Shown piece by piece: positions 1-64,000 of a stretch of DNA of 64,000 nt. The DNA is from Brevundimonas sp. M20 (GTDB lineage Bacteria > Pseudomonadota > Alphaproteobacteria > Caulobacterales > Caulobacteraceae), in NCBI RefSeq assembly GCF_006547065.1, contig NZ_CP041243.1:2929001-2993000 (forward strand), read 5' to 3'. Made by a program: the position numbers and the translations under genes. The first letter of the stretch is position 1. The number at the start of each line of letters is the position of its first letter. The notes beneath the pieces were generated by a model that worked only from the letters and a program-made list of their open reading frames with translations, was not told where the DNA came from and searched no databases.

Positions 1-703
1 CTATCCAGGCCGCCTTTTCCGCGTCCATCTTCGCCTGCCAGCGGGCGCGCAGGACGGCGGGGCGGCCGGGGTAGCGGTCCTCGAGGAACTCGGCGGAGAC
101 GACGCGGTCGGTGCGGAAGGTGCGGAAGTCGTCGCGGGTCTCGCACCAGCCCACCAGCAGCCGCGTGGTGTCGCGATATCCGATCAGGCAGGGCCAGATG
201 ATCCGCACGGTCTCGCGCCCCTGCTCGTCCGCATAGTGGAGCCGCAGCTTGCGACCCGCGTGGATCCAGCCGCGTACCTGGGCCATGTCCAGCGCGTCGG
301 CCTTGCGCGCGTCGTCCCAGACCGGCGGCCCGGACACGGCGGGCTCCATCAGGACGGGACGCAGGCGCTCGGGCACGGTGGCCGCGATCTTGGCGATCAG
401 GTCGCGGGCGGCGCGGGACAGGGCCGGGTCGCCCCGCGACGCCACCCACTGCGCGCCCAGCACCGCCGCCTCGATCTCGTCCGAGGTCAGCATCAGGGGC
501 GGCATGTCGAAGCCGCCCTCCAGCACATAGCCCAGCCCCGCCTCGCCCCGGATCGGCACCCGCTGGCTCATCAGGGTGGCGATGTCGCGGTAGATCGACC
601 GCTTCGACGTCTCCAGTTCGGCCGCGATGGCGTCCGCCGTCACCGGCCTGGACGACCGACGCAGCACCTGGATGATCTGGAACAGTCGGTCGGCTCTTCG
701 CAT
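1..703 (-). CDS. WYL-domain transcriptional regulator, DeoR/YafY type (partial, 3' end off window)
   Basis: The reading frame opens at ATG 703 (MRRADRLFQIIQVLRR) and stays open to the left edge, so the C-terminus is missing; 234 residues are visible. The N-terminal 60 residues form a winged helix-turn-helix of the HTH_11 type, including TSKRSIYRDIATL. The middle contains the WYL-domain pattern (RKLRLHYADEQGRE, then WPCLIGYRDTTRLLVGWCE). Such proteins are DNA-binding regulators whose WYL domain senses a ligand. The ligand and targets cannot be told from here. The GST gene at 942 is divergent and could be a target, but the space between holds repeat elements rather than an obvious operator. Confidence 0.9.
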   Translation of the reverse strand, partial: MRRADRLFQIIQVLRRSSRPVTADAIAAELETSKRSIYRDIATLMSQRVPIRGEAGLGYVLEGGFDMPPLMLTSDEIEAAVLGAQWVASRGDPALSRAARDLIAKIAATVPERLRPVLMEPAVSGPPVWDDARKADALDMAQVRGWIHAGRKLRLHYADEQGRETVRIIWPCLIGYRDTTRLLVGWCETRDDFRTFRTDRVVSAEFLEDRYPGRPAVLRARWQAKMDAEKAAWI

Positions 704-713
704 CTTGGGGCCT

Positions 714-749
714 TAACGCTCACGCCGCGGGCGCTCGCTGCTTGAGGGG
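714..749 (-). repeat. REP-like intergenic hairpin, copy 1
   Basis: On the minus strand this reads CTCAAGCAGCGAGC, CCGCGG, CGTGAGCGTTA. It matches four other copies in the window (764-798, 893-926, 8976-9015, 54093-54126). The centre can form a stem GCGCC/GGCGT around a CGC loop, with one G-T pair. Confidence 0.8.
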
Positions 750-763
750 CAGAGGTGTCGCCC

Positions 764-798
764 TATCGCTCGCGGCATGGCCGCTCGCTGCTTGAGGG
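764..798 (-). repeat. REP-like intergenic hairpin, copy 2
   Basis: Minus-strand copy of the same repeat, with TCAAGCAGCGAG followed by the stem GCGGC-CAT-GCCGC and GAGCGATA. The stem bases differ from the other copies but still pair perfectly. Confidence 0.8.
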
Positions 799-892
799 CC
801 GGTATGGCGAACCGCTGCTGACAGCATGCTGGCAGCAGGGTGACAGTAGATCAATCTTCACCGGCGGCGAGGGGCTGTCGGACCCAATCCGG

Positions 893-926
893 GCTCAAGC
901 AGCGAGGCTCCGCGAGCCGAGCGATC
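893..926 (+). repeat. REP-like intergenic hairpin, copy 3
   Basis: Plus-strand copy with GCTCAAGCAGCGA, then the perfect stem GGCTC-CGC-GAGCC, then GAGCGAT. It lies just before the ribosome binding site of the GST gene at 942. Confidence 0.75.
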
Positions 927-941
927 GCCCGACAGGAGAGA

Positions 942-1547
942 ATGATGCTGACGCTGTTCCACGCCCCGCACTCGCGTTCGTCCCGCATTGTCTGGCTGAT
1001 CGAGGAACTGGGGGCCGAGGTCGATATCCGGTACGTCGACATCCAGCGGGCCGATGGTTCGGGCGGCCGAGACGCCGCCAATCCACACCCGGACAGCAAG
1101 GTTCCGGCCCTGAAGCATGGCGACGCCCTGATCACGGAATCCGCCGCCGTCGCCCTGTATCTGACCGGGCTGCACCCGCAGGCGGGGCTGGGCTTCCCGC
1201 TGGAGTCGCCGGAACGCGGGCCGCTGCTGAGCTGGATCTGCTGGAATGCCGGAGAGCTGGAGCCCTCGCTGTGGGCGAAGATGTCCGGCGAGGTCGAGAC
1301 CAACCCGCACGCCAAAGCGCGGTATGACGCGGCGATCACCCGCGTGCTGGAGGCGCTGTGGGTCGGGCCCTATCTGATGGGAGACCGGTTCACCGCCGCG
1401 GACGTGATGATCGGCAGCACCCTCGGCTGGGCGCGCGCGCACCTGCCGGAGAGCCCCGTTCTGGACGCCTATCTGGAGCGTCTCCAGAACCGTCCGGCCA
1501 GCCTGCGGGCGATGCAGCGGGACGGACGACCGGCGATCGCGGCCTGA
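942..1547 (+). CDS. Glutathione S-transferase family protein
   Basis: This 201-residue protein has the two-domain GST fold by sequence: an N-terminal thioredoxin-like domain (about residues 1-80, TLFHAPHSRSSRIVWLIEELG, with a Ser-containing H-S-R-S-S active-site turn and the KVPALKHGD cis-proline segment) and a C-terminal all-alpha domain (about 90-200, including YLMGDRFTAADVMIG, the usual N-capping box). It would conjugate glutathione to electrophiles in the cytoplasm, but the substrate is unknown. The start was set at ATG 942 because AGGAGAG lies just upstream; a longer frame from 840 would run through the REP-like repeat and is unlikely. Confidence 0.9.
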   Translation: MMLTLFHAPHSRSSRIVWLIEELGAEVDIRYVDIQRADGSGGRDAANPHPDSKVPALKHGDALITESAAVALYLTGLHPQAGLGFPLESPERGPLLSWICWNAGELEPSLWAKMSGEVETNPHAKARYDAAITRVLEALWVGPYLMGDRFTAADVMIGSTLGWARAHLPESPVLDAYLERLQNRPASLRAMQRDGRPAIAA

Positions 1548-1559
1548 TGTGAGGTCCGG

Positions 1560-2978
1560 TCAGGCCGCGTGGGCGGCGGCGTTGTCGCCGCCGTTCGCGG
1601 GCCGGACCACGGCCTTCAGCGCGGTCACGAAGTCGTCGCGCCAGATGCTGACGTCGGTGTCCCGCACCACCGTCATCAGGGCCTCCCAGCGACGGCGACG
1701 TTCGACCAACGGCATATCCAGCGCCTTCTTGATGGCGTCGGACAGCTCCTCGCGGCTGAACGGATTGACCAGAAGGGCTTCCCGCATCTGCTCGGCGGCG
1801 CCGGCGAAGCGGGACAGGACCAGCACGCCCGGATCGTCCGGGTTCTGGGCCGCCACATATTCCTTGGCCACAAGGTTCATCCCGTCGCGCAAGGGGGTGA
1901 CCAGCCCCACCCGCGCGGCGCGATAGATGCCCGCCAGCTGATCCCGGCGATAGGTGCGGTTCAGATAGCGGATCGGTTGCCAGTCCATGTCGGCGAACTC
2001 GCCGTTGATCCGGCCCGCCAGCGCGTCCAGCCGGGCGCGGATGTCCTGATAGGTGTCCACGTCGTCCCGGCTGATCGGGGTCACCTGCAGCAGGAAGACC
2101 TCGCCGCGCTTGTCGGGGTTGTCCTTCAGGAACTGGTCGTAACCCGACAGCCGTTCCTCCAGCCCCTTGGAGTAGTCCAGCCGGTCCACGCCGACCATCA
2201 TCGAGCGGAAGGCGGCCGAGGCCGACATGCGGTCATAGGTGCGTCGTCCGAGCACGGAGTTTCGCGCGGACATGAACTCGTCCACGTCGATCCCGATAGG
2301 GAAGACGCCGGTCTGGACGCTGCGGCCGAAGCCTTCGACCCGGCCGTCCGGCGTGACCGAGCCCTTTTCCTCTACCTCGACGTAGCGCTGGAACAGCTCC
2401 ATCCACTCGCGGGTGTGGAAGCCGATCAGGTCGTAATCGAACATCGACTCCACCAGTCGCCGATGGTGCGGCAGGGTGACCAGAAGCTGCCGGGCGGGCC
2501 AGGGCGTGTGCAGGAAGAAGCCGATACGGTTGGTGATCCCGCGCCGCCGCAGGTCCCGGGCCATCGGGATCATGTGGTAGTCGTGAATCCAGATGACGTC
2601 GTCCGGCTGGATCAGGGGCGCCAGCACATCGGCGAAGCGGGCGTTCGTCCGCTCGTAGCCCTCGCCGTAGGACCGCTCATAGGCAGCCAGATCGGTGCGA
2701 TGGTGGAACAGGGGCCAGAGGGTCTTGTTGGCGTAGCCGTTATAGTACTCGTCGACGTCCTGGGCCTCGAGATCCACCAGCCCGACGGTGACGCCAGCGC
2801 GGTCCTCGATCTTCAGCTCGCCGGTGAATTTTTCAACCGTCTCGCCCGACCAGCCGAACCACAGGCCGTCGTATTTGCGCAGGGCGGCGGACAGGGCCAT
2901 GGCCAGACCGCCCGCCGAGCCCGAGGCGGGGTCCTTCGGGGCCGAGACCCGGTTGGAAACGACGATAAGGCGGCTCAT
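1560..2978 (-). CDS. otsA: Alpha,alpha-trehalose-phosphate synthase (UDP-forming)
   Basis: The 472-residue protein is a GT20 glycosyltransferase that makes trehalose-6-phosphate from UDP-glucose and glucose-6-phosphate. Visible family motifs are the N-terminal VVSNRV, the SAGGLAMAL nucleotide-sugar loop, IWIHDYHMIPMA, GVDRLDYSKGLEERL (with the Arg and Lys that bind the phosphates) and LRDGMNLVAKEYVA near the C-terminus. Length is normal. It is the last gene of the minus-strand unit otsB, GH15 hydrolase, otsA; the gap to the GH15 gene is 55 nt. Trehalose made here would act as an osmoprotectant or stress solute. Confidence 0.96.
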   Translation of the reverse strand: MSRLIVVSNRVSAPKDPASGSAGGLAMALSAALRKYDGLWFGWSGETVEKFTGELKIEDRAGVTVGLVDLEAQDVDEYYNGYANKTLWPLFHHRTDLAAYERSYGEGYERTNARFADVLAPLIQPDDVIWIHDYHMIPMARDLRRRGITNRIGFFLHTPWPARQLLVTLPHHRRLVESMFDYDLIGFHTREWMELFQRYVEVEEKGSVTPDGRVEGFGRSVQTGVFPIGIDVDEFMSARNSVLGRRTYDRMSASAAFRSMMVGVDRLDYSKGLEERLSGYDQFLKDNPDKRGEVFLLQVTPISRDDVDTYQDIRARLDALAGRINGEFADMDWQPIRYLNRTYRRDQLAGIYRAARVGLVTPLRDGMNLVAKEYVAAQNPDDPGVLVLSRFAGAAEQMREALLVNPFSREELSDAIKKALDMPLVERRRRWEALMTVVRDTDVSIWRDDFVTALKAVVRPANGGDNAAAHAA

Positions 2979-3033
2979 GGCCGCTTAACCGCGTGGCTCG
3001 CGGTTTGGTGGCAACGCATTGTCGTGATCCCCT

Positions 3034-4821
3034 CTAACGCACATCCGTCCACGACCGGCTGAGCAGCACGGCGCAGTTGATAATGCCGACCAGCGAGTAG
3101 GTCTGCGGGTAGTTGCCCCACAGCTCGTCGTCGCCCAGCGAGATGTCCTCGCTGAGCAGTCCGGCGTGCGTGCGCCGGCTCAGCATCTGTTCGAAGATTT
3201 CGCGCGCTTCCTCATCGCGGCCGTTCTGATGCAGGGCCTCGATGAACCAGAAGGTGCAGAAGTTGAAAGCCGTCTCCGGCTCGCCGAAATCGTCAGGCTC
3301 CACATAGCGGAACAGGTAGGGTCCCTTCTTCAGGTCCCGTTCGATGGCGTCGAAGGTGGCGACCTGGCGCGGGTCCATGGCGTCCAGGAAGCCCAGATCG
3401 GTCAGCTGCAGCAGGCTGGCGTCCAGTTCGCGATTGCCGAAGCTGGCGGCGAAGCGGCCCTCGTCCGGCAGATAGGCTTCCTTCTCGATCCGGGTGCGGA
3501 TTTCGTCGGCCCGCGCGCGCCAGACCTCGCCACGGTCATACAGATGCAGATGCTCCGCCGCCTTGGCCAGACGGTCGCAGGCGGCCCAGCACATGACGGA
3601 CGAATAGGTGTGCACCCGGGCGATGGTGCGGAACTCCCACAGGCCGGCGTCGACCTGATCGTGCATGGCGTAGGCGCGCTCGCCGACCTTCTCCAGCGCG
3701 TGGAAGTCGTCGATCGTGCCGGGGCGCAGCAGGCGCTGATCATAGAAGGCCTGCACCAGCGGCAGGACGATCTGGCCGTACACGTCGTGCTGAAGATGCT
3801 CGCGCGCCTGATTGCCGACGCGGACCGGCTTCATGCCGCGGTAGCCGGCGACCGTTTCGGTGATCCGCTCGTCAATGTCCTCTTCCAGACCGACGCCATA
3901 GACCGGCTGGACGTGGCCGCCCGCCGACGAGTCGACCAGATTGCGCAGATAGCCGAGGTAGTTCTCGAGGATGTCGACCGCGCCCAGACGGTTCAGCGCC
4001 CGCACGACATAATAGGCGTCACGGATCCAGCAGTAGCGATAGTCCCAGTTGCGCCCGCTCTCGGGGAACTCGGGCACCGAGGTGGTCAGGGCCGCGACGA
4101 TGGCTCCGGTCTCCTCATAGGCGCAGAGCTTCAGCGTGATCGCCGCGCGGATCACGGCCTCCTGATAGTCCAGCGGGAGATAGAGCTTGCGCACCCAGTC
4201 CTGCCAGTAGGCCACGGTGCGATCCAGAGCCGCCGAGACACCGGGACCGACGTCCTGATCGTAGCCCTCGTCCGGCCCCAGGAAGAAGGCATGGGCCTTC
4301 TCCAGCCGGAAGGTTCGCTCGTTGAGAATGTGCGAGACCGGGCAGTCCGTGGTCAGGCGCAGCGTAACGTCCGTGCACAGATAGCGGATGTGGTTAGAGC
4401 CGCTGGTCCGCTCGGCCCGGCGCGCGCCCCAGTCGGCGGAGGGACGCAGGCGCACGCGGATGCGGGGCGACCCCTCCAGCGGACGCACGATCCGGCCATA
4501 GGCCAGCGGGCGATAGGTGCGGCTGTGCTTCGGGTGGCGGGGGCAGAAGTCGATGATCTCCACCGCCGCGCCGTCCGCGGCGGTCAGCACGGTGCGCAAG
4601 ACGGGCGTGTTGCGGACATAGGCCTGGCTGATGTGCTTCAGCCCCTCCAGCTCGATATCCCAGTAGCCGTGATCGGGGTCGTCGCCGTCCATCAGGGCCG
4701 AGAAGACGGGGTCGCCGTCCACGCGCGGGGCGCAGGCCCAGACATAGCGGCCACGCCGGTCGATCAGGGCGCTGATCGAGCAGTTGCCGATGGGGGCGAG
4801 GTCAAGATCGGGGCGGGTCAT
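3034..4821 (-). CDS. Glycoside hydrolase family 15 protein (glucoamylase/trehalase type)
   Basis: The 595-residue protein matches the bacterial GH15 family of (alpha/alpha)6-barrel inverting hydrolases. The N-terminal beta domain starts at LAPIGNCSISALIDRRG. The barrel carries the family signatures NWDYRYCWIRDAYY and VHTYSSVMCWAACDRL, and the end has LLSEDISLGDDELWGNYPQTYS. There is no signal peptide, so it acts in the cytoplasm. The gene starts with an ATGA overlap on otsB, which suggests translational coupling. In this setting it could split trehalose or short alpha-glucans; some actinobacterial members are trehalases. The exact substrate is not shown by the sequence. Confidence 0.92.
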   Translation of the reverse strand: MTRPDLDLAPIGNCSISALIDRRGRYVWACAPRVDGDPVFSALMDGDDPDHGYWDIELEGLKHISQAYVRNTPVLRTVLTAADGAAVEIIDFCPRHPKHSRTYRPLAYGRIVRPLEGSPRIRVRLRPSADWGARRAERTSGSNHIRYLCTDVTLRLTTDCPVSHILNERTFRLEKAHAFFLGPDEGYDQDVGPGVSAALDRTVAYWQDWVRKLYLPLDYQEAVIRAAITLKLCAYEETGAIVAALTTSVPEFPESGRNWDYRYCWIRDAYYVVRALNRLGAVDILENYLGYLRNLVDSSAGGHVQPVYGVGLEEDIDERITETVAGYRGMKPVRVGNQAREHLQHDVYGQIVLPLVQAFYDQRLLRPGTIDDFHALEKVGERAYAMHDQVDAGLWEFRTIARVHTYSSVMCWAACDRLAKAAEHLHLYDRGEVWRARADEIRTRIEKEAYLPDEGRFAASFGNRELDASLLQLTDLGFLDAMDPRQVATFDAIERDLKKGPYLFRYVEPDDFGEPETAFNFCTFWFIEALHQNGRDEEAREIFEQMLSRRTHAGLLSEDISLGDDELWGNYPQTYSLVGIINCAVLLSRSWTDVR

Positions 4822-5606
4822 ACGTCGCTCTCCAACTGTTCCAGCCAGTCGAGCACGGCGGTCACGCCGGTCAGGCTGTAGCGGGCGGCGGTCGCGCGTG
4901 GCGGACCGACCAGCACGCCGAAACCGCCCAGGTTCGTCGCGGCCCGGAAGCCGTCCTCGTCGGTCTGGTCATCGCCCAGCATGACCGGCACGCCACCCGC
5001 GAACGGCGCCTCCTGCATGAAGGCCGTCAGGGCCGTACCCTTGCTGGCGCCCGGGGTTTTCAGCTCGAGGACCATGTGCCCGGGCTGAAGCATCAGCCCA
5101 TGTTCATCGGCCAGACGGCGGGCCAGGCTCTCCGCGTCCTGGGCCGCATCAGGCGCGCCCCGGAAATGCAGGCCGGCGGAAACACCCTTGTCCTCGACCA
5201 CCACGCCGGGATGAGCGCGGGCGAAAGCCTCGAAGGCGGCGATCACCGCGCGGAGGCTCTTTGAGGCTTCGGCGCGCAGGAAGGTTCCGTCGGCGCGTCG
5301 GCGCTCCAGCCCGTGCACGCCCGAGGCCGAGGCGATGACATTGTCGGTGATCCGGTCGATCTCGGCGACCGTCCGGCCACTGACGATCGCGACACGACCG
5401 TTCAGGCGCGTCTGTATCGCCCGCAGCGCTTCGGTGCGCCGACTCACAGGCACGACCCCATCAGGGGTGGAGGCGAATTCCGCCAGGACCCCGTCCAGAT
5501 CGAGAAAGAGGGAGATGCGCTCCAGCCGCGACGGCGGCGTCGGCAAACGCGTGAAGGTTTCGACCGCTGCATCCACAGCGTCGACAGTCAGATCAGACGG
5601 CCCCAT
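4818..5606 (-). CDS. otsB: Trehalose-6-phosphate phosphatase
   Basis: This 262-residue HAD-superfamily phosphatase removes phosphate from trehalose-6-phosphate. HAD motif I is SLFLDLDGVLAEF (about residue 32), motif II is VAIVSGR, and the acidic motif IV is MLGDDQTDEDGF. TGAALHFRG-like and KGTALTAFM segments of the cap are present as SAGLHFRG and SKGTALTAFM. It is first in the otsB-GH15-otsA unit and overlaps the next gene by 4 nt. Its promoter must lie in the 136 nt shared with the divergent kdsD. Confidence 0.95.
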   Translation of the reverse strand: MGPSDLTVDAVDAAVETFTRLPTPPSRLERISLFLDLDGVLAEFASTPDGVVPVSRRTEALRAIQTRLNGRVAIVSGRTVAEIDRITDNVIASASGVHGLERRRADGTFLRAEASKSLRAVIAAFEAFARAHPGVVVEDKGVSAGLHFRGAPDAAQDAESLARRLADEHGLMLQPGHMVLELKTPGASKGTALTAFMQEAPFAGGVPVMLGDDQTDEDGFRAATNLGGFGVLVGPPRATAARYSLTGVTAVLDWLEQLESDV

Positions 5607-5742
5607 GTGATCGGTAACGCTTCAGAGCCGAAGGGTTTCCTTCCCGGGCGGCTTTATTTCGCAGTTGCAGCAAAGCCCAGTGACGCCGGCGCCCGTGACT
5701 CAGGCGATTGTGAAACGCGCGCGGATGGGTCAATTCCCCGCC

Positions 5743-6750
5743 ATGACCGAACACGCCCCCCTGCCCGCCGACACCGAAGCCCCCGACGTGGCGAAAATGG
5801 TCGCCCGCGCTCGCGAGGTGATCGGCCTGAACATCGCGGCCCTGCAACAGCTGGAAGCCGCCATCGACGACAGTCTGGCCAGGGCGGTCGAGATCATCCT
5901 GTCGCGGCCCGGCTATCTGGTCGTGACCGGCATGGGCAAGTCGGGCCATATCGGCGGCAAGATCGCCGCGACGCTGGCGTCCACCGGCACCAACGCCTTC
6001 TTCGTTCACCCGGCCGAGATGAGCCACGGCGATCTGGGCATGCTGCGCAAGGACGTGACCCTTCTGGCCATCTCCAACTCGGGCGAAAGCCGCGAGCTGC
6101 GCGATCCGCTGATCTACTGCCAGCGCGAGGGCATTCCGGTCATCGGCATCACCCAGCGCCCGGGCAGCTTCCTGGGCCGGTCGTCGGCGGTCTGCCTGAC
6201 CCTGCCGAACGCGCCGGAGGCCCATCCTGACGGTCTGGCGCCGACCACCTCGACCCTGATGACGCTGGCCATGGGCGACGCGCTGGCCATGGTCCTGACC
6301 GAGCGTCGCGGCTTTACGGCGGAAGACTTCGGCCTTCACCATCCCGGCGGCAAGCTGGGCATGAGCCTGCAGAGCGTGCGCGACTGGATGGGCGACCGTC
6401 CGCCGGCGCCGGCCACCGTGCCGCTGGGCGCGACGTTCGCCGAGGTCGTCTCGGCCATTACCGAGGGCCGCAAGGGCGCCGCCGCGGTCGTCAATACGGA
6501 CGGAACCCTGGCCGGGATCGTCACCGACGGCGACGTGCGTCGGGCGTTCGCGCGCGGCGACCTGTCGAGCCTTACGGCCGCCGATGTGATGAGCCCCAGA
6601 CCCAAGGTCATCGACCCCGCCGCCCGTATGAGCGACGCCATCGACCTGATGACCCAGAACAAGATCGCCACCCTGCTGGTGGTCGAGGACGCCCGCCCCA
6701 TCGCCATCGCCCACATCGCCGAACTGATGCAGGCGGGTTACGTGAGCTGA
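5743..6750 (+). CDS. kdsD: Arabinose-5-phosphate isomerase (KpsF/GutQ family)
   Basis: The 335-residue protein interconverts ribulose-5-phosphate and arabinose-5-phosphate, the first step to KDO for lipopolysaccharide. It has an N-terminal SIS domain (VVTGMGKSGHIGGKIAATLAS, then HGDLGMLRKDV and ISNSGES) and two C-terminal CBS domains (ending DLMTQNKIATLLVVED). ATG 5743 (MTEHAPLPAD) was preferred to an upstream in-frame start at 5665, because it gives the usual length of about 330 residues. The ribosome binding site is weak at either start. The KDO pathway partner kdsB is 49 kb away in this window. Confidence 0.94.
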   Translation: MTEHAPLPADTEAPDVAKMVARAREVIGLNIAALQQLEAAIDDSLARAVEIILSRPGYLVVTGMGKSGHIGGKIAATLASTGTNAFFVHPAEMSHGDLGMLRKDVTLLAISNSGESRELRDPLIYCQREGIPVIGITQRPGSFLGRSSAVCLTLPNAPEAHPDGLAPTTSTLMTLAMGDALAMVLTERRGFTAEDFGLHHPGGKLGMSLQSVRDWMGDRPPAPATVPLGATFAEVVSAITEGRKGAAAVVNTDGTLAGIVTDGDVRRAFARGDLSSLTAADVMSPRPKVIDPAARMSDAIDLMTQNKIATLLVVEDARPIAIAHIAELMQAGYVS

Positions 6751-6849
6751 CGCTTGGGTGAAAAGTGCTGGTGAGTAGTGAGCAGGGCGCTGGCGCCGGC
6801 ATCGCGCGCGGTCTCCACTCATTACTCACCAGCACTCTTCACCAAGCGG
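6751..6849. repeat. Heptamer-armed inverted-repeat element (no cargo)
   Basis: The element begins directly after the kdsD stop codon. The left arm (6751-6787) contains GTGAAAAGTGCTG then GTGAGTA and GTGAGCA; the right arm (6813-6849) is its near-perfect inverse. A 25-nt spacer with GGCGCTGGCGCC lies between the arms. It sits between convergent genes (kdsD and the CAP gene) and could act as a two-way terminator when transcribed. Its build, with 7-nt tandem units in inverted arms, is shared with elements at 52021, 55230 and 58221. Confidence 0.8.
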
Positions 6850-6861
6850 CCTGAACCGGTC

Positions 6862-7443
6862 TCAATAGGCTCGCAACCCGTCGATATTGCCCGGCGGTGA
6901 GTAGCGGCAGGCCAGCACCGCCCGATCCCGGCGGCGCTCGAGGGCGCAGCCGACGTGGGTGGTGCGGCTCCAGACGATCTGGGTGTAGTGGCCCACGGCG
7001 CTCCAGTCGCCGGTACGGCTGACCGCCGGGAAGGTGGCGTGCCGATACTGCGCCTTCTCGGCGATCCACTCCCCGACCATCTGTTCGGGGGTCCAGCGAC
7101 GACTGCCCCATCCGCCCCACAGGTTTTCACCGTGACCATGGGGCGTCGGATCGTGTTCAAAGGTTCGGGAATTGATCAGATGCCGGGCCCAGACCCGCGC
7201 CTCGCGCTCCAGCCCGTCGTCCCAGATCAGCGGCGGCGCGCCGACCGTGGCGCGTTCGGCGTTGTGGGCGCGCAGTAGCCGCACCTCGATGGCATCGGAC
7301 GGCAGGCTGTCGCGCGGTGGCGCGACCGGACGCACCAGACGAGGATCAGGGTCGACCTGACGGACGTTGATCCCATCCGGGTCCGCATGGCCCGGCGTCG
7401 CGGCGAGACTTCCCACAATGACGAGACAGGCGAGGCGATACAT
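6862..7443 (-). CDS. Secreted CAP-domain (SCP/PR-1) protein
   Basis: This 193-residue protein has a signal peptide (MYRLACLVIVGSLAATPGHA) and a CAP domain from about residue 60: LLRAHNAERATVGAPPLIWD, the HGHGENLWGG segment (CAP2 His/Glu), HYTQIVWSRTTHVGCAL (CAP1) and CRYSPPGNIDG at the end. The cavity residues His, Glu, Glu and His of the family appear to be present. Bacterial CAP proteins are extracellular or periplasmic and mostly of unknown function. The start at 7443 was chosen over 7473 because it begins the signal peptide cleanly. Confidence 0.9.
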   Translation of the reverse strand: MYRLACLVIVGSLAATPGHADPDGINVRQVDPDPRLVRPVAPPRDSLPSDAIEVRLLRAHNAERATVGAPPLIWDDGLEREARVWARHLINSRTFEHDPTPHGHGENLWGGWGSRRWTPEQMVGEWIAEKAQYRHATFPAVSRTGDWSAVGHYTQIVWSRTTHVGCALERRRDRAVLACRYSPPGNIDGLRAY

Positions 7444-7500
7444 CGAAACTCCGCAAGAAGGGGGCGGGATCAAAGCGTAAAGCCTCGCCTTGCGTTCCCG

Positions 7501-8064
7501 CTAGCGATCCAGCGGTACGCCCTGCCCGTCCATCGGCTCGTCGGTCAGGGCGCTTTGCACGTCATCCCCTTCCATGGTGCGCGTCTGCGCGGACTTGCCG
7601 CCCTGGAACTCCTCCATCGCCGTCATCTTGCGGGCGCGCATCCGGTCGGCGAGGTCATCCATATCCAGACCGGCGGCGCGGGCCTGGCTGAACATGCCCT
7701 CGACCCGCTGCTCCTCTTCCTTGACGTGGTGCTCGATCATCTCGGACAGCACCTTGACCTTGGCGTCGTAGAAGTCCTCGTCCGGGCTGCCCGCCTCGAT
7801 CTCGTTGATCAGTTGTTTGGCGGCGTCGTGCTCGACATAGCTTTCGTCCAGCAGATCATCCTCGATCCGTCCGCGACAGGCCGGATAGAAGATTTCCTCC
7901 TCAATGGCGGTGTGGACCTTCAATTCGAGACAGGCCTGTTCGGCCAGCTTCTGCTTGCGGTCGCGGCCGGTCGCCTTTTCAAACGCCTCGAAGATCTCCT
8001 CCACCTTGCGGTGATCGGCCTTCAGCATGGCGACGGCGTCCATCTCTTCGTAGGTCTGGGCCAT
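7501..8064 (-). CDS. Hemerythrin HHE-domain protein
   Basis: The 187-residue cytoplasmic protein has the four-helix hemerythrin pattern of metal-binding His and Glu residues: LKADHRKVEEIFEAFE, HTAIEEEIFYPA, YVEHDAAKQLI and MIEHHVKEEEQRVE. Such proteins bind a di-iron centre and take part in oxygen, NO or iron handling. ATG 8064 (MAQTYEEMDAVAML) follows an AGGAGG ribosome binding site at 8073-8078; a longer frame starting at 8271 would overlap the divergent gene's leader and is rejected. The C-terminal 50 residues (after about 135) are polar and look flexible. Confidence 0.93.
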   Translation of the reverse strand: MAQTYEEMDAVAMLKADHRKVEEIFEAFEKATGRDRKQKLAEQACLELKVHTAIEEEIFYPACRGRIEDDLLDESYVEHDAAKQLINEIEAGSPDEDFYDAKVKVLSEMIEHHVKEEEQRVEGMFSQARAAGLDMDDLADRMRARKMTAMEEFQGGKSAQTRTMEGDDVQSALTDEPMDGQGVPLDR

Positions 8065-8236
8065 AGGGTGTTCCTCCTGAGCAATGGCTTCCCCGGCCCA
8101 AACGTCGGGATCGACAGGTGTTCCCACAGCACAGCTAGCTGAGAGTCGTTCGCTCGAATTCGGCCTTCCGGGGGTTGGAGAGCCGACATAACGGACCTTT
8201 CGCGCGTTGGAGATCGAACACAGGGAGTTCTCCATC

Positions 8237-8614
8237 ATGCTCGACCACATCGGACTGGACGTCACCGACATCGCCCGGTCGCGAGCCTTCTATGAACAGG
8301 CGCTGGCCCCGCTCGGCTATGCTGTCGTGCAAGTGATCGACGAGGGCGGAACCACCGTCGTCATGTTCGGCGTGGACGGCGAGATCGACTTCGTCATCGC
8401 CGACAAGGACCGGCCCGGCGAGGCGAACCATATCGCCTTCCGCGCGACGACCCGCGATCAGGTCGACGCCTTCCATGCCGCCGCTGTCGCCGCCGGAGGC
8501 CGGGATCACGGCCCTCCGGGCCTGCGCCCCCACTATGGCGACACCTACTACGCCGCCTTCGTCTTCGATCCGGACGGATTCAACGTCGAGGCGGTCTGCC
8601 ACGCGGCGGAATAA
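8237..8614 (+). CDS. VOC-family protein (glyoxalase/bleomycin-resistance fold)
   Basis: This 125-residue protein has the paired beta-alpha-beta-beta-beta modules of the vicinal oxygen chelate superfamily: MLDHIGLDVTDIARSRAFYEQ at the start with the metal-ligand His, and HYGDTYYAAFVFDPDGFNVEAV with a C-terminal Glu ligand. The substrate cannot be inferred. GGGAG precedes ATG 8237. It is divergent from the hemerythrin gene, with 172 nt between them. Confidence 0.9.
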   Translation: MLDHIGLDVTDIARSRAFYEQALAPLGYAVVQVIDEGGTTVVMFGVDGEIDFVIADKDRPGEANHIAFRATTRDQVDAFHAAAVAAGGRDHGPPGLRPHYGDTYYAAFVFDPDGFNVEAVCHAAE

Positions 8615-8780
8615 GCCGATACTCCCGACACCTTCCAACTCTGCCAACTCGGGCGCCGAAGCCTGTCTGGCCGACCACACGTCCAAATCTGACGCATCGG
8701 CCTGCTAGTCTGTCCCGGTTCAGGTCTTTGACATCGCCACCGATAGAACCACGCGCCGCATCCCCCGCCTGACGGGAAAA

Positions 8781-8818
8781 AGTGCACCTTTGTGCACTCC
8801 ATTTTTTTCCGAGTGCAC
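8781..8818. promoter_or_regulatory. Inverted repeat AGTGCAC-N4-GTGCACT plus a third AGTGCAC
   Basis: A perfect 7-bp inverted repeat at 8781-8798 is followed by another AGTGCAC at 8812-8818. It looks like a binding site for a dimeric regulator. The regulator is not known and no candidate is adjacent. Confidence 0.45.
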
Positions 8819-8917
8819 ATTTCCCGAAATGTATCGGGAGTGTCGGGAAGACAGGCTTTCGCGATTTTTTCCCGACAGGGTCATCCACCCCTTTCGGAGA
8901 CGTGACCACGTCCATAC

Positions 8918-8939
8918 TTGACGTTGACGTAAACGTACG
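8918..8939. promoter_or_regulatory. Tandem ACGT operator-like site upstream of thiolase
   Basis: Three ACGT tetramers occur at exact 6-nt spacing (8921, 8927, 8933) in TTGACGTTGACGTAAACG. From memory this resembles sites of MerR-type LiuR regulators of acyl-CoA and branched-chain amino acid catabolism in proteobacteria. The match was not computed. Its place upstream of a thiolase/FadJ-type operon fits such a role. Confidence 0.4.
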
Positions 8940-8975
8940 CTTTCTGACGCCCGAGTTTCAATTCCGCACCCTCCT

Positions 8976-9015
8976 CCCCTCAAGTAGCGAGCGACCGCGT
9001 CGCGAGTGTTAGGGG
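8976..9015 (+). repeat. REP-like intergenic hairpin, copy 4
   Basis: Reads CCCCTCAAGTAGCGA, then the stem GCGAC-CGC-GTCGC, then GAGTGTTAGGGG. CCCCT and AGGGG at the ends form an outer stem. It lies 20 nt before the thiolase start, so it would be in the 5' UTR of that mRNA if transcription starts upstream. Confidence 0.75.
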
Positions 9016-9035
9016 ACCAAAGAGAGAGATCCTCC

Positions 9036-10241
<1,206 letters not shown>

Positions 10242-10258
10242 TCCGAGGGAATAGAACC

Positions 10259-12436
10259 ATGGAAAACTTCAAGATCGACGTGGATGCCGACGGCATCGCC
10301 CTGATCACCTTCGACGTCCCGGGACGCTCGATGAACACCCTGACCGGCTCGGTGATGAACGAAATCCCCGAGTGGGTCGAACGCATCAAGACCGATGACG
10401 CCATCAAGGGCGCGGTCCTGACCTCGGGCAAGGCGAGCGGCTTCTGCGCCGGCGCCGACCTGGGCGACATCGCCGGCGGCATGATCGGCGGGACCAGCCT
10501 GCAGGACGCCTTCGACGCGGGCTGGAAGATGAACGGCGCCCTGCGCGCGCTGGAAACCTGCGGCAAGCCGGTGGCCGCGGCCATCAACGGCCTGGCCCTC
10601 GGCGGCGGCCTCGAGCTGACGCTGGCCTGCCATTACCGCGTGGTGGCCGATGACTCGAAGATTCAGCTGGGTCTGCCCGAGATCAAGGTCGGCCTCTTCC
10701 CCGGCGGCGGCGGCACCCAGCGCCTGACCCGCCTGATCGGCGTGCAGAACGCCCTGATGGCGATGAGCGAAGGCAAGCCCTGGCGTCCGAACGACGCCAA
10801 GGGCGCGGGCGTGGTCCACGAGGTCGTGGCCAAGGGCACGGAAGTCGACGCCGCCAAGGCGTGGATCAAGGGCGGCGGCAAGGCTGCCCAGCCGTGGGAT
10901 GACAAGTCGTTCAAACTGCCCGGCGGCGGCCCCTACCACCCGGCGGGCGTGCAGACCTTCATCGTCGGCAACGCCATGCTGCGCAAGCAGTCCTACGGCA
11001 ACTATCCGGCCGTGCTGAACCTTATGAAGGCCGTCTATGAGGGCGTTCAGGTTCCGATGGACGCCGCCCTGCGCATCGAGACCCGCTACTTCATCAAGAC
11101 CCTGATGACGCCGCAGGCCCAGGCCATGATCCGCTCGCTGTTCCTGTCCAAGCAGGAGCTCGACAAGGGCGCCGTGCGTCCGGCGGGCATCCCGAAGTCG
11201 GACCCGAAGAAGGTCACCGTCCTGGGCGCCGGCATGATGGGCGCGGGCATCGCCTATGTGCAGGCGCTGGCCGGCATCGAGACCATTCTGATCGACCAGA
11301 CGCAGGAAGCCGCCGACAAGGGCAAGGCCCACGTCGAGGAACTGCTGAAGAAGCGCCTGTCGCGCGGCGCGATCACGCAGGAGAAGTTCGACGCCCTGCT
11401 GGGTTCGGTCACCGCGACCACCGACTATGATCTGATCAAGGGATCGGACCTGGTCATCGAGGCCGTGTTCGAGAACCGCGAGATCAAGGCCGAGGTCACG
11501 AAGCGCGCCGAGGCGCAACTGGAGCCGGGGGCGATCTTCGGCTCCAACACCTCGACCCTGCCGATCACCGGGCTGGCCGAGGCTTCGGCCCGTCCCGAGG
11601 ACTTCATCGGCATCCACTTCTTCTCGCCCGTCGACAAGATGATGCTGGTCGAGGTGATCCTGGGTGAGAAGACCGGCGAGGCGGCGATCGCCAAGTCGCT
11701 GGACTACATCCTGAAGATCAAGAAGACCCCGATCGTCGTCAACGACGGCCGCGGCTTCTACACCTCGCGCTGCTTCGCCACCTACGTCGCCGAAGGTCTG
11801 GCGATGCTGGAGGAAGGCTACGCCCCGGCCCTGATCGACAACATCGGTCGCATGACCGGCATGCCGCGCGGCCCGCTGGAAATGCACGACGACGTCGCGC
11901 TGGACCTGTCGGTCAAGGTCGCCAAGCAGACCGCTCTGGACCTCGGCGACGCCTATGTGCCGCTGCAGGGCGCCGAAATCGTCCGCAAGATGGTCGAGGA
12001 TCTGGGCCGCTACGGTCGGAAGAACGGCAAGGGCTTCTACGACTACGACACCAAGCCCAAGAAGCTTTGGTCGGGCCTGTCGGAGCTGGCTCCGGTGACG
12101 ATCAACGACTCGACGCCCGAACTGGTCGCCGACCAGAAGGAACGCCTGCTGTACCGTCAGGCCGTCGAGGTGGCCAAATGCTGGGACGAAGGCGTGATCA
12201 GCGACCCGCGCGAAGCCGACGTCGGCGCCATCCTGGCCTGGGGCTTCGCGCCCTGGACCGGCGGCCCGATCACCTTCATCGACCAGACCGGCCTGAAGGC
12301 CTTCGTGGCCAAGGCGGACGCGTTCGCCGAACGTTACGGCGACCGCTTCAAGGTCCCGCAGTTCCTGCGCGACATGGCCGACAAGGGCGAGACCTTCTAC
12401 GGCAACTTCGCCGGCAAGGAGAAGGCGGCGGCGTAA
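10259..12436 (+). CDS. Multifunctional fatty-acid oxidation protein (enoyl-CoA hydratase / 3-hydroxyacyl-CoA dehydrogenase)
   Basis: The 725-residue protein joins an N-terminal crotonase domain (about residues 1-190; [16 protein letters not shown] oxyanion segment and [17 protein letters not shown]) to a 3-hydroxyacyl-CoA dehydrogenase with NAD-binding motif [14 protein letters not shown] (about 321), [11 protein letters not shown] and [16 protein letters not shown], followed by the C-terminal dehydrogenase domains. It carries out the hydration and dehydrogenation steps of beta-oxidation, with the thiolase upstream completing the cycle. The order and length match the FadJ/FadB type. GAGGGA lies before ATG 10259. 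A long antisense frame covers it but looks like a high-GC shadow. Confidence 0.94.
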
Positions 12437-12456
12437 GCCTCCGCTTCGAGCGAGAT

Positions 12457-12487
12457 GGGGCACGCCGGCGACGGCGTCCCCTCTTTC
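12457..12487 (+). terminator. Hairpin terminator after the beta-oxidation operon
   Basis: GGGG-c-ACGCCG, loop GCGA, CGGCGTCCCC, followed by TCTTT. The stem has one bulged C. It is placed 20 nt after the stop codon. Confidence 0.6.
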
Positions 12488-12502
12488 GTGCACGAAAGGC
12501 GT

Positions 12503-12841
12503 TCAGTCTCCGGGCCGGACCCGCGCCATGCCCGGCACGGCGCCGGCGTCGATCGCCGTGTCCACGCAGCCGCCCCGGCCGGTCTGGAAGGCTTCGGGGT
12601 CAGCGAGCCGCAACCGATTCAGCGCCTCTTTACGGGCGGCCAAGGCGACCGAGTCATCCCCGGGCGCGCCGGCGGCTTCGGCTTGCTCGTTCCACCAGTC
12701 CCGGATGAACCAGGTCGGCCCGGCGACCTGCCCGACCTCGCGCATGGCGTCCTCCATCAGCAGTTCGACGTGAGCCTGACAGGTCCGCGCCCGATCCAGC
12801 GTCGGCGGATCAACGGCGAGCACGAGAAGCAGGGACAGCAT
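12503..12841 (-). CDS. Small secreted protein of unknown function
   Basis: The 112-residue product starts with a short hydrophobic stretch (MLSLLLVLAVDPP) that could be a signal peptide, followed by an alpha-helical, Cys-containing region (RTCQAHVELLMEDA, GGCVDTAIDAG). One Cys pair could form a disulfide after export. It ends close to the convergent beta-oxidation operon terminator. No family was recognised. Codon use and the single clear frame support it as a gene. Confidence 0.6.
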   Translation of the reverse strand: MLSLLLVLAVDPPTLDRARTCQAHVELLMEDAMREVGQVAGPTWFIRDWWNEQAEAAGAPGDDSVALAARKEALNRLRLADPEAFQTGRGGCVDTAIDAGAVPGMARVRPGD

Positions 12842-12977
12842 AGGGCGCTCCGGGTTTCCGGCCAGATTGGCGCCGGGACAGACGGTTTGCGAGTCCCGCC
12901 TGCGAAAACGGGACCGCCCTTTCGGACAATCCCGTCTTGAGGTCCGCAGCCGTTGGCCCTAAGTCAGGGGCGGCTCC

Positions 12978-13051
12978 GCGGGCATGATGTAGTGGTAGCC
13001 TGAAAGCTTCCCAAGCTTTTCGTGCGGGTTCGATTCCCGCTGCCCGCTCCA
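12978..13051 (+). tRNA. tRNA-Gly (anticodon CCC)
   Basis: A full cloverleaf can be drawn: acceptor GCGGGCA/TGCCCGC, anticodon stem AAAGC/GCTTT with loop TTCCCAA (anticodon CCC at 13012-13014 region), T-arm GCGGG-TTCGATT-CCCGC, discriminator T and encoded CCA. The D stem (ATGT/GCCT) has one T-C mismatch. Its 3' 51 nt are repeated at 39736-39785, so this gene is the likely insertion target of the island that follows. A terminator comes 22 nt downstream. Confidence 0.95.
13001..13051 (+). repeat. Left attachment-site copy (tRNA-Gly 3' half)
   Basis: From TGAAAGCTTCCCAAGC in the anticodon arm to the CCA end. It matches 39736-39785 except for one extra T after GCTTT. It forms the left end of the proposed island and restores the complete tRNA. 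Confidence 0.85.
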
Positions 13052-13072
13052 AAAATCAATGACTTACGGGAG

Positions 13073-13099
13073 AAGTGGATCCGTTCGGATCACTTTTTT
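13073..13099 (+). terminator. Intrinsic terminator after tRNA-Gly
   Basis: AAGT-g-GATCCG, loop TT, CGGATC-ACTT followed by a T run (TTTTTT) and a second T run. Good stem with a single bulged G. Confidence 0.8.
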
Positions 13100-13253
13100 G
13101 CTTTTTGCTCCCTTTTGCTTGTTGGCAAAACGACGCCCTCATTGACCGCGTAACCGCTTTTGACTCATTGCTGACGTTCAGAAGGTCCGCTCTTGGACAC
13201 GCACTGGAACCTAAACCCGGTCCCAGGACGAGCCGATACGGCGGTGAATGGGG

Positions 13254-13310
13254 TTAAGCCACTCTGCGTCCGGCCTCGGCGAGGCGGATATAGCCCAGTG
13301 ACGAGTGCGG
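13254..13310 (-). pseudogene. Possible remnant of IS3-family transposase (OrfB C-terminus)
   Basis: The minus strand encodes PHSSLGYIRLAEAGRRVA and a stop. This resembles the RPHSSLGY-x-x-PAE end of IS3-family OrfB proteins. Only about 18 codons remain and no upstream transposase sequence is recognisable, so it is a weak but specific match. Confidence 0.4.
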
Positions 13311-13393
13311 CGATGGGGCTTGTCGGTGACGGCCGGCGCGGCTTTGCTTCCGTCCGTCACCCGGCGAAGCTGTTCTGGCTTTTCCGGTGGCGG

Positions 13394-14410
13394 TCATTGT
13401 TCGAATTCCCGGCGGATGGAGGCGGGGATTTGCGATGTCGGACAATGTGTGTAGCGGCGCGCGAACTCGCCTTGTTCGGTGAAGCTGGTGCGGCTGTCGA
13501 CGAGAATGTCCATCTGGGCCGGTTCCGTCCCGACCTCGGTGTGATGACGTCCATGCATCCGGTAGCGGTTGCCGCCCAAGGCCGTGTATCGCACCACCTC
13601 AAAACGACCCGCCCAACCTCGTTGCGCGTCGAAATAGGCCAGGCCTGACTGGTCGAGCGGGATCTCGAGAGCATCCCTGATTGCGTCCAAACAACTGGCG
13701 TCCTCCGCCCAATAACCTGGCTCGATCGGCGGGAAGCTTCCGCCGCCGCCTTCGTTAACGTGGCTTTGCGCACTGACGGCGCATCCCTCCCGGTCGACGA
13801 GTTGGCCGCTGTCGTTGCGCCGCTCCACGGCGTCGACGCCGTCGCCCGTCCAGCCCCATGCAACCGTGGTCACTGGCCCACAGCGGCCGTTGACGCCGAT
13901 CGGCAGGTCGAGCACGTCCCGGTCTCCGCGACGCGCGATCATGGTGGGGGAAATCCAGTCCATGAAGCCGTCGAACGCTTGGTAGCCGCCGGCCACGGAG
14001 ACGATAAAATCGACCGGCGGACCCTGATCGCCGTAGGCGGGACCGTCACCGACGCAACCATGTCCCGGCGTGGTGACGACGAAATCGGGACGGCCGTCCG
14101 CATTGAAATCGGCGGAGACGAAGCCGCCCTTGCCCCCTGCGAAGTGTTGCTCCACGAGATCGACGGCGTGTCCGCGCCCGGCCAGCGGCGCGAGGCGGAC
14201 GGCGGCGAAGCGCTCTCCCTGGTCGCGGCACTGGCCACGCGCGAACGATTCCCATGCGGCAAGGGCGGCGGGCGGCAGGGCGTTCGCCGCCGCCGCGGCA
14301 TCGGCGGCCGGGTTACCCCGCGCCTCGCCGGAGGCGGCGCTGGATTCCGATCCACAGGCCGTGACGGAAACGGCGAGGACCAGGGTGAGATGGGTCAGGA
14401 GGGTCTTCAT
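13394..14410 (-). CDS. Lipoprotein with an FG-GAP-like repeat, unknown function
   Basis: The 338-residue product begins MKTLLTHLTLVLAVSVTAC, a lipoprotein signal with lipobox VTAC, so it is likely anchored in a membrane facing the periplasm. One Ca-binding FG-GAP-type motif is seen (SADFNADGRPDFVV). Several Cys are present in the second half (GRCGPV, REGCAVS, ASCLDAIRD, THCPTS). The start at 14410 overlaps the stop of the upstream membrane gene by one base (TGATG), so the two are translationally coupled. It is the last gene of a three-gene minus-strand unit divergent from the kinase/TPR gene at 15860. The function is unknown. Confidence 0.85.
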   Translation of the reverse strand: MKTLLTHLTLVLAVSVTACGSESSAASGEARGNPAADAAAAANALPPAALAAWESFARGQCRDQGERFAAVRLAPLAGRGHAVDLVEQHFAGGKGGFVSADFNADGRPDFVVTTPGHGCVGDGPAYGDQGPPVDFIVSVAGGYQAFDGFMDWISPTMIARRGDRDVLDLPIGVNGRCGPVTTVAWGWTGDGVDAVERRNDSGQLVDREGCAVSAQSHVNEGGGGSFPPIEPGYWAEDASCLDAIRDALEIPLDQSGLAYFDAQRGWAGRFEVVRYTALGGNRYRMHGRHHTEVGTEPAQMDILVDSRTSFTEQGEFARRYTHCPTSQIPASIRREFEQ

Positions 14411-15330
14411 CACGCGCGTCCCAGGGGATTGCGGACCAGGCCGAGACCGGAAGCGATCAGGATCACTCCCGCGGCCAGCAGCAGCCAGGGTCCGATGCCG
14501 ATGGAAACCAGGCTGTCCATCTGCGCGGCCGCCGCCTCCCCCATCGGGTTCATGGCCGAGAGGAGGCCCAGGATTGCCGACTTCAGCAGGAAGGTCAGGC
14601 CGCCCGCGAGGATGGCCGCGGCTCCGGCCGCCAGTTCCCAAGGACGCAATGCGGCCCCCGTCCAAGTCTGCCAGATCAGCCACGCCGCCGCGATCAGGGC
14701 GGTGAAGCGCAGGATCAGGGCGGTGTTCACAGTCTTCAGGAAATCGACGGCGCCCAGTCCCTTACGGATTTCGCTTCGCTGTTCCTCCAGTGACTCCAGC
14801 CGGTTCCCGACGTTGCCGTAGCCGTACACGCCGTCGGGCGCTTCGGCGCCGCGATGGGCGGCCTCGGTTCTGAAGCGCGCGATGTCACGCTCCAGATCCG
14901 CCAGGCGTCGTCGGCCGACTTCCGCCTCGTCCAGATTGAGGCCGGTCGAGGCCACCACCTTGTCCAGTCCGAACTGGGACACGGTCTTCACCGGCGACGA
15001 CAGCGCCGGCAGGAAGAAGGCGACCAGCACCACCAAGGCCACCGGCAGCGCCAGCGTGTTCCTGAACAGGCTGATGACGCGTTCACCGCCCGGCGACCGC
15101 GCCAGGGCCTCCACGGATGTCGCGCTCGCCCCGACGCCCGCGAAGCCCCCCACCGCCGGATAGACGTCACGAGCGACCCCGCCCTCGACGTCGAAGTCTA
15201 CACTGGCCCCGACCGACGCGGCGCGCTCTCCGCGCCATTCGGCTGCGTCGTAGCGGTACCGTTTGCCGTCGTCGCCAGTGATGGCGCCCGCGAGTTGCTC
15301 CGTGGCCACGCCCAGAATCTTGCCCTTCAT
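14410..15330 (-). CDS. Membrane protein with N-terminal cold-shock-like beta domain
   Basis: The 306-residue protein starts with a short domain of about 60 residues (MKGKILGVATEQLAGAITG, DGKRYRYDAAEWRG, VDFDVEGGVARDVYP) that follows the pattern of OB-fold, cold-shock-like modules found at the front of some membrane proteins. Then come a TM segment (about 95-112), a polar helical region of roughly 90 residues, and three more TM segments (TALIAAAWLIWQTW, LAAGAAAILAGGLTFLL, PWLLLAAGVILIASGL). GGAGGAG precedes the ATG. It is the middle gene of the unit and couples to the lipoprotein gene. Function unknown. Confidence 0.82.
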   Translation of the reverse strand: MKGKILGVATEQLAGAITGDDGKRYRYDAAEWRGERAASVGASVDFDVEGGVARDVYPAVGGFAGVGASATSVEALARSPGGERVISLFRNTLALPVALVVLVAFFLPALSSPVKTVSQFGLDKVVASTGLNLDEAEVGRRRLADLERDIARFRTEAAHRGAEAPDGVYGYGNVGNRLESLEEQRSEIRKGLGAVDFLKTVNTALILRFTALIAAAWLIWQTWTGAALRPWELAAGAAAILAGGLTFLLKSAILGLLSAMNPMGEAAAAQMDSLVSIGIGPWLLLAAGVILIASGLGLVRNPLGRA

Positions 15331-15354
15331 GTTTCTCCTCCCTCCCTGCAGGCG

Positions 15355-15666
15355 TCACGCCGTCGCGGGCGACGCGGTGAATTCGGCGAAGACCTCCTCC
15401 ACCAGACGGACGTTCTTCTTCGCGCGCGCCGCGACCCACCAGCCCATCGCCATGAGGGCCAATCCCGCCGGGATTCCGATGATCGTCAGGCAGACCAGCA
15501 CGCCGCAGGCAGCCAGGCCCCAGCCGTTCCTGACGGCCGACTTCGAGGATTTGAGAAGCGACGCCTTGGCTGCGGCCAGGACATCGGGGTCGGTCGATCC
15601 GACGCGCTTGAACTCGCCCACCGCGGCGGCGCGTTCGATCCTGTTCGGGAAAAGCGGATGTTCCAT
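15355..15666 (-). CDS. Small membrane protein, unknown function
   Basis: The 103-residue product has a charged N-terminal half (residues 1-45) and two adjacent hydrophobic segments (GLAACGVLVCLTIIGIPAG and LALMAMGWWVAAR). It lies 24 nt upstream of the next membrane gene and is the first gene of the three-gene unit. The 193 nt between it and the divergent kinase/TPR gene must hold both promoters. Confidence 0.75.
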   Translation of the reverse strand: MEHPLFPNRIERAAAVGEFKRVGSTDPDVLAAAKASLLKSSKSAVRNGWGLAACGVLVCLTIIGIPAGLALMAMGWWVAARAKKNVRLVEEVFAEFTASPATA

Positions 15667-15859
15667 CGCTCGTCGGCCCTCTTCATTCCGGCGCGCCAGC
15701 CGCGCTCATGTGATCGAGGATGGCAAGGCGGCGGGCGGGCGTCCTGAAGCTGATCCAAAGAAGTTCTGAAGTCGCATCCCCGCGCTCGTCGAGCGTTGCC
15801 ATGCGGCGCTTCCGCCGCCTAGTTTGGCGCCGTGCAGTGGCGTTTTCGGGCGGAGCAAG

Positions 15860-18580
15860 ATGACAAACGGCGGTTCTGGACCGCGCCGCAGACGGCGCAG
15901 GTGGCGGTTCGCGGACGCCGTGTTCGACGAGGCGGCGTGGAACCTGTCGGTCGCCGGTCGGCCCGTGGAGCTGGAAGGCAAGCCGCTTCAGGTCCTGCAC
16001 GAACTCCTGCTCAGCGCCGGCGAGGTGGTGACCAAGGCGGAGCTGTTCGATGCCGTTTGGCCGAGCGTGCATGTGGTGGAAGCCTCGCTGACGACGGCCG
16101 TCTCCAAGCTGCGCGGCGCGCTTGGCGAGGGCGGGGCCGACATTGTCCAGACCGTACCCCGCATCGGCTATCGCCTCGCCGTCCCGGTCGAGATCGAGCA
16201 GCTGTCCACCCCCCTGGCGCCCCGGTTCGCCTTCGCGCCAGGCGATCCGGTCCCGGGACGTCCACAATGGGTGCTCGAGGAGGCGTTGGGGAACAGCGGG
16301 GCCGGCGACGTCTGGCGGGCGCGTCACGGGAAGGTCGATGAAACCCGCGTCTTCAAGTTCGCCGACGCGCCGGACCGCCTGCGAAGCCTGCGCCGCGAGG
16401 TCGCCCTGTTTCGGCTGATGCGCAACGTTCTAGGCGAACGGCGCCCGTGCGTGGACCTTCTCGAGTGGAATTTCGACGCGGCGCCCTACTTCATCGAGGC
16501 GGCGGACGCGGGGCAGGACATGCGCGCCTGGGCCGGCGCTCTGGACAGCGGACTGGAGGGGTTGCCGCTGGAACGCCGCATCGCCCTCGTCGCCGAGCTG
16601 GCGCGAGCGGTGGCCGGCGCGCACGGGGCCGGCGTGCTGCACAAAGACCTGAAGCCGGCCAATGTGCTGATCGAGACGCGTCCGGATGCGCCTCCGGTTG
16701 TCCGCCTGGCCGACTTCGGCAGCGGCTGGCTGATCGACCAGGACACTCTGGACCTGCACGGTATCTCGGGCGGGCTTCCCGCGGGCGAGGACGAAGCCTC
16801 GACCCGCTCGGACACGGCTGCCTATCGCGCGCCCGAGGTGGCGTCGGGCGCCGCGCCCGGGATGGCCGCAGACATCTATGCCCTGGGACTGATCCTCTAT
16901 CAGATGACCGTGGGCGATCTGGACCGGCCGCTCGCCGCCGGTTGGGAAAGGGACGTCGCCGATCCCCTCGTGCGGGAGGACATCGCCCTGGCGGCCGCCG
17001 GCGATCCGGCCCATCGTCTGGAATCGGCCGCGCTGCTGGCCGAGCGGCTCGAGACGCTGGAAGAACGGCGCAAGGCGCGTGCCGCAGCCGAGGCCGAAGC
17101 GGAGCGGCGCGAGGCGGAAGGTCGCCGCGAGGAAGCGCGCGCCGCCCGGCGCCCCTGGATCCGACTGGCGATCGGGCTCGGCGCCGTCGGCCTTGTCGCG
17201 ACCTCGACGGCGGCCCTGGTCGCGGTCAACCAGAGAAACGAGGCCCGGGCCCAGACGGCGGCGGCCGAGGCCAGCTACGCCTTCCTGGTCGACGATCTGC
17301 TGGGGCAGACCAATCCTCTCTCCGGGGCGGCCGCGGACGAGACGCTGGCGGCGGCCGCCCTGCGCGCCCGTTCGACCGTCGACGCCCGCTTCGCCCGACA
17401 GCCCGAGGTGGCCGCCGGCCTGCACCTGTCGTTGGCCACCGCCTTCGTCCAGCGCGGACAGTACGACGAAGCGCGGCGTTCGTTCGGTTTGGCCGCCGCC
17501 GCTTATGAGCGGGCGGGGCTGAAGGATTCCCCCGCTGCGGCGCGCGCCCGGCTGCTGCACGCCCGGGCAGAGGCTCTGTCCGCCCAGCCCGGCGGGTTGG
17601 CCAAGGCCAAGGCCCTGACCGAAGCCGAGCGCCGTCGCCTGGGTTCGGCCGCGGACAGGGGGATGCTGGGCTTCCATCTCGCCCAGGCGGAAGCGGTGAT
17701 CGGCTTCTTCGAGGATCTCGACGCCTCCAGCGCGGCCTTCGCCCGCGCCCTCGCCATCGCCGAAACCCGACCCGCGGGCCTCTCCGATCGCGACATCCTG
17801 TTGGTCCGCCAGCAGCAGGCGGTGGTGCTGATGCGCCTGGGACGTCCGGCAGAAGCACTGCCTCTTGCCCGGCGGGTGGCGGCCGACTGGGCCAAGAGCC
17901 TGGGACCCGATCACGCCAATACGCTGATCGCCCGTCAGCACTTGGCCCAGGCCCGGCTGATGACCGGCGATCTGGAAACCGCACTGGTCGAGGGCGATGC
18001 CCTACTGCCGGTGATGACCGAACGGTTCGGCCGCAACAGTCGCTACACCCTCGGTCTCCAGTCGACCCGTTACGAGGTTCTGGCCACTCTCGGCCGATAC
18101 GCCGAAGCGGCCGAGGCGGCCGAGGCGGTTTGGAAGGGCGCTGAGATCAGCCAAGGGCGGAGGGCGCACCAGACGCTCGTCGGGCTGAACGACCTGGGCG
18201 CCGTCCTGTGCCGGACCGACGAACGACGTCGGGGCCTGCGTCATCTCGACCAGGCCTATCGCGCCTCCCGCGAGGGGTTCGGCGACGACTATCCCCTGAC
18301 CCATGTGATCCGCTTCTATCTCGGCGAGTGCCTCGTCCTCGACCGGCGATACAGTGAGGCCAAACAGTTGCTTACACAGGTCGATCGCGAGCGGGTCGGC
18401 GGTCTGGTCGGCGACGCGGCCTGGGGTGTGATGCTGGATCTGGCCCTGGCCGAAATCGCCGCGGCCGAACATGACCAGGTCGCCCTGCGACAGTTGCTGC
18501 CTCGTCTGAGCGATCTGACAAGACCGAACACGCCCGTCTTCGAGCGGCGCCGTCATGAACGGCTCGTCAGGTCAGGATAA
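15860..18580 (+). CDS. Winged-helix / Ser-Thr protein kinase / TM / TPR fusion protein
   Basis: This 906-residue protein has four parts. Residues about 10-105 form an OmpR/CadC-type winged helix (LEGKPLQVLHELLLSAGEVV, LTTAVSKLRGALGE, VPRIGYRL). Residues about 140-400 form a Hanks-type kinase with a degenerate glycine loop (ALGNSGAGDVW), a Lys in VFKFADAP, the catalytic loop VLHKDLKPANVLIE, DFG in LADFGSGW and APE in YRAPEV. An Ala/Glu/Arg-rich coiled region then leads to one TM helix (about 435-460, LAIGLGAVGLVATSTAALVAV). The rest is TPR-like helical repeats. The TM topology puts kinase and DNA-binding parts in the cytoplasm and TPRs in the periplasm. GGAGCAAG precedes ATG 15860. The neighbouring divergent membrane/lipoprotein unit is a natural candidate target. 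Confidence 0.9.
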   Translation: MTNGGSGPRRRRRRWRFADAVFDEAAWNLSVAGRPVELEGKPLQVLHELLLSAGEVVTKAELFDAVWPSVHVVEASLTTAVSKLRGALGEGGADIVQTVPRIGYRLAVPVEIEQLSTPLAPRFAFAPGDPVPGRPQWVLEEALGNSGAGDVWRARHGKVDETRVFKFADAPDRLRSLRREVALFRLMRNVLGERRPCVDLLEWNFDAAPYFIEAADAGQDMRAWAGALDSGLEGLPLERRIALVAELARAVAGAHGAGVLHKDLKPANVLIETRPDAPPVVRLADFGSGWLIDQDTLDLHGISGGLPAGEDEASTRSDTAAYRAPEVASGAAPGMAADIYALGLILYQMTVGDLDRPLAAGWERDVADPLVREDIALAAAGDPAHRLESAALLAERLETLEERRKARAAAEAEAERREAEGRREEARAARRPWIRLAIGLGAVGLVATSTAALVAVNQRNEARAQTAAAEASYAFLVDDLLGQTNPLSGAAADETLAAAALRARSTVDARFARQPEVAAGLHLSLATAFVQRGQYDEARRSFGLAAAAYERAGLKDSPAAARARLLHARAEALSAQPGGLAKAKALTEAERRRLGSAADRGMLGFHLAQAEAVIGFFEDLDASSAAFARALAIAETRPAGLSDRDILLVRQQQAVVLMRLGRPAEALPLARRVAADWAKSLGPDHANTLIARQHLAQARLMTGDLETALVEGDALLPVMTERFGRNSRYTLGLQSTRYEVLATLGRYAEAAEAAEAVWKGAEISQGRRAHQTLVGLNDLGAVLCRTDERRRGLRHLDQAYRASREGFGDDYPLTHVIRFYLGECLVLDRRYSEAKQLLTQVDRERVGGLVGDAAWGVMLDLALAEIAAAEHDQVALRQLLPRLSDLTRPNTPVFERRRHERLVRSG

Positions 18581-18671
18581 CGCCCGGCATTCGCAGAACG
18601 GAGGGGTCCGCAAGCGGCCTCGGCTGTTGACCGCACTGGGCAGACGGACCTCAGGCCGAGGTCAACGGAAA

Positions 18672-18712
18672 GTCTGCTTTCTGGAGCCAAGCCAATGTCC
18701 GCTTCTGGCGCG
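18672..18712 (+). repeat. Island-specific repeat, TGTCCGCTTCTGGCGC type, two tandem copies
   Basis: GTCTGCTTTCTGG (18672-18684) and TGTCCGCTTCTGG (18696 onward) occur 24 nt apart. Related copies lie at 19245, 20659, 24673, 24707 (inverted) and 39572 (inverted). All are inside the proposed island. Confidence 0.65.
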
Positions 18713-18772
18713 GAGTCGCCGTTCATCCTGCTGATCGACGGTCTGGAGACCTCAGTGCTCTATCCGGGCTGA

Positions 18773-19141
18773 ATGACACGGTATCCACGCAGATGGTCGA
18801 AACGGTCAAAACGCAAACCCAAGCCGATGCCGATGTGGCTGGCCGGAACAGGAGCGTTCGCCATCGCCTTTGCCGGAGCGACCTACGTCCTCACGCCCGA
18901 TGCTCCCGGGAAGGCGGAGCTCCGTCGAGAGTGGAGCAAACGGGCAACGGACCAGCACTATTCCGGGTGGCTGAGCCACCTGTCGTCGCTCTCGACCGAC
19001 ACGACCCTACAAGCCGACATCCACACCTTCCTCGACGATGGCGCGGCCGATCCGGCGGGCTTCATCCGGAACCTGTTCGATCGCACGGGCGTCGCCTACG
19101 AACTTGTCGGCGAGCGAACTGTCCTTGCAGGTACGGCGTGA
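18773..19141 (+). CDS. Hypothetical small membrane-anchored protein
   Basis: The 122-residue frame has a very basic N-terminus (RRWSKRSKRKPK), one hydrophobic helix (about 21-40, MWLAGTGAFAIAFAGATYVL) and a polar remainder ending with RTGVAYELVGERTVL. This layout is that of a positive-inside, single-pass membrane protein. No ribosome binding site is clear and no family was recognised. It lies between repeat copies, so it may instead be a chance frame. Confidence 0.4.
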   Translation: MTRYPRRWSKRSKRKPKPMPMWLAGTGAFAIAFAGATYVLTPDAPGKAELRREWSKRATDQHYSGWLSHLSSLSTDTTLQADIHTFLDDGAADPAGFIRNLFDRTGVAYELVGERTVLAGTA

Positions 19142-19244
19142 ACGATACCGGAAGGCGAGGTTAATCGGGCTGGCCGGGCGTTCCGCGGTGCACTCGGGCT
19201 TCATCCAGCTTAGTCCGAGCATCGCGTATCAGCACCGCTCGTGA

Positions 19245-19262
19245 TGTCGACTTCTGGCGCTT
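19245..19262 (+). repeat. Island-specific repeat, partial copy
   Basis: TGTCGACTTCTGGCGCTT matches the TGTCCGCTTCTGGCGC repeat at most positions. Confidence 0.45.
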
Positions 19263-19403
19263 CCCGGCTTGCTCCAAAGAATAGGGCGGGGCGCCTTCGC
19301 GGCTAAGCGGCGCAGTTCCGACAAGTCTGGGCGCTGGATCCACACATGCCCCGCTGACCGCCACGGCTGACCGCGAATTGTACACATGTCGCTGCCGCCT
19401 GCC

Positions 19404-19760
19404 TCACGGCGCGGGATCGTCACGCAAGGGCTTCTCCGCCTTTTGTGCTGCTGACCAAGTTTCGGCAAAGGCATGGAGAGGCAGAATGCGCTCAAGCAGA
19501 TCCTTGCCGAGCTCAGTCAAGGCGTAGCCTCCAACGCGCAGTTCCACCAAGGCGGAGCCACGCAACTCGTCCATCCGATCCTGCAGGACGCTGGGCGAAA
19601 GGCCATCCACCGCATGACGAAGCTTTCGTGACGACAGTGGACCAGTCCTTAGCTCCCAGAGCAGTCGCATGGTCCAACGACGACCGAGCAAATCAAGCAG
19701 CGCCATGATCGGTCGCTGCGGCCGATCACTTCCGCTGTCCGAGGGCGCAGGTATTGACAC
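19404..19760 (-). CDS. HxlR-family transcriptional regulator
   Basis: The 118-residue protein is a winged-helix regulator of the HxlR family: MALLDLLGRRWTMRLLWEL, GPLSSRKLRHAVDGLSPSVL (recognition region), DRMDELRGSALVELR and YALTELGKDLLERILPL. The start is GTG 19760, which gives the normal N-terminus; an ATG at 19706 would cut into the first helix. The start overlaps a CGCTAT half-site, so the gene is probably autoregulated. It is divergent from the decarboxylase-like gene at 19814, the likely target. HxlR proteins often respond to small reactive compounds; the inducer here is unknown. Confidence 0.9.
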   Translation of the reverse strand: MSIPAPSDSGSDRPQRPIMALLDLLGRRWTMRLLWELRTGPLSSRKLRHAVDGLSPSVLQDRMDELRGSALVELRVGGYALTELGKDLLERILPLHAFAETWSAAQKAEKPLRDDPAP

Positions 19761-19803
19761 GCTATTATTTCCGTAGCAACAGTTCGCTATTGTTTTGATA
19801 GCG
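19760..19803. promoter_or_regulatory. CGCTAT operator array between hxlR-type gene and its neighbour
   Basis: CGCTAT occurs at 19760 and 19785, and its inverse ATAGCG at 19798-19803. CGCTAT-N7-ATAGCG at 19785-19803 is a perfect inverted repeat, and the first half-site is 25 nt away. These are probable HxlR binding sites controlling both divergent genes. Confidence 0.6.
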
Positions 19804-19813
19804 GGAGCAAGTC

Positions 19814-20431
19814 ATGGCCACAAGGATTTTGCCGGCCGAGCACGGAGCGCTTCCGGCTACGCTTCAGACATTCCTTGCCCGCATAGGTAAAACGGGTGTG
19901 CCTCCTTTGAGTCTGTTTCTCACTCTTGGTCAAAGTGCGCGCGCTTGGGCCAAGTTCAGCGCGGGCTCGCTGTTGGACGAGGACTCGCCACTGTCTCTAC
20001 GCGAGCGTGAGCTGGTGATTAACCGGACCTGCGCCCTCACACGGTGCGAGTACGAATGGGGCGTCCACGTCTGGATGTTCGCTGCAGCTGCCGGCCTGTC
20101 GCGCGGGGACGTTGCAGGCACGCTGGAGCGGCCAATTGATCCTTCGCGGTGGTCCGATGCGGAGCAAGCGTTGCTGGAGACCGTCGATGCTCTTCACGAC
20201 CGCAGCACGCTCAGCGATGACCAGTTCGACCGGCTCAAAACGTACTTCGAGCCCGCGCAGGTTTTCGAAATCTTCCAGCTCTGCGGCTTTTATCACCAGG
20301 TCGCATTCATCGCGAACGGTCTGGGATTGCCGCTCGAGCCCGCCGGCGCACGCTTTGAAGAATATTGGCAAGAGGGCCCGAGGAGCCCGCACTCTCAGGA
20401 CGCCGCCGTCGAAGACGAGCTGGCGAGTTGA
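19814..20431 (+). CDS. Carboxymuconolactone decarboxylase-like (AhpD fold) protein
   Basis: The 205-residue protein has the CMD/AhpD-like helical fold, with the conserved stretch LSLRERELVINRTCALTRCEYEWGVH (shown in pieces: LSLRERELVI, TRCEYEWGVH) holding the conserved Cys and His. Family members are decarboxylases, peroxidase partners or unknown; the single Cys pattern (no CxxC) argues against AhpD-type peroxidase activity. GGGAGC precedes ATG 19814. It is transcribed away from the HxlR gene and is likely induced by the same signal. Confidence 0.88.
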   Translation: MATRILPAEHGALPATLQTFLARIGKTGVPPLSLFLTLGQSARAWAKFSAGSLLDEDSPLSLRERELVINRTCALTRCEYEWGVHVWMFAAAAGLSRGDVAGTLERPIDPSRWSDAEQALLETVDALHDRSTLSDDQFDRLKTYFEPAQVFEIFQLCGFYHQVAFIANGLGLPLEPAGARFEEYWQEGPRSPHSQDAAVEDELAS

Positions 20432-20775
20432 TCCGAGCGACGACTTTCGAGGTCCGCTCTCCAGCTGGGCTACGCTGTTGAAATGCAACGCGGGTTTGCG
20501 ACCCGCCTGCAATAGGCGCGGTCAGGTCGTCGGCGACTGTCGGGAATCTGACGATTTTGCACAACAGCAGTGTGGCGGCGAGTGTCGATTGTGTCGGCGA
20601 CGTGCCGTGGAAGGATCACGCGCTAGCCTGTAGAAAGCCTGGTTTCCGAACCGGACCGAATGTCCGCTTCTGGCGCTACCAAGACTCACCGTGGCCCGAG
20701 CCTGGAAGCAAACTTGAGACGACCAGTGCTGATGAGAGGGCGCGGGTGCAATCCGATGGGCAAGGCCGACCGGAG
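20432..20775. other. 344-nt gene-free stretch between convergent genes
   Basis: Contains a hairpin GCGGGT-N5-ACCCGC near 20489 and one island-specific repeat (AATGTCCGCTTCTGGCGCT at 20659-20677). No gene is supported. Confidence 0.55.
20659..20677 (+). repeat. Island-specific repeat copy
   Basis: AATGTCCGCTTCTGGCGCT, nearly identical to 18694-18712. Confidence 0.6.
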
Positions 20776-22212
20776 CTAGGCTATCCGCTCGTCAAGCGCC
20801 GCCCGATAGACGCGACCTATGGGCAGGCGAATGCCGCCCTTCAGTTCGACAATCGGTCCCGACCTTCCCGATCGGTGGACGGCCGCAATCCAGGCCGGGT
20901 TGACGGCGTGGCTTCGGTGGATGCGCAGCAGATGCCCCGGCGCCAGTCGCACGAGGGCTGAGAGATTGGCCGTGGACAGCAGCTCCTTCCCGTCGGTCAG
21001 GGTGATCAGGCTGTAGTCGTCGGAGGCGCGGACGTGGAGCAGGTCGCTCGCGCGGATGAGACGGCGGGACGAACCGTCCGGGATCGACAGGGTTTCGTCC
21101 GTCGCGAGCGTGGAGGGAACGGGCGCGGGGCGGGCGAGGCGGATCGCCTGCGCCGCCAGCGCACCGAACAGTGTCAGGAACAGCAGGTAGTAGCCGGTGT
21201 CGAGGAAGTCGGGGGCCCAGGACAGGGTCAGGGCGACGACGCTGGCGGCCTGCGCCGTCCGCGCGTTTCTGACGCCGGACAGGGCCCCGACGGTGGCGGC
21301 GGTCAGGGTGGCGAAGGCCCCGGCGCGGAAGGCCCACAGGGCCTTGGCGTCCCACCAAGGCGGGCCGAACAGAGCGATCAGCAGGGCGAGGACGAGGGCC
21401 GCGGTCAGGCCCCAGCGGAGCCGACGATCTGGAACGAAGACCTGGGCCAAACATCCGAGGGCCAGTGCCGCAATTGCGGCGAGACCGGCGACGGCGGTGA
21501 GTCGGACCAACTGCCAAGGATAGCTGTAGGTTAGCGCCAGCTTGGAGGCTTCGACCGCGGTCTGGGCGAGGACGGCTCCGGTCAGCAGGGCGAGGGTCGC
21601 CGAGCCGGGCGGACGGCGGGCGAGCCAGAGGCCCGCGGCGCCGAGGAAGGCCAGGGCCAGCAAGCCGCTAAGCAGCAGGGTGGGCAAATAGTGGCGGAGC
21701 GTGCCGTGCAGCGGATCGCTGTAGGGACCGATCGACAGGTCATGGATTGGTCGCCGCACGGGCGCCCAGAGATGGTGGGCCGACAGCCGGACCTCGACGC
21801 GGTTGGGGCCGAGGCGAACCCGATCCTGCGGAATGGTGATGAGGGAGCTGAAGCGTCCGGGCGTCTCGTGCTCCCGGTCGGGGCCGACCTGTCCATTGGT
21901 CCCGATCAGGGCGCCGTTCCAGCGGACCTCGGCGCTGGCGGTGGCGGCGATATGCAGGGCCAGGTGGGCGGTTCTGTCGTCCGGGCCGGCGACGAAGCTC
22001 GTGGTCAGGGTGGTGATCGGGGCGTCCAGCGCCAGGCTTGAAACGTCGACGGGGCGGCAGAGGTTCGGCGCCGGGCACAGGCTCCACGCCTGGGTCGGCG
22101 TCCGGGCGGGCGCGGGCGACAGCATGGCGGCGATCTGAGGACCGCACAGAGCGATCAGGCCCGCGACGGCCAGGGCCAGGACGATCAGGCGGCTGCGTTC
22201 ACCGACGCCCAT
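20776..22212 (-). CDS. Membrane-bound LytTR-domain regulator
   Basis: The 478-residue protein has an N-terminal TM or signal segment, an extracytoplasmic beta-rich part (about 35-165, with WNGALIGTNGQVG, like the 7TM-DISM extracellular domains), about seven TM helices (about 175-370) and a C-terminal LytTR DNA-binding domain (about 380-478: RLIRASDLLHVRASDDYSLI, LLSTANLSALVRLAP, LLRIHRSHAVNPAWIAAV). It is thus a one-component membrane sensor that binds DNA directly. Its target may be the divergent serine hydrolase at 22343, which shares the 130-nt upstream region. Confidence 0.9.
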   Translation of the reverse strand: MGVGERSRLIVLALAVAGLIALCGPQIAAMLSPAPARTPTQAWSLCPAPNLCRPVDVSSLALDAPITTLTTSFVAGPDDRTAHLALHIAATASAEVRWNGALIGTNGQVGPDREHETPGRFSSLITIPQDRVRLGPNRVEVRLSAHHLWAPVRRPIHDLSIGPYSDPLHGTLRHYLPTLLLSGLLALAFLGAAGLWLARRPPGSATLALLTGAVLAQTAVEASKLALTYSYPWQLVRLTAVAGLAAIAALALGCLAQVFVPDRRLRWGLTAALVLALLIALFGPPWWDAKALWAFRAGAFATLTAATVGALSGVRNARTAQAASVVALTLSWAPDFLDTGYYLLFLTLFGALAAQAIRLARPAPVPSTLATDETLSIPDGSSRRLIRASDLLHVRASDDYSLITLTDGKELLSTANLSALVRLAPGHLLRIHRSHAVNPAWIAAVHRSGRSGPIVELKGGIRLPIGRVYRAALDERIA

Positions 22213-22342
22213 GGTCGTTCACCGAAACCCGGTTGGCGCGATTGCCGGTCCGCCCGAGATCGATGGCTGTCGGGAGCGAAGGGGCGACCACATGGCCGGT
22301 TCGTGCCGCTGCGGACCGGCTTAGGCAAGTGAGGAATACTCC

Positions 22343-23446
22343 ATGATCGATGCATCGCTTCCCGCGCTGAACCGCCGGATGCTTCTGTGGGGCGACGCCG
22401 CCTCGACTGCGGCGGGGCTGCTGCCGGGCGGGGCCCGAGCAGATGGGCGTGCGGAGGCCGTCGGCGCCGTATTGGACGGCATGGTCCGGGACCACGGCTT
22501 CCAGGGCATCGCCGCCGTGGGGCTAGGGGGACGGATCAGGAAAGCGCGCGCCGTCGGAACGGCGAATATCGCAAAGCGGATTCCCATGCGCACGGACACG
22601 CCCCTGGGCATCGCCTCCATCTCCAAACGGCTGACGGCGGTGGCGGTGATGCGGCTGGTGGAGCAGGCCGCCCTGTCGCTTGACGCCCCGATCACGACCT
22701 GGCTGCCCGACTACAGGGCCGATGTCGGGGCACGACTGACCCTGCGTCGGTTGCTATCGAACAGCAGCGGGGCGCCCAATCCTTTCCGCGCTGCGGTGGC
22801 GGCCGAACCGGCCCTGCTGCAGCCGCCCTGGATCGATACGGCGGAGGCGGTCCGCCGCTTCGCCACCGGCGAACTGGTGTTCGAGCCGGGGGCGCGGTTC
22901 GACTATGTGCTGTCGAACTGGATCCTCGTGCTGGCGATCATCGAAGCCGTGACCGTACAGCTCTACCCGGAGGCGATGCGGGCGCTGGTGCTCCATCCGC
23001 TGCGGATGAGGCTTACGACGCCCGCCGCGCCTTCGGAGGTGATGTCATACCGGACCGTGTCGCCGCCGGTGGAGTGGACCAATCCACGCCCGCCCTTCCT
23101 GGCGGCGGCCGGGGGCTATTACAGCACAGCCGCCGACCTGCTGCGGTTTGCTCACCGGATTTACGACAGCGACTTCTTGGCTCCGACTTCGCGGACCGCG
23201 CTGACGACCGTCGAAGTCGCCTCGGACAGCTATGCGCTGGGCGGGCGAATGCGGACCGTGGCCATTGGCGGGGTGGAGGTCCCGGCCGCTTGGGAGACGG
23301 GCAACACCAACGGCTACCGCTCGGTGCTGGGCCATCGACTGGACGGGCGCGGCGCGGTGGTCATCCTGAACAACAACGCCATCTCGCAGCGAACGATGAA
23401 CGAGTTCGCCGAGGCCCTGTTGAGGGCGGATGCCGGTGTGACGTGA
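22343..23446 (+). CDS. Serine hydrolase, beta-lactamase/class C family
   Basis: The 367-residue protein fits the beta-lactamase/transpeptidase-like fold. The nucleophile motif S-x-x-K is in GIASISKRLTAVAVM (about residue 92), and the second-motif Tyr is in FDYVLSNWILV. A KTG-type motif is replaced by WETGNTNGYRS, as in many esterase-like members. The N-terminus (MIDASLPALNRRMLLWGDAAS) has a weak export signal. GAGGA precedes ATG 22343. It is followed by a second serine hydrolase of the same fold. The substrate is unknown; peptidase, esterase or lactamase are all possible. Confidence 0.85.
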   Translation: MIDASLPALNRRMLLWGDAASTAAGLLPGGARADGRAEAVGAVLDGMVRDHGFQGIAAVGLGGRIRKARAVGTANIAKRIPMRTDTPLGIASISKRLTAVAVMRLVEQAALSLDAPITTWLPDYRADVGARLTLRRLLSNSSGAPNPFRAAVAAEPALLQPPWIDTAEAVRRFATGELVFEPGARFDYVLSNWILVLAIIEAVTVQLYPEAMRALVLHPLRMRLTTPAAPSEVMSYRTVSPPVEWTNPRPPFLAAAGGYYSTAADLLRFAHRIYDSDFLAPTSRTALTTVEVASDSYALGGRMRTVAIGGVEVPAAWETGNTNGYRSVLGHRLDGRGAVVILNNNAISQRTMNEFAEALLRADAGVT

Positions 23447-23510
23447 CCAATATTCCACTGGTCGCGGTCAAAGGCGAAGCTATCGTTGCGAGCCTTCAAT
23501 CAAGGGGAAA

Positions 23511-24671
23511 ATGATGCGTACTGGAGTATTCGCGACCATCCTCGCGGCTGTTCTGTTCCACGGGGCGCCGGCGTCGGCGCAGGGTACTCACCTGCGCGAG
23601 ACCGTCCAAAGCGTCATGCGCGAAACCGGCGCGCGCGGCATCGCCGTCGCGGTCGTCGAGGACGGTCGGGTCGTAGACGTTCAGGCTCACGGCGACCGCA
23701 ATGCCGCCGGGGACCCTCTGACGCCCGACACCGTCATGTACGCCGCCAGCCTGACCAAGGCGGCATTCGGCTATATGGTCATGCAACTGGTCGACGAGGG
23801 CGTGATCGACCTGGACCGATCCATCGCGGACTATCTGCCACGACCGCTGACCGATTACGGCAGCGACGCGATCGAGGATCGTTACGCCCGCTACAGCGAT
23901 CTGGCCGGCGACGAGCGCTGGCGGATGCTGACGCCGCGCATCCTGCTGAGCCATCGCTCGGGCTTCGCCAACTTCGCTTTCCTGGAGCCGGACGGAAAGT
24001 TGAAGTTCCATTTCGATCCCGGCGCCCGGTATGGCTATTCCGGGGAGGGGATCATCCTGCTGCAGTTCGTGCTGGAGCAGGGGCTCGGCCTGGACGTGGG
24101 CGCCGAGATGCAGCGCCGCGTCTTCGACCGCTTCGGCATGGCCCGCACGTCGATGATTTGGCGGCCGGAATTCGCCCAAAACCTGGCCGACGGCTGGACG
24201 CTTGAGGGCGAGGTCATTCCGCACGACGAACGCTCCAGGGTACGCGCGGCGGGTTCGATGGACACCACTATCGCCGACATGGCCCGGCTGGCGGCGGGAA
24301 TCGCGCGCGGCGACGGCCTGTCGCCAGAGGCGCGGGCCGAACGTGTCAGGGCCCAGGCGCCGATCACCACCCGGTCGCAATTCCCCACGCTCCAGCCCGA
24401 ACTGCCCGCCGACGAGCAGCGGCCCGGCCTGTCCTCGGGCCTTGGCGTGATTCGCTTCGACGGGCCGCAGGGACCCGGCGTCTACAAGGGCGGTCACGAC
24501 GATTTCGTCGGCAACACCTGGATCTGCGTTGAGCGCGGCCGTCGTTGTGTCGTCATCCTTGCCGATGACGTTCGCGCCGAGCCTGGCTTCCCACGGATCG
24601 TCCGGGCTGTTCTGGGCGAGACAGGCGTTCCCTGGAATTGGGAATACGGTGCGATGCGGATGCTGCCCTAG
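23511..24671 (+). CDS. Secreted serine hydrolase, beta-lactamase/class C family
   Basis: The 386-residue product starts with a signal peptide (MMRTGVFATILAAVLFHGAPASA). The S-x-x-K motif is in YAASLTKAAFGYM (about residue 83), the Tyr motif is YGYSGEG, and the third motif region is YKGGHDDFVGN. AAGGGGA precedes ATG 23511. It lies 64 nt after the other serine hydrolase and is probably co-transcribed. The two proteins share only the fold, so they are not a recent duplication. Confidence 0.87.
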   Translation: MMRTGVFATILAAVLFHGAPASAQGTHLRETVQSVMRETGARGIAVAVVEDGRVVDVQAHGDRNAAGDPLTPDTVMYAASLTKAAFGYMVMQLVDEGVIDLDRSIADYLPRPLTDYGSDAIEDRYARYSDLAGDERWRMLTPRILLSHRSGFANFAFLEPDGKLKFHFDPGARYGYSGEGIILLQFVLEQGLGLDVGAEMQRRVFDRFGMARTSMIWRPEFAQNLADGWTLEGEVIPHDERSRVRAAGSMDTTIADMARLAAGIARGDGLSPEARAERVRAQAPITTRSQFPTLQPELPADEQRPGLSSGLGVIRFDGPQGPGVYKGGHDDFVGNTWICVERGRRCVVILADDVRAEPGFPRIVRAVLGETGVPWNWEYGAMRMLP

Positions 24672-24672
24672 A

Positions 24673-24724
24673 GTCTGCTTTCGGGCGACTAACCAAGGTC
24701 CGCTCCGCGCCAGAAGCGGACATT
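24673..24724. repeat. Island-specific repeat, inverted pair
   Basis: GTCTGCTTTCGGGCG (24673-24687) faces GCGCCAGAAGCGGACATT (24707-24724). Together they could form a long imperfect hairpin just after the serine hydrolase stop codon. Confidence 0.6.
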
Positions 24725-24864
24725 GCCTGGCTGCCGGGAACCGGACGTTTAGGTGGGCCCCGTTTGAGGGCGCTCTCCCGTCCCTTGGCAGACGCCGTGA
24801 ACAGGCCGCCCTGCCACTCAGCTTGCCGCCCGCTTTCAAACGCTGGCATAGTCGAGGGATGATG

Positions 24865-24894
24865 ATGAAGGCCAACTTCTTCCCGCTGATCTGA
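24865..24894 (+). CDS. Putative leader peptide upstream of PhyH-type gene
   Basis: Three consecutive ATG codons (24859, 24862, 24865) lead into a tiny frame; from the third it reads MKANFFPLI and stop. GAGGG sits 6 nt before the third ATG, an ideal spacing. It is followed by GC-rich hairpins (CGGCGCC-TGTA-GGCGCCG near 24912) and by the GTG start of the dioxygenase-like gene 74 nt later. This layout is that of a translated leader controlling a downstream gene. It is inference from layout only. Confidence 0.4.
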   Translation: MKANFFPLI

Positions 24895-24967
24895 GGCGTG
24901 CTCGCCCGGCGCCTGTAGGCGCCGCTCAGATCATTATTCGGCCCGGAGAGGGCCAGGGAGAATAACT
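24895..24967 (+). promoter_or_regulatory. Hairpin-rich leader between tiny ORF and PhyH-type gene
   Basis: Contains a near-perfect stem CGGCGCC/GGCGCCG around a TGTA loop, then CGGCCCGGAGAGGGCC, then the GGGAGA ribosome binding site of the next gene. The stems could form alternatives that expose or hide the ribosome binding site. Confidence 0.35.
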
Positions 24968-25756
24968 GTGCCTCATCATGAGCATGAAGGTCTGACCGAC
25001 GGTCAGATCCACGACTTCATCAGCAACGGCTTCGTCAGGCTCGACAACGCGTTCAGCGCCGATATCGCGGCCCGGTGCCGTGACGAATTGTGGTCGGAGA
25101 TCGGACTGTCCCCCGACAACCCCACACAGTGGACGCAGCCTGTGATCCGGGTCGCGTCCAAATCGTCCGAGCCCTTTGTTCAGGCGGCCAACACCCCCCG
25201 GCTGCATAGGGCCTATGATCAGCTGGTCGGCAATGGGCGCTGGCTTGCCCCGCTCGGTCTCGGAACCTTTCCGATCCGATTTCCATCGCCGCTATCAGCG
25301 GGGGACGATGGCTGGCACGTCGACGTGAGCTTCGGCGACTCGCCCGACTTCATGGAATGGAGGGCCAACATCAAGAGCAGCGGACGGGCGCTTCTGATGC
25401 TCTTCCTGCTGTCCGACGTCGGTGACGATGACGCGCCGACCCGCATACGGCGAGGATCGCACTCTGTGATCGCTCGCGAGCTCCTGCCTTACGGCGAGCG
25501 GGGTGCATCCCTGCGGCAGCTGGCGGCGGACGGCTTTGCTTCCACCCGCGATTGCCCGGTCAGCCTGGCGACAGGCCCTGCCGGCACGGTGTTCCTGTGC
25601 CATCCTTTCCTCGTTCATGCGGCGCAGGCGCACCTAGGAACTGAACCGCGCTTTATGGCCCAGCCACCCCTGCTTCCTCGGGCCGAGTTCGACCCGGCAT
25701 CGCCACCCTCGCCCGTCCAGGTCGCTATTCGCCGAGCCTGCGGATTGACCCTGTGA
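24968..25756 (+). CDS. Phytanoyl-CoA dioxygenase family protein
   Basis: The 262-residue protein fits the Fe(II)/2-oxoglutarate oxygenase fold of the PhyH family. The iron ligands HxD are in GWHVDVSFGD (about residue 117) and the distal His is in FLCHPFLVHAAQAH, followed by the Arg in TEPRFMAQ that would bind 2-oxoglutarate. The start is GTG 24968 (reads PHHEHEGLTDGQ), with GGGAGA 7 nt upstream. It is the only gene behind the tiny leader ORF. The substrate is unknown. Confidence 0.85.
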   Translation: MPHHEHEGLTDGQIHDFISNGFVRLDNAFSADIAARCRDELWSEIGLSPDNPTQWTQPVIRVASKSSEPFVQAANTPRLHRAYDQLVGNGRWLAPLGLGTFPIRFPSPLSAGDDGWHVDVSFGDSPDFMEWRANIKSSGRALLMLFLLSDVGDDDAPTRIRRGSHSVIARELLPYGERGASLRQLAADGFASTRDCPVSLATGPAGTVFLCHPFLVHAAQAHLGTEPRFMAQPPLLPRAEFDPASPPSPVQVAIRRACGLTL

Positions 25757-26221
25757 CTGGCCGCGCCCGGGGCTATTCTTTCGCCTCGGGCGCACAAAGC
25801 TTGATCGCCTTCTCCACACGTTGCGGAACCCACGTTCAGTCGGAGAAGCGCCAAGAGCGGTCATTGGCGAACAGCCCGATTCCGGACATTTAGCTCGGCC
25901 AACGATGGCCTGTGTTCATCAATCGCCAGGGAATTTCAGACGCGCAGAGACGGGCGCCCGGATCACATGATCGCTGATCGCCAAGGGGCGTGATCGTAGG
26001 TGTTTCGCCGGCCCTTCCGGGCGCTCGAGGCTAACGGCGAGCCGGTAAAAATCGCTCGTCGTTCTGATGTTCGACGGCTCCGATCTCACGCCTCATCGCA
26101 CCCGCCCGCGGCCTGTGGGTCGGGAGCTCATTCAGCCTTCGGATCCGACGCGCGCGCTGGTTCGGCCGACGGCGGCGCCGGATGGCTTTGCGGGCCTCGC
26201 GCCACCCCTCTCCGACCGCGC
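25757..26221. other. 465-nt gene-free stretch between convergent genes
   Basis: Only short frames without ribosome binding sites or recognisable motifs are seen on either strand. No RNA gene or repeat was recognised. Confidence 0.5.
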
Positions 26222-27334
26222 TCAACGCCGGGCGGCGGCCCCGGCGCCACGGGCCAGGGCCTCGACCTCGTCCTCACAGACATTGGCGTTGTCGCCGGGC
26301 GTGGTCATGGCCAAGGCGCCGTGGGCCGCGCCGAGTTCGATCGCCCGCTGGCCGCCCTCGCCGTTCAACAGGGCGTGGATGACGCCCGAAGCGAAGGCGT
26401 CGCCGCCGCCCACCCGATCAAGGATTTCCAGATCGGATCGCAGCGCGGAGGCGTACCGGTCGGTCCGATCATGGAAGACGCCTTGCCAGCTGTTCGCCGA
26501 GGCGCTGCGCGGGTCCCGCAGCGTATAGGCGACGCCCTTGAGGTTCGGAAACATCTCGAACGCCAGGGTCGCGGCCCGGGTCGGGGGAGCCGGATCCGTC
26601 GACCAGCCGCGGCGACCGGCCCAATCCTCGGCCAGCCCCAGACAGGCGCGCAGTCCGTGGTCGTCGCCGAACAGCAGGTCGGCTTCGGCTATGATGCGGC
26701 GGTTCACCTCTCGCGCGGCGGACGGGTCGGGGTGGCTGTTCCACAGGCTGGCGCGGTGGTTCAGATCGTAGGAGACCGGCACGCCATACCGACGCGCCGC
26801 CTTCGCGGCCGTGACGGCGGTGCGCGCCGTGCTCTCCGACAGGGCCGCGAAGATGCCGCCGGTGTGCAGCCAACGCGCGCCGCCGGAGCCGAACAGGGCG
26901 TCCCAGTCGAAATCCTCGGGCGTCAGGGCCGAGGCGGCGGAGTTGGCACGGTCGGAGACGCCGAGGGGCGCCCGGACGCCGAAGCCGCGCTCGGTGAAGT
27001 TCAGCCCCAGTCGGGTGTTGCGCCCGATGCCGTCCCAGTCCCGCCACAGGACATGGCGGACATCCACTCCGGCGGAGGCGATGAGGGACTCGGTCAACAC
27101 CCCCAGCTCGTTGCGCGGCAGGGCGGTGAGGACAGCGGTCGGGCGGCGGAAGGTCCGGCTGAGGCCGCGGGCGACGTTGTACTCGCCGCCGCCCTCCCAG
27201 ACCTTGAAGGCGCGGGCGCTGCGTACGCGGTCCTCGCCGGGATCGAGCCGGAGCATCACCTCGCCCAGGGCGACGCAGTCCCAGGCCCGGCCTTTTGCGG
27301 CCGGGACCGCCCAGCCGGTTGTCGGATCCCTCAT
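26222..27334 (-). CDS. kdgK: 2-keto-3-deoxygluconate (KDG) kinase, PfkB family
   Basis: The 370-residue PfkB-type sugar kinase has the N-terminal substrate loop CVALGEVMLRLDPGED and WEGGGEYNVARGLSR, and the C-terminal catalytic motif RVGGGDAFASGVIHALL with the base Asp. In this cluster it would phosphorylate KDG to KDPG, the last step before the Entner-Doudoroff aldolase. It is the last gene of the lyase operon and overlaps the SGNH hydrolase by 4 nt (ATGA). The assignment to KDG rests on neighbours; the family also has fructokinases. Confidence 0.88.
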   Translation of the reverse strand: MRDPTTGWAVPAAKGRAWDCVALGEVMLRLDPGEDRVRSARAFKVWEGGGEYNVARGLSRTFRRPTAVLTALPRNELGVLTESLIASAGVDVRHVLWRDWDGIGRNTRLGLNFTERGFGVRAPLGVSDRANSAASALTPEDFDWDALFGSGGARWLHTGGIFAALSESTARTAVTAAKAARRYGVPVSYDLNHRASLWNSHPDPSAAREVNRRIIAEADLLFGDDHGLRACLGLAEDWAGRRGWSTDPAPPTRAATLAFEMFPNLKGVAYTLRDPRSASANSWQGVFHDRTDRYASALRSDLEILDRVGGGDAFASGVIHALLNGEGGQRAIELGAAHGALAMTTPGDNANVCEDEVEALARGAGAAARR

Positions 27335-28524
27335 GCCGGGCGACAGCCGAACCGGGCCAGATCGATACTCTCGGCCATCAGGCGGTAGCCCTCGTCATTC
27401 GGATGCAGGCGGTCGTCGCGGCTGGCCCCTTCGCGGAAGCCCTCCGGTTTGTCCGGATCGCGGACCGCTGCGTCAAAGTCGATCACCCCGTCGAACACCC
27501 CGTCCTCGCGGATGAAGCGGTTCAACGCCTGCCGCGTGCCCTCTGACACGGGCTCATAGCGCTCGGAGCCCTCGAACGGCGTCAAGGTGCCGCCCATGAC
27601 GCGGATATTGCGGTCGTGCAACCGACTGACCACCTGACGGTAGCCGAGGATCATGTCCGCCGCGTTTCGTCCCGGACGGGTCGGATCGCCGTTGTGACGG
27701 ATATCGTTGATACCCTCGAGCAAGATCACATAGTCGACCTGAGGCAGAGCCAAGACGTCACGGTCCAACCGCGCGAGGGCGGAATGGCTGCGGCCGTTGT
27801 CCATCAGCCGGTTGCCGCTGATGCCCTGGTTCAGCACGACGATTTGACCCGGGCAGGTCGCCTCGAAGCGCCGCGCCAGAAGGCTGGTCCACTCCCGGTG
27901 CGCGTCCAGCGTGGCCGTCGCCCCCTCGGTGATAGAATCCCCTAGGGCGACCACCACGGTCGGGGCGCTGTCCCGCTGGGCGTAGACAGCCGAGACAACA
28001 TTCTGACGACGGACGACGCGGGCGCTGTCCGGCGCCTCGCCGCGCCCCTCGACGATCCGCACCGGGGTGCGACGCACGGCCGGCTGGGTCGCCTCGGGGA
28101 AGTGGATGCTCAGCGATACGTCACCGAACGCCGGGACCGTCAGCGCGACGGGATCGCTGATCCAGGCCGCCCCGACCGGGATGACAACCTCGCTTCGGCC
28201 GTCGAAGGTGACGGGAACGGCATCGCCCTGCCCGTGCGTCAGGCGCGCGGTCAGGCCATCGAGGTGCAGGGGGGCGACGCCCAACTCGTTGGTGACGCGG
28301 AACCGCAGGGCGGTCGCCGACGTCCCCAGCCGCATGTCCTGACGCACCGTCTGTGCATTGAACAGCACCGGCGCCTCGGGCGTCCCGTCCTTGCGGTCCG
28401 GGGCCGCAGAAGCGGTCCAGGCCGCGACCCAGACCGGCCCTCCCGAAACGGTCTGGGCCCGGACCGGGCCGGCGGAAAGGACCAAGGCGGCGACGCACGC
28501 CATGGCCGTCATCACACCACGCAT
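27331..28524 (-). CDS. Secreted SGNH/GDSL hydrolase (possible uronate-polymer esterase)
   Basis: The 397-residue product starts with a signal peptide (MRGVMTAMACVAALVLSAGPVRA). Residues about 25-185 are a beta-rich N-terminal module; the SGNH domain follows, with VVVALGDSITEGA (nucleophile Ser), QGISGNRLMDNG, LLEGINDIRH and RDDRLHPNDEGY (catalytic Asp and His). ATG 28524 was chosen over an upstream TTG. It lies between the SDR and kinase genes of the alginate operon. Being exported and co-transcribed with two lyases, it may remove acetyl groups from alginate, which would explain its presence. That role is inference. Confidence 0.85.
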   Translation of the reverse strand: MRGVMTAMACVAALVLSAGPVRAQTVSGGPVWVAAWTASAAPDRKDGTPEAPVLFNAQTVRQDMRLGTSATALRFRVTNELGVAPLHLDGLTARLTHGQGDAVPVTFDGRSEVVIPVGAAWISDPVALTVPAFGDVSLSIHFPEATQPAVRRTPVRIVEGRGEAPDSARVVRRQNVVSAVYAQRDSAPTVVVALGDSITEGATATLDAHREWTSLLARRFEATCPGQIVVLNQGISGNRLMDNGRSHSALARLDRDVLALPQVDYVILLEGINDIRHNGDPTRPGRNAADMILGYRQVVSRLHDRNIRVMGGTLTPFEGSERYEPVSEGTRQALNRFIREDGVFDGVIDFDAAVRDPDKPEGFREGASRDDRLHPNDEGYRLMAESIDLARFGCRPA

Positions 28525-28549
28525 CGTCAATACCCTTCAGCGTTCAGGA

Positions 28550-29302
28550 TCAGGAGAAGAAGGTTCCGCCGTTCACGTCTACGTTGGCGCCGGTCATGAA
28601 GCCGGCCGCGTCGGACGCCAGGAACACCGCCGTCGCGGCGGCTTCCTCGGGACGCCCTTCACGACGCAGCGGCGTGCCGTTCGCCACGGCCTGACGCACT
28701 TCCGGCCTGGTGAAGTCGTCGTGGAAACGGGTCGAGATCATGCCGCAGCACAGGGCGTTCACGCGAATGCCCCTTGGCCCGAGTTCCTTGGCCATCGAGC
28801 GGGTGAAGGTCATCACCGCGGCCTTCGACGTCGCGTAGATCGCCGCGCCGGGACCGCCGCCGTCACGGCCGGCCAGCGAGGCGAAGTTCACGATGGCGGC
28901 GCCCGCCTCCATGTGCGGAACTACGGCCTTGGTGGTCAGGAAGACCGACTTCAGGTTCAGGTCCATGACCCTTTGGAAGAAGCCTTCGTCGATCTCGGCC
29001 AGCGGCTTGCGCGCCACCATGCCGCCGGCCGTGTTGACCAGAACGTCGATCTTCCGACCGAAAGCCGCCTGGGTCGCGGCGACCAGTCCGTCCACCGCCG
29101 CGGCGTCCGTGACGTCGGCGCGGTGCAGGATCGCTTCGCCGCCGGCCTCCCGGATCAGGCGCAGGGTCTCCTCCGCGCTGGCTTCGTCATTGGCGAAGTT
29201 GATGCAGACCTTCGCCCCCTCAGCCGCCAGCTGAAGCGAAACGGCCCGGCCGATGTCGCGGCCGCCGCCGGTGACGATGGCCACCTTGTTCTTGAACGTC
29301 AT
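28550..29302 (-). CDS. SDR-family oxidoreductase, probable DEH reductase
   Basis: The 250-residue short-chain dehydrogenase has the cofactor motif IVTGGGRDIGRA, the NTAGG motif, catalytic Ser in IVNFASLAG and YATSK (Tyr-x3-Lys). In alginate-degrading bacteria an SDR reduces the lyase product 4-deoxy-L-erythro-5-hexoseulose uronate (DEH) to KDG. The position between the transporter and KDG kinase supports this. Cofactor choice is not certain; the region after beta-strand 2 (CINFANDEAS) lacks a clear Arg for NADPH. It is 41 nt from the MFS gene. Confidence 0.87.
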   Translation of the reverse strand: MTFKNKVAIVTGGGRDIGRAVSLQLAAEGAKVCINFANDEASAEETLRLIREAGGEAILHRADVTDAAAVDGLVAATQAAFGRKIDVLVNTAGGMVARKPLAEIDEGFFQRVMDLNLKSVFLTTKAVVPHMEAGAAIVNFASLAGRDGGGPGAAIYATSKAAVMTFTRSMAKELGPRGIRVNALCCGMISTRFHDDFTRPEVRQAVANGTPLRREGRPEEAAATAVFLASDAAGFMTGANVDVNGGTFFS

Positions 29303-29343
29303 GTCTGTCGTGGTCCTGAGGGAGAAAGGGATTGGAAGCGCTG

Positions 29344-30654
29344 TCAGGCCTGGTCGCCCGGAGCCCGGACGCCGGAAGTCTCGCTACCCGGAGCGTCCAG
29401 CTTCCGGACCGGTCCGGTGATCCACCAGATTGCGATCAGGCTCAGCGGGATGAGCGAGGCCACCAGGATGAAAATCGGGGCATAGGAGACCTTGGTCATC
29501 GTCGGCACCAGCCAGGTGGTGATGAGGGTCCCGGCCACGGCCGCCATGCCGCCGACGCCGGCCAGCGATCCCACGGACTTGCCGTGGAACAGGTCGCCCG
29601 GAATGGTCTGGATGTTGCCGATGGCGACCTGGAAACCGAACAGAACCACCGCGATGGTCAGCACCGCCAGGGTCGGGTCGGTCGCCAGGACGGCCCCCAG
29701 CAGCGCCGGCGCCATGATGACGCAGCCCAGGGTGATGACCCATTTGCGGGCGCGGTCGGCGCTCCAGCCCGACGCGATCAGCTTGCCCGACAGCCAGCCG
29801 CCGGACAGGCTGCCGATCATGGCGCCGACGAAGGGCACCCAGGCGAAGATGCCGATCTGCTTGATGTCGAAGTTGAAGGTCTCGGCCAGATAGATCGGCA
29901 GCCACGACACGAAAAGCCACCAGATGGGGTCCAGAAAGAAGCGCGAGAGGACCAGGCCCCAGCTCTGGCGATGGGACATCATCTGCTTCAGCGTCGGGGT
30001 GTAGATCGGACCGACCGGGCCGCCGGCATCGGCCGGGGCGCCCAGGATCAGGACCCGCTCGGCCTCGCTGACCCAAGGATGCTTGTCGGGACCCGCGCGG
30101 TAGATAACCAGCCAGGGCAGCAACCAGATGAAGCCCAGGGCGCCGACGAGGATGAAGGTCCCCTTCCAGCCCAGCCAAAGGAACAGCAGGGCGATCAGCG
30201 GCGCCGAGATGATGGCCCCGATAGAGGCGCCGGCGTTGAAGATGCCTTGGGCGAAGGCGCGTTCCCTGGGCGGGAACCACTCCGCGTTCGCCTTGACCGC
30301 GCCGGGCCAGGCGCCGGCCTCGCTGATGCCCAGCACGGCGCGGACGACGCCGAAAGAGGTGATCGAGTTGGCGACGGCGTGCAGGGCGATCGAGATCGAC
30401 CAAACCCCAATCGACAGGGCGAAGCCCATCCGGGTGCCGATCTTGTCGAACAACCGGCCGAAGACGAACTGGCCCGCCGCGTAGAACAGCATGAAGACGG
30501 TGACCAGAAGGGCGTAATCCTCCTTGGTCGCGCCGATGTCGTCGGCGATCTCCGGCCACATCACTGCCAGGGCGTTGCGGTCGATGTAGTTGATTACCGT
30601 GGCCACGGCGATGAGGCCGATGATCAGCCACCGCACTGCGGATCGTTTCTGCAT
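29344..30654 (-). CDS. MFS transporter, ACS family (hexuronate/DEH importer)
   Basis: The 436-residue protein has about 12 TM helices. The first is ending VATVINYIDRNALAVM, typical of the anion:cation symporter (ACS) family that includes ExuT and glucarate carriers. The conserved cytoplasmic loop is GRLFDKIGTRMG. ATG 30654 was preferred to a GTG one codon upstream. Between PL17 and the SDR, it most likely brings unsaturated uronate monomers (DEH) or short oligomers across the inner membrane. Confidence 0.88.
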   Translation of the reverse strand: MQKRSAVRWLIIGLIAVATVINYIDRNALAVMWPEIADDIGATKEDYALLVTVFMLFYAAGQFVFGRLFDKIGTRMGFALSIGVWSISIALHAVANSITSFGVVRAVLGISEAGAWPGAVKANAEWFPPRERAFAQGIFNAGASIGAIISAPLIALLFLWLGWKGTFILVGALGFIWLLPWLVIYRAGPDKHPWVSEAERVLILGAPADAGGPVGPIYTPTLKQMMSHRQSWGLVLSRFFLDPIWWLFVSWLPIYLAETFNFDIKQIGIFAWVPFVGAMIGSLSGGWLSGKLIASGWSADRARKWVITLGCVIMAPALLGAVLATDPTLAVLTIAVVLFGFQVAIGNIQTIPGDLFHGKSVGSLAGVGGMAAVAGTLITTWLVPTMTKVSYAPIFILVASLIPLSLIAIWWITGPVRKLDAPGSETSGVRAPGDQA

Positions 30655-30701
30655 CACTCTCGCACTCCCGTCGCGGGTCGGTCGCCTGGGCGCCGGTCTC
30701 T

Positions 30702-32918
30702 CTATCGATCCAGTCGGGCCCAGGGGCCGCTCCAGCGCCAGGTCTGCCCGTCGGCCGAGACCGAATGGGCCACGCCCGTCGTCACATCGTCGGCCACGCC
30801 CAAGGCCAGGGTCTTGCCCGAGGCCAGGGTCAGCACGATCACCTCGCCCCCGTCGCCGCGCACCCGTTTGACGTCCTGAACGCGACTGTCGGCGCCGGTC
30901 ACCGTCTCGGCCGTGCCGTCGTAGCGACCGTGCGGCTCAAGCACTCCGAAGAAGGACACCTCGGACTGGCCGTCGACGCGCTGGATCAACAGGGGCTCGC
31001 GACGCAGGTTGAAACTGGGGTCGTTGGCGCCGCTTTCGGCGAGGATGGCGCGCGACGGCGCGCTGGCCCCGAAGCGCCACGTGTAGAAGCGGCCGTCCAG
31101 CAACCAGGTCAGGCTTCGGGTCTGCTCCGCCGCCGCCGTGGAGGCGTCGACCCACAGATGCTGATAGCCGTCGGCGCGGCCCAGCACCGGTCGCTCGGCC
31201 ACTGCCCGTTGAGCCTCGAAGCCGACGTTCATGATGTGGCCGTTGTAGTGCAGCGGCAGGTCGAACCGAGCCGCCGTCGAGCTGGTGACCCGCAACAGGT
31301 CGATGACGATCGGCAGGCCCAGATCCGGATGCTCGACCAGGGCTTGGGTGCGGGTGAAGACCACGCCGTCATAGGCCCCTGTCTGGCGGGCGGAAACGAT
31401 CTGCGTCCCCTCCCCCGCTTCGAAGAAGAGCACTTCAGGCGCCCGATCCTCGCCGATGCGCCAGTCGCCGCCGAACTGGTTGCGCTCGTTCACCACCAGG
31501 GTGTTGTGCGCGACGGTCGTCTTGGCCCAGCTGTTGTTCTCCGGCAGATAGATGCCGCCCGCCTTGGCCTCGATGTTCAGGAACCGCGCGGCGCCGTAGT
31601 CGGTCACCACCCGCTGGCCGTTGTCGTAGAAGAGCCAGTTCAGCTTGTCGAAATGGCCGTGGCCCATGCCCATGGCCGTGGCCTTGAACACGAGGGCCTG
31701 ACCGTCTTCGCCGTTCTCGCGCAGAATGCCCAGGCCGCCGTGCGCGCCGTCGGCGCCGTCGCGCAACAGAATCGAGCGGAAGTCGAACGGACGCGCCCGG
31801 CCCTCCGCCACGCCTTGGGCCACGCGCAGGCCTTCCGGCGACAGCAGGGTGCGACCTTGCCGCTCGGCGATGGACAGCAGGCCCGGGTCTTGTGATCGCG
31901 CATAGGCGACGGCCACGCCGGTGACCAGTTCCTCGGTGTCCAGTCCCTTGTCCAGGATCGCGTCGTTGATAGGGATGAAGTAGCCGCCGTAACTGGACTG
32001 GATCACGGCGTCGACGGCCTTCAACAGCACGCCGTCACGGTGGCGGAAGATGCCGCGTTCCGGGTCGTTCTGTTCGATCGCCCGCGCGAAAATGATGAAG
32101 GGCGCCAACGCATAGCGCTGATAGTACGGCCCCTCCTCGTAGTAGCCGTCCGGCGAGAACAGTTGGTCGATCTGGGCGATGAAGCCGGCCGAGCCGTCCC
32201 TTTTGAGACCCATCAAGGCCTTCCCGGACATCTCGGCGTCGCGCAGGACGTAGCCGGTCATGCCGACGGCGGCGACGGCCCAGGTGGCGTGGTTATGAAT
32301 GCGCTCGAAATTGTCCGGCGTCTCGTCCGACAGGAAACGCGCCATGCGGCGGAAGACCTGGCCGTCGATCTTCTGACGGTCCTCGGCGCTCAGCGTCTCG
32401 CGGATCGCGTCATAGCCCTGGATCGAATAGACAAGCCAGACGGAGTCGTTCAGCGTCTGCCAGAAGATGCGGCCCGGAACCTGGCCGCGTCCGGCCGGGT
32501 GGGCGCCCAGTGTCGGATACAGATCAGCGTACTTCAGCAGCAGGTCGCGCGCGAAGTCGGCGTAGGCGCGATCGCCGGTCAGGCGGTACAAGGCGCCGGC
32601 GTTGTAGATCGCCTGATAGTTCCGCTTGTGCTGTTCATGGGTATAGCCGCCGCCCGGATCGCGCGGGATCGGCACGTCGATCTCCCGCCTCATGGCGGCG
32701 CGGACCATCCGTTCGACCCGCGCCTGCTCCGAGGCGAACATGGGATATTGGCCGCCAGTCTCGGCCATGCGCCGCCAGTCGTCAGGACTGGTCAACACCG
32801 GCGTCGTCGCCGTCCGGGCCTGGACGACGGCGGACGGGACCGGGGTGGCCGCGGCAGGCATCGCGCCTGTCGCCACTCCGGCCAGCAGCAGGGCCGCCAG
32901 GGAAAGCCTGAGGATCAT
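30702..32918 (-). CDS. PL17 oligoalginate lyase (heparinase II/III-like)
   Basis: The 738-residue product starts with a signal peptide (MILRLSLAALLLAGVATGAMPAAA). It has an N-terminal alginate_lyase-like (alpha/alpha) toroid and a C-terminal heparinase II/III beta-sandwich. RIHNHATW gives the active-site Asn-His (about 209-210), and the Tyr in YYEEGPYYQRY is 56 residues later, the same spacing as in the known exolyase Alg17c. GHGHFDKLNW is the heparinase II/III signature. It would act exolytically on oligoalginate, releasing the unsaturated monomer. ATG 32918 overlaps the PL6 stop codon by one base (TGATG). Confidence 0.92.
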   Translation of the reverse strand: MILRLSLAALLLAGVATGAMPAAATPVPSAVVQARTATTPVLTSPDDWRRMAETGGQYPMFASEQARVERMVRAAMRREIDVPIPRDPGGGYTHEQHKRNYQAIYNAGALYRLTGDRAYADFARDLLLKYADLYPTLGAHPAGRGQVPGRIFWQTLNDSVWLVYSIQGYDAIRETLSAEDRQKIDGQVFRRMARFLSDETPDNFERIHNHATWAVAAVGMTGYVLRDAEMSGKALMGLKRDGSAGFIAQIDQLFSPDGYYEEGPYYQRYALAPFIIFARAIEQNDPERGIFRHRDGVLLKAVDAVIQSSYGGYFIPINDAILDKGLDTEELVTGVAVAYARSQDPGLLSIAERQGRTLLSPEGLRVAQGVAEGRARPFDFRSILLRDGADGAHGGLGILRENGEDGQALVFKATAMGMGHGHFDKLNWLFYDNGQRVVTDYGAARFLNIEAKAGGIYLPENNSWAKTTVAHNTLVVNERNQFGGDWRIGEDRAPEVLFFEAGEGTQIVSARQTGAYDGVVFTRTQALVEHPDLGLPIVIDLLRVTSSTAARFDLPLHYNGHIMNVGFEAQRAVAERPVLGRADGYQHLWVDASTAAAEQTRSLTWLLDGRFYTWRFGASAPSRAILAESGANDPSFNLRREPLLIQRVDGQSEVSFFGVLEPHGRYDGTAETVTGADSRVQDVKRVRGDGGEVIVLTLASGKTLALGVADDVTTGVAHSVSADGQTWRWSGPWARLDR

Positions 32919-35125
32919 CACAAGGTCTCCGGCAGGACCGCGATCGGGGCGACATCGGATTCAAGCGGCGGCGTGCGCACCAGCTGGTTGTCGCGAACCA
33001 CCAGAATCGGCTCACCGACGCGATGGCTGAAGCGGACGGCGCCGCTGTCGGTCAGCCGGTTGCCCGTGACCTCAGCGAACTGGACCCCGCGCATCAACAA
33101 GGCGGGTGTCGTGGCGGACCCCGCCTTGTCGAAGACGACGCCTGTCACGGACATACGAGGCCCAAAGGTGCTCTCGTCCGTGCCGCCGCGATACAGATCG
33201 ACAACCGGCCCGCCGACCCGGCGGAAGGTCCCGCCTTCTATCCGGACGGTCTCGGCGTTGTAGGTCCCACGGTCGTCGGTTTCGGCGGCGGCTGAAACGA
33301 CGGCGCCGCTGATGTTCTCGACCGTGACGCCCTTGAGCAGCACCCGATCCGCCATACTGCCCTTGCCCAGGGCGATGACATCGAACCCCCGGTTGACGGT
33401 CAGGTCCGAGATCCGGCTGTCCTCGACGATGATCTCGAAATTTGCGGCGTTCGAACCGGCCGCGACCCTGATCACCGCATTGCCGACCTCGTCGGGCGCA
33501 TCGCGCCCGGTGACGGCCAGGCGCGATAGCTTCAGCGAGCCGCCCCGTTGGAGCTGGAACAGCGCCGGGCGGGAGAAAGCGATCTCGGCCTCGCCCTCGG
33601 CGGGACCTCGCACCGTCAGCGGGGCGTCGACCAGGATGGTGCGATCAACCGAATAGCGCCCCGCAGCCAGGGTCAGGACGGCGCCAGGCGCGGCGGCTTC
33701 GGCCGCATCGGCCAAGGCGCCCTCGCCGGGCGGCACCGCCACCTCCCCGCCGGTGTCCAGACGGGGTTGCTGGCCGTGCTTTGGATACCAGGGCACGCCG
33801 GTGGCGGCCCGGGCCACGATGCGCAGATTCCGCGAGGCGCCGACCCCATCCACCCCCTCAGGGACCATAAGGCCGCCGGGCCCGCGGGTCAGGGTGACCG
33901 CGCGGCCCTCGAAACCGCGGGCCAGGCCGGCGGACACCGCCGGGCTCTGGATGTTTCCCGCAAAGGCGATGCCGGACATATCGCCCAGGATGCGCACCGG
34001 ATCGCGGCGACCGTCCGCTGCGACGATCAGGTTGTTGGCGAAGCGGCTGTTGATCGGCGCGGCCGACCGCTCCTCATCCATGCCGGCGCCCAGGAAAACG
34101 CTGCGCGCGCCGATGATGGTGTTGTTCTCGATCACCGCATTGTCCACCTGATGGTAGCGGTTGATCGGCGACTCCGGCACGCCGTACATGATGCTGAAGG
34201 CCGAGCCGAAACCGTCGCCCGCCAAGCCTTCCATGTAGTTGTTCCGGACAGTCTGGTTGCCGTTGATGATCCGTATGCCGCCGGTGTGCGGCTTGTTTCC
34301 GCCGATGAAGACGTTGGACTCGACAAGATTTCCGGCGCCGTGACGCAGCACCAGGGCCCCGCGCGACTGGAAGAAGACATTGCCGCGGTAGGTGTTGCCG
34401 CCCGACTTGTTGGAGACGATCTCCACCTCGCCGTCGCAGCCCTCGAACCAGTTGTTCTCGACCACGGTGTTCGAGGCCGACAGGGAATCGGCGCTGGAAC
34501 CGACGCGGATGGTCTCCCCGCCATTCGAGCCCAGGTTCGGGCGCGGGCCGAAATAGTTGTGGTCGATGCGGTGCCGGTTATCGAGCCCCTGCTGCTCGTC
34601 GCGGACGACGACCAGGGTGGCGCCCAGATTGGTTTTGCCCGTTAGGTGGTTGTGGTCGAAACGATTGTGCGAGCCGTACAGGGCCACCCAGTTGTCCGAC
34701 GTCCCGCGATCCGGCTTGTTGAAGCCGTCGATGACCACGCCGGTGACGCGGCTTTCCACCGCGCGACGGTCCCGCGAACGGCGGAACGAGATGACCTCGC
34801 CGGTCGGCGAATGGCCGTCGCGAAAGACGAGGTTCGACACCACCAGCTGCCGACCGGCCATGCGCAGATTGGATTGCCCCGACAGAATGACCCGCCCCGG
34901 GGTCTGGGCCGTCAGGGTGATGGGGCGGCCCGGCTGCCCCTCGGCGTCGAACAGGATCTGGAAGTCGGTCCACACGCCGTCCGCCAGGACGATGGTGTCG
35001 CCCGGTTTCGCGGCGCGGACGGCCCGCTGATACGCCTGCGGATCGTTGACCACGGTCGTGGTCTGGGCTGCGGCGGCTCCCGCCCAAAGCAATACGACCG
35101 CGGCGGCCGCCCATCTGGCAAACAT
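32918..35125 (-). CDS. PL6 alginate lyase (chondroitinase-B fold)
   Basis: The 735-residue protein has a signal peptide (MFARWAAAAVVLLWAGAAAA) and two parallel beta-helix parts, as in two-domain PL6 enzymes. The N-terminal part carries the catalytic Lys240 (EIVSNKSGGN) and Arg261 (LVLRHGAG). The 21-residue spacing equals that of Lys250/Arg271 in chondroitinase B. Ca-binding Asn/Glu neighbours (NNWFEGCDGEVE) are present. It leads the operon PL6-PL17-MFS-SDR-SGNH-kinase and has two FadR-type operator palindromes just upstream. The product would be periplasmic or at the surface and would cut alginate to oligomers. Confidence 0.93.
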   Translation of the reverse strand: MFARWAAAAVVLLWAGAAAAQTTTVVNDPQAYQRAVRAAKPGDTIVLADGVWTDFQILFDAEGQPGRPITLTAQTPGRVILSGQSNLRMAGRQLVVSNLVFRDGHSPTGEVISFRRSRDRRAVESRVTGVVIDGFNKPDRGTSDNWVALYGSHNRFDHNHLTGKTNLGATLVVVRDEQQGLDNRHRIDHNYFGPRPNLGSNGGETIRVGSSADSLSASNTVVENNWFEGCDGEVEIVSNKSGGNTYRGNVFFQSRGALVLRHGAGNLVESNVFIGGNKPHTGGIRIINGNQTVRNNYMEGLAGDGFGSAFSIMYGVPESPINRYHQVDNAVIENNTIIGARSVFLGAGMDEERSAAPINSRFANNLIVAADGRRDPVRILGDMSGIAFAGNIQSPAVSAGLARGFEGRAVTLTRGPGGLMVPEGVDGVGASRNLRIVARAATGVPWYPKHGQQPRLDTGGEVAVPPGEGALADAAEAAAPGAVLTLAAGRYSVDRTILVDAPLTVRGPAEGEAEIAFSRPALFQLQRGGSLKLSRLAVTGRDAPDEVGNAVIRVAAGSNAANFEIIVEDSRISDLTVNRGFDVIALGKGSMADRVLLKGVTVENISGAVVSAAAETDDRGTYNAETVRIEGGTFRRVGGPVVDLYRGGTDESTFGPRMSVTGVVFDKAGSATTPALLMRGVQFAEVTGNRLTDSGAVRFSHRVGEPILVVRDNQLVRTPPLESDVAPIAVLPETL

Positions 35126-35213
35126 TCTCGCCTCCCATTCGGTCCGGCTTGACGCGGACTCGCTGACGGCTCTGCGGCCGACACGAGGAGGCTAACAGCA
35201 AGAACCGGCTGCG

Positions 35214-35229
35214 CCAACCACTTGGTTCA
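35214..35229. promoter_or_regulatory. Secondary FadR-type operator (imperfect)
   Basis: CCAACCACTTGGTTCA contains the palindrome AACCA-CT-TGGTT, one mismatch from the ACCAATTGGT core. Its centre is 35 nt from the centre of the perfect site at 35249-35264. Confidence 0.5.
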
Positions 35230-35248
35230 GAAAAATACCCCCTCCATA

Positions 35249-35264
35249 CAGACCAATTGGTCTG
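35249..35264. promoter_or_regulatory. FadR-type operator upstream of the lyase operon
   Basis: CAGACCAATTGGTCTG is a perfect 16-nt palindrome between the FadR-type gene's 3' end and the PL6 start. It shares ACCAATTGGT with the site upstream of the TonB receptor gene. It is the probable binding site of the regulator encoded next to it. Confidence 0.75.
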
Positions 35265-35274
35265 ATTTTGGCGA

Positions 35275-36012
35275 TTAGACCGCCCGGGTGCTTATCAGGA
35301 ACCGTTCGCGGCTGGCCGCCGTCTGGCGTTCCAGTTCCTGCTGCGCCTGGGCCGCGCTGGCGTCGAGCATGGCTGACAGAAGGCGGTTGAAATGGGCGCG
35401 CATGGCGCGCCGGGCGCCGGACGGATCGCGCGCCTGCAGGGCGTGGAGGATGGCCATGTGCTCCTCGACACGGGACGAGTCGTCGATCTCGCAGACCGCC
35501 TTGTGAGCGGCCCGCACCTGCGGCTGCTCGGTCCGCATACGCCAAAGGGTTTCAATGGTGTGCAGAACCGCGACATTGTTCGCGGACGCCGCGATGACCC
35601 GATGAAACTCCCGATCAGCGGCGTCGGGGTCCAGGTCTGGATTGCTCCCATCCATAGCCTTGACAAGATATTCGAGACGTTCGAGCGCCTCGGGCGTGAT
35701 CACCGATGCGGCCAAAGCGGCCGCTTCGGATTCGAACAGGGAGCGCGCCTCCGTCACCTCGAAGGGGCTGACAGTCGGCAAGGCGTGGGCGGCCGCGTTC
35801 CCGCAGACGAAGACGCCGGATCCGGTCTTGATGGCCAGCTTGCCCTGGGCCTGCAGCGCGACCTCGGCTTCACGCACCGTGACGCGGCTGACACCGAACT
35901 GTTCCGCCAGTTCGCGCTCGCCAGGCAGCTTCGCGCCGGGGCCGTAGCCCTCATCGGCGATCAACTGCAGGATCTGTTCGGATACGGTGTGGAAAAGGCG
36001 CTTCTGGCTCAT
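35275..36012 (-). CDS. FadR/GntR-family regulator of the alginate cluster
   Basis: The 245-residue protein has an N-terminal GntR winged helix (SEQILQLIADEGYGPGAKLP, GERELAEQFGVSRVTVREAE, KTGSGVFV) and a C-terminal FCD ligand domain (about 95-235; ADREFHRVIAASANN with a metal-binding Asp/His, ARDPSGARRAMRAHF). FCD-domain proteins sense carboxylated sugars such as KDG-related compounds. The start at 36012 (MSQKRLFHTV) gives the family-normal N-terminus. Matching palindromes occur upstream of the lyase operon and receptor gene, and a degenerate one upstream of its own start. It probably represses until DEH or KDG appears. Confidence 0.92.
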   Translation of the reverse strand: MSQKRLFHTVSEQILQLIADEGYGPGAKLPGERELAEQFGVSRVTVREAEVALQAQGKLAIKTGSGVFVCGNAAAHALPTVSPFEVTEARSLFESEAAALAASVITPEALERLEYLVKAMDGSNPDLDPDAADREFHRVIAASANNVAVLHTIETLWRMRTEQPQVRAAHKAVCEIDDSSRVEEHMAILHALQARDPSGARRAMRAHFNRLLSAMLDASAAQAQQELERQTAASRERFLISTRAV

Positions 36013-36040
36013 TGTCGCAGCGTAGCCGAACCGGGGCGTC

Positions 36041-36055
36041 GGGCCAATCGGTCCG
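36041..36055. promoter_or_regulatory. Degenerate FadR-type site upstream of its own gene
   Basis: GGGCCAATCGGTCCG keeps CCAAT-CGG of the ACCAATTGGT core. It lies 29 nt before the regulator's ATG and may allow autoregulation. Confidence 0.4.
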
Positions 36056-36070
36056 ACACCCCTCGTCCGA

Positions 36071-38947
36071 TCAGAACCGGCGCCGCATGGAGACGTAGTA
36101 TTTGCTCCCGTAGGCGTAGTAGCCGCGGGTCGATCCCCACACCGGCATGTCCTCGATGCGCGGCTCATCGGTGATGTTGATCGCCTCGAACTGCAGGCGG
36201 GTGTCGCGGCCGAACTGGTAGCTGGCCCGCAGGTCCAGGGTTCCCGCCCCGTGGACGTAGCGCAGCTGCGAATTGCCGCCGACGAAGTCCTGATAATAGT
36301 CGGAGCGGTACTTGTAGATCGCCTGGAGATCCAGATCGCCGATCTGGTAGTAGAGCTGGGCCGACAGAACGTCCTTGGACAGGCCCGAAAGGCCGGCGGG
36401 CGGGATCATGCCCTCGGTGACCGCCCCCGTGGCGGCGTCAATGACATCGCCCAGGCGGACATCCTCATTCTCGAAGTCCAGGTCGGCGTAGCTGTAGCTG
36501 ACCTTGATCCCCAGGCCGTCGAACGGCGCCGGCAGGCTGGAGAAGCGGTAGGCTCCCGTGACCTCGAAGCCCAGCAGGGTGCTTTCGTCGTCGCTGTTCT
36601 CGGTCTGGACGACCGGCACGGTGACCGACTGGCCGTCGATGACGAAGGTCTCGTCATAGGCGACCGGCCGGAAGCCCCCGGTGAACTGCTTGGCGTACAC
36701 CGCCAAGGCAAACATCGAGTCGCGGTTGGCGTAATATTCCAGCGACAGGTCCGCATTCCACGACATCAGCGGCTCAAGGCGCGGGCTGCCGTTGGCGGTA
36801 ATATTGCGCAAGGCATCGGCCACGTTCGAATAGTCCGCGCCGCTGTCGACGGTGATGATCCGCCCCGCGCCCAGGGCGCTCGGCGCCGGACGCGACATGG
36901 CGCGGAACAGACCGCCACGCAGCAGCAGGTCGTCCTTCAGCTCGAAGGTCAGGTTCAGGCTGGGTAGCCAGCGCGTGGTGCCGTGCTCGATGACCACTTC
37001 ATCGAACTCGCCGGTCGGGACCAGGCTGATCGTGCCGTCGCCGTTGTCCACGACGTTCAGATCTGCGCGCAAACCCTTGGAGGTGACTTGCGTGTCCACG
37101 ACACGAAGGCCGACGTTGCCGCGGAACGGCAGGTCGCCGGCCATGCCGGCGAAGCTGGCCATGCCGTAGGCGGCCCAGACGTCTTCCGAGACGTCGCGGT
37201 TCTCGACGGCGCGGATGTCGATCGGCAGGCCGGTGTCCGGCACGCCCGAATAGGCCTCGAACAGACAGACGGCGTCGAAGGTCGCCCACCGTTTGATGGA
37301 GTTCGACGAAGAACTGTCCAGGAAGTCATTCTGCGGGAAGGCCGTACGGCACAACAGGTTGGCGGCGCGGTCCACCGCGCGATCATCCTGGGTGAACTCG
37401 ACACGGTTGTCGAAGTCCGTGAATGTCATCGTCGAGTAGCGAACGCCGGCGTCAAAGGCGGTGAAGAACCCGTCCGCCGGCTCATAGGTGGCGTCGAACC
37501 GGCCTGCGAAGATCTCGTGATCGCGTTGGCTCTGGTCGCGACGGATGCGGGCGTCGTCGCTAAACAGGTCGTGGTTGGTGATGTCGAAGCGCGGATCGAT
37601 GGTGAAGGTCGGCACCGGACCGTTGCGCAGATCCATGGTGTAGGGCACCCGTTGGTTGTTCATCGGGGTGCGGACGCCGTAGATGTCCAGCGGGTCCGAG
37701 CGCAGACGAACATTGCGGTCGGTCTCGTTGCGCAAGGTGTGCGACCAGGACACATCGCCCTTCAGGGTCAGGGACTCGTTCACGAAATACTCGATGTTCA
37801 GACCCGCGCCCTCGTAGGTCTCGGAACGGTTCTTGAAGGTCGAGTTGGTCTCGATAGAGCTGTTGCCGGTCACGGCCTGCAGCACGTGGTTCTCGTCAAC
37901 GACCCGATTGGTCAGGCCGTAGCGGCCTTCCGAAATGCCCAGTTCGTTGCGCCGCTCGTTGTAGGAGCGATCCGAGTACTGATAGTCGAGGTTGACGTTC
38001 AGGCGATCATTGGGCCGCCACTGGACCGCGCCGAACCAAGCGTCGCGGGTGTCGTCTTCTTCGATCTGGCGGAAGATGTAGCTGTTCGGAACCAGATAGA
38101 AGGGCGTGCCGGCCGCGGCCTGGGCGCGTGACACCTCGGCGCAGTTGCCGGTCTGGGTGGTGGTGGCGTTACAGGCCACCCAGGTCGAGCTGGCGTTGTA
38201 GACTTCTTCCGGATTGGTGACGTCGTTGCGCTGGAAGCCCAGCGACAGGCCGAGCTTGCCAAGACCACCCAGATCGAACTGATCCACGAAGCTGAGGGTC
38301 CCCCGATAGCCCGGGGAAGGCTGGTTCAGCAGTCGATCCTCATAGGGGTTGTAGTTGACCTTTCCCTCGATCTGGATGCGACGACGGTTGAAATCCAGCG
38401 GCCGCAGGGTGCCGAGTTCCACCAGGCCGGACACGCCACCCTCGATAAGATTCGCCTGTTGGGTCTTGTAGACCTTGATCTGGTTGATCAGCTCGGAGGG
38501 GAACTGGTTGAAGTTGACCGAACGGTCGCCGCTGCCGTTGGAGGCCTCGCGACCGTTGAAGGTGGAGGCTCCCAGGAACGGCCCCATGCCACGAATGGCG
38601 ATTTCGGAGGCGCCGCCCTTCTCGCGGTGTGACGCCGCGCCGGTGATGGTCTCGATCGCTTCCCCCACCGACAAGGCCGGCAAATCACCGATTTCATCAG
38701 CCGTCAGTGCGTCCACGATGGTGGCTTCCTGGCGCTTGGTCTCTATGGAACTCTGCATCGTGCGCCGGGTGCCGGTGACGACGACCTCGTCGAGAGTGGC
38801 ATCCTCGGTGACGACGGGGGCGTCTTGAGCGTCCTGGGCGAAAGCCGGTGCGGCGACCGCCCAACAGATCACCGACGCACCCGCCAGCAAGATCGACCGA
38901 CCACGCGCGACTACGCGCGGCTCACGCCCGCCAAACCAAACCTGCAT
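36071..38947 (-). CDS. TonB-dependent receptor (alginate oligomer uptake)
   Basis: The 958-residue outer-membrane receptor has a signal sequence (about 17-38), a TonB-box-like TLDEVVVTGTR, a plug domain (IETITGAASH, REASNGSGDRSVNFNQFPSELI, VYKTQQANLIEGGVSG) and a 22-strand-type beta barrel ending in the terminal aromatic residue (SMRRRF) needed for BAM insertion. It belongs to the large carbohydrate TBDR class common in Caulobacterales. Its promoter region carries a perfect ATACCAATTGGTAT palindrome. It is separated from the lyase operon by the regulator gene, which points the same way. It likely imports alginate oligosaccharides. Confidence 0.93.
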   Translation of the reverse strand: MQVWFGGREPRVVARGRSILLAGASVICWAVAAPAFAQDAQDAPVVTEDATLDEVVVTGTRRTMQSSIETKRQEATIVDALTADEIGDLPALSVGEAIETITGAASHREKGGASEIAIRGMGPFLGASTFNGREASNGSGDRSVNFNQFPSELINQIKVYKTQQANLIEGGVSGLVELGTLRPLDFNRRRIQIEGKVNYNPYEDRLLNQPSPGYRGTLSFVDQFDLGGLGKLGLSLGFQRNDVTNPEEVYNASSTWVACNATTTQTGNCAEVSRAQAAAGTPFYLVPNSYIFRQIEEDDTRDAWFGAVQWRPNDRLNVNLDYQYSDRSYNERRNELGISEGRYGLTNRVVDENHVLQAVTGNSSIETNSTFKNRSETYEGAGLNIEYFVNESLTLKGDVSWSHTLRNETDRNVRLRSDPLDIYGVRTPMNNQRVPYTMDLRNGPVPTFTIDPRFDITNHDLFSDDARIRRDQSQRDHEIFAGRFDATYEPADGFFTAFDAGVRYSTMTFTDFDNRVEFTQDDRAVDRAANLLCRTAFPQNDFLDSSSSNSIKRWATFDAVCLFEAYSGVPDTGLPIDIRAVENRDVSEDVWAAYGMASFAGMAGDLPFRGNVGLRVVDTQVTSKGLRADLNVVDNGDGTISLVPTGEFDEVVIEHGTTRWLPSLNLTFELKDDLLLRGGLFRAMSRPAPSALGAGRIITVDSGADYSNVADALRNITANGSPRLEPLMSWNADLSLEYYANRDSMFALAVYAKQFTGGFRPVAYDETFVIDGQSVTVPVVQTENSDDESTLLGFEVTGAYRFSSLPAPFDGLGIKVSYSYADLDFENEDVRLGDVIDAATGAVTEGMIPPAGLSGLSKDVLSAQLYYQIGDLDLQAIYKYRSDYYQDFVGGNSQLRYVHGAGTLDLRASYQFGRDTRLQFEAINITDEPRIEDMPVWGSTRGYYAYGSKYYVSMRRRF

Positions 38948-39011
38948 GCGGCCCTCCCTTGAGCCTTTTGTTTTGTTGGCCGAAGCTTCCTTGAGCAGAC
39001 CACTAAGTCAA

Positions 39012-39021
39012 GCCAGTTGGA
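39012..39021. promoter_or_regulatory. Secondary FadR-type half-palindrome near receptor gene
   Basis: GCCAGTTGGA keeps CCA-GT-TGG and lies 34 nt from the centre of the perfect site at 39044-39057, mirroring the two-site layout upstream of the lyase operon. Confidence 0.35.
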
Positions 39022-39043
39022 TCAGTTCTTTCGCAATTTCGTT

Positions 39044-39057
39044 ATACCAATTGGTAT
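39044..39057. promoter_or_regulatory. FadR-type operator upstream of TonB receptor gene
   Basis: ATACCAATTGGTAT is a perfect 14-nt palindrome about 100 nt before the receptor ATG. It shares the core with 35249-35264. Confidence 0.75.
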
Positions 39058-39571
39058 GTTTTTAAGATGTCTGTCTGCTGCAAGGCGCTCTCGCGGGGAC
39101 CACCACAAGGGAGCGTCGCAGGACAGAGCGCGAGGGGCGCAAGGTCGATCACGGGGGACACCGGCGGCTCCTGGCCATGAACGCGGGTCATCACTCGTTC
39201 AGGCGGGGCGCGTTCATCCGCGATCGCGGGGATTGATCGCACGGCATACGGCGTCGGCACTTCGCCCCTGTCCGACGGTTTGACGGTGATGCTTGAGGAC
39301 GGGGGTCCGGTCATACCGGGATGGGCCGGAGCAGACCGGTCCCCCAGGTCGATAGTCGGCTGACGTTCCGGGACAAACCCGAGGCGGGTGTCAAGCACGA
39401 GCCCCTTTGTATCAAGGGATAAGGGTTGTCTGGACCGGCCAAGGCTGACCCTACCTGAACCCGTCATGGCGGACCTTGGCGCAACCGACCAACGGGGGAC
39501 GCCGGCTATCGGTCGTGCGGGGGTGGTTAGCGGCTCCGCTGATCGTCGGCCTCCGCTTCGTCCTGATCGGA

Positions 39572-39585
39572 CAGAAGCAGACATT
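39572..39585 (-). repeat. Island-specific repeat, inverted copy
   Basis: CAGAAGCAGACATT is the inverse of the AATGTCCGCTTCTG part of the repeat, with one change. Confidence 0.45.
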
Positions 39586-39735
39586 CCGAACCACCGCTTT
39601 GAGTCAGAAACTGTCTCTAGTTGCCGGCCAGATCCGTCCATGATCCTGGGCCAGAACGCCTGGCTCGACCGGACCAACGTCCTCAAAAACCCCTCAGATC
39701 CGTTTGCCGGCAAGGAACCGAAAAGCGAGAGCAGT

Positions 39736-39785
39736 TGAAAGCTTCCCAAGCTTTCGTGCGGGTTCGATTCCCGCTGCCCGCTCCA
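39736..39785 (+). repeat. Right attachment-site copy (tRNA-Gly 3' fragment)
   Basis: TGAAAGCTTCCCAAGC through CCGCTGCCCGCTCCA, identical to the 3' part of the tRNA-Gly at 13001-13051 but with one T fewer after GCTTT. The 5' tRNA half is absent here, so this is not a functional tRNA gene. Confidence 0.85.
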
Positions 39786-39824
39786 GCCTCGGGGCGTTTC
39801 AGCGCCGGAGGCTCGGGGACCGGA

Positions 39825-40346
39825 TCAGTCTTCCGGACGCCCGGGCGGGCTTCCCGCAGCCGGCGGCTCGTACCGAACCGCCAGCGTCCTGCTCCAGGAG
39901 ACATCGTCCGGGTGGGTTCTGGTCACGGCGCAACGCCAGTGCGGGATGCCGAGACTGACGGTGAGAGCCTCCCCTCGCGCGGGACCTTCAGTCGGATAGT
40001 CCTTTCGCGCATCGACCTGAAACGTCACCGAATGTCCCGGAGGCAGCCGGTGGTGTCCCTCGAGAGGGGGTTCGATGTAGCCGCCCGTCCGCCAGCCGAA
40101 CTGACGGCCGCCAAGCCGGAAATCCCGGCGCGTTTCCGTCGATGAAGGAACCCGGACAACGTCTATCGGGATGCACTGTTCTTCGTCCGACAGGTTCCGG
40201 GCGCGAACGTCGAAGAGGCCTTCGACGCCGGGAGCCCTTGAGGCCTCGATTTCGAGAGCGCCTTGGCGAGCGGGGCTTGCCGCCGTGGCGCCTCCGACGA
40301 GGATGAGACCCAGAACGGCCAGCGCGGGTCGTTTGGTCTTGGACAT
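39825..40346 (-). CDS. Secreted protein of unknown function
   Basis: The 173-residue product has a signal peptide (MSKTKRPALAVLGLILVGGATAA) and a beta-rich body (RAPGVEGLFDVRARNLS, HHRLPPGHSVTFQVDAR, WSRTLAVRYEPPA). The pattern resembles small Ig-like periplasmic proteins, but no family was identified. AGGAGG precedes the ATG. It lies just outside the right att copy and downstream of the LodB-type gene on the same strand, 88 nt away. Confidence 0.75.
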   Translation of the reverse strand: MSKTKRPALAVLGLILVGGATAASPARQGALEIEASRAPGVEGLFDVRARNLSDEEQCIPIDVVRVPSSTETRRDFRLGGRQFGWRTGGYIEPPLEGHHRLPPGHSVTFQVDARKDYPTEGPARGEALTVSLGIPHWRCAVTRTHPDDVSWSRTLAVRYEPPAAGSPPGRPED

Positions 40347-40434
40347 CAGGAACCTCCTCAGGGGCTATTGGGCGATACAGACGCAAAGGGGACGCGAACA
40401 GGCAGGTCGGGCCGACCCGCTGAAACTTCCCCGG

Positions 40435-41505
40435 TCAGGCGGTCGCCGCCCGGCGCCGGTCCCAGAACGGTCGATCCGTCCAGCGCTGCTCCATGCCGTA
40501 CCAGGCCGCGTGATGCGCCTTGTAGGCCGCCCAGACCCGGTTCACATCCGCCGTATACTCCGCGCCCGCTCCGGCATCGCCCTCCAGCATACGGTCCGCC
40601 GTCTCCGCCGCCGCAAGGCCGGTGTAGAGGGCGTTGAACAGGCCCTGCGCCGACAGGGGATCGAAGGCGAGGGCCGCGTCACCGCAGGCGAGCCACCCCT
40701 CCCCCGCCGCCTGTTCCAGACGCGCGCCGCGCGCCGTGCAGTAACCGTCAGAGGTGATGTCCGGCGTTGATCCGAACAGCTGCCCCAACATCGGCAGGCT
40801 CCGGGCGCGCGCCAGCAGCCCCCCCGAGGTTCGCACGGCCCGCGCGGCCGGAAGGTCGGCGTCCGTGTGGAACGCCAGCAGGGCCTCGCCGCCCGGCAGG
40901 GGCGCCGCGTACCACCAGCCATCGGCCTCGGCCTCGATCTGGGTGACGCCCGCCGGAAGCGCCCCGCCCGCCGTTCGAACCCAGGCGCAGACCAACCGGT
41001 CTTCCATGCGGCGGCGCGCGCCGTGGCCCGAGAGCAGGCGGGACGAGCGGCCCGAGGCGTCGATCACCAGCCGCGCCCATACCTCGGTCACACCCCCTGC
41101 ATGGGCGAGACCCATGCGCCAACCCGAACCGTCACGATCCAGCGTGATCAGCCGGGCCGGTGCGGCCTGCGCCGCCCCCCGCACAATCGCCGTCGCTCGC
41201 AAACGCTGTTCGAAGCGAACCCGGTCCAGATGCCAGCCATGGCCGTCGGGATCGCCCAGACTGTGACGCTCGACCGGCTCAGGTCCGCCCCACGCCCCGC
41301 GATGGACATGACGGGGCGCATGGCCGTCGGCGACGAAGCCGTCCCACAGCCCCATGTCGATCATCAGGCGATGGGCGGCTCCCGGGAGAGACTCACCCAC
41401 CCGGGGACGGGGCGCGGCCCAGCGGTCGACCAGCAGGGTGCGGCGGGTCGGCGCGAGGTTCAGGGCCGCCGTCGCCCCGGCCGGCCCCGCTCCGACGACG
41501 ACCAC
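40435..41505 (-). CDS. LodB-type FAD-dependent maturation protein
   Basis: The 356-residue flavoprotein has the N-terminal FAD motif VVVVGAGPAGATAALNL, then PRVGESLPGAAHRLM, a second site around LVIDASGRSSRLL and the family end GDAALAFDPLSAQGLFNAL. It resembles LodB/GoxB proteins, which are needed to build the cysteine tryptophylquinone cofactor of the LodA partner. No ATG fits; a GTG at 41505 is 20 nt after the LodA stop and is the best start, though a CTG four codons earlier cannot be excluded. A longer frame to 41634 would overlap lodA and has low-complexity sequence. Confidence 0.85.
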   Translation of the reverse strand: MVVVGAGPAGATAALNLAPTRRTLLVDRWAAPRPRVGESLPGAAHRLMIDMGLWDGFVADGHAPRHVHRGAWGGPEPVERHSLGDPDGHGWHLDRVRFEQRLRATAIVRGAAQAAPARLITLDRDGSGWRMGLAHAGGVTEVWARLVIDASGRSSRLLSGHGARRRMEDRLVCAWVRTAGGALPAGVTQIEAEADGWWYAAPLPGGEALLAFHTDADLPAARAVRTSGGLLARARSLPMLGQLFGSTPDITSDGYCTARGARLEQAAGEGWLACGDAALAFDPLSAQGLFNALYTGLAAAETADRMLEGDAGAGAEYTADVNRVWAAYKAHHAAWYGMEQRWTDRPFWDRRRAATA

Positions 41506-41524
41506 ATCAAACCGTTCCAGCCGA

Positions 41525-44467
41525 CTACTCGAACTGGACCGGCAAGCCCTGCGGGAAGCGGCGGAACTTGTCGATCCCGGAGATGTCGATCGGCCGGGAC
41601 GTGCCCGGCGCGCCGGCGTGGACCGCGCCCTCATGCGCCGTGGTCTTCAGGCTGCGCTGGCCACCGTTCTTCGGGATGACGTCCTTGATGGTCCTGCGCC
41701 GGTCCTCGACCTCGATCGTGTCAGGGAAGGCGTCGGTATCCTTCGGACCGTCCCGGACCTCGACCACGCCCAGATGGTCGAAGTGCAGGATCATGTTGTT
41801 GATCTGGTCGGTGTAGCTGCTGGTCCCCAGAGGATCGACCCAGGCGGCGCGGTTGGCGAAGGCCGCGCGGCGCTCCGACATCGGGCGCGTTTCATCCATG
41901 ACGATGTCGTAGTTCTCGCGGCTGAGAACCTCATCCGGCACTCGCGCCGGCCAGAAGGCAGGCACGTAGGGATCATAGGTCGGGTCGTAGCCGGACCGGC
42001 AGCTGGCGGTGTCGGTCTGCCACGGCACAGCCATCCAGCGGGTGATGCCGCCGGGCGTCTGGGCGGCCAGCGGGCCATTCGGCATGCCCAGGGCGTCGCT
42101 GGTCAGCACCTCGCCCATCTGGGGCGGAATCCAGTCCGTCATGGCGTGGGCGAAGCGGAACGGCTGCATGTACATCAGCTTGTTGCGCACCGGCCAGGTC
42201 ATCTCGCAGCCGGGATGGAAGGCGTCCGCCAGACAGAAGTCGAGCGCGGCCTTGGTCAGGACGTCGCCCTGGGCCTCCAGCGGGACCTGATCGATCCCGG
42301 ACGGCGGGATGTGTTCCGGATCATAGTCGTCCCGGAAGTCGCCGGCCGCCCACTGGTCCAGCATGGCCAGCTGGCAGTCGCTGAGCGTGCAGTGCTGGCG
42401 CGGGGTCGGCGCCGGGGGGATCGTCATGGCGTCGCCATACAGCCAGGGCCAGGGCTTGGGCGACCATGAATCGACGTCGAAGCGGCGGAAGGCGTTGGCG
42501 AGTACCCGCCGGACTTCCTGCATGGCCGGTCCCCGGTCGTTCAGACGGGCGATCGCTTCGGGCGTGCTGAAGTCGAACGCGCCGCCCCAGCCGAAGCCCG
42601 CCGCGAAACCGGCGTTGACCCATTGCAGGCCCGCCAGACGCTGGAAGATCGGAAGGATGTCATGGGTGAAGGAGGGCTGACGCGGCGCCGGAAGCGTTCC
42701 GGCCTTGATCGCCACATCGCGCATGAGATCCCACATGGTCCGCACGGACTGACGTTGCGGACCATAGTTCGGCGGCGCCACCACCACCCAGGCCGGAATG
42801 ACCTCCAGGTCCGTACCGCCCAGACGAACCCGGGCGTTGACCGGGCCGTCAGACACGTCGTCGTGCCAGCCTTCATTGTTGGCGAAGGTGATCGCCCAGG
42901 TCCCGTCGCAGGACGCCGAAACGCCGTGACCGCCGAGGACGATCAGGCGGCCGGCCTCATCGGTGGAGACTTCCCCGAGATAGACCGGCTTGCCCATGAA
43001 CTCGCCAGTGTCAAACGCCTCGGGCCCCGCGCTCCGCCCGGAGACGGACCGCGATCCGGGCGTGATGGCCAGGCTGGAGCGGTCCGAAATCGCCGCGTTG
43101 CGGAGGGTCGTCGGCGGGGCCGAAGCGGCCTCGGGGATGTCCATCGCCAGCTGGAAGCCGTACCAGGCGGACTTGGTGTTCGCCAGTTCGACCGACCACT
43201 CGATCTCGGCGTCGTCGGCGCCGGTCAGTTCACGGATGATCCGCCCCTCGGCGTTGACCCCGTAGACACGGAACCGGGCGGCCTGACGCTTCAACCGGCC
43301 GTGCCTGTCGCGATAGGCGCCTTCGGGGAGGGGTGCGGGATGCGAGGTCTCGGGCCCCAGAAACCACTCGTCCGGGCTGTTGCCGACACGGGCGACGCCG
43401 ATCGCCGGATGAATCACCGCCTTGACGATGCAGTCGTCCGGCGGGGTCTGCGGCTTGAGCGGCGCGCGCGGCTGATCGGCGTCCCTCAGCGGCTGGCCGT
43501 TCGCCTCGTGCCGGGTGTCGGCGCTGGCCGCATAGACGGCGCGGCGGACAGCCGCGATGGACGACTCCGGAACCGGCGCCTGCTCGGGTGGGACCCGGAA
43601 GATATTGAACGCCAGTGACTGCCCGTACTCGGCCTGACCGCGCGCGCAGACGTCCTGCCGCGGGATGACCAGCGTCGCCACCTGGATGAAGGGGCTTTCG
43701 TCCTCGGGCCATTCAACCGTGGCTTCATCCAGCGGCATGGTCTCCGGATTGGTCCGGCGCTGGACCATGAACCGGAAGCGGTACTCGTCGTGCGACAGAC
43801 GCGCGGCCATGTCGGCGGCCAGATAATCGGCCGCGTCGTTGGACACGTTCTCCGGCGGAGTTTCCGGGTCGAGACGATATTTGACCGCCTGCGCCTGACC
43901 GGCGCCGAAGGGCAGGATGCCCCAGTAGGTCGTGGTCAGGACACTGCCCTCGACCTTGGCCATCTCGTTCAGGATGTGGTTGGTCCGGGGGTGATGCTTC
44001 AACCAGCCGGGATAGTCGCCCTGCACCACGCCCGCGTAGGTGAACTCGCACATCGTCTTCGCGTCATCGACAAAGAAGACCGGGTAGTTCTGCATGATGA
44101 AGTCGGCGGTCTCGCCCTCGCCGCCCCAGGCCTTCTCGCCGGGGACGCCGAAGACCTTCAGTCCGATCCCGATGGTCGACTGAAGGTCGGGCGAGGTGGG
44201 GGAGGTATCGCTGGAGAACCGCATCCACGCGGTCAGCCTGTCGTGCGCGAACACCCCGACCTTCAGGTCATCGGGAATGTCCCTGAGCATCTCCAGACGG
44301 CCGTGGGCGACGCCATGCAGCTTGCGGAAGACGGGTCGTTCGGCCGGGGTCTGCCCCAGACGGATGCGCTTCTTCTGCCCCATCTCGACGAACATCTCGA
44401 TCAGGCGGTTGATCGGGTCCTCGGCGCAGTTGAAGCACGGCGGAATAGGCTTGTCGCTCATGGTCAT
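41525..44467 (-). CDS. Catalase-like / LodA-type quinoprotein oxidase fusion
   Basis: The 980-residue protein joins two parts. Residues about 1-330 resemble the catalase core (FRKLHGVAHGRLEMLRD, AWMRFSSDTSPTSPD, GIGLKVFGVPG, DFIMQNYPVFF). From about 345 (KAVIHPAIGVARVGNSPDEWF) it is a LodA/GoxA oxidase, a family whose cysteine tryptophylquinone oxidises amino groups and forms peroxide. The candidate cofactor residues are Cys754 (HPGCEMTWP) and Trp816 (AVPWQTDTASC), 62 apart (65 in Marinomonas LodA). GAGGGGGG precedes ATG 44467. Its LodB-type partner follows. A peroxide-making oxidase fused to a catalase-like domain suggests self-protection. The amino substrate is unknown. Confidence 0.88.
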   Translation of the reverse strand: MTMSDKPIPPCFNCAEDPINRLIEMFVEMGQKKRIRLGQTPAERPVFRKLHGVAHGRLEMLRDIPDDLKVGVFAHDRLTAWMRFSSDTSPTSPDLQSTIGIGLKVFGVPGEKAWGGEGETADFIMQNYPVFFVDDAKTMCEFTYAGVVQGDYPGWLKHHPRTNHILNEMAKVEGSVLTTTYWGILPFGAGQAQAVKYRLDPETPPENVSNDAADYLAADMAARLSHDEYRFRFMVQRRTNPETMPLDEATVEWPEDESPFIQVATLVIPRQDVCARGQAEYGQSLAFNIFRVPPEQAPVPESSIAAVRRAVYAASADTRHEANGQPLRDADQPRAPLKPQTPPDDCIVKAVIHPAIGVARVGNSPDEWFLGPETSHPAPLPEGAYRDRHGRLKRQAARFRVYGVNAEGRIIRELTGADDAEIEWSVELANTKSAWYGFQLAMDIPEAASAPPTTLRNAAISDRSSLAITPGSRSVSGRSAGPEAFDTGEFMGKPVYLGEVSTDEAGRLIVLGGHGVSASCDGTWAITFANNEGWHDDVSDGPVNARVRLGGTDLEVIPAWVVVAPPNYGPQRQSVRTMWDLMRDVAIKAGTLPAPRQPSFTHDILPIFQRLAGLQWVNAGFAAGFGWGGAFDFSTPEAIARLNDRGPAMQEVRRVLANAFRRFDVDSWSPKPWPWLYGDAMTIPPAPTPRQHCTLSDCQLAMLDQWAAGDFRDDYDPEHIPPSGIDQVPLEAQGDVLTKAALDFCLADAFHPGCEMTWPVRNKLMYMQPFRFAHAMTDWIPPQMGEVLTSDALGMPNGPLAAQTPGGITRWMAVPWQTDTASCRSGYDPTYDPYVPAFWPARVPDEVLSRENYDIVMDETRPMSERRAAFANRAAWVDPLGTSSYTDQINNMILHFDHLGVVEVRDGPKDTDAFPDTIEVEDRRRTIKDVIPKNGGQRSLKTTAHEGAVHAGAPGTSRPIDISGIDKFRRFPQGLPVQFE

Positions 44468-44597
44468 GCCCCCCCTCAAGGCAGGACATGGAGGCACGCA
44501 TTAGTACGTCCCGTCAACCATTATACACGCTAAAGTAGGACGGAGAGCATCCGGGCGGATCATCCGGAACGCTCCCCAGAACCTGCCCCCGAGCCGC

Positions 44598-45575
44598 CTA
44601 TTCGACGCGGGTGGCGTGTACGCCGCGGCGTTCGAGGATGGACTGGACGCTGTCGTCGCCCGCGAGGTGGGCCGCGCCGACGGCGATGAAGACCGTGCCC
44701 GAGCCGTCAAGAAGGGTCTGGATCTGGCCGGCCCAGTTGGTGTTCCGGTTGGTCAGCATGGCGTCATAGACGGTCTGGCTTTCCGCCTTCATCTCGGCGA
44801 CGGCGAGTTGCTCGATCCCGGCGACGTCGCCGGCGGCCCAGGCGTTGACCAGTCGGTCCAGCTCGACCGTGGCGTTGTCGTAGCTCTTGAGCGTGCTGCG
44901 CAGGAAGTCGAGCTGGGCGTCGTCCGGCAGGCCCGCGATGATGCCGACCTGTTCCTCCAGCGTCTCGAAGCCGTGGATCGGCTTGCCGGCGGCCATGGCG
45001 CGGCCCTTGAGGACGAGTTCGACGCCCGATTGCGGGTCATAACCCGCCTTGATCAGCGGGGTGACCGACAGGGTCAGGCCCGCCAGCCAGGGACGGAACA
45101 TGTTCAGCTGGGCCATCGGCAGGCCGACCGAGGCGGCGGCGGCTTCGAGGTCGGCGTTCTCCTCGGCCGTCAGCAGGCTGGACAGGGGCGTCTGGGGCGC
45201 CAGGCCGAGGCGCTGGATGATCGGCACCATCGCGGCCTGATCGTCGGGATTGGAGATCTCGAACCAGATCTGGTCGGCGCTGTCGAAAGCGGCGTCGACG
45301 CGGTCCGTGGCCCAGCCGGTGGTCGGGCGCAGAACGTGGACGGTGCCGAACAGATAGATGGTCGAGTCCGCGTCACGGATGACCCAGAGAGCCGGACCGG
45401 CGCCCTCAGCGCGGGGGGCGGCGGCGACCGGGGCGGCGGTCGGGGCAGCGGTCTGGGCGAAGACCTGGGCGGGCTGGAAGGCGACGGCGGCGGCGAGACC
45501 GAGGCCCATGGCGACCCCGAGGGCGTTGCGGCTGGTCGTGGCGACGGCGGAGGTAAGGCGGGACACGAGGGTCAT
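44598..45575 (-). CDS. TraB/GumN family protein
   Basis: The 325-residue product has an N-terminal export signal (about 15-40, LGVAMGLGLAAAVAFQPAQVFA), then the TraB/GumN domain: ALWVIRDADSTIYLFGTVHVL with the first GTxH motif, IWFEISNP, and the C-terminal FIAVGAAHLAGDDSV with the second G-x-x-H motif. These paired GTVH and GAAH motifs mark a metalloprotease-like fold related to Tiki proteins. The function in bacteria is not settled. It is the last of four same-strand genes but is separated from the XRE unit by 55 nt and may have its own promoter. Confidence 0.9.
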   Translation of the reverse strand: MTLVSRLTSAVATTSRNALGVAMGLGLAAAVAFQPAQVFAQTAAPTAAPVAAAPRAEGAGPALWVIRDADSTIYLFGTVHVLRPTTGWATDRVDAAFDSADQIWFEISNPDDQAAMVPIIQRLGLAPQTPLSSLLTAEENADLEAAAASVGLPMAQLNMFRPWLAGLTLSVTPLIKAGYDPQSGVELVLKGRAMAAGKPIHGFETLEEQVGIIAGLPDDAQLDFLRSTLKSYDNATVELDRLVNAWAAGDVAGIEQLAVAEMKAESQTVYDAMLTNRNTNWAGQIQTLLDGSGTVFIAVGAAHLAGDDSVQSILERRGVHATRVE

Positions 45576-45630
45576 CGGAACGATTTCCTTGAAGGCGGTG
45601 TGGATCGGAAGGCGAAGGAATGAGGGCCGG

Positions 45631-46284
45631 TCAGGCGAGGCCGCGACGCACGGTCACGACCATGGACACCACCAGATAGACGCCCATCAGGACGACGTAG
45701 ATGTCCCAGGCGGTGATGGGCGGGGCGGCGGCGAGGCGTTCGGCGGCGGCCCAGACGAACAGCAGCCCCTGCCCCAGCCAGAAGGTCAGGGCGCCGGCCT
45801 CGACCACCACGCGGCGGAACAGCTCATCCACCGAGCGATAGAGGCGAAGGTTCAGGGCCGTGTGCAACAGGAGCAGGGCGACAATGACCGCGAGGGCAAG
45901 CGGCGGCGCGACCTCCAGACCGGAGAGGACCATCGGCAGCGGCAGGATGACGGCCGACAGGCCCATGACGGCGGCCTGGGTGCGGGCGGCGCGGACCTCG
46001 TCATCCCCGGCGGGCCCTTCCAGCCGGAGCAGCTTGCCCAGAGACGCGCGGTTGAAGGTGCTGAACACCACGGCCAGACTGGAAATGAGCATGACGGCGC
46101 CGAGGAAGCCGGCCGCCACATCGGCCCAGCGCAGGGCGGAGGTGTCGAACTGAAGCCCCGGGAAGAGCCGGTAGCCGAACTGACCGACGCCGTAGCCGAC
46201 AACGCCGGCGACGAAGCCGATGCCGAACAGTCGGACGGCGTGGCGGGTCCACTCGGGCGTGTCCGCGGGGAAGAAGCGGGCCAT
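45631..46284 (-). CDS. Integral membrane protein of unknown function
   Basis: The 217-residue product has about six hydrophobic segments (LFGIGFVAGVVGYGVGQ, WADVAAGFLGAVMLISSLAVV, AAVMGLSAVILPLPMVL, PPLALAVIVALLLLHTAL, GQGLLFVWAAAER, DIYVVLMGVYLVVSMVV). No family was identified with certainty. It is 9 nt after the small XRE regulator, suggesting one operon. Confidence 0.82.
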   Translation of the reverse strand: MARFFPADTPEWTRHAVRLFGIGFVAGVVGYGVGQFGYRLFPGLQFDTSALRWADVAAGFLGAVMLISSLAVVFSTFNRASLGKLLRLEGPAGDDEVRAARTQAAVMGLSAVILPLPMVLSGLEVAPPLALAVIVALLLLHTALNLRLYRSVDELFRRVVVEAGALTFWLGQGLLFVWAAAERLAAAPPITAWDIYVVLMGVYLVVSMVVTVRRGLA

Positions 46285-46293
46285 GGCTGTCTC

Positions 46294-46482
46294 CTATTCC
46301 GAGAAGATGGATTCGATGGGTTGTTCGAAGACCCTGGCGATCTTGAAGGCGAGCGGCAGGGACGGGTCGTAACGCCCGGTTTCGAGCGCGTTGACGGTTT
46401 GGCGCGAGACACCGAGAGCCTCGGCCAGATCGGCCTGACTCCAGTTGCGCTCGGCGCGCAGGACCTTGAGACGATTGTTCAT
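46294..46482 (-). CDS. Small XRE-family helix-turn-helix regulator
   Basis: The 62-residue protein is a lone HTH_3 domain: LKVLRAERNWSQADLAEALG, VSRQTVNALETGRYDPSLP, AFKIARVFEQPIESIF. Such YozG-type regulators often sit next to membrane proteins. It lies 10 nt downstream of one membrane gene and 9 nt upstream of another. The inverted repeat at 46969-47018 in the operon promoter is its probable operator. Confidence 0.92.
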   Translation of the reverse strand: MNNRLKVLRAERNWSQADLAEALGVSRQTVNALETGRYDPSLPLAFKIARVFEQPIESIFSE

Positions 46483-46492
46483 TTCCGTGCCC

Positions 46493-46948
46493 TCACCGAC
46501 GCTGCGCCCACCACACCAGCCAGCCGATCGAATAGCCGACCAGCAGGAAGGTGAGGGTGAGGGTCATGCCGAAGGCGAAGACCTCATTCGTTGTCAGCCC
46601 GGGCAGAAGAGGCGCGTCCTCGCGCGACAACAGGGTCAGGAGCACCGCGCCGCCGACGGCCATGCCGGAGCAGCCGCCCCACCACCAGGCCCATTTGTGG
46701 GCCTCGCGCGCGGCCTCGTCGATGCGGCGCCACCACCAGACGCACAGCCCCATGGCGATGGCCATGGCGGCGCCGTTCACCAGCAGGTTGACGATGAAAC
46801 CGGTCATCCCGCTCAGGCCGTCCGTCAGGACGCCGGCGACGCCCGCGAACGCGCCGGCCAGACCGGACAGCCCCATGATCAGCAGAAAGGCCTTTGGTCC
46901 CGCGATCGGTCGTTTGGGTTTGGCGTTGGGTTTGGCGGACGACGCCAT
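46493..46948 (-). CDS. Small four-TM membrane protein
   Basis: The 151-residue product has a basic N-terminal tail (SSAKPNAKPKRP) and four TM helices (FLLIMGLSGLAGAFAGVAGV, GFIVNLLVNGAAMAIAMGL, WWGGCSGMAVGGAVLLTLL, FAFGMTLTLTFLLVGYSIGW). It is first in the operon with the XRE regulator. GAGGGAGC precedes the ATG. Function unknown. Confidence 0.82.
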   Translation of the reverse strand: MASSAKPNAKPKRPIAGPKAFLLIMGLSGLAGAFAGVAGVLTDGLSGMTGFIVNLLVNGAAMAIAMGLCVWWWRRIDEAAREAHKWAWWWGGCSGMAVGGAVLLTLLSREDAPLLPGLTTNEVFAFGMTLTLTFLLVGYSIGWLVWWAQRR

Positions 46949-46968
46949 GACAAGCTCCCTCGTCTGTT

Positions 46969-47018
46969 TGACAAGGGTGTTTTACAGTCAGCGCCGCCCG
47001 TGTCAAGCGCCCTTGTCA
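46969..47018 (-). promoter_or_regulatory. Promoter with flanking operators for the XRE/membrane operon
   Basis: On the minus strand a -35 box TTGACA (47006-47001), 16 nt, and a -10 box TAAAAC are seen. TGACAAGGG (47018-47010) lies upstream of the -35 box and its inverse CCCTTGTCA (46977-46969) lies after the -10 box. TGACAAGGGCGCTTGACA is itself near-palindromic and covers the -35 box. The layout fits repression by the small XRE protein. Confidence 0.65.
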
Positions 47019-47037
47019 GATCGACGGAGACTTTCTC

Positions 47038-48306
47038 CTAGTCGCTCCGGGTCAGGCTGAGACGGTCGCTTTCCGTCAACTCCGGTCGACTGAGCGTCCG
47101 GGGCGATTGCTCGACGGGCGGCAGTTCCGCGATGTCCTTGCCTTCGTGGTCCACTTGCAGGTCCTCGAAACGACGCGCCGAGACCATGACCTGGCTCTCC
47201 AGCGAGCCGACGAACTGATTGTATTTGCCGACGGCCGTGTCGAGCGCCCGCCCGACGGCCGCGGCGTGGCCGCCCATGACCGACAGGCGCTTGTAGAGTT
47301 CCTTGCCCAGCTTCGCGACGTCCTCGGCGTTCTTCGCCTGCTCCTCGGCGCGCCAGCCGTAGGCGACCGCCTTGCACAGGGCAAACAGGGTCGTCGGGGT
47401 GACGATGACCACGCGCGAGGCCATGGCGTCGGTCAGCAGGTTCGGCTCGTGATCCAGCGCGGCGGCGAGGAAGGCGTCGCCGGGGACGAACAGGGCCACG
47501 AAGTCCGGACTGGGCTTGAACTGATCCTGATAGGCCTTGGAGGCCAGCTGACGCATGTGGGTTTTCAGGCTGGCGGCGATGCGGACCGAGCGTGCGTGGG
47601 CACGGGCGTCCTCGTCCCCCTGATCTGCGCTGTCGTCGAACGCCAGCGGCACCTTGGCGTCGATGACGAACATGCCGCCGCCGGGCAGGCGAACGATGAA
47701 GTCGGGGCGCTGCTGACGGCCCTCGTCATTGGCCGACGAGTTCTGCTCCTCGAAGTCGAACCGCCCGGCCATGCCGGCGGCTTCCAGAACATTGCGGCAG
47801 GTCTGCTCGCCCCAGCGACCGCGACGGCCGGTGTTGCCCCGCAGCGCCTCGGTCAGCTTGCGCGCCTCGTCGCGCGTGGCGGTGGAGGCGGTCATCAACT
47901 GGGCCAGCTGCTCCTTGAGCCCGCCGGTTTCCTCGGCGCGGGTCTTCTCCAGAGCCGCCACCTGCTCCTGAAACAGCTTCAGAGTGTCGGCGACGGGCTT
48001 CAGCTGGGCATCCATCCGCTGCTGGGCCAGAAGCTCGCGGTTGCGGAAGGTCTCATCGGTGCGCCTCAGCATCTCCTCGGCGACGGTCCGGGCCGATTGG
48101 GCGGCCTGGGCGCGCAGGAGCTCGGCCTGGGTCGCGGCCTGGTCCTCGGCCAGATGCAACCGTGCCTCGGTGGCGGCGAAGCGCTGGGACAGATCCCACG
48201 CCCGGGCATCGGCGGCGGCGGCCCGGCGGCGCTCCATCAGGGCCCATGCGAGCGCGATCAGGGCCACAATGGCGGCGGCGACGAGGGACACGAGCGAAGC
48301 GTTCAT
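47038..48306 (-). CDS. rmuC: DNA recombination protein RmuC homologue
   Basis: The 422-residue protein has an N-terminal TM helix (LVSLVAAAIVALIALAWALME), a long coiled coil (about 25-150, rich in Ala, Glu, Arg and Gln) and the RmuC nuclease-like domain with GRWGEQTCRNVLEAAGM, RPDFIVRLPGGGMFVIDAKVPL and FVPGDAFLAAALDHEPNL. RmuC limits inversions at short inverted repeats in Escherichia coli. The start at 48306 (MNASLVSL) was chosen; an upstream frame to 48390 would run through tandem repeats. It is interesting beside the many inverted-repeat elements here, but rmuC is a common core gene. Confidence 0.93.
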   Translation of the reverse strand: MNASLVSLVAAAIVALIALAWALMERRRAAAADARAWDLSQRFAATEARLHLAEDQAATQAELLRAQAAQSARTVAEEMLRRTDETFRNRELLAQQRMDAQLKPVADTLKLFQEQVAALEKTRAEETGGLKEQLAQLMTASTATRDEARKLTEALRGNTGRRGRWGEQTCRNVLEAAGMAGRFDFEEQNSSANDEGRQQRPDFIVRLPGGGMFVIDAKVPLAFDDSADQGDEDARAHARSVRIAASLKTHMRQLASKAYQDQFKPSPDFVALFVPGDAFLAAALDHEPNLLTDAMASRVVIVTPTTLFALCKAVAYGWRAEEQAKNAEDVAKLGKELYKRLSVMGGHAAAVGRALDTAVGKYNQFVGSLESQVMVSARRFEDLQVDHEGKDIAELPPVEQSPRTLSRPELTESDRLSLTRSD

Positions 48307-48353
48307 GCTCCGTTCCTTACCGGGAGTCGGGGACGACGGACAGGGCCGCGGAA

Positions 48354-48427
48354 CGAGACGGCGGAGACGGTGGAGACGCGTGAAATACACCGTCTATGCC
48401 GTCTATCCCGTCTATCCCGTCTATCGG
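48354..48427. repeat. Nonamer-armed inverted-repeat element upstream of rmuC
   Basis: Left arm has three units of GAGACGGNG type (48354-48379). Right arm (48391-48427), read on the minus strand, has four units of ATAGACGGG type. The arms can pair through GACGG/CCGTC. It has the same design as the heptamer elements but with a 9-nt period. Confidence 0.65.
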
Positions 48428-48525
48428 GGCGGACAGACTTGAGGCGCGGGGCGGCGCGGGCTGCGGGCGTCATGTCGACAGTCTGCACCGCCGGTACGTC
48501 ATTTCTGGACGTATCGAAACTGAAG

Positions 48526-48551
48526 ACGGCGGCCCCGCGCGGAGCCGCCGT
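48526..48551 (-). terminator. Hairpin after the SPFH gene
   Basis: On the minus strand ACGGCGGC, a 10-nt loop, GCCGCCGT, then CTTCAGTTT. The T tract is weak. Confidence 0.55.
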
Positions 48552-48574
48552 TCAGGAACAGGCGCGCGGTCCGG

Positions 48575-49618
48575 TCAGCGGTTGTTGGCCGCCACCCCGT
48601 CGCGAGAGGCGATCAGGGCCGAGACGTTGATGTCGGAGCCGACCACGCAGGTGTCCGCGCTGAGCGGGCAGATGCCGAGGGTGCGCTCGATCTCGCGCAG
48701 GCGCACGACCTCGGGGTTGGAGCGAATGGATTCGGCCAGCAGACGGTTGGCCTCGGCCTGACCGCGCGCCTGGGCGATGCGGGCCTCGGCGTTGGCGCGT
48801 TCGAGGTTCACGCGCTCGAGCGCGGCGCGGGTGTTCTGCTCGGCGGTGGTGCGCGACTGGATCGCGGCCAGAACGCTTTCCGGGTAACGGATCGAGCCGA
48901 CCCACTCCATGCGGATGATCTCCAGACCCTGTGGCGTCCATTCACGTTGCAGGGCCTGCATGGCCTTCTGCAGCACGATCTGGCGACCGGGGCCGATCAA
49001 CTGGCCGGGGCAGTCGTCGCTGTCGGGCGTGCCCGCGGCGACCGGCTGGCCGCCCGGAACGACGACGGGCTGGATCTCGGCCTGCGCCGACTGCTGTGCG
49101 TTGCAGGCGACCGGCAGCTTTTCCGTCTCACGGGCGATGGCGGCCCGGACCGAGGTGCGCAGCGGGCCGTCGATGAAGGCGTCGTACTCCTGACGCCAGG
49201 TCGCATACAGGTCGGCGGCCTTGTCCTCACGCACGCGGAAGGTCAGGGCGACGTCGGCGGTCATGGGCAGGCCCAGCACGTCGGAGAAGGTGATCTCCTC
49301 GTTTTCACGACCGTCGGAGTTGGGCTCGCGCGTATAGCTGTAGGTGCGCTGGAGCGTCTGGTAGGTGCGGATCTTCTCGCCGATGCCTTCCCAGTGGAAG
49401 CCCGGCCCGAGTTCGGCGCGCTGAACGCCGGGGTTGGGCCCGAATTTGGTGGTCTTGATGCCCATATAACCGCTCTCGACCGTGACGCTGCACGACGAGA
49501 CGGCGCCGACGCCGACCACGATCAGCACCAGGATCAGGACGACCATGCCGATGGTCCGTCCCACCTTCGATCCGCCGCCGGTGGGCAGACGGGGGATGTT
49601 GCCGAACGCATTGGTCAC
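48575..49618 (-). CDS. SPFH/prohibitin-domain membrane protein
   Basis: The 347-residue protein has one TM helix (about 22-42, TIGMVVLILVLIVVGVGAVSS), then an SPFH/Band-7 domain (VTVESGYMGIKTTKFG, GPGFHWEGIGEKIRTYQTL, FSDVLGLPMTADVALTFRV) and a C-terminal Ala/Glu/Arg coiled coil (AEQNTRAALERVNLERANAEA). Such proteins form oligomeric membrane rings that organise proteins or proteases. The start is GTG 49618, set by a GTGA overlap with the upstream small membrane gene's stop. Cys residues around 195-225 (VACNAQQ, DDCPGQL) are unusual for the family. Confidence 0.88.
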   Translation of the reverse strand: MTNAFGNIPRLPTGGGSKVGRTIGMVVLILVLIVVGVGAVSSCSVTVESGYMGIKTTKFGPNPGVQRAELGPGFHWEGIGEKIRTYQTLQRTYSYTREPNSDGRENEEITFSDVLGLPMTADVALTFRVREDKAADLYATWRQEYDAFIDGPLRTSVRAAIARETEKLPVACNAQQSAQAEIQPVVVPGGQPVAAGTPDSDDCPGQLIGPGRQIVLQKAMQALQREWTPQGLEIIRMEWVGSIRYPESVLAAIQSRTTAEQNTRAALERVNLERANAEARIAQARGQAEANRLLAESIRSNPEVVRLREIERTLGICPLSADTCVVGSDINVSALIASRDGVAANNR

Positions 49619-49839
49619 AGGGCGTCTCCGTTGTCCTTGAGGCGGTCGGCCGCCCAGCGCCAGAGCCGCCATCCGGCCCAGACGAGAATCAGGATGCCGC
49701 CGATCCCGACCACCGAGGCGGTGATGAGGCTGCCGGCGAAATGGGCTTCGAGGATCAGGGGGACCGCATAGCGGATCAGGAAGATGAAGCCGATGACCAG
49801 GGCGCAGATGCCCGCCACCAGAACCAGAACCACCTTCAT
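49615..49839 (-). CDS. Small two-TM membrane protein coupled to SPFH gene
   Basis: The 74-residue product has two TM helices (VVLVLVAGICALVIGFIFLI and LITASVVGIGGILILVWAGW) and a short basic tail. It overlaps the SPFH gene by 4 nt (GTGA), so the two products are probably made in fixed ratio and may act together. Confidence 0.8.
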   Translation of the reverse strand: MKVVLVLVAGICALVIGFIFLIRYAVPLILEAHFAGSLITASVVGIGGILILVWAGWRLWRWAADRLKDNGDAL

Positions 49840-49936
49840 CCGCTCACTCCCCCAAGCCGCGACAATGGAGCCTGTTTGGGCGGGCGCTTCAAGCGGTCAT
49901 AGGCGATCATCGCGCCGTGCGACGATGTGGCGAGCG

Positions 49937-50539
49937 TCAGGCCGGGCGGCGGGCCCGCAGGGCCTGAACGATGGTGCCGTCGTCCAGCCAGTCCAGTTCG
50001 CCGCCGACGGGGACGCCGCGCGCGAGACTGGTGATCTCCACGCCGGACCCGGCGAGGCGTTCGGCGATGTAGTGGGCCGTGGTCTGGCCGTCGACGGTGG
50101 CGGGCAGGGCCATGACGACCTCCCTCGCCTCACCGCCGCGCACCCGTCCGACCAGTTCGGCGATGCGCAGGGCCTCGGGACCGACGCCGTCCAGCGCGGA
50201 CAACAGGCCGCCCAGCACATGATACTTGCCCCGGAAGGCGCCGGATCGTTCCATGGCCCAAAGCGCGCCGGCCTCCTCGACCACGCAGATCAGGCCGTTG
50301 TCACGGGCGCCGTCGGAGCAGATGGAGCAGGGATCGCGGGTGTCCGGCGCGCCGCACACGCTGCACGAGACGACCTTCTCCGCCGTCTCGGCCAGCGAGG
50401 CGGCCAGCGGGACCAGAAGCTGCTCGCGCTTCTTCAGCAGGGCCAGCGCCGCGCGGCGGGCCGAACGCGGTCCCATGCCCGGCAGTTTGGACAGCAGGCT
50501 GATCAGGCGTTCGATTTCAGGTCCGGCGGAGGCGGCCAT
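49937..50539 (-). CDS. recR: Recombination mediator protein RecR
   Basis: The 200-residue protein has the helix-hairpin-helix start ([21 protein letters not shown]), the zinc motif [16 protein letters not shown], and the Toprim domain with [14 protein letters not shown] and [18 protein letters not shown]. RecR with RecF/RecO loads RecA at gaps. It is last in ybaB, CPCC gene, recR, each joined by a one-base TGATG overlap. Confidence 0.96.
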
Positions 50540-50913
50540 CAGGCTTTCAACCAGTAGGGTGAGTCCGGCCCGAGGCCGACGGCGTGGAAATAGTCGAGCC
50601 CGGTCCGGATCGTCCGGTCCCCTTCGGCGTCCATCCTGGCATTCCAGGGCCGCCAGGCGGGGTCGGCGACCTCATCATCCGCCGGGGGGCGAACGTGGAC
50701 GGTGAAGGAGGGGTCGCTCACCCCGGCGCTGATGAAATAGAGCTGGGCCTCGGCGAGGCTGACTGTGTTGGCCCCACCCCTGAGCAGGGGCGAGGCGAGC
50801 TGAACGGGATCGTCCTCCCACCAGCAGACGCGACAGATTTCATAGCCCCCGGGCCCTTCGGAGAGGGTGCGGTAGCCGCAGCACGCGCAGGTCACCCCCC
50901 CGAGCCCGTTCAT
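50539..50913 (-). CDS. CPCC-type cysteine-rich protein
   Basis: The 124-residue protein has the N-terminal zinc-ribbon-like pattern [27 protein letters not shown] of the Cys_rich_CPCC family (shown in parts: [21 protein letters not shown]). Here the usual CPCC is CACC and the second CPVC is CRVC, but all four Cys remain. The function of the family is unknown. It is tightly nested between ybaB and recR with one-base overlaps on both sides, an unusual place for it. Confidence 0.87.
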
Positions 50914-51242
50914 CAGAAGAGCTTGGGCATCCCGGGGATGTTCATGCCCGCCATCGGACCGGCGGCCTCGCGCATCAGGGCGGCGTTGACCTCGTCCAGC
51001 TTGCGCTTGGCGTCGGCGTGGGCGGCCACGATCAGGTCGGCGAGGATCTCGCCTTCGCCGGGGACCAGCAGGCTGTCGTCGATGGTGACGCCGGTGATCT
51101 CGCCCGCGCCCTTGAGCGCGACGGTGACAAGCCCGCCGCCGGACGAACCGGACGCGGAGGTTTCAGCCATTTTGGCCTGGGCGTCCTGCAGACGCTGCTG
51201 CATCTGCTGGGCCTGCTGCATGAGGGCGTTGAGGTCTTTCAT
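50913..51242 (-). CDS. ybaB: YbaB/EbfC family nucleoid-associated protein
   Basis: The 109-residue protein starts with a coiled region (NALMQQAQQMQQRLQDAQAK), has the central beta sheet (GSSGGGLVTVALKGAGEITG, VTIDDSL) and ends in a helical segment (LIVAAHADAKRKLDEVNAAL) and GMNIPGMPKLF. YbaB binds DNA as a dimer and commonly lies with dnaX and recR. Here dnaX is upstream on the same strand but a nitroreductase gene on the other strand lies between them. Confidence 0.95.
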   Translation of the reverse strand: MKDLNALMQQAQQMQQRLQDAQAKMAETSASGSSGGGLVTVALKGAGEITGVTIDDSLLVPGEGEILADLIVAAHADAKRKLDEVNAALMREAAGPMAGMNIPGMPKLF

Positions 51243-51405
51243 GCCCCCTAGATAGGCGGTTCAGGGCGCGGGCGACAGGGGGGTCGATCACCGCCGGACA
51301 GCTATCCGTAACAGAAAATGTGACAGAGCCCCTTGGCGGCCATGCCGCGCCCTCCTATTTCGCACCTACTGCTGTTGCAGTTTGAAATTCTGGAGGGACC
51401 ATTCG

Positions 51406-52020
51406 ATGGCCTTTGACGCCCTGACCGACCGCGACGCCCCGCTTTCCGAGGCCGCTCTCGCCCAACTCTTCACCGAAGCGCGCACCCGAAACGGCTGGAC
51501 AGACCGTCCCGTGCCGGAAGCCCTGCTTCGCAAGCTGTACGACCTGACCAAATTCGGTCCGACGGCGGTGAACAACACCCCGGCCCGCTTCATCTTCGTG
51601 ACCTCGCCGGAGGCCAAGGCGCGCCTCGTGCCGCTGATGGCCGAGGGCAACCGGGCCAAGACCGCCCAGGCGCCCGTCACCGTGATCATCGGTCAGGACC
51701 TCGACTTCCCCGAGACCCTGCCGACCCTGTTCCCGCACGCGCCCGGCGCCAAGGACTGGTTCGCCGACGAGGCGATGCGCCGCGAAAGCGCCTTCCGCAA
51801 CGCCTCGCTGCAGGGCGGCTATCTGATCCTCGCCGCGCGGGCGCTGGGTCCGGACGTCGGCCCGATGTCGGGCTTCGACCCCGCGGGCGTGAAGGCCGAG
51901 TTCTTCCCGGACAACAACGTCGAGCCGAACTTCATCATGAACATCGGCTACGGCAACGACGACAACCTGTTCCCGAGGTCGCCGCGTCTGGCGTTCGAGG
52001 AGGCGTCGCGGATTCTATGA
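51406..52020 (+). CDS. rutE: Nitroreductase family protein, malonic semialdehyde reductase type
   Basis: The 204-residue flavoprotein matches the RutE/HadB branch of nitroreductases: [74 protein letters not shown] and [11 protein letters not shown]. RutE reduces malonic semialdehyde to 3-hydroxypropionate in pyrimidine breakdown. No other rut gene is nearby, so the role may be general semialdehyde or nitro-group reduction. GGAGGG precedes ATG 51406. It is inserted, opposite in strand, between dnaX and ybaB. Confidence 0.88.
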
Positions 52021-52096
52021 GGCGGCAGGCAGCAGGATTGGGATCAGGCGGTAGCGGGCAAACCCTTCCTGCTCACTGCCGCCTGCTCACTGCCGG
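52021..52096. repeat. Heptamer-armed inverted-repeat element (no cargo)
   Basis: The element fills exactly the space between the stop codons of the nitroreductase and dnaX genes. Read from the dnaX side, one arm is GTGAGCA, GGCGGCA, GTGAGCA; the other arm holds GGCGGCA, GGCAGCA. GTGAGCA is shared with the 6751 element. It could act as a two-way terminator. Confidence 0.7.
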
Positions 52097-53965
52097 CTAG
52101 TCTTCCTCGTCCGCCTCGTCCGGGATCACCGGCAGTTCGATGGGGTCGGCGAGCTTGCGGATTTCACCGATGCGGGCGCCCGGGAAGGCGTCCATGATCG
52201 CCTTCACGAAGGGATCGGCCTCGACCTCGGCGCGCTCCTCGGCGCGCTTGCGCTTGTCGATCTCGATGATGGTTTCGCCGCCGCCCTGACCGTTGGCGGC
52301 GATCAGCCAGGTGCGGCCGGTCCACTCCTTCAGGCGACCGGACAGGCGCCGGGCCAGATCGACCGGCGCGCCCTGCACGCTTTCATAGGTGATGGCGCCG
52401 GGCTTGAAGGCCACGGGGCGGACGAAGCGCTGCACGTCCATCTGCAGGCCGACCTCGCGCTTCTCGCCGATCAGGGCGACGACCTGTTCGAAGGACTGGG
52501 GGTCCGGCAGGGCGGGCGCGGCCATGGGGCGGACAGCCAGTTGGGCCGAGGCGCCGCCCCCTCCCCCGCCGCCGACACGCTGGCCGGAGCCGGGGCCGCC
52601 GCCGACAGGCTCGCCGTCGCGCAGGGCTTTCAGCGCCTCCTCCGGCCCCGGCAGGTCGGCGGCGTAGGCCAGACGCACGATGGCCATTTCCACGGCGTCG
52701 GCGGGATTGGGCGCGCGGCGCACCTCGTCCAGCGCCTTGAGCAGCATCTGCCAGGTGCGCGACAGGGTCCCGGCCGAGATGACCGCGCCCAGCGCCGTCA
52801 GCTTCTGGGCCTGATCATTGGGCAGGCGGGTGGCGTTCGGCCCCAGCATCTTGGCCACCGAGGCGGCGTGGCAGTGCTCGAGCAGGTCGTTGGTCACCTG
52901 CACCGGATCGGCGCCGAAGCCGTAGAGGGTGCGGAACAGCTCCAGCGCCTCGGGCGTGCGGCCCGCCATGATCGCCTCGAACAGGGCGATGGTCTGGGTG
53001 CGGTCGGCCAGACCCAGCATGTCGCGCACGACCGTGGCCTGCACCGTCTCGCCGCGTTCACCCTGCACCAGCGCCTGATCCAGCAGGGACAGGCCGTCCC
53101 GGACCGAGCCTTCGGCGGCGCGGGCGATCAGGGCCAGGGCCTCCTGCTCGATCTTCATGCCCTCGCGATCCGCGACGCGGCCGAGGTGCTCGACAAGGAT
53201 TTCCGGCTCGACGCGGCGCAGGTCGAAACGCTGGCAGCGGGACAGGATGGTCACCGGCACCTTGCGGATTTCGGTGGTGGCGAAGATGAATTTGGCGTGG
53301 GGCGGCGGCTCCTCCAGCGTCTTCAGCAGGGCGTTGAACGCCTGCGTCGACAGCATGTGGACCTCGTCGAGGACGTAGACCTTGTAGCGCGCCTCGACCG
53401 GGGCGTAGCGGACGCTTTCGAGGATGTCGCGGATGTCGTTGACGCCCGTGTGGGAGGCGGCGTCCATCTCCATGACGTCCATGTGCTGACCGGCCATGAT
53501 GGCGGCGTCGTGCCGGCCGTGGGCCGTCAGCTCCAGCGAGGGCCGGTCGATGACGTCGGTCTCGTTGTTCAGGGCGCGGGCCAGCAGGCGGGCCGTGGTC
53601 GTCTTGCCGACCCCCCGCACGCCGGTCAGCATGAAGGCGTGGGCGATCCGCCCCGTGGCGAAGGCGTTGGTCAGGGTGCGCACCATCGCCTCCTGCCCGA
53701 TCAGGTCCTCGAAGGTGCGCGGACGATATTTGCGGGCCAGCACCTGATAGGCGGCGCCGTCATCCTCGGCCGGTTCGCCGGCGGGCGCGGGCTTGGGCGC
53801 GGCGGGCGGCGCGGCGGCCTTCACCGGCTCAGGCGCGGGAGCCGCCTCGGGCGCCGGAGCCGGGGCGCCGAACATGTCGTCGGTGTTGGGGTCGCGCTCT
53901 TCCACCGCCTCGGGGGCGTCTTCGTCCCACGGAGGGCCGTCGAGGTCGGGGTCGGTATCGCTCAT
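52097..53965 (-). CDS. dnaX: DNA polymerase III subunit gamma/tau
   Basis: The 622-residue clamp-loader ATPase has an acidic, Ala/Pro-rich N-terminal extension of about 85 residues, then the AAA+ core: YRPRTFEDLIGQEAMVRTL, Walker A LTGVRGVGKTTTARLL, DVMEMDAASHTGVNDIRDI, Walker B VYVLDEVHMLS, sensor 1 KFIFATTEIRKVP and sensor 2 GSVRDGLSLLDQAL. The C-terminal tau part follows a Gly-rich linker (GGGPGSGQRVGGGGGG). The four Cys of the zinc module normally between Walker A and EMDAAS are absent. It lies downstream of the 4.5S RNA gene on the same strand. Confidence 0.96.
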   Translation of the reverse strand: MSDTDPDLDGPPWDEDAPEAVEERDPNTDDMFGAPAPAPEAAPAPEPVKAAAPPAAPKPAPAGEPAEDDGAAYQVLARKYRPRTFEDLIGQEAMVRTLTNAFATGRIAHAFMLTGVRGVGKTTTARLLARALNNETDVIDRPSLELTAHGRHDAAIMAGQHMDVMEMDAASHTGVNDIRDILESVRYAPVEARYKVYVLDEVHMLSTQAFNALLKTLEEPPPHAKFIFATTEIRKVPVTILSRCQRFDLRRVEPEILVEHLGRVADREGMKIEQEALALIARAAEGSVRDGLSLLDQALVQGERGETVQATVVRDMLGLADRTQTIALFEAIMAGRTPEALELFRTLYGFGADPVQVTNDLLEHCHAASVAKMLGPNATRLPNDQAQKLTALGAVISAGTLSRTWQMLLKALDEVRRAPNPADAVEMAIVRLAYAADLPGPEEALKALRDGEPVGGGPGSGQRVGGGGGGGASAQLAVRPMAAPALPDPQSFEQVVALIGEKREVGLQMDVQRFVRPVAFKPGAITYESVQGAPVDLARRLSGRLKEWTGRTWLIAANGQGGGETIIEIDKRKRAEERAEVEADPFVKAIMDAFPGARIGEIRKLADPIELPVIPDEADEED

Positions 53966-54092
53966 ACGCCCGTCTTAACCCGACGGAGCGCCGGGGCGAA
54001 GGGGGCGCGACGAGGGAGTTGTGGGCGGTCTGGCGCCCTTCCACCACGCGATGCGCGGTCCCCCTCCCCAAAGGGGGAGCAATGATCCCGCG

Positions 54093-54126
54093 CTCAAGCA
54101 GCGAGCGACCGCGTCGCGAGCGTTAG
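54093..54126 (+). repeat. REP-like intergenic hairpin, copy 5
   Basis: CTCAAGCAGCGA, the stem GCGAC-CGC-GTCGC, then GAGCGTTAG. It matches 8976-9015 almost exactly and lies between dnaX and the 4.5S RNA gene. Confidence 0.8.
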
Positions 54127-54144
54127 AGCACTTCAAATGTCAGG

Positions 54145-54242
54145 AAAGGTGGAGACCGCGACCCGAAGGGGAATTCGTTGTGGCTGCTGCCTTCCGGCCC
54201 TGACCAGATTGGCGAAGCCTTCGCCCGCGATCTCCGAGACGA
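54145..54242 (-). ncRNA. ffs: 4.5S (signal recognition particle) RNA
   Basis: The minus strand reads the SRP core GGTCAGGGCCGGAAGGCAGC followed by AGCC, with the GGAA tetraloop. A 10-bp stem, GGAGATCGCG (54235-54226) with CGCGGTCTCC (54159-54150), closes the hairpin. Relative to the usual GGTCAGGTCCGGAAGGAAGC, T and A are both changed (G and C), which keeps the pair. Ends are approximate. Location upstream of dnaX matches other alphaproteobacteria. Confidence 0.88.
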
Positions 54243-54296
54243 GATATGGCGGTTTGGGCTCGCCGATGCAAGCGTGGGCTTGCTAGACAGGACGGC

Positions 54297-55229
54297 ATGC
54301 CCCTTTCGATCCAGAACACGTTCGCAGGCAATCCGCTCGACCGGGCGGGGGACAGACGAAACGACCCGGCCTGGCTGGCCGAGCAGGAGGCCAATCCGGA
54401 AGCACTGGCGCTGGTGATGTGGCAGGGCAGGCCGCTGGTCGAGGACCATGCGGACGGGCCGCGCCTGCAATGGCTGTCGCTGGGCCACGCCCGCGACGTC
54501 GTGCCGGACCGGGAAGTCTTTCTGGGCCTGTGGAAGGAGGCTCCGGTCTTCGCCATTGAAGTCGAAGGACCGGTCGATCCGGCGGCGGGACCGCTGCAGG
54601 GGCTGGGCGCCTTCATGGACATGCGCGAGGCGGCGGGCGTGCTGTCCGCCGCGGACGCCGCCATGGCGGGACTGGCCAAGAGCCTGTTCGACTGGCGCGC
54701 GCGACATGGCTTCTGCGCCGCCTGCGGCCACGCCAGCGACACGGCTTCGGGCGGCTGGAAGCGCATCTGCCCGGCCTGCAAGACCGAGCATTTCCCGCGC
54801 GTGGACCCGGTCACCATCATGCTGGTCATTCATAAAGGCGGGACCGAAGACCGCTGCCTGCTGGGCCGTCAGGCGGCCTGGCCTGAGGGCCGGATGTCCG
54901 CGCTGGCGGGCTTCCTTGAACCGGGCGAGAGCATCGAGGAAGGCTGCGCCCGCGAGATCGCGGAAGAGGCGGGCCTGACGGCGACGAAGGTTCGCTACCA
55001 CTCCAGCCAGCCCTGGCCCTTCCCGTCCCAGCTGATGATCGGCCTGTTCGCCGAGGTGGACAGCGACGACGCCCGCCCGGACCAGACGGAGCTGGAGGCG
55101 GTGGCGTGGCTGACGCGGGCGGAAGCCGCCGAGGTGCTGGCGGGGACGCACCCGACCATCAAGGCGCCGCCGCGAGTCGCCATCGCCCGCACGCTGATTC
55201 AGGCGTGGGTGGATGGGTTTGATGTCTGA
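54297..55229 (+). CDS. nudC: NAD+ diphosphatase (NADH pyrophosphatase), Nudix family
   Basis: The 310-residue protein has an N-terminal domain, the zinc ribbon CAACGHAS and CPACKTEHFPR, the Nudix box in two visible parts (GFLEPGESIEEG, AREIAEEAGL) and the NudC signature SSQPWPFPSQLMIG. It splits NAD(H) to NMN(H) and AMP and, in related enzymes, removes NAD caps from RNA. The start at 54297 (MPLSIQNTF) was chosen because the longer frame to 54246 runs into the 4.5S RNA promoter region. Confidence 0.94.
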   Translation: MPLSIQNTFAGNPLDRAGDRRNDPAWLAEQEANPEALALVMWQGRPLVEDHADGPRLQWLSLGHARDVVPDREVFLGLWKEAPVFAIEVEGPVDPAAGPLQGLGAFMDMREAAGVLSAADAAMAGLAKSLFDWRARHGFCAACGHASDTASGGWKRICPACKTEHFPRVDPVTIMLVIHKGGTEDRCLLGRQAAWPEGRMSALAGFLEPGESIEEGCAREIAEEAGLTATKVRYHSSQPWPFPSQLMIGLFAEVDSDDARPDQTELEAVAWLTRAEAAEVLAGTHPTIKAPPRVAIARTLIQAWVDGFDV

Positions 55230-55709
55230 GTGAGGGATTAGGGATTTGGGATTAGGGATTAGGCTCGATCAACTTCAAGAAAGCTGATTTCGCGCCATGA
55301 TTGTTCGCCTTGGTTTGGGAGCGAACAAAGATGGCGCAATCGCATCGAGAGCTTGCGGTCTGGCAAAAGGGGCTCGACCTCGCATGTCTGGTTTACGAAC
55401 TGACCCGCCAGATGCCGAAAGAAGAGATGTATCGGATGTCCGGACAAATCGTCCGATGCTCAGCGTCCATCCCTGCCAATCTGGCAGAGGGCAACGCCCG
55501 GAGCACACGACGCGATTACGCGCATTTCGTCAGCATCGCGCGAGGGTCAGCAGCCGAACTCGAGACGTTCCTGCTGATCATCAAGCGCCTCGGCCTCGCA
55601 CCCGCCGGCACTGTCGATGATCTTCTTTCGCGGACCGAGGAAGTTGGGCGAATGCTGACCGGTCTCAGAACCAAGCTCGCACCTAATCCCTAATCCCTAA
55701 TCCCTTACC
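55230..55709. mobile_element. Heptamer-armed element carrying a four-helix-bundle gene
   Basis: Left arm 55230-55265 has four GGGATTA-type units (one is GGGATTT). Right arm 55681-55709, read inverted, has three perfect GGGATTA units. The only cargo is the S23-type gene at 55331-55693, and the right arm encodes its last residues and stop. The left arm begins one base after the nudC stop; the right arm supplies the kdsB stop codon. The same arms without cargo are at 58221-58330. Mobility is inferred from the terminal-inverted-repeat form and the filled/empty pair. Confidence 0.6.
55331..55693 (+). CDS. Four-helix-bundle protein, S23/IVP (Avd-like) family
   Basis: The 120-residue protein matches the family first seen in 23S rRNA intervening sequences: LAVWQKGLDLACLVYELT, MSGQIVRCSASIPANLAEG, NARSTRRDYAHFVSIARGS, AELETFLLIIKRLG. 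The four amphipathic helices are clear. Family members form pentamers, and Avd of diversity-generating retroelements is related. Their role outside that setting is unknown. The final PNP and stop are encoded by the heptamer repeat arm. The start is ATG 55331; an upstream frame to 55301 is not needed. Confidence 0.9.
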   Translation: MAQSHRELAVWQKGLDLACLVYELTRQMPKEEMYRMSGQIVRCSASIPANLAEGNARSTRRDYAHFVSIARGSAAELETFLLIIKRLGLAPAGTVDDLLSRTEEVGRMLTGLRTKLAPNP

Positions 55710-56428
55710 GCCTGTTCCCGCGCCGCCTCCAGATCCGCCGGATTGTCGACCGACAGGGGCGCCTCGTCGATGACGGCGGCCCAGATTTGCAGGCCCATTT
55801 CGAGCGCGCGGAGCTGTTCCAGCTTTTCGCGCTTCTCCAGCGGCGACGGCGGGGCGGCGCAGAATTTCAGCAGGGCCTCACGGCGGTAGCCGTACAGGCC
55901 GATATGCCGCCAAACGGGGGCGTCGCCGTACAGGGTCGAGCGGGTGAAATAGAGGGCGCGGCCATGGCGCTCGCCCTCGGACAGGGCCAGCACGGCCTTG
56001 ACCACATCGGGGTTGGAGCGGTCGGACAGATCGGCCTCCGGCGCCACCAGGGTCGCGATGTCGCACTCCGGCTGACCGTGCAGCAGGGCGGCGCAGGCGG
56101 TGGCGAGGCCGGGGTCGGCGAACGGCATGTCGCCTTGCAGATTGATCACCGCATCGAAGTCGCCGTCCGGGTCGATGGCCTCCAGCGCGGCGCGGATACG
56201 GTCCGAGCCCGACGGCAGGTCCGGATCGGTCAGGACGGCGACGCCGCCGATGGCCTCGATGGCGTCCACGATCTCCTGATCGCCCGCCGCCACGGCGACC
56301 TGAAGTCCCGACAGGGCGGCCTGTTCATAGGCCCGCACGATCATCGGCTTGCCCCCGATATCGGCCAGCGGCTTGTTGGGCAGACGGGTCGCCGCCATGC
56401 GAGCGGGAATCATTATCAGCGGATTCAT
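55697..56428 (-). CDS. kdsB: 3-deoxy-manno-octulosonate cytidylyltransferase
   Basis: The 243-residue protein activates KDO as CMP-KDO for lipopolysaccharide. It shows IMIPARMAATRLPNKPLADI, VLTDPDLPSGSDRI, VINLQGDMPFADP and HIGLYGYRREALLKF, all conserved in KdsB. The last codons (VRD and stop) are read from the heptamer repeat arm, so the repeat has replaced or set the natural end. KdsD at 5743 is in the same pathway. Confidence 0.95.
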   Translation of the reverse strand: MNPLIMIPARMAATRLPNKPLADIGGKPMIVRAYEQAALSGLQVAVAAGDQEIVDAIEAIGGVAVLTDPDLPSGSDRIRAALEAIDPDGDFDAVINLQGDMPFADPGLATACAALLHGQPECDIATLVAPEADLSDRSNPDVVKAVLALSEGERHGRALYFTRSTLYGDAPVWRHIGLYGYRREALLKFCAAPPSPLEKREKLEQLRALEMGLQIWAAVIDEAPLSVDNPADLEAAREQAVRD

Positions 56429-56578
56429 CGGTCTGCCTCGTTGCCTGCGACAGCGGACGCGCCGAAAGGTCGCTCCGGGCCGGTTGCGAAGGCCGCGCTA
56501 GCGTGTAAGAGACGCCCACGCAAGAATTCGCCCGCCGTTCATTCGGCCGGGCCCTAACTTACGGGATGCGACGACGCG

Positions 56579-57295
56579 ATGAGCGGCGATCTGAAGTGGA
56601 ACAAGATTTTCGGCGCCGCTCTGGCGGTGGGCCTGGTCATCGTCGGCGTGCAGCAGGTGACCGGCGCGATCTACCACACCGAGGCCCCTGAAAAGATGGG
56701 CTACTTCGTTGACGCGCCGGAAGAAGCCGCCGGCGGCGCCGAGGAAGTGGTGCTGCCGCCGGATTGGGGCACTGTCCTGCCGGCCGCCGATCTGGCCAAG
56801 GGCGAAGCGGCCTTCGCGCGCTGCCAGGCCTGTCACAACATCGCCTCCGGCGGCCCGGACGGGATTGGTCCGAACCTCTACGGCGTCGTCGGCGGCCCGG
56901 TCATGCACCGCGCGGGCTTCGCCTATTCGGACGCCATGAGCGCTCACAAGGCCGAGGCGCCGACCTGGGGCTACGACCAGCTCGACCAGTTCATCACCGC
57001 TCCGGCCCGTTACGTGCCGGGCACCAAGATGTCGTTCGCCGGTATTCGCGACCAGCAGACCCGTATCGACCTGATCGCCTGGCTGCGCTCGCAAGGCTCG
57101 GGCGGCTTCGCCATCCCGGCGCCGGATCCCGCGCGCCAGCCGGGCGCCGCCGCTCCGGCGGAAGGCGCGGCTCCGGCCGAAGGCGCCGCCGCCACGGAAG
57201 CGACGGCTCCGGCCGCTGAAGGCGCCGCTCCGGCGACCACGCAGGCGACCCCGGCGGCCCCGCCCGCCGCGACCAGCGCTCCGACCGGAGGCTGA
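56579..57295 (+). CDS. Membrane-anchored c-type cytochrome (CycM-like)
   Basis: The 238-residue protein has an uncleaved N-terminal TM anchor (about 10-30, IFGAALAVGLVIVGVQQVTG), a class I cytochrome c domain with heme motif CQACHN (about residue 82) and axial Met in GTKMSFAGI, and a C-terminal Ala/Pro-rich tail of about 55 residues with APAEGA repeats. It would carry electrons between the bc1 complex and cytochrome oxidase on the periplasmic side. A strong terminator follows directly. Confidence 0.92.
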   Translation: MSGDLKWNKIFGAALAVGLVIVGVQQVTGAIYHTEAPEKMGYFVDAPEEAAGGAEEVVLPPDWGTVLPAADLAKGEAAFARCQACHNIASGGPDGIGPNLYGVVGGPVMHRAGFAYSDAMSAHKAEAPTWGYDQLDQFITAPARYVPGTKMSFAGIRDQQTRIDLIAWLRSQGSGGFAIPAPDPARQPGAAAPAEGAAPAEGAAATEATAPAAEGAAPATTQATPAAPPAATSAPTGG

Positions 57296-57313
57296 GGTCG
57301 GTCGCAGATACGG

Positions 57314-57345
57314 AAAGGCCCCGCCAGCGACGGCGGGGCCTTTTT
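57314..57345 (+). terminator. Intrinsic terminator of the cytochrome gene
   Basis: AAAGGCCCCGCC, loop AGCGAC, GGCGGGGCCTTTTT: a perfect GC stem with a T run, 18 nt after the stop codon. Confidence 0.93.
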
Positions 57346-57377
57346 CGTTGGGGTCGTCCCGCCGATAGCTTCAGGGA

Positions 57378-58151
57378 CTACAGCCTTCTGAACACCGCCG
57401 TCCCGAATCCGTCCGCCGCATAGCGGGCCTCGGCTTCGGCCAATCCCTCGACGACCACCGCGCCGTGGTGGCCGGTGGCGTGCAGGACGCGGTCGGCGTC
57501 GAGCAGGATGGCGGAGTGGCCGTTCCACGGTCCCAGATCGTCGTGCAGCCAGACGACCAGATCGCCCCGGCGGGCCTCGGCGCGGGCGACTTCAACGCCC
57601 AGTTCGGCCTGCTGGTCCGGATAGCGGGGCGCGGCGCGACCGCAGGCGTAGAGGGCCTGCTGAACCAGACCGGCGCAATCGGTCCCGCGCGAAGTGCGGG
57701 CGCCGGGGACATGGGGCACGCCCAGCAAGCGCTCGGCCACGGCGACAGGATCGTTTTCGAAGTCGCCGACGGGCTGGAAGCCGGGGTCCTCGCCCTCGAT
57801 CACAAGGGCGTTCAGCGGCAGGGCGGCGTCGACGGCGGCGACACGGGCGGTCGGCAGGACCGCGCCCTCGGTAAGGTCCGCGCGGGCGACCCAGCCGACC
57901 ACGCCGTCGCGGCGCGCCCGGCCCCACAGGCGGTCGCCGTCGGCGTCCAGAACGTCGAAAATCTCACCGAAGATCAGCTGATCGACGCGCGCGCCGGTTT
58001 CGCCGCTGACGTCGGCCACCGGCGCGGCGCAGCGCATGGGCCGGGTCGCGCGATAGGTCGCGGCGGGGACAACGCCCTCAAGCGCCTGCTCGGCCAGATC
58101 GGGCCGGGCCAGCGTCGTGCGGGGGTCCAGAATGTCGGCGGCTGCGGTCAA
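57378..58151 (-). CDS. NlpC/P60 (C40) peptidase with SH3-like domain
   Basis: The 257-residue protein has an N-terminal bacterial SH3 region (VDQLIFGEIFDVLDADGDRL, RRDGVVGWVARADL) and a C-terminal NlpC/P60 domain with catalytic Cys in TSRGTDCAGLVQQAL, His in GPWNGHSAILL and the third residue in VLHATGHHG. Such enzymes cut gamma-D-Glu-meso-DAP bonds in cell-wall peptides. No signal peptide is seen, which suggests a recycling role in the cytoplasm. The apparent start is TTG 58151. It lies downstream of the M17 aminopeptidase gene, with the 58221 repeat element between. Confidence 0.9.
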   Translation of the reverse strand: MTAAADILDPRTTLARPDLAEQALEGVVPAATYRATRPMRCAAPVADVSGETGARVDQLIFGEIFDVLDADGDRLWGRARRDGVVGWVARADLTEGAVLPTARVAAVDAALPLNALVIEGEDPGFQPVGDFENDPVAVAERLLGVPHVPGARTSRGTDCAGLVQQALYACGRAAPRYPDQQAELGVEVARAEARRGDLVVWLHDDLGPWNGHSAILLDADRVLHATGHHGAVVVEGLAEAEARYAADGFGTAVFRRL

Positions 58152-58220
58152 ACAAGGCTCGTCCGGTTGAGCCGGTGTTGTAACGCGCGGTGGTGGAGGG
58201 GCGGTTAACGCGGCCCCGGA

Positions 58221-58325
58221 GGGAGGGATTAGGGACTAGGGATCAGGGATTAGGCTGACGGAGCCCGTCCCAAGCCGCCCGAGCGACCCTCCCCCCCTAA
58301 TCTCTGATCCCTAATCCCTAATCCC

Positions 58326-58330
<5 letters not shown>
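58221..58330. repeat. Heptamer-armed inverted-repeat element, GGGATTA type, no cargo
   Basis: Left arm 58221-58255 has units GGGATTA, GGGACTA, GGGATCA, GGGATTA. Right arm 58297-58330, inverted, has GGGATTA, GGGATTA, GGGATCA, GAGATTA. The arms differ at about two bases. A spacer of about 40 nt has no gene. The right arm includes the M17 peptidase stop codon (GG-TGA-GGGATTAG). It is the empty counterpart of 55230-55709. Confidence 0.75.
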
Positions 58331-59702
<1,372 letters not shown>

Positions 59703-59777
59703 GGCGACGGCCTTTGTTAACCAGCAGTTGACGCGGAAGACCGATTCTGTGGCCGACCTTCCCGGAGCGCCTTATCC

Positions 59778-60647
59778 ATGTCGCGCACGACCGCCCGTAT
59801 CGCAACCATTGCCCTACCTGGTGTCTTGGCCGGGGCCCTGTTCGCCGCGCTCGCCACGCCCGCGCCGGCGCAGCAACAGCAATCGTTGCTCCCGCCCCAG
59901 CCCGCCGCAGCGCCGGAGGCCGCCGCGCCGCGCCCCGCGCCGACGCCCGCCAGCGCCGAGGCCCGGACCGCCGCCGATCGCGCCGACGCCCTGACCCGCT
60001 CCGTGTTCTGGACGCAGGAAGCCGAAATCGCGCCCAACGACCCGGTCGCGGGCGTGAAGGCGGCGCAGGCCCTGCGTGAACTGGGTCGCTATGATCAGGC
60101 CGCCGATCAGGCCCAGCGCGTGCTGATGGTGCAGCCGACCAACTATGACGCCATGCTGGAGGTCGGTCGGGGTCACATCGCGCGCGGTCAGGCCTTTTAC
60201 GGAATTCAGGCCCTGGAGCAGGCGCGGGACGCCCGGCCGGGCGACTGGCGGCCGTGGTCCCTGCTGGGCGCCGCCTATGAGCAGGTGCGCCGCACGGAAG
60301 ACGCCCGGGACGCCTGGGCGCAGGCGCTGGCCATCTCGCCCGAGAACCCGGACGTGCTGACCAATATGGCGGTCTCGGCCATGGCCAAGGGCGACAACGC
60401 CGCCGCCGAGCCCCTGCTGCGCCGCGCGGCCGCCCAGCCGGGCGCCTCGCTGAAGGTGCGGCTGAACCTCGCCATGGTGCTGGGCCTGACCGGCAAGATG
60501 GGGGAGGCCGAACAGATCCTGCGCCGCAACCTGCCGCCCGAACAAGCCGACAGCAATCTGGCCTGGCTTCAGGCCCGCCTCGCCGGGGGCTCTCAACAGG
60601 CCGCCGCCGCGCCGGGACGCACCTGGACCTCGCTTCAAGGCGGCTGA
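59778..60647 (+). CDS. Secreted TPR-repeat protein
   Basis: The 289-residue product has a signal peptide (about 1-31, ending ATPAPAQ), a Pro/Ala-rich linker (about 32-62) and four to five TPR motifs (ALRELGRYDQAADQAQRVLM, GRGHIARGQAFYGIQALEQA, GAAYEQVRRTEDARDAWAQA, AVSAMAKGDNAAAEPLLRRA, MVLGLTGKMGEAEQILRRNL). It resembles TadD-like assembly proteins, but no pilus genes are near. It probably scaffolds a periplasmic complex. Confidence 0.87.
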   Translation: MSRTTARIATIALPGVLAGALFAALATPAPAQQQQSLLPPQPAAAPEAAAPRPAPTPASAEARTAADRADALTRSVFWTQEAEIAPNDPVAGVKAAQALRELGRYDQAADQAQRVLMVQPTNYDAMLEVGRGHIARGQAFYGIQALEQARDARPGDWRPWSLLGAAYEQVRRTEDARDAWAQALAISPENPDVLTNMAVSAMAKGDNAAAEPLLRRAAAQPGASLKVRLNLAMVLGLTGKMGEAEQILRRNLPPEQADSNLAWLQARLAGGSQQAAAAPGRTWTSLQGG

Positions 60648-60698
60648 TCAGGCGCCGGGGCCGGTTGTTCGCCGACGTCCCCTGTGGTGAACAGGGGC

Positions 60699-61361
60699 AT
60701 GGCCTCCCCTCCCCCGGTTTCGCCCCGCCTCTGGCAGGCGTTCCTGTTCGACATGGACGGAACCCTGATCACCTCCACCGCCGCCGCGGAACGTGTGTGG
60801 GGCCGGTGGGCCGAGCGGCACGGGTTGGACGTTGCCGCCTTCATCCCGACCATTCACGGCGTCCGCGCCGCCGACACCATCCGCAAGCAGAACCTGCCGG
60901 ACATCGACCTTGAGGCCGAGGTCGCCTGGGTCGAACGGGGCGAGATCGAGGATCTGGACGGCGTCGTGCCCATCGCGGGAGCCATCGACTTCGTGAAGCG
61001 CCTGCCGCCGGACCGCTGGGCCGTGGTGACATCGGCCACCGTGCCGCTGGCCGAGGCGCGGCTGAGGGCGGCGGGCGTGACGCCCCCCGCCGTGATGATC
61101 ACGGCCGAACAGGTCGAGCGCGGCAAGCCGGACCCGGCGGGCTATCTGCTGGCGGCGGAACGGCTGGGCTTCGACATCGCCGACTGTCTGGTGTTCGAGG
61201 ACGCCGAGGCGGGGATCAGGGCCGGCGAGGCCGCAGGCGCGGGCGTGGTGGTCATCACGGCGGCGTGGACGCATCCGCTGACGACGGATCACCCGAAGCT
61301 GGCCGACTATGGGGATTCAGCGCTGGAGGTCGGGACGGACGGGATGCGACTGGAATTTTGA
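60699..61361 (+). CDS. HAD-IA phosphatase (glycerol-3-/sugar-phosphatase type)
   Basis: The 220-residue protein has HAD motif I QAFLFDMDGTLITS, a helical cap, motif II VVTSATVPLAEARL, motif III Lys in VERGKPDPAGYLLAAE and motif IV LVFEDAEAGIRAGEAAGAG. It is most like the GPP/DOG and YfbT group, which dephosphorylate small sugar phosphates. The start may be ATG 60699 (AGGGG upstream) or the in-frame GTG 60684. A hairpin follows the stop. Confidence 0.88.
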   Translation: MASPPPVSPRLWQAFLFDMDGTLITSTAAAERVWGRWAERHGLDVAAFIPTIHGVRAADTIRKQNLPDIDLEAEVAWVERGEIEDLDGVVPIAGAIDFVKRLPPDRWAVVTSATVPLAEARLRAAGVTPPAVMITAEQVERGKPDPAGYLLAAERLGFDIADCLVFEDAEAGIRAGEAAGAGVVVITAAWTHPLTTDHPKLADYGDSALEVGTDGMRLEF

Positions 61362-61387
61362 ACCCCTCTCCCACCGGGAGAGGGGTT
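61361..61387. terminator. Perfect 12-bp hairpin after HAD gene
   Basis: AACCCCTCTCCC, loop ACC, GGGAGAGGGGTT. No T run follows, so it may be a repeat-type hairpin rather than a true intrinsic terminator. Confidence 0.55.
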
Positions 61388-61433
61388 GAGAGAGAACTTC
61401 CCTCCCCCGCCCGCAGCCCTTATCTTCACGGCC

Positions 61434-61904
61434 ATGATCGACGAGCTTTACAGCGCGCGCATCCTGACGCTGGCGGCGAACCTGCCGCATAGCGGCCGAC
61501 TGCCCGCGCCCGAAGGGACCGGCGAACGGGTCGCCAAGCTGTGCGGCTCCAAGGCCGTGGTCGATGTGACGCTGGACGCCGACGGCCGGATCGAAAGCTT
61601 CGCGCAGGATGTGAAGGCCTGCGCCCTCGGTCAGGCCGCCGCGGGCGTGCTGGGCGAGGCCGTGATCGGCGCGACGGAGCCGGAACTGGCCGCCGCGCGT
61701 GACGCCATGCTGGCCATGCTCAAGTCCGGCGGCGAAGGCCCCGAGGGTCGTTTCGAGGGCCTGCGCGCCCTGAAACAGGTCGCCGACTATCCGGCGCGCC
61801 ACGCCTCCACCATGGTCGCCATCGAGGCGACGCTGGAGGCCGTCACCCAGGCCTTGGGCCGCAAGACCCCCGACACACGAACTAGGCTCGCCGGTGCGGC
61901 CTGA
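61434..61904 (+). CDS. Iron-sulfur cluster scaffold (NifU/IscU-like) protein
   Basis: The 156-residue protein matches the alphaproteobacterial NifU-N-like group: IDELYSARILTLAANLPHSG, LPAPEGTGERVAKLCGSKAV (first Cys), DVKACALGQAAAGVLGE (second Cys) and ALKQVADYPARHASTMVAI. The third Cys of true IscU is replaced here (VADYPARHAS), so scaffold function may differ. The start at 61434 (MIDELY) gives the usual length. It precedes yidD by 46 nt. Confidence 0.85.
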   Translation: MIDELYSARILTLAANLPHSGRLPAPEGTGERVAKLCGSKAVVDVTLDADGRIESFAQDVKACALGQAAAGVLGEAVIGATEPELAAARDAMLAMLKSGGEGPEGRFEGLRALKQVADYPARHASTMVAIEATLEAVTQALGRKTPDTRTRLAGAA

Positions 61905-61950
61905 TCGTCGCTTGTCGTAGCCGCGCTCGCGGTTGATAAGCGCAACCGAC

Positions 61951-62208
61951 ATGGCCCTCGGCGATACCCTTTATGAACACGGCGTCCGCCTTGCCCATCG
62001 CGGGTACAAGGTGACGCTGTCGCCCCTGATCGGACAGCACTGCCGGTTTCGACCGACCTGCTCCGACTACGGCCGGGACGCGCTGATCCAGCACGGCCCG
62101 ATCCGGGGGGGATGGCTCACCATCCGACGCCTCTGTAAATGCCATCCCTTCAGCGGCATGGACTGGACCTATGATCCGGTGCCGCCGCCGCCCGAAAAGA
62201 CAGACTGA
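61951..62208 (+). CDS. yidD: Membrane protein insertion efficiency factor YidD
   Basis: The 85-residue protein shows the YidD core: [52 protein letters not shown] and [10 protein letters not shown], with the conserved Cys residues. YidD helps YidC-dependent insertion at the membrane. Its stop overlaps the thrS start by one base (TGATG), so the two are coupled. Confidence 0.94.
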
Positions 62209-64000
62209 TGATCGAACTCAAATTCCCCGACGGCGCCAGCCGACAATATGATGACGGCGCCACGGGCCGTGACGTCGCCGCCTCCATCTCGCCCTCGCTG
62301 GCCAAGCGGGCCGCGCTGGTCGAGATCAACGGCCAGCAATGGGACCTTGATCGTCCGCTCGAAGGCAGCGGCGACTTCAAGCTGATCATGCGCGACGATC
62401 CGGGCGCACTGGAGACCATTCGGCACGACGCCGCTCACATTCTGGCGCAGGCGGTGCAGGAGCTGTTCCCCGGCACCCAGGTGACCATCGGCCCGGCCAT
62501 CGAGGACGGGTTCTATTACGACTTCTTCCGCGAGGAGCCCTTCTCGACGGACGACTTCGCCGCGATCGAGAAGCGGATGGCCGAGATCGTCGATCGCGAC
62601 GAAAAGCTGGTGCGCGAGGTCTGGGACCGCGACGAGGCCGTGGCGATGTTCGAGGCCAAGGGCGAGAAGTTCAAGGCCGAGCTGATCCGCGACCTGCCCG
62701 CCGGCGAGACGATCACGGTCTATCGCACCGGCGGCTGGGCCGACCTGTGCCGCGGCCCCCACTTCCCGACGACGAAATTCGTCGGCAAGGCCTTCAAGCT
62801 GACCAAGGTCGCCGGGGCCTACTGGCGCGGCGACAGCAAGCGCGAGCAGCTGCAGCGCATCTATGCGACGGCCTGGGCCAACCAGGCCGATCTGGACGCC
62901 TATCTGAAGCGTCTGGAGGAGGCCGAGAAGCGCGACCACCGCAAGGTCGGCAAGGCCATGGAGCTCTTCCACATGCAGGAAGAGGGCCGGGGCATGGTCT
63001 TCTGGCACCCCAAGGGCTGGGTTCTGTGGCGCGTGCTGGAAGCCTATATGCGCCGCCGTCTGGACAAGGCCGGCTACGTCGAGGTGAAGACCCCGCAGGT
63101 GCTGGACCGCAAGTTCTGGGAACAGAGCGGCCACTGGGACAAGTACCGTCCCAACATGTTCGTCTGCGAGACGGTCGAGGGCGAGGAACTGAGCCTGAAG
63201 CCGATGAACTGCCCGGGCCACGTGCAGATCTTCGATCAGGGTCAGCGCTCATACCGTGAACTGCCGCTGCGCATGGCCGAGTTCGGCGCCTGCCACCGCT
63301 ATGAACCGTCCGGTTCGCTGCACGGCCTGATGCGGGTGCGCGGCTTCACCCAGGACGACGCCCACATCTTCTGCCGCGAGGACCAGATCGTCGAGGAGAC
63401 GGCCGAGTTCATCAAGCTGGCCCGTTCGGTCCACGCCGACCTGGGCATGGAGACGGCCTACATCAGCCTGGGCACCCGCCCCGAGAACCGCGCCGGCACG
63501 GACGAGTTCTGGGACAAGGCCGAGGCCCTGATGGCCGACGCCGCCCGCGCCGCCGGAACCGAGCCGGTCGTCACCGAGGGCGATGGCGCCTTCTACGCGC
63601 CCAAGCTGGACTTCATCGTCAAGGACGCCATCGGCCGCGAATGGACCTGCGGCACGATCCAGCTGGACTATGTCCTGCCGGAACGTCTGGACGCGACCTA
63701 CATCGCCGAGGACGGCCAGAAGCACCGCCCGGTCATGCTGCACCGCGCGATCCTGGGCTCGTTCGAGCGCTTCATCGGCATCATGATCGAGAACTACGCC
63801 GGGGCCTTCCCGCTGTGGCTGGCGCCGGTTCAGGCCGTGGTGGCGACCATCGTGTCGGACGCCGACGACTACGCCCACGAGGTGGTGGCCAAGTTCAGGG
63901 CCGCCGGTCTGCGCACCGAGATCGACCTGCGCAACGAGAAGGTCGGCTACAAGGTGCGCGAGCACTCGGTCGCAAAGGTCCCGGTCATCGCCGTGGTCGG
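62208..64000 (+). CDS. thrS: Threonyl-tRNA synthetase (partial, 3' end off window)
   Basis: From ATG 62208 the frame is open to the right edge (about 597 codons of an expected 650). It has the N-terminal TGS domain ([16 protein letters not shown]), the editing domain ([17 protein letters not shown] and the [16 protein letters not shown] segment), and the class II core with motif 2 [20 protein letters not shown], zinc ligands Cys in LKPMNCPGH and His in MLHRAILGS, and motif 3 GSFERFIGI. The anticodon-binding domain starts at [11 protein letters not shown] and is cut off. Confidence 0.97.

Follow-up and report, generated by a model that had tools for sequence, protein, structure and literature searches.

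Inverted tandem arrays of a heptamer enclose the S23 gene of the window (the whole stretch of 64,000 nucleotides analysed here), as they do S23 genes across a wide range of bacteria, and we regard both this architecture and its generality as close to certain. Cargo-free arrays of the two heptamers tested are concentrated in genomes whose S23 gene has the matching unit. The analysis suggests that some of the heptamer repeats of bacteria stem from a system of gene and repeat that has so far been overlooked, and we think it probable that the S23 gene is a resident partner acting on dispersed hairpins of its own heptamer, in the manner of RAYT genes and their REPINs but with an unrelated protein.

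The gene of the window (Table 1) matches PF05635 (23S_rRNA_IVP) at 119.1 bits, for a cut-off of 33.8, and TIGR02436 at 115 bits, for a cut-off of 24; both scores lie above the curated cut-offs, and with a predicted fold resembling 2gsc they bear out the S23-type four-helix bundle proposed in a sequence-only reading of the window. That reading had also placed inverted GGGATTA arms of four and three heptamers around the gene and had derived its last codons and stop from the arm, and both claims hold. On one strand the 3' arm encodes the C-terminal codons and stop of S23 (AAT CCC TAA), while its opposite strand provides the final codons and stop of the convergent reading frame, a double role that had gone unnoticed; the cassette sits between convergent genes, two protein ORFs. 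The positions given for arms, gene and hairpin stand, the outer bounds were a few bases too wide, and some of the units are imperfect. An alternative in-frame TTG start at 55301 appears in the list of open reading frames. GGGATTA occurs 10 times in the window, with 1.97 expected, and none of 100 shuffles reaches 10. The same cassette is present at the same site in named Brevundimonas contigs (L045, L047).

Table 1. Features of the window, and arm units at the S23 loci of the genome that holds it.
Feature	Position	Strand	Description
Whole heptamer-armed S23 cassette	55234..55704	.	471 bp
5' arm	55234..55261	+	four GGGATTA-type heptamers, one of them GGGATTT; read towards the gene
S23 / 23S rRNA-intervening-sequence-protein gene	55331..55693	+	120 aa, four-helix bundle; PF05635, TIGR02436, predicted fold
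3' arm	55684..55704	-	three perfect GGGATTA heptamers
Left neighbour, putative nudC	54246..55229	+	query for the orthologous site
Right neighbour, putative kdsB	55697..56428	-	stop at 55697-55699, within the 3' arm
Cargo-free hairpin, left arm	58225..58252	+	four GGGATTA-type units
Cargo-free hairpin, loop	58253..58297	.	45 bp, no visible similarity to the cassette interior (by eye)
Cargo-free hairpin, right arm	58298..58325	-	four units, some imperfect, one of them GAGATTA
Window locus			arm unit GGGATTA
L012			arm unit GGGTGTC/GGGTGTG
L010			arm unit GTGATTA/GTGGTTA
L013			arm unit GGGCGTA/GGAATTA; S23 gene frameshifted
L009			inverted but irregular repeats (by eye)

The genome that holds the window (G000; 3.3 Mb, a single contig) gave six matches in a search for the S23 family, at five loci. 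Clear inverted heptamer arrays flank four of the five, with a different unit at each. Three of the five reach an array score of at least 10; the two below it are L013, which is clear by eye, and L009, which is irregular.

For the wider survey, 128 loci were reduced to 127 with a protein match, to 124 after deduplication and to 121 with both flanks, a set mostly from Pseudomonadota with nine loci on plasmids; the congeneric set comprises 112 loci (118 table rows minus six fragment rows). An array was called at a tandem score of at least 10 within 150 bp on either side of the gene, with periods from 4 to 16 open, and control stretches were displaced by 500 bp. Measured in this way, a tandem array lies beside S23 in 103 of the 121 wider loci versus 7 of 115 displaced controls, and in 97 of the 112 congeneric loci, with no array score at the remaining 18 and 15 loci, respectively. 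S23 as the cargo of a heptamer-armed cassette is thus widespread, and a general lack of arms around S23 genes of the genus, which had been named as grounds for abandoning the idea, is not what we find. In a Xanthomonadaceae-like family, where a query with XCC0516 finds S23 in 109 of 247 genomes, arrays score at 29 of 30 S23 loci. Of 61 relatives 24 carry the gene, as do 62 of the 398 genomes searched in the phylum and 68 of the 131 in the genus, and it is also present on 26 plasmids, 24 of which are cyanobacterial by name; a phage collection gave no tblastn match to the window S23 protein at E<=1e-3. Among the wider loci are MAGs of Chloroflexi (L057) and of Goldiibacteriota (L059, left side only), as well as Gemmatirosa (L135, period 8).

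The period is 7 or 14 in 155 of the 169 scoring flanks and 8, 15 or 16 in the other 14; no flank has any other period between 4 and 16. At the 137 loci where both arms scored, the arms have a median of 4.4 units, the cassette has a median length of 452 bp (5-95% range 423-522), and in 50 cases the S23 reading frame ends within the 3' arm. Read towards the gene, the array strand is 68% purine and 10% C. AG is present in most repeats at 130 of the 170 loci with arrays; GGG, which the window unit contains, is present in at least 60% of the repeats at just 63 of these 170, which makes a G-quadruplex an improbable common denominator. The two wide inverted array pairs examined in Xanthomonadaceae-like genomes (L345, L346) enclose apparent host genes, identified by eye, so that arrays can bracket genes other than S23. 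By annotation, the S23 gene of an Anabaena sp. 90 plasmid (L128) has cas6 and cas4 on either side, within a type I-D CRISPR operon, and that of a Nostoc edaphicum plasmid (L130) lies between two ribonucleotide reductase genes.

The two arms of a cassette match each other. At SW>=15, the left arm aligns with the reverse complement of the right arm in 81 of 121 own pairs, compared with 17 of 361 swapped partners, 7 of 121 pairs in direct orientation and 0 of 115 displaced controls. Among close relatives, the own pair of arms is the better match in 241 comparisons, the worse in 150 and tied in 32, so concerted change of the arms is visible but modest. Units elsewhere are mostly heptamers other than GGGATTA, and their similarity falls with protein distance (r=-0.47 over 99 loci, reached in 0 of 2000 permutations; r=-0.51 in a larger set of 186 loci). 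The 55 unit classes take 73 changes on the protein tree versus at least 149 in 100 shuffles, and the array period takes 3 changes versus at least 5 in shuffles, period 8 being confined to one clade of five loci (of the window's class, adjoining a period-7 group) and one distant locus. Even in a single site cluster of 28 loci the unit varies by species, in both arms (AGTGATT, AGTGAGT, AGTGGCG). Alignment columns 67, 63, 71, 55, 75, 16, 12, 15 and 7 rank high for association with the unit as candidate specificity positions; because the near-constant columns 11 and 8 also rank high, and the order is a bare ranking, these columns are a lead only. Since unit and protein are inherited together on one piece of DNA, recognition is not proved by their correlation by itself.

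Solo arrays were counted in the 131 congeneric genomes after subtraction of hits inside cassettes. With the kinship of the genomes ignored, solo GGGATTA arrays are present in 9 of the 10 genomes whose S23 has GGGAT[TG]A arms (median 8 hits), in 16 of the 58 that have other S23 and in 5 of the 63 that lack S23 (matched versus other S23, p=8e-5); for AGTGGCG the corresponding figures, kinship likewise ignored, are 12 of 12 (median 17 hits), 31 of 56 and 26 of 63 (p=4e-6). Among the 247 Xanthomonadaceae-like genomes, again irrespective of kinship, GGGAATC arrays occur in 50 of the 65 that have a close relative of XCC0516, in 11 of the 44 whose relative is weaker and in 20 of the 138 that have none, the boundary between close and weaker (E about 2e-31) being of our choosing. 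For the 30 genomes with known arms, whose units were assigned by eye, the median number of GGGAATC hits is 59 with GGGAATC arms (15 genomes), 8 with GGGATTC (11) and 0 with GTGA[AT]TC (4), and GGGAATC-type arms differ from the remaining types at p=0.002. There are exceptions: G519, G480, G014 and G531 have 42, 23, 23 and 20 GGGATTA arrays despite having no matched S23, and G340 and G777 have 214 and 100 GGGAATC hits beside a GGGATTC-type S23. The cognate scattered arrays had not been seen in the sequence-only reading, and they carry most of the interest.

One such array pair lies in the window. It had been described, at 58221-58330, as a cargo-free counterpart of the cassette; the pair is real, at 58225-58325, but its loop does not resemble the cassette interior by eye, which makes it a dispersed hairpin of the GGGATTA repeat and not an emptied cassette, and rules out a filled/empty pair inside the window. 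The hairpin loops of G000 (the loop in Table 1, L001, L002, L003, L006 and L198) are all 44-54 bp long and mostly unalike, with no S23 remnant visible by eye; the loops of L001 and L198 have short stretches in common. In 400 kb sampled evenly from this genome, we read six period-7 sites, three AGGGATT, two GGGTGTG and one GGTGACT/GGTGATT, and five of the six thus bear units of the genome's own cassettes (AGGGATT, GGGTGTG); the shuffle control, with one shuffle per stretch, gave zero period-7 segments. Six period-9 segments also scored in the sample.

On conjugative Nostocales plasmids of about 97% identity, a first site is filled in L133 and L202 and empty in L203, L204 and L205, whose junctions were read. 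The insertion has broken up a 13-bp intergenic spacer and has GTAAT on both sides. Coverage like that of an empty site is seen at this position in H31, H33 and H35 (by coverage alone), Nostoc C052 (L206) has there a left array and a decayed S23, and a related cassette lies elsewhere on an Aulosira plasmid (L212; 82% over 416 bp, arm to arm). At a second plasmid site the cassette is present in L132 and L211 and absent from L207 and L208, L209 has a heptamer hairpin without S23, and L210 has other sequence. One genome holds two cassettes about 1.25 kb apart that resemble each other at 80% over 430 bp, a stretch delimited by the arms.

By flank similarity, the 112 congeneric loci form 18 site clusters, and because the clusters are single-linkage, the 28-locus cluster may merge neighbouring sites. 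The cassette is reversed in 43 same-cluster pairs from different species (L010, L011, L012 and their relatives), and both orientations within a cluster are as expected of recombination between inverted arms. In the wider set, 99 close pairs comprise 71 at the same site, 26 at different sites and 2 neighbours (L033/L042 and L102/L074), where a different site is one without a blastn match in about 1.3 kb of flank and the neighbours share only the stretch between them on one contig. All ten GGGAT[TG]A-type cassettes of the genus occupy one site, that of the window, which together with the 18 clusters indicates a long-term resident that seldom moves. At this site, the nudC-kdsB spacer, S23 is present in 5 of the 30 loci read (two of the 30 without the left neighbour), so the spacer is not always occupied in relatives; constant occupation had been named as counting against a mobile cassette. 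The presence of S23 there is scattered over the kdsB tree, with 5 changes, as in 239 of 300 shuffles. The nearest relative has in its spacer a 67-bp heptamer hairpin of another unit. Eight other spacers (L139, L141, L145, L148, L149, L153, L160, L161) contain, by eye, inverted nonamer arrays of the CACAACGAA / CACGAAGGA type and no S23, a second family of inverted tandem-array hairpins.

Target-site duplication is not general: direct repeats of at least 5 bp were found in 5 of 134 loci, with 9.2 expected, although the array edges are fuzzy and small duplications could thus be missed. The short direct repeat at both ends that defines a DNA transposon or MITE is accordingly not a general feature of these 134 loci; one plasmid site has GTAAT on both sides. 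Because the cassettes are mostly stable in position, the term mobile cassette, which the sequence-only reading had offered, is only partly right: the armed S23 form is widespread and cyanobacterial plasmids provide the filled and empty sites of a clean insertion polymorphism, but no such polymorphism was found in this genus, where 18 clusters for 112 loci speak for an element that seldom moves.

In the resident-partner reading, the S23 gene would make up one element with the inverted heptamer arrays on either side of it, and the resident gene would be paired with a population of cargo-free hairpins of the same heptamer. The four-helix bundle, which in a crystallised relative forms an assembly of five subunits, would recognise its own unit, presented as RNA, as single-stranded DNA or as a DNA hairpin, and this recognition would keep both arms alike and let hairpins of that unit spread and persist. 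Cutting and joining may be performed by S23 itself, by way of its near-invariant polar residues, or the hairpin may be handed to host replication or repair. It is to the action of S23 in trans on the scattered arrays that our qualified preference applies; we infer it as the probable case.

The alternative that survives best, which we consider unlikely but worth keeping in view, is that the arms are nothing but the termini of an S23 element that moves now and then and takes them along, and that the scattered arrays are its decayed or internally deleted copies, or products of replication slippage and recombination, with no action of the protein on them. Linked inheritance would account for the correlation of unit and protein, the arrays of several genomes outlive or lack a matching gene, and the left array with a decayed S23 at the plasmid site of L206 would be a copy of the kind envisaged. 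It fits less well with the six hairpin loops of G000, in which the eye finds no S23 remnant, and with the finding that arrays are commoner with a matching S23 than with any S23.

Somewhat less probable still is an element that works at the RNA level, in which the arms pair in the transcript and are cut or protected like an intervening sequence (IVS), or serve as a bidirectional terminator, while S23 binds the RNA stem and mobility is incidental. The same arrangement does exist in a 23S rRNA gene: in G276, of the same phylum, an S23 gene with heptamer-like arms is embedded in the 23S rRNA gene, in two identical rRNA copies (L120; Rfam). The S23-bearing 23S rRNA IVSs of Coxiella and Leptospira likewise combine an S23 ORF with inverted terminal arms in about 430 nt. 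In the portion of PMC4990558 drawn on here, the Coxiella IVS has two to three tandem GACAGAT heptamers before the S23 ORF, in a number varying between strains, and a 28-bp terminal stem, and is termed a selfish element; its excision by RNase III favours action at the RNA level, and the statement that Coxiella S23 is probably not made argues against it. Unlike an rRNA IVS, the window cassette and nearly all loci examined lie outside rRNA genes (Rfam was applied to L120 only), their arms consist of tandem heptamers of many units, and arrays that match them lie dispersed through the genome. The position of the window cassette between convergent genes, with an arm closing both reading frames, would suit a terminator, and the fold that S23 is predicted to share with Avd, a component of the DGR ribonucleoprotein, would suit RNA binding; plasmid S23 genes, often between co-directional genes (L132, L133, L136), are ill-suited to a terminator. 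The P6b stem of the Nostoc trnL group I intron, described in part of PMC4476775 as built on seven-nucleotide repeats, resembles S23 arms and may be linked to them.

The S23 protein is under strong purifying selection (dN/dS 0.01 to 0.16 in 17 pairs), and W11, Q39, R42, S46, N50, A52, E53, G54, R57, S73 and E76 stay the same in 98% or more of 215 proteins. To our knowledge S23 has no nuclease motif, a point against the resident-partner reading. An S23 structure has been solved since 2006; the available part of PMC4990558 describes the function of S23 proteins as not known and XCC0516 as an assembly of five subunits. The predicted model of the window protein (pLDDT 96.4) has its best fold match in 2gsc (XCC0516, TM 0.93), then in 2rld, then in Avd and the DGR ribonucleoprotein (4dwl, 8ubb, 8ube, 8ub7). 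It is on this predicted Avd fold, at TM about 0.76, that one would base the idea of S23 working in trans with a cellular reverse transcriptase, as its Avd-like partner, a proposal we hold to be very improbable. Kinship with DGR Avd in sequence is weak (23.2 bits against profile NF033474, below the family cut-off of 80), G000, which is complete and has five S23 loci, gives zero RVT_1 matches, and of the relatives, 8 of the 24 that carry S23 and 9 of the 37 that lack it have RVT_1. S23 is accordingly not a DGR Avd, for which a score above that cut-off and a reverse transcriptase would be expected, and a reverse-transcriptase partner was rejected for its absence from G000 and the lack of clear association among the 61 relatives.

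We give equally little credence to the idea that heptamers are abundant through polymerase slippage or a G-quadruplex function, both proposed for heptameric repeats in the sections of PMC4692102 used here, and that S23 merely tends to sit among them: the scarcity of GGG and the 7 of 115 displaced controls with arrays (this last being only a first test) speak against it, and slippage leaves unexplained both the inverted pairs of one unit that differ from the next S23 locus in the same genome and the period of 8 in one S23 clade. Least credible of all, for all the similarity of the genomic pattern to RAYT/REPIN, is that a Y1/HuH transposase moves the hairpins as ordinary REPINs while S23 is a passenger, since Y1_Tnp (PF01797) has zero matches in G000 and, among the relatives, occurs in 3 of the 24 that carry S23 and 2 of the 37 that lack it (5 of 61 overall); a Y1 transposase partner was rejected on this absence and for want of clear association.

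The resident-partner reading takes its model from REPIN/RAYT systems. As described in parts of PMC3116915 and PMC8049555, these have a resident gene flanked by its own repeat, cognate repeat classes and dispersed inverted-repeat hairpins, with repeats more numerous in gene-bearing genomes and a gene that seldom moves. S23 genes are likewise flanked by their own repeat class, as the own and swapped arm pairs show, and dispersed cognate hairpins are commoner where the gene is present, with the exceptions given above and kinship ignored. Unlike a RAYT, the S23 protein has no HuH/Y1 domain and the cargo matches PF05635 only; unlike REPINs, its repeat is a tandem array of heptamers or octamers and not a palindrome; and S23 occurs on plasmids, where RAYTs have not been observed according to the consulted part of PMC8049555. 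Because the defining transposase is absent, the protein has been filed as S23 and the system has not been filed as RAYT/REPIN, though it would work like one.

Dispersed heptamers are themselves familiar. The GGGAATC repeats of Xanthomonas and GGGGA(C/T)T repeats of Nostoc are, in the portion of PMC4692102 cited, mostly of four units and mostly intergenic, with 70 to 75 convergent pairs; they are generally unassociated with mobile elements, and the heptamer excess of bacterial genomes is attributed there to polymerase slippage or quadruplexes. GGGAATC also makes up the arms of the nearest relatives of XCC0516 (L314-L316, imperfect arrays). A term search of the text of that paper found zero mention of S23, helix bundle or XCC0516. 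The TAACTGA repeats of Beggiatoaceae are similar dispersed intergenic heptamers, for which a repeat-binding protein has been suggested as a possible mobile element (PMC4679880, in part), and a term search of that text gave zero mention of S23. More broadly, no link between S23 and dispersed heptamers was found in the parts covered of PMC4692102, PMC4679880, PMC4476775, PMC10053308, PMC8049555, PMC8266576 and PMC3116915, nor in the open-access papers searched, the Coxiella paper (PMC4990558, in part) coming nearest; as this coverage is of open-access papers and not of preprints, an earlier description elsewhere is possible.

A more specific version of the resident-partner reading is attractive, and we advance it tentatively, as something that could well prove wrong: S23 would be a new class of repeat-mobilising protein with no known nuclease fold, a ring of four-helix bundles in which each subunit reads one unit of 7 nt (or 8 nt). 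Protein and heptamer would then evolve together, and the protein would disperse its own hairpins. The assignment of one unit to each subunit is a guess from unit length. If true, the ring would account for the heptamers of Xanthomonas, for some of those in cyanobacteria and for the rRNA intervening sequences that bear S23, all as a single system.

If the pairing of S23 with its repeat is real, S23 would gain a target and heptamer repeats would gain a protein, and the direct prediction is that each S23 prefers its own heptamer. The rRNA intervening sequences would then belong to a larger set of elements, and the RAYT/REPIN way of life would have a second, independent case.
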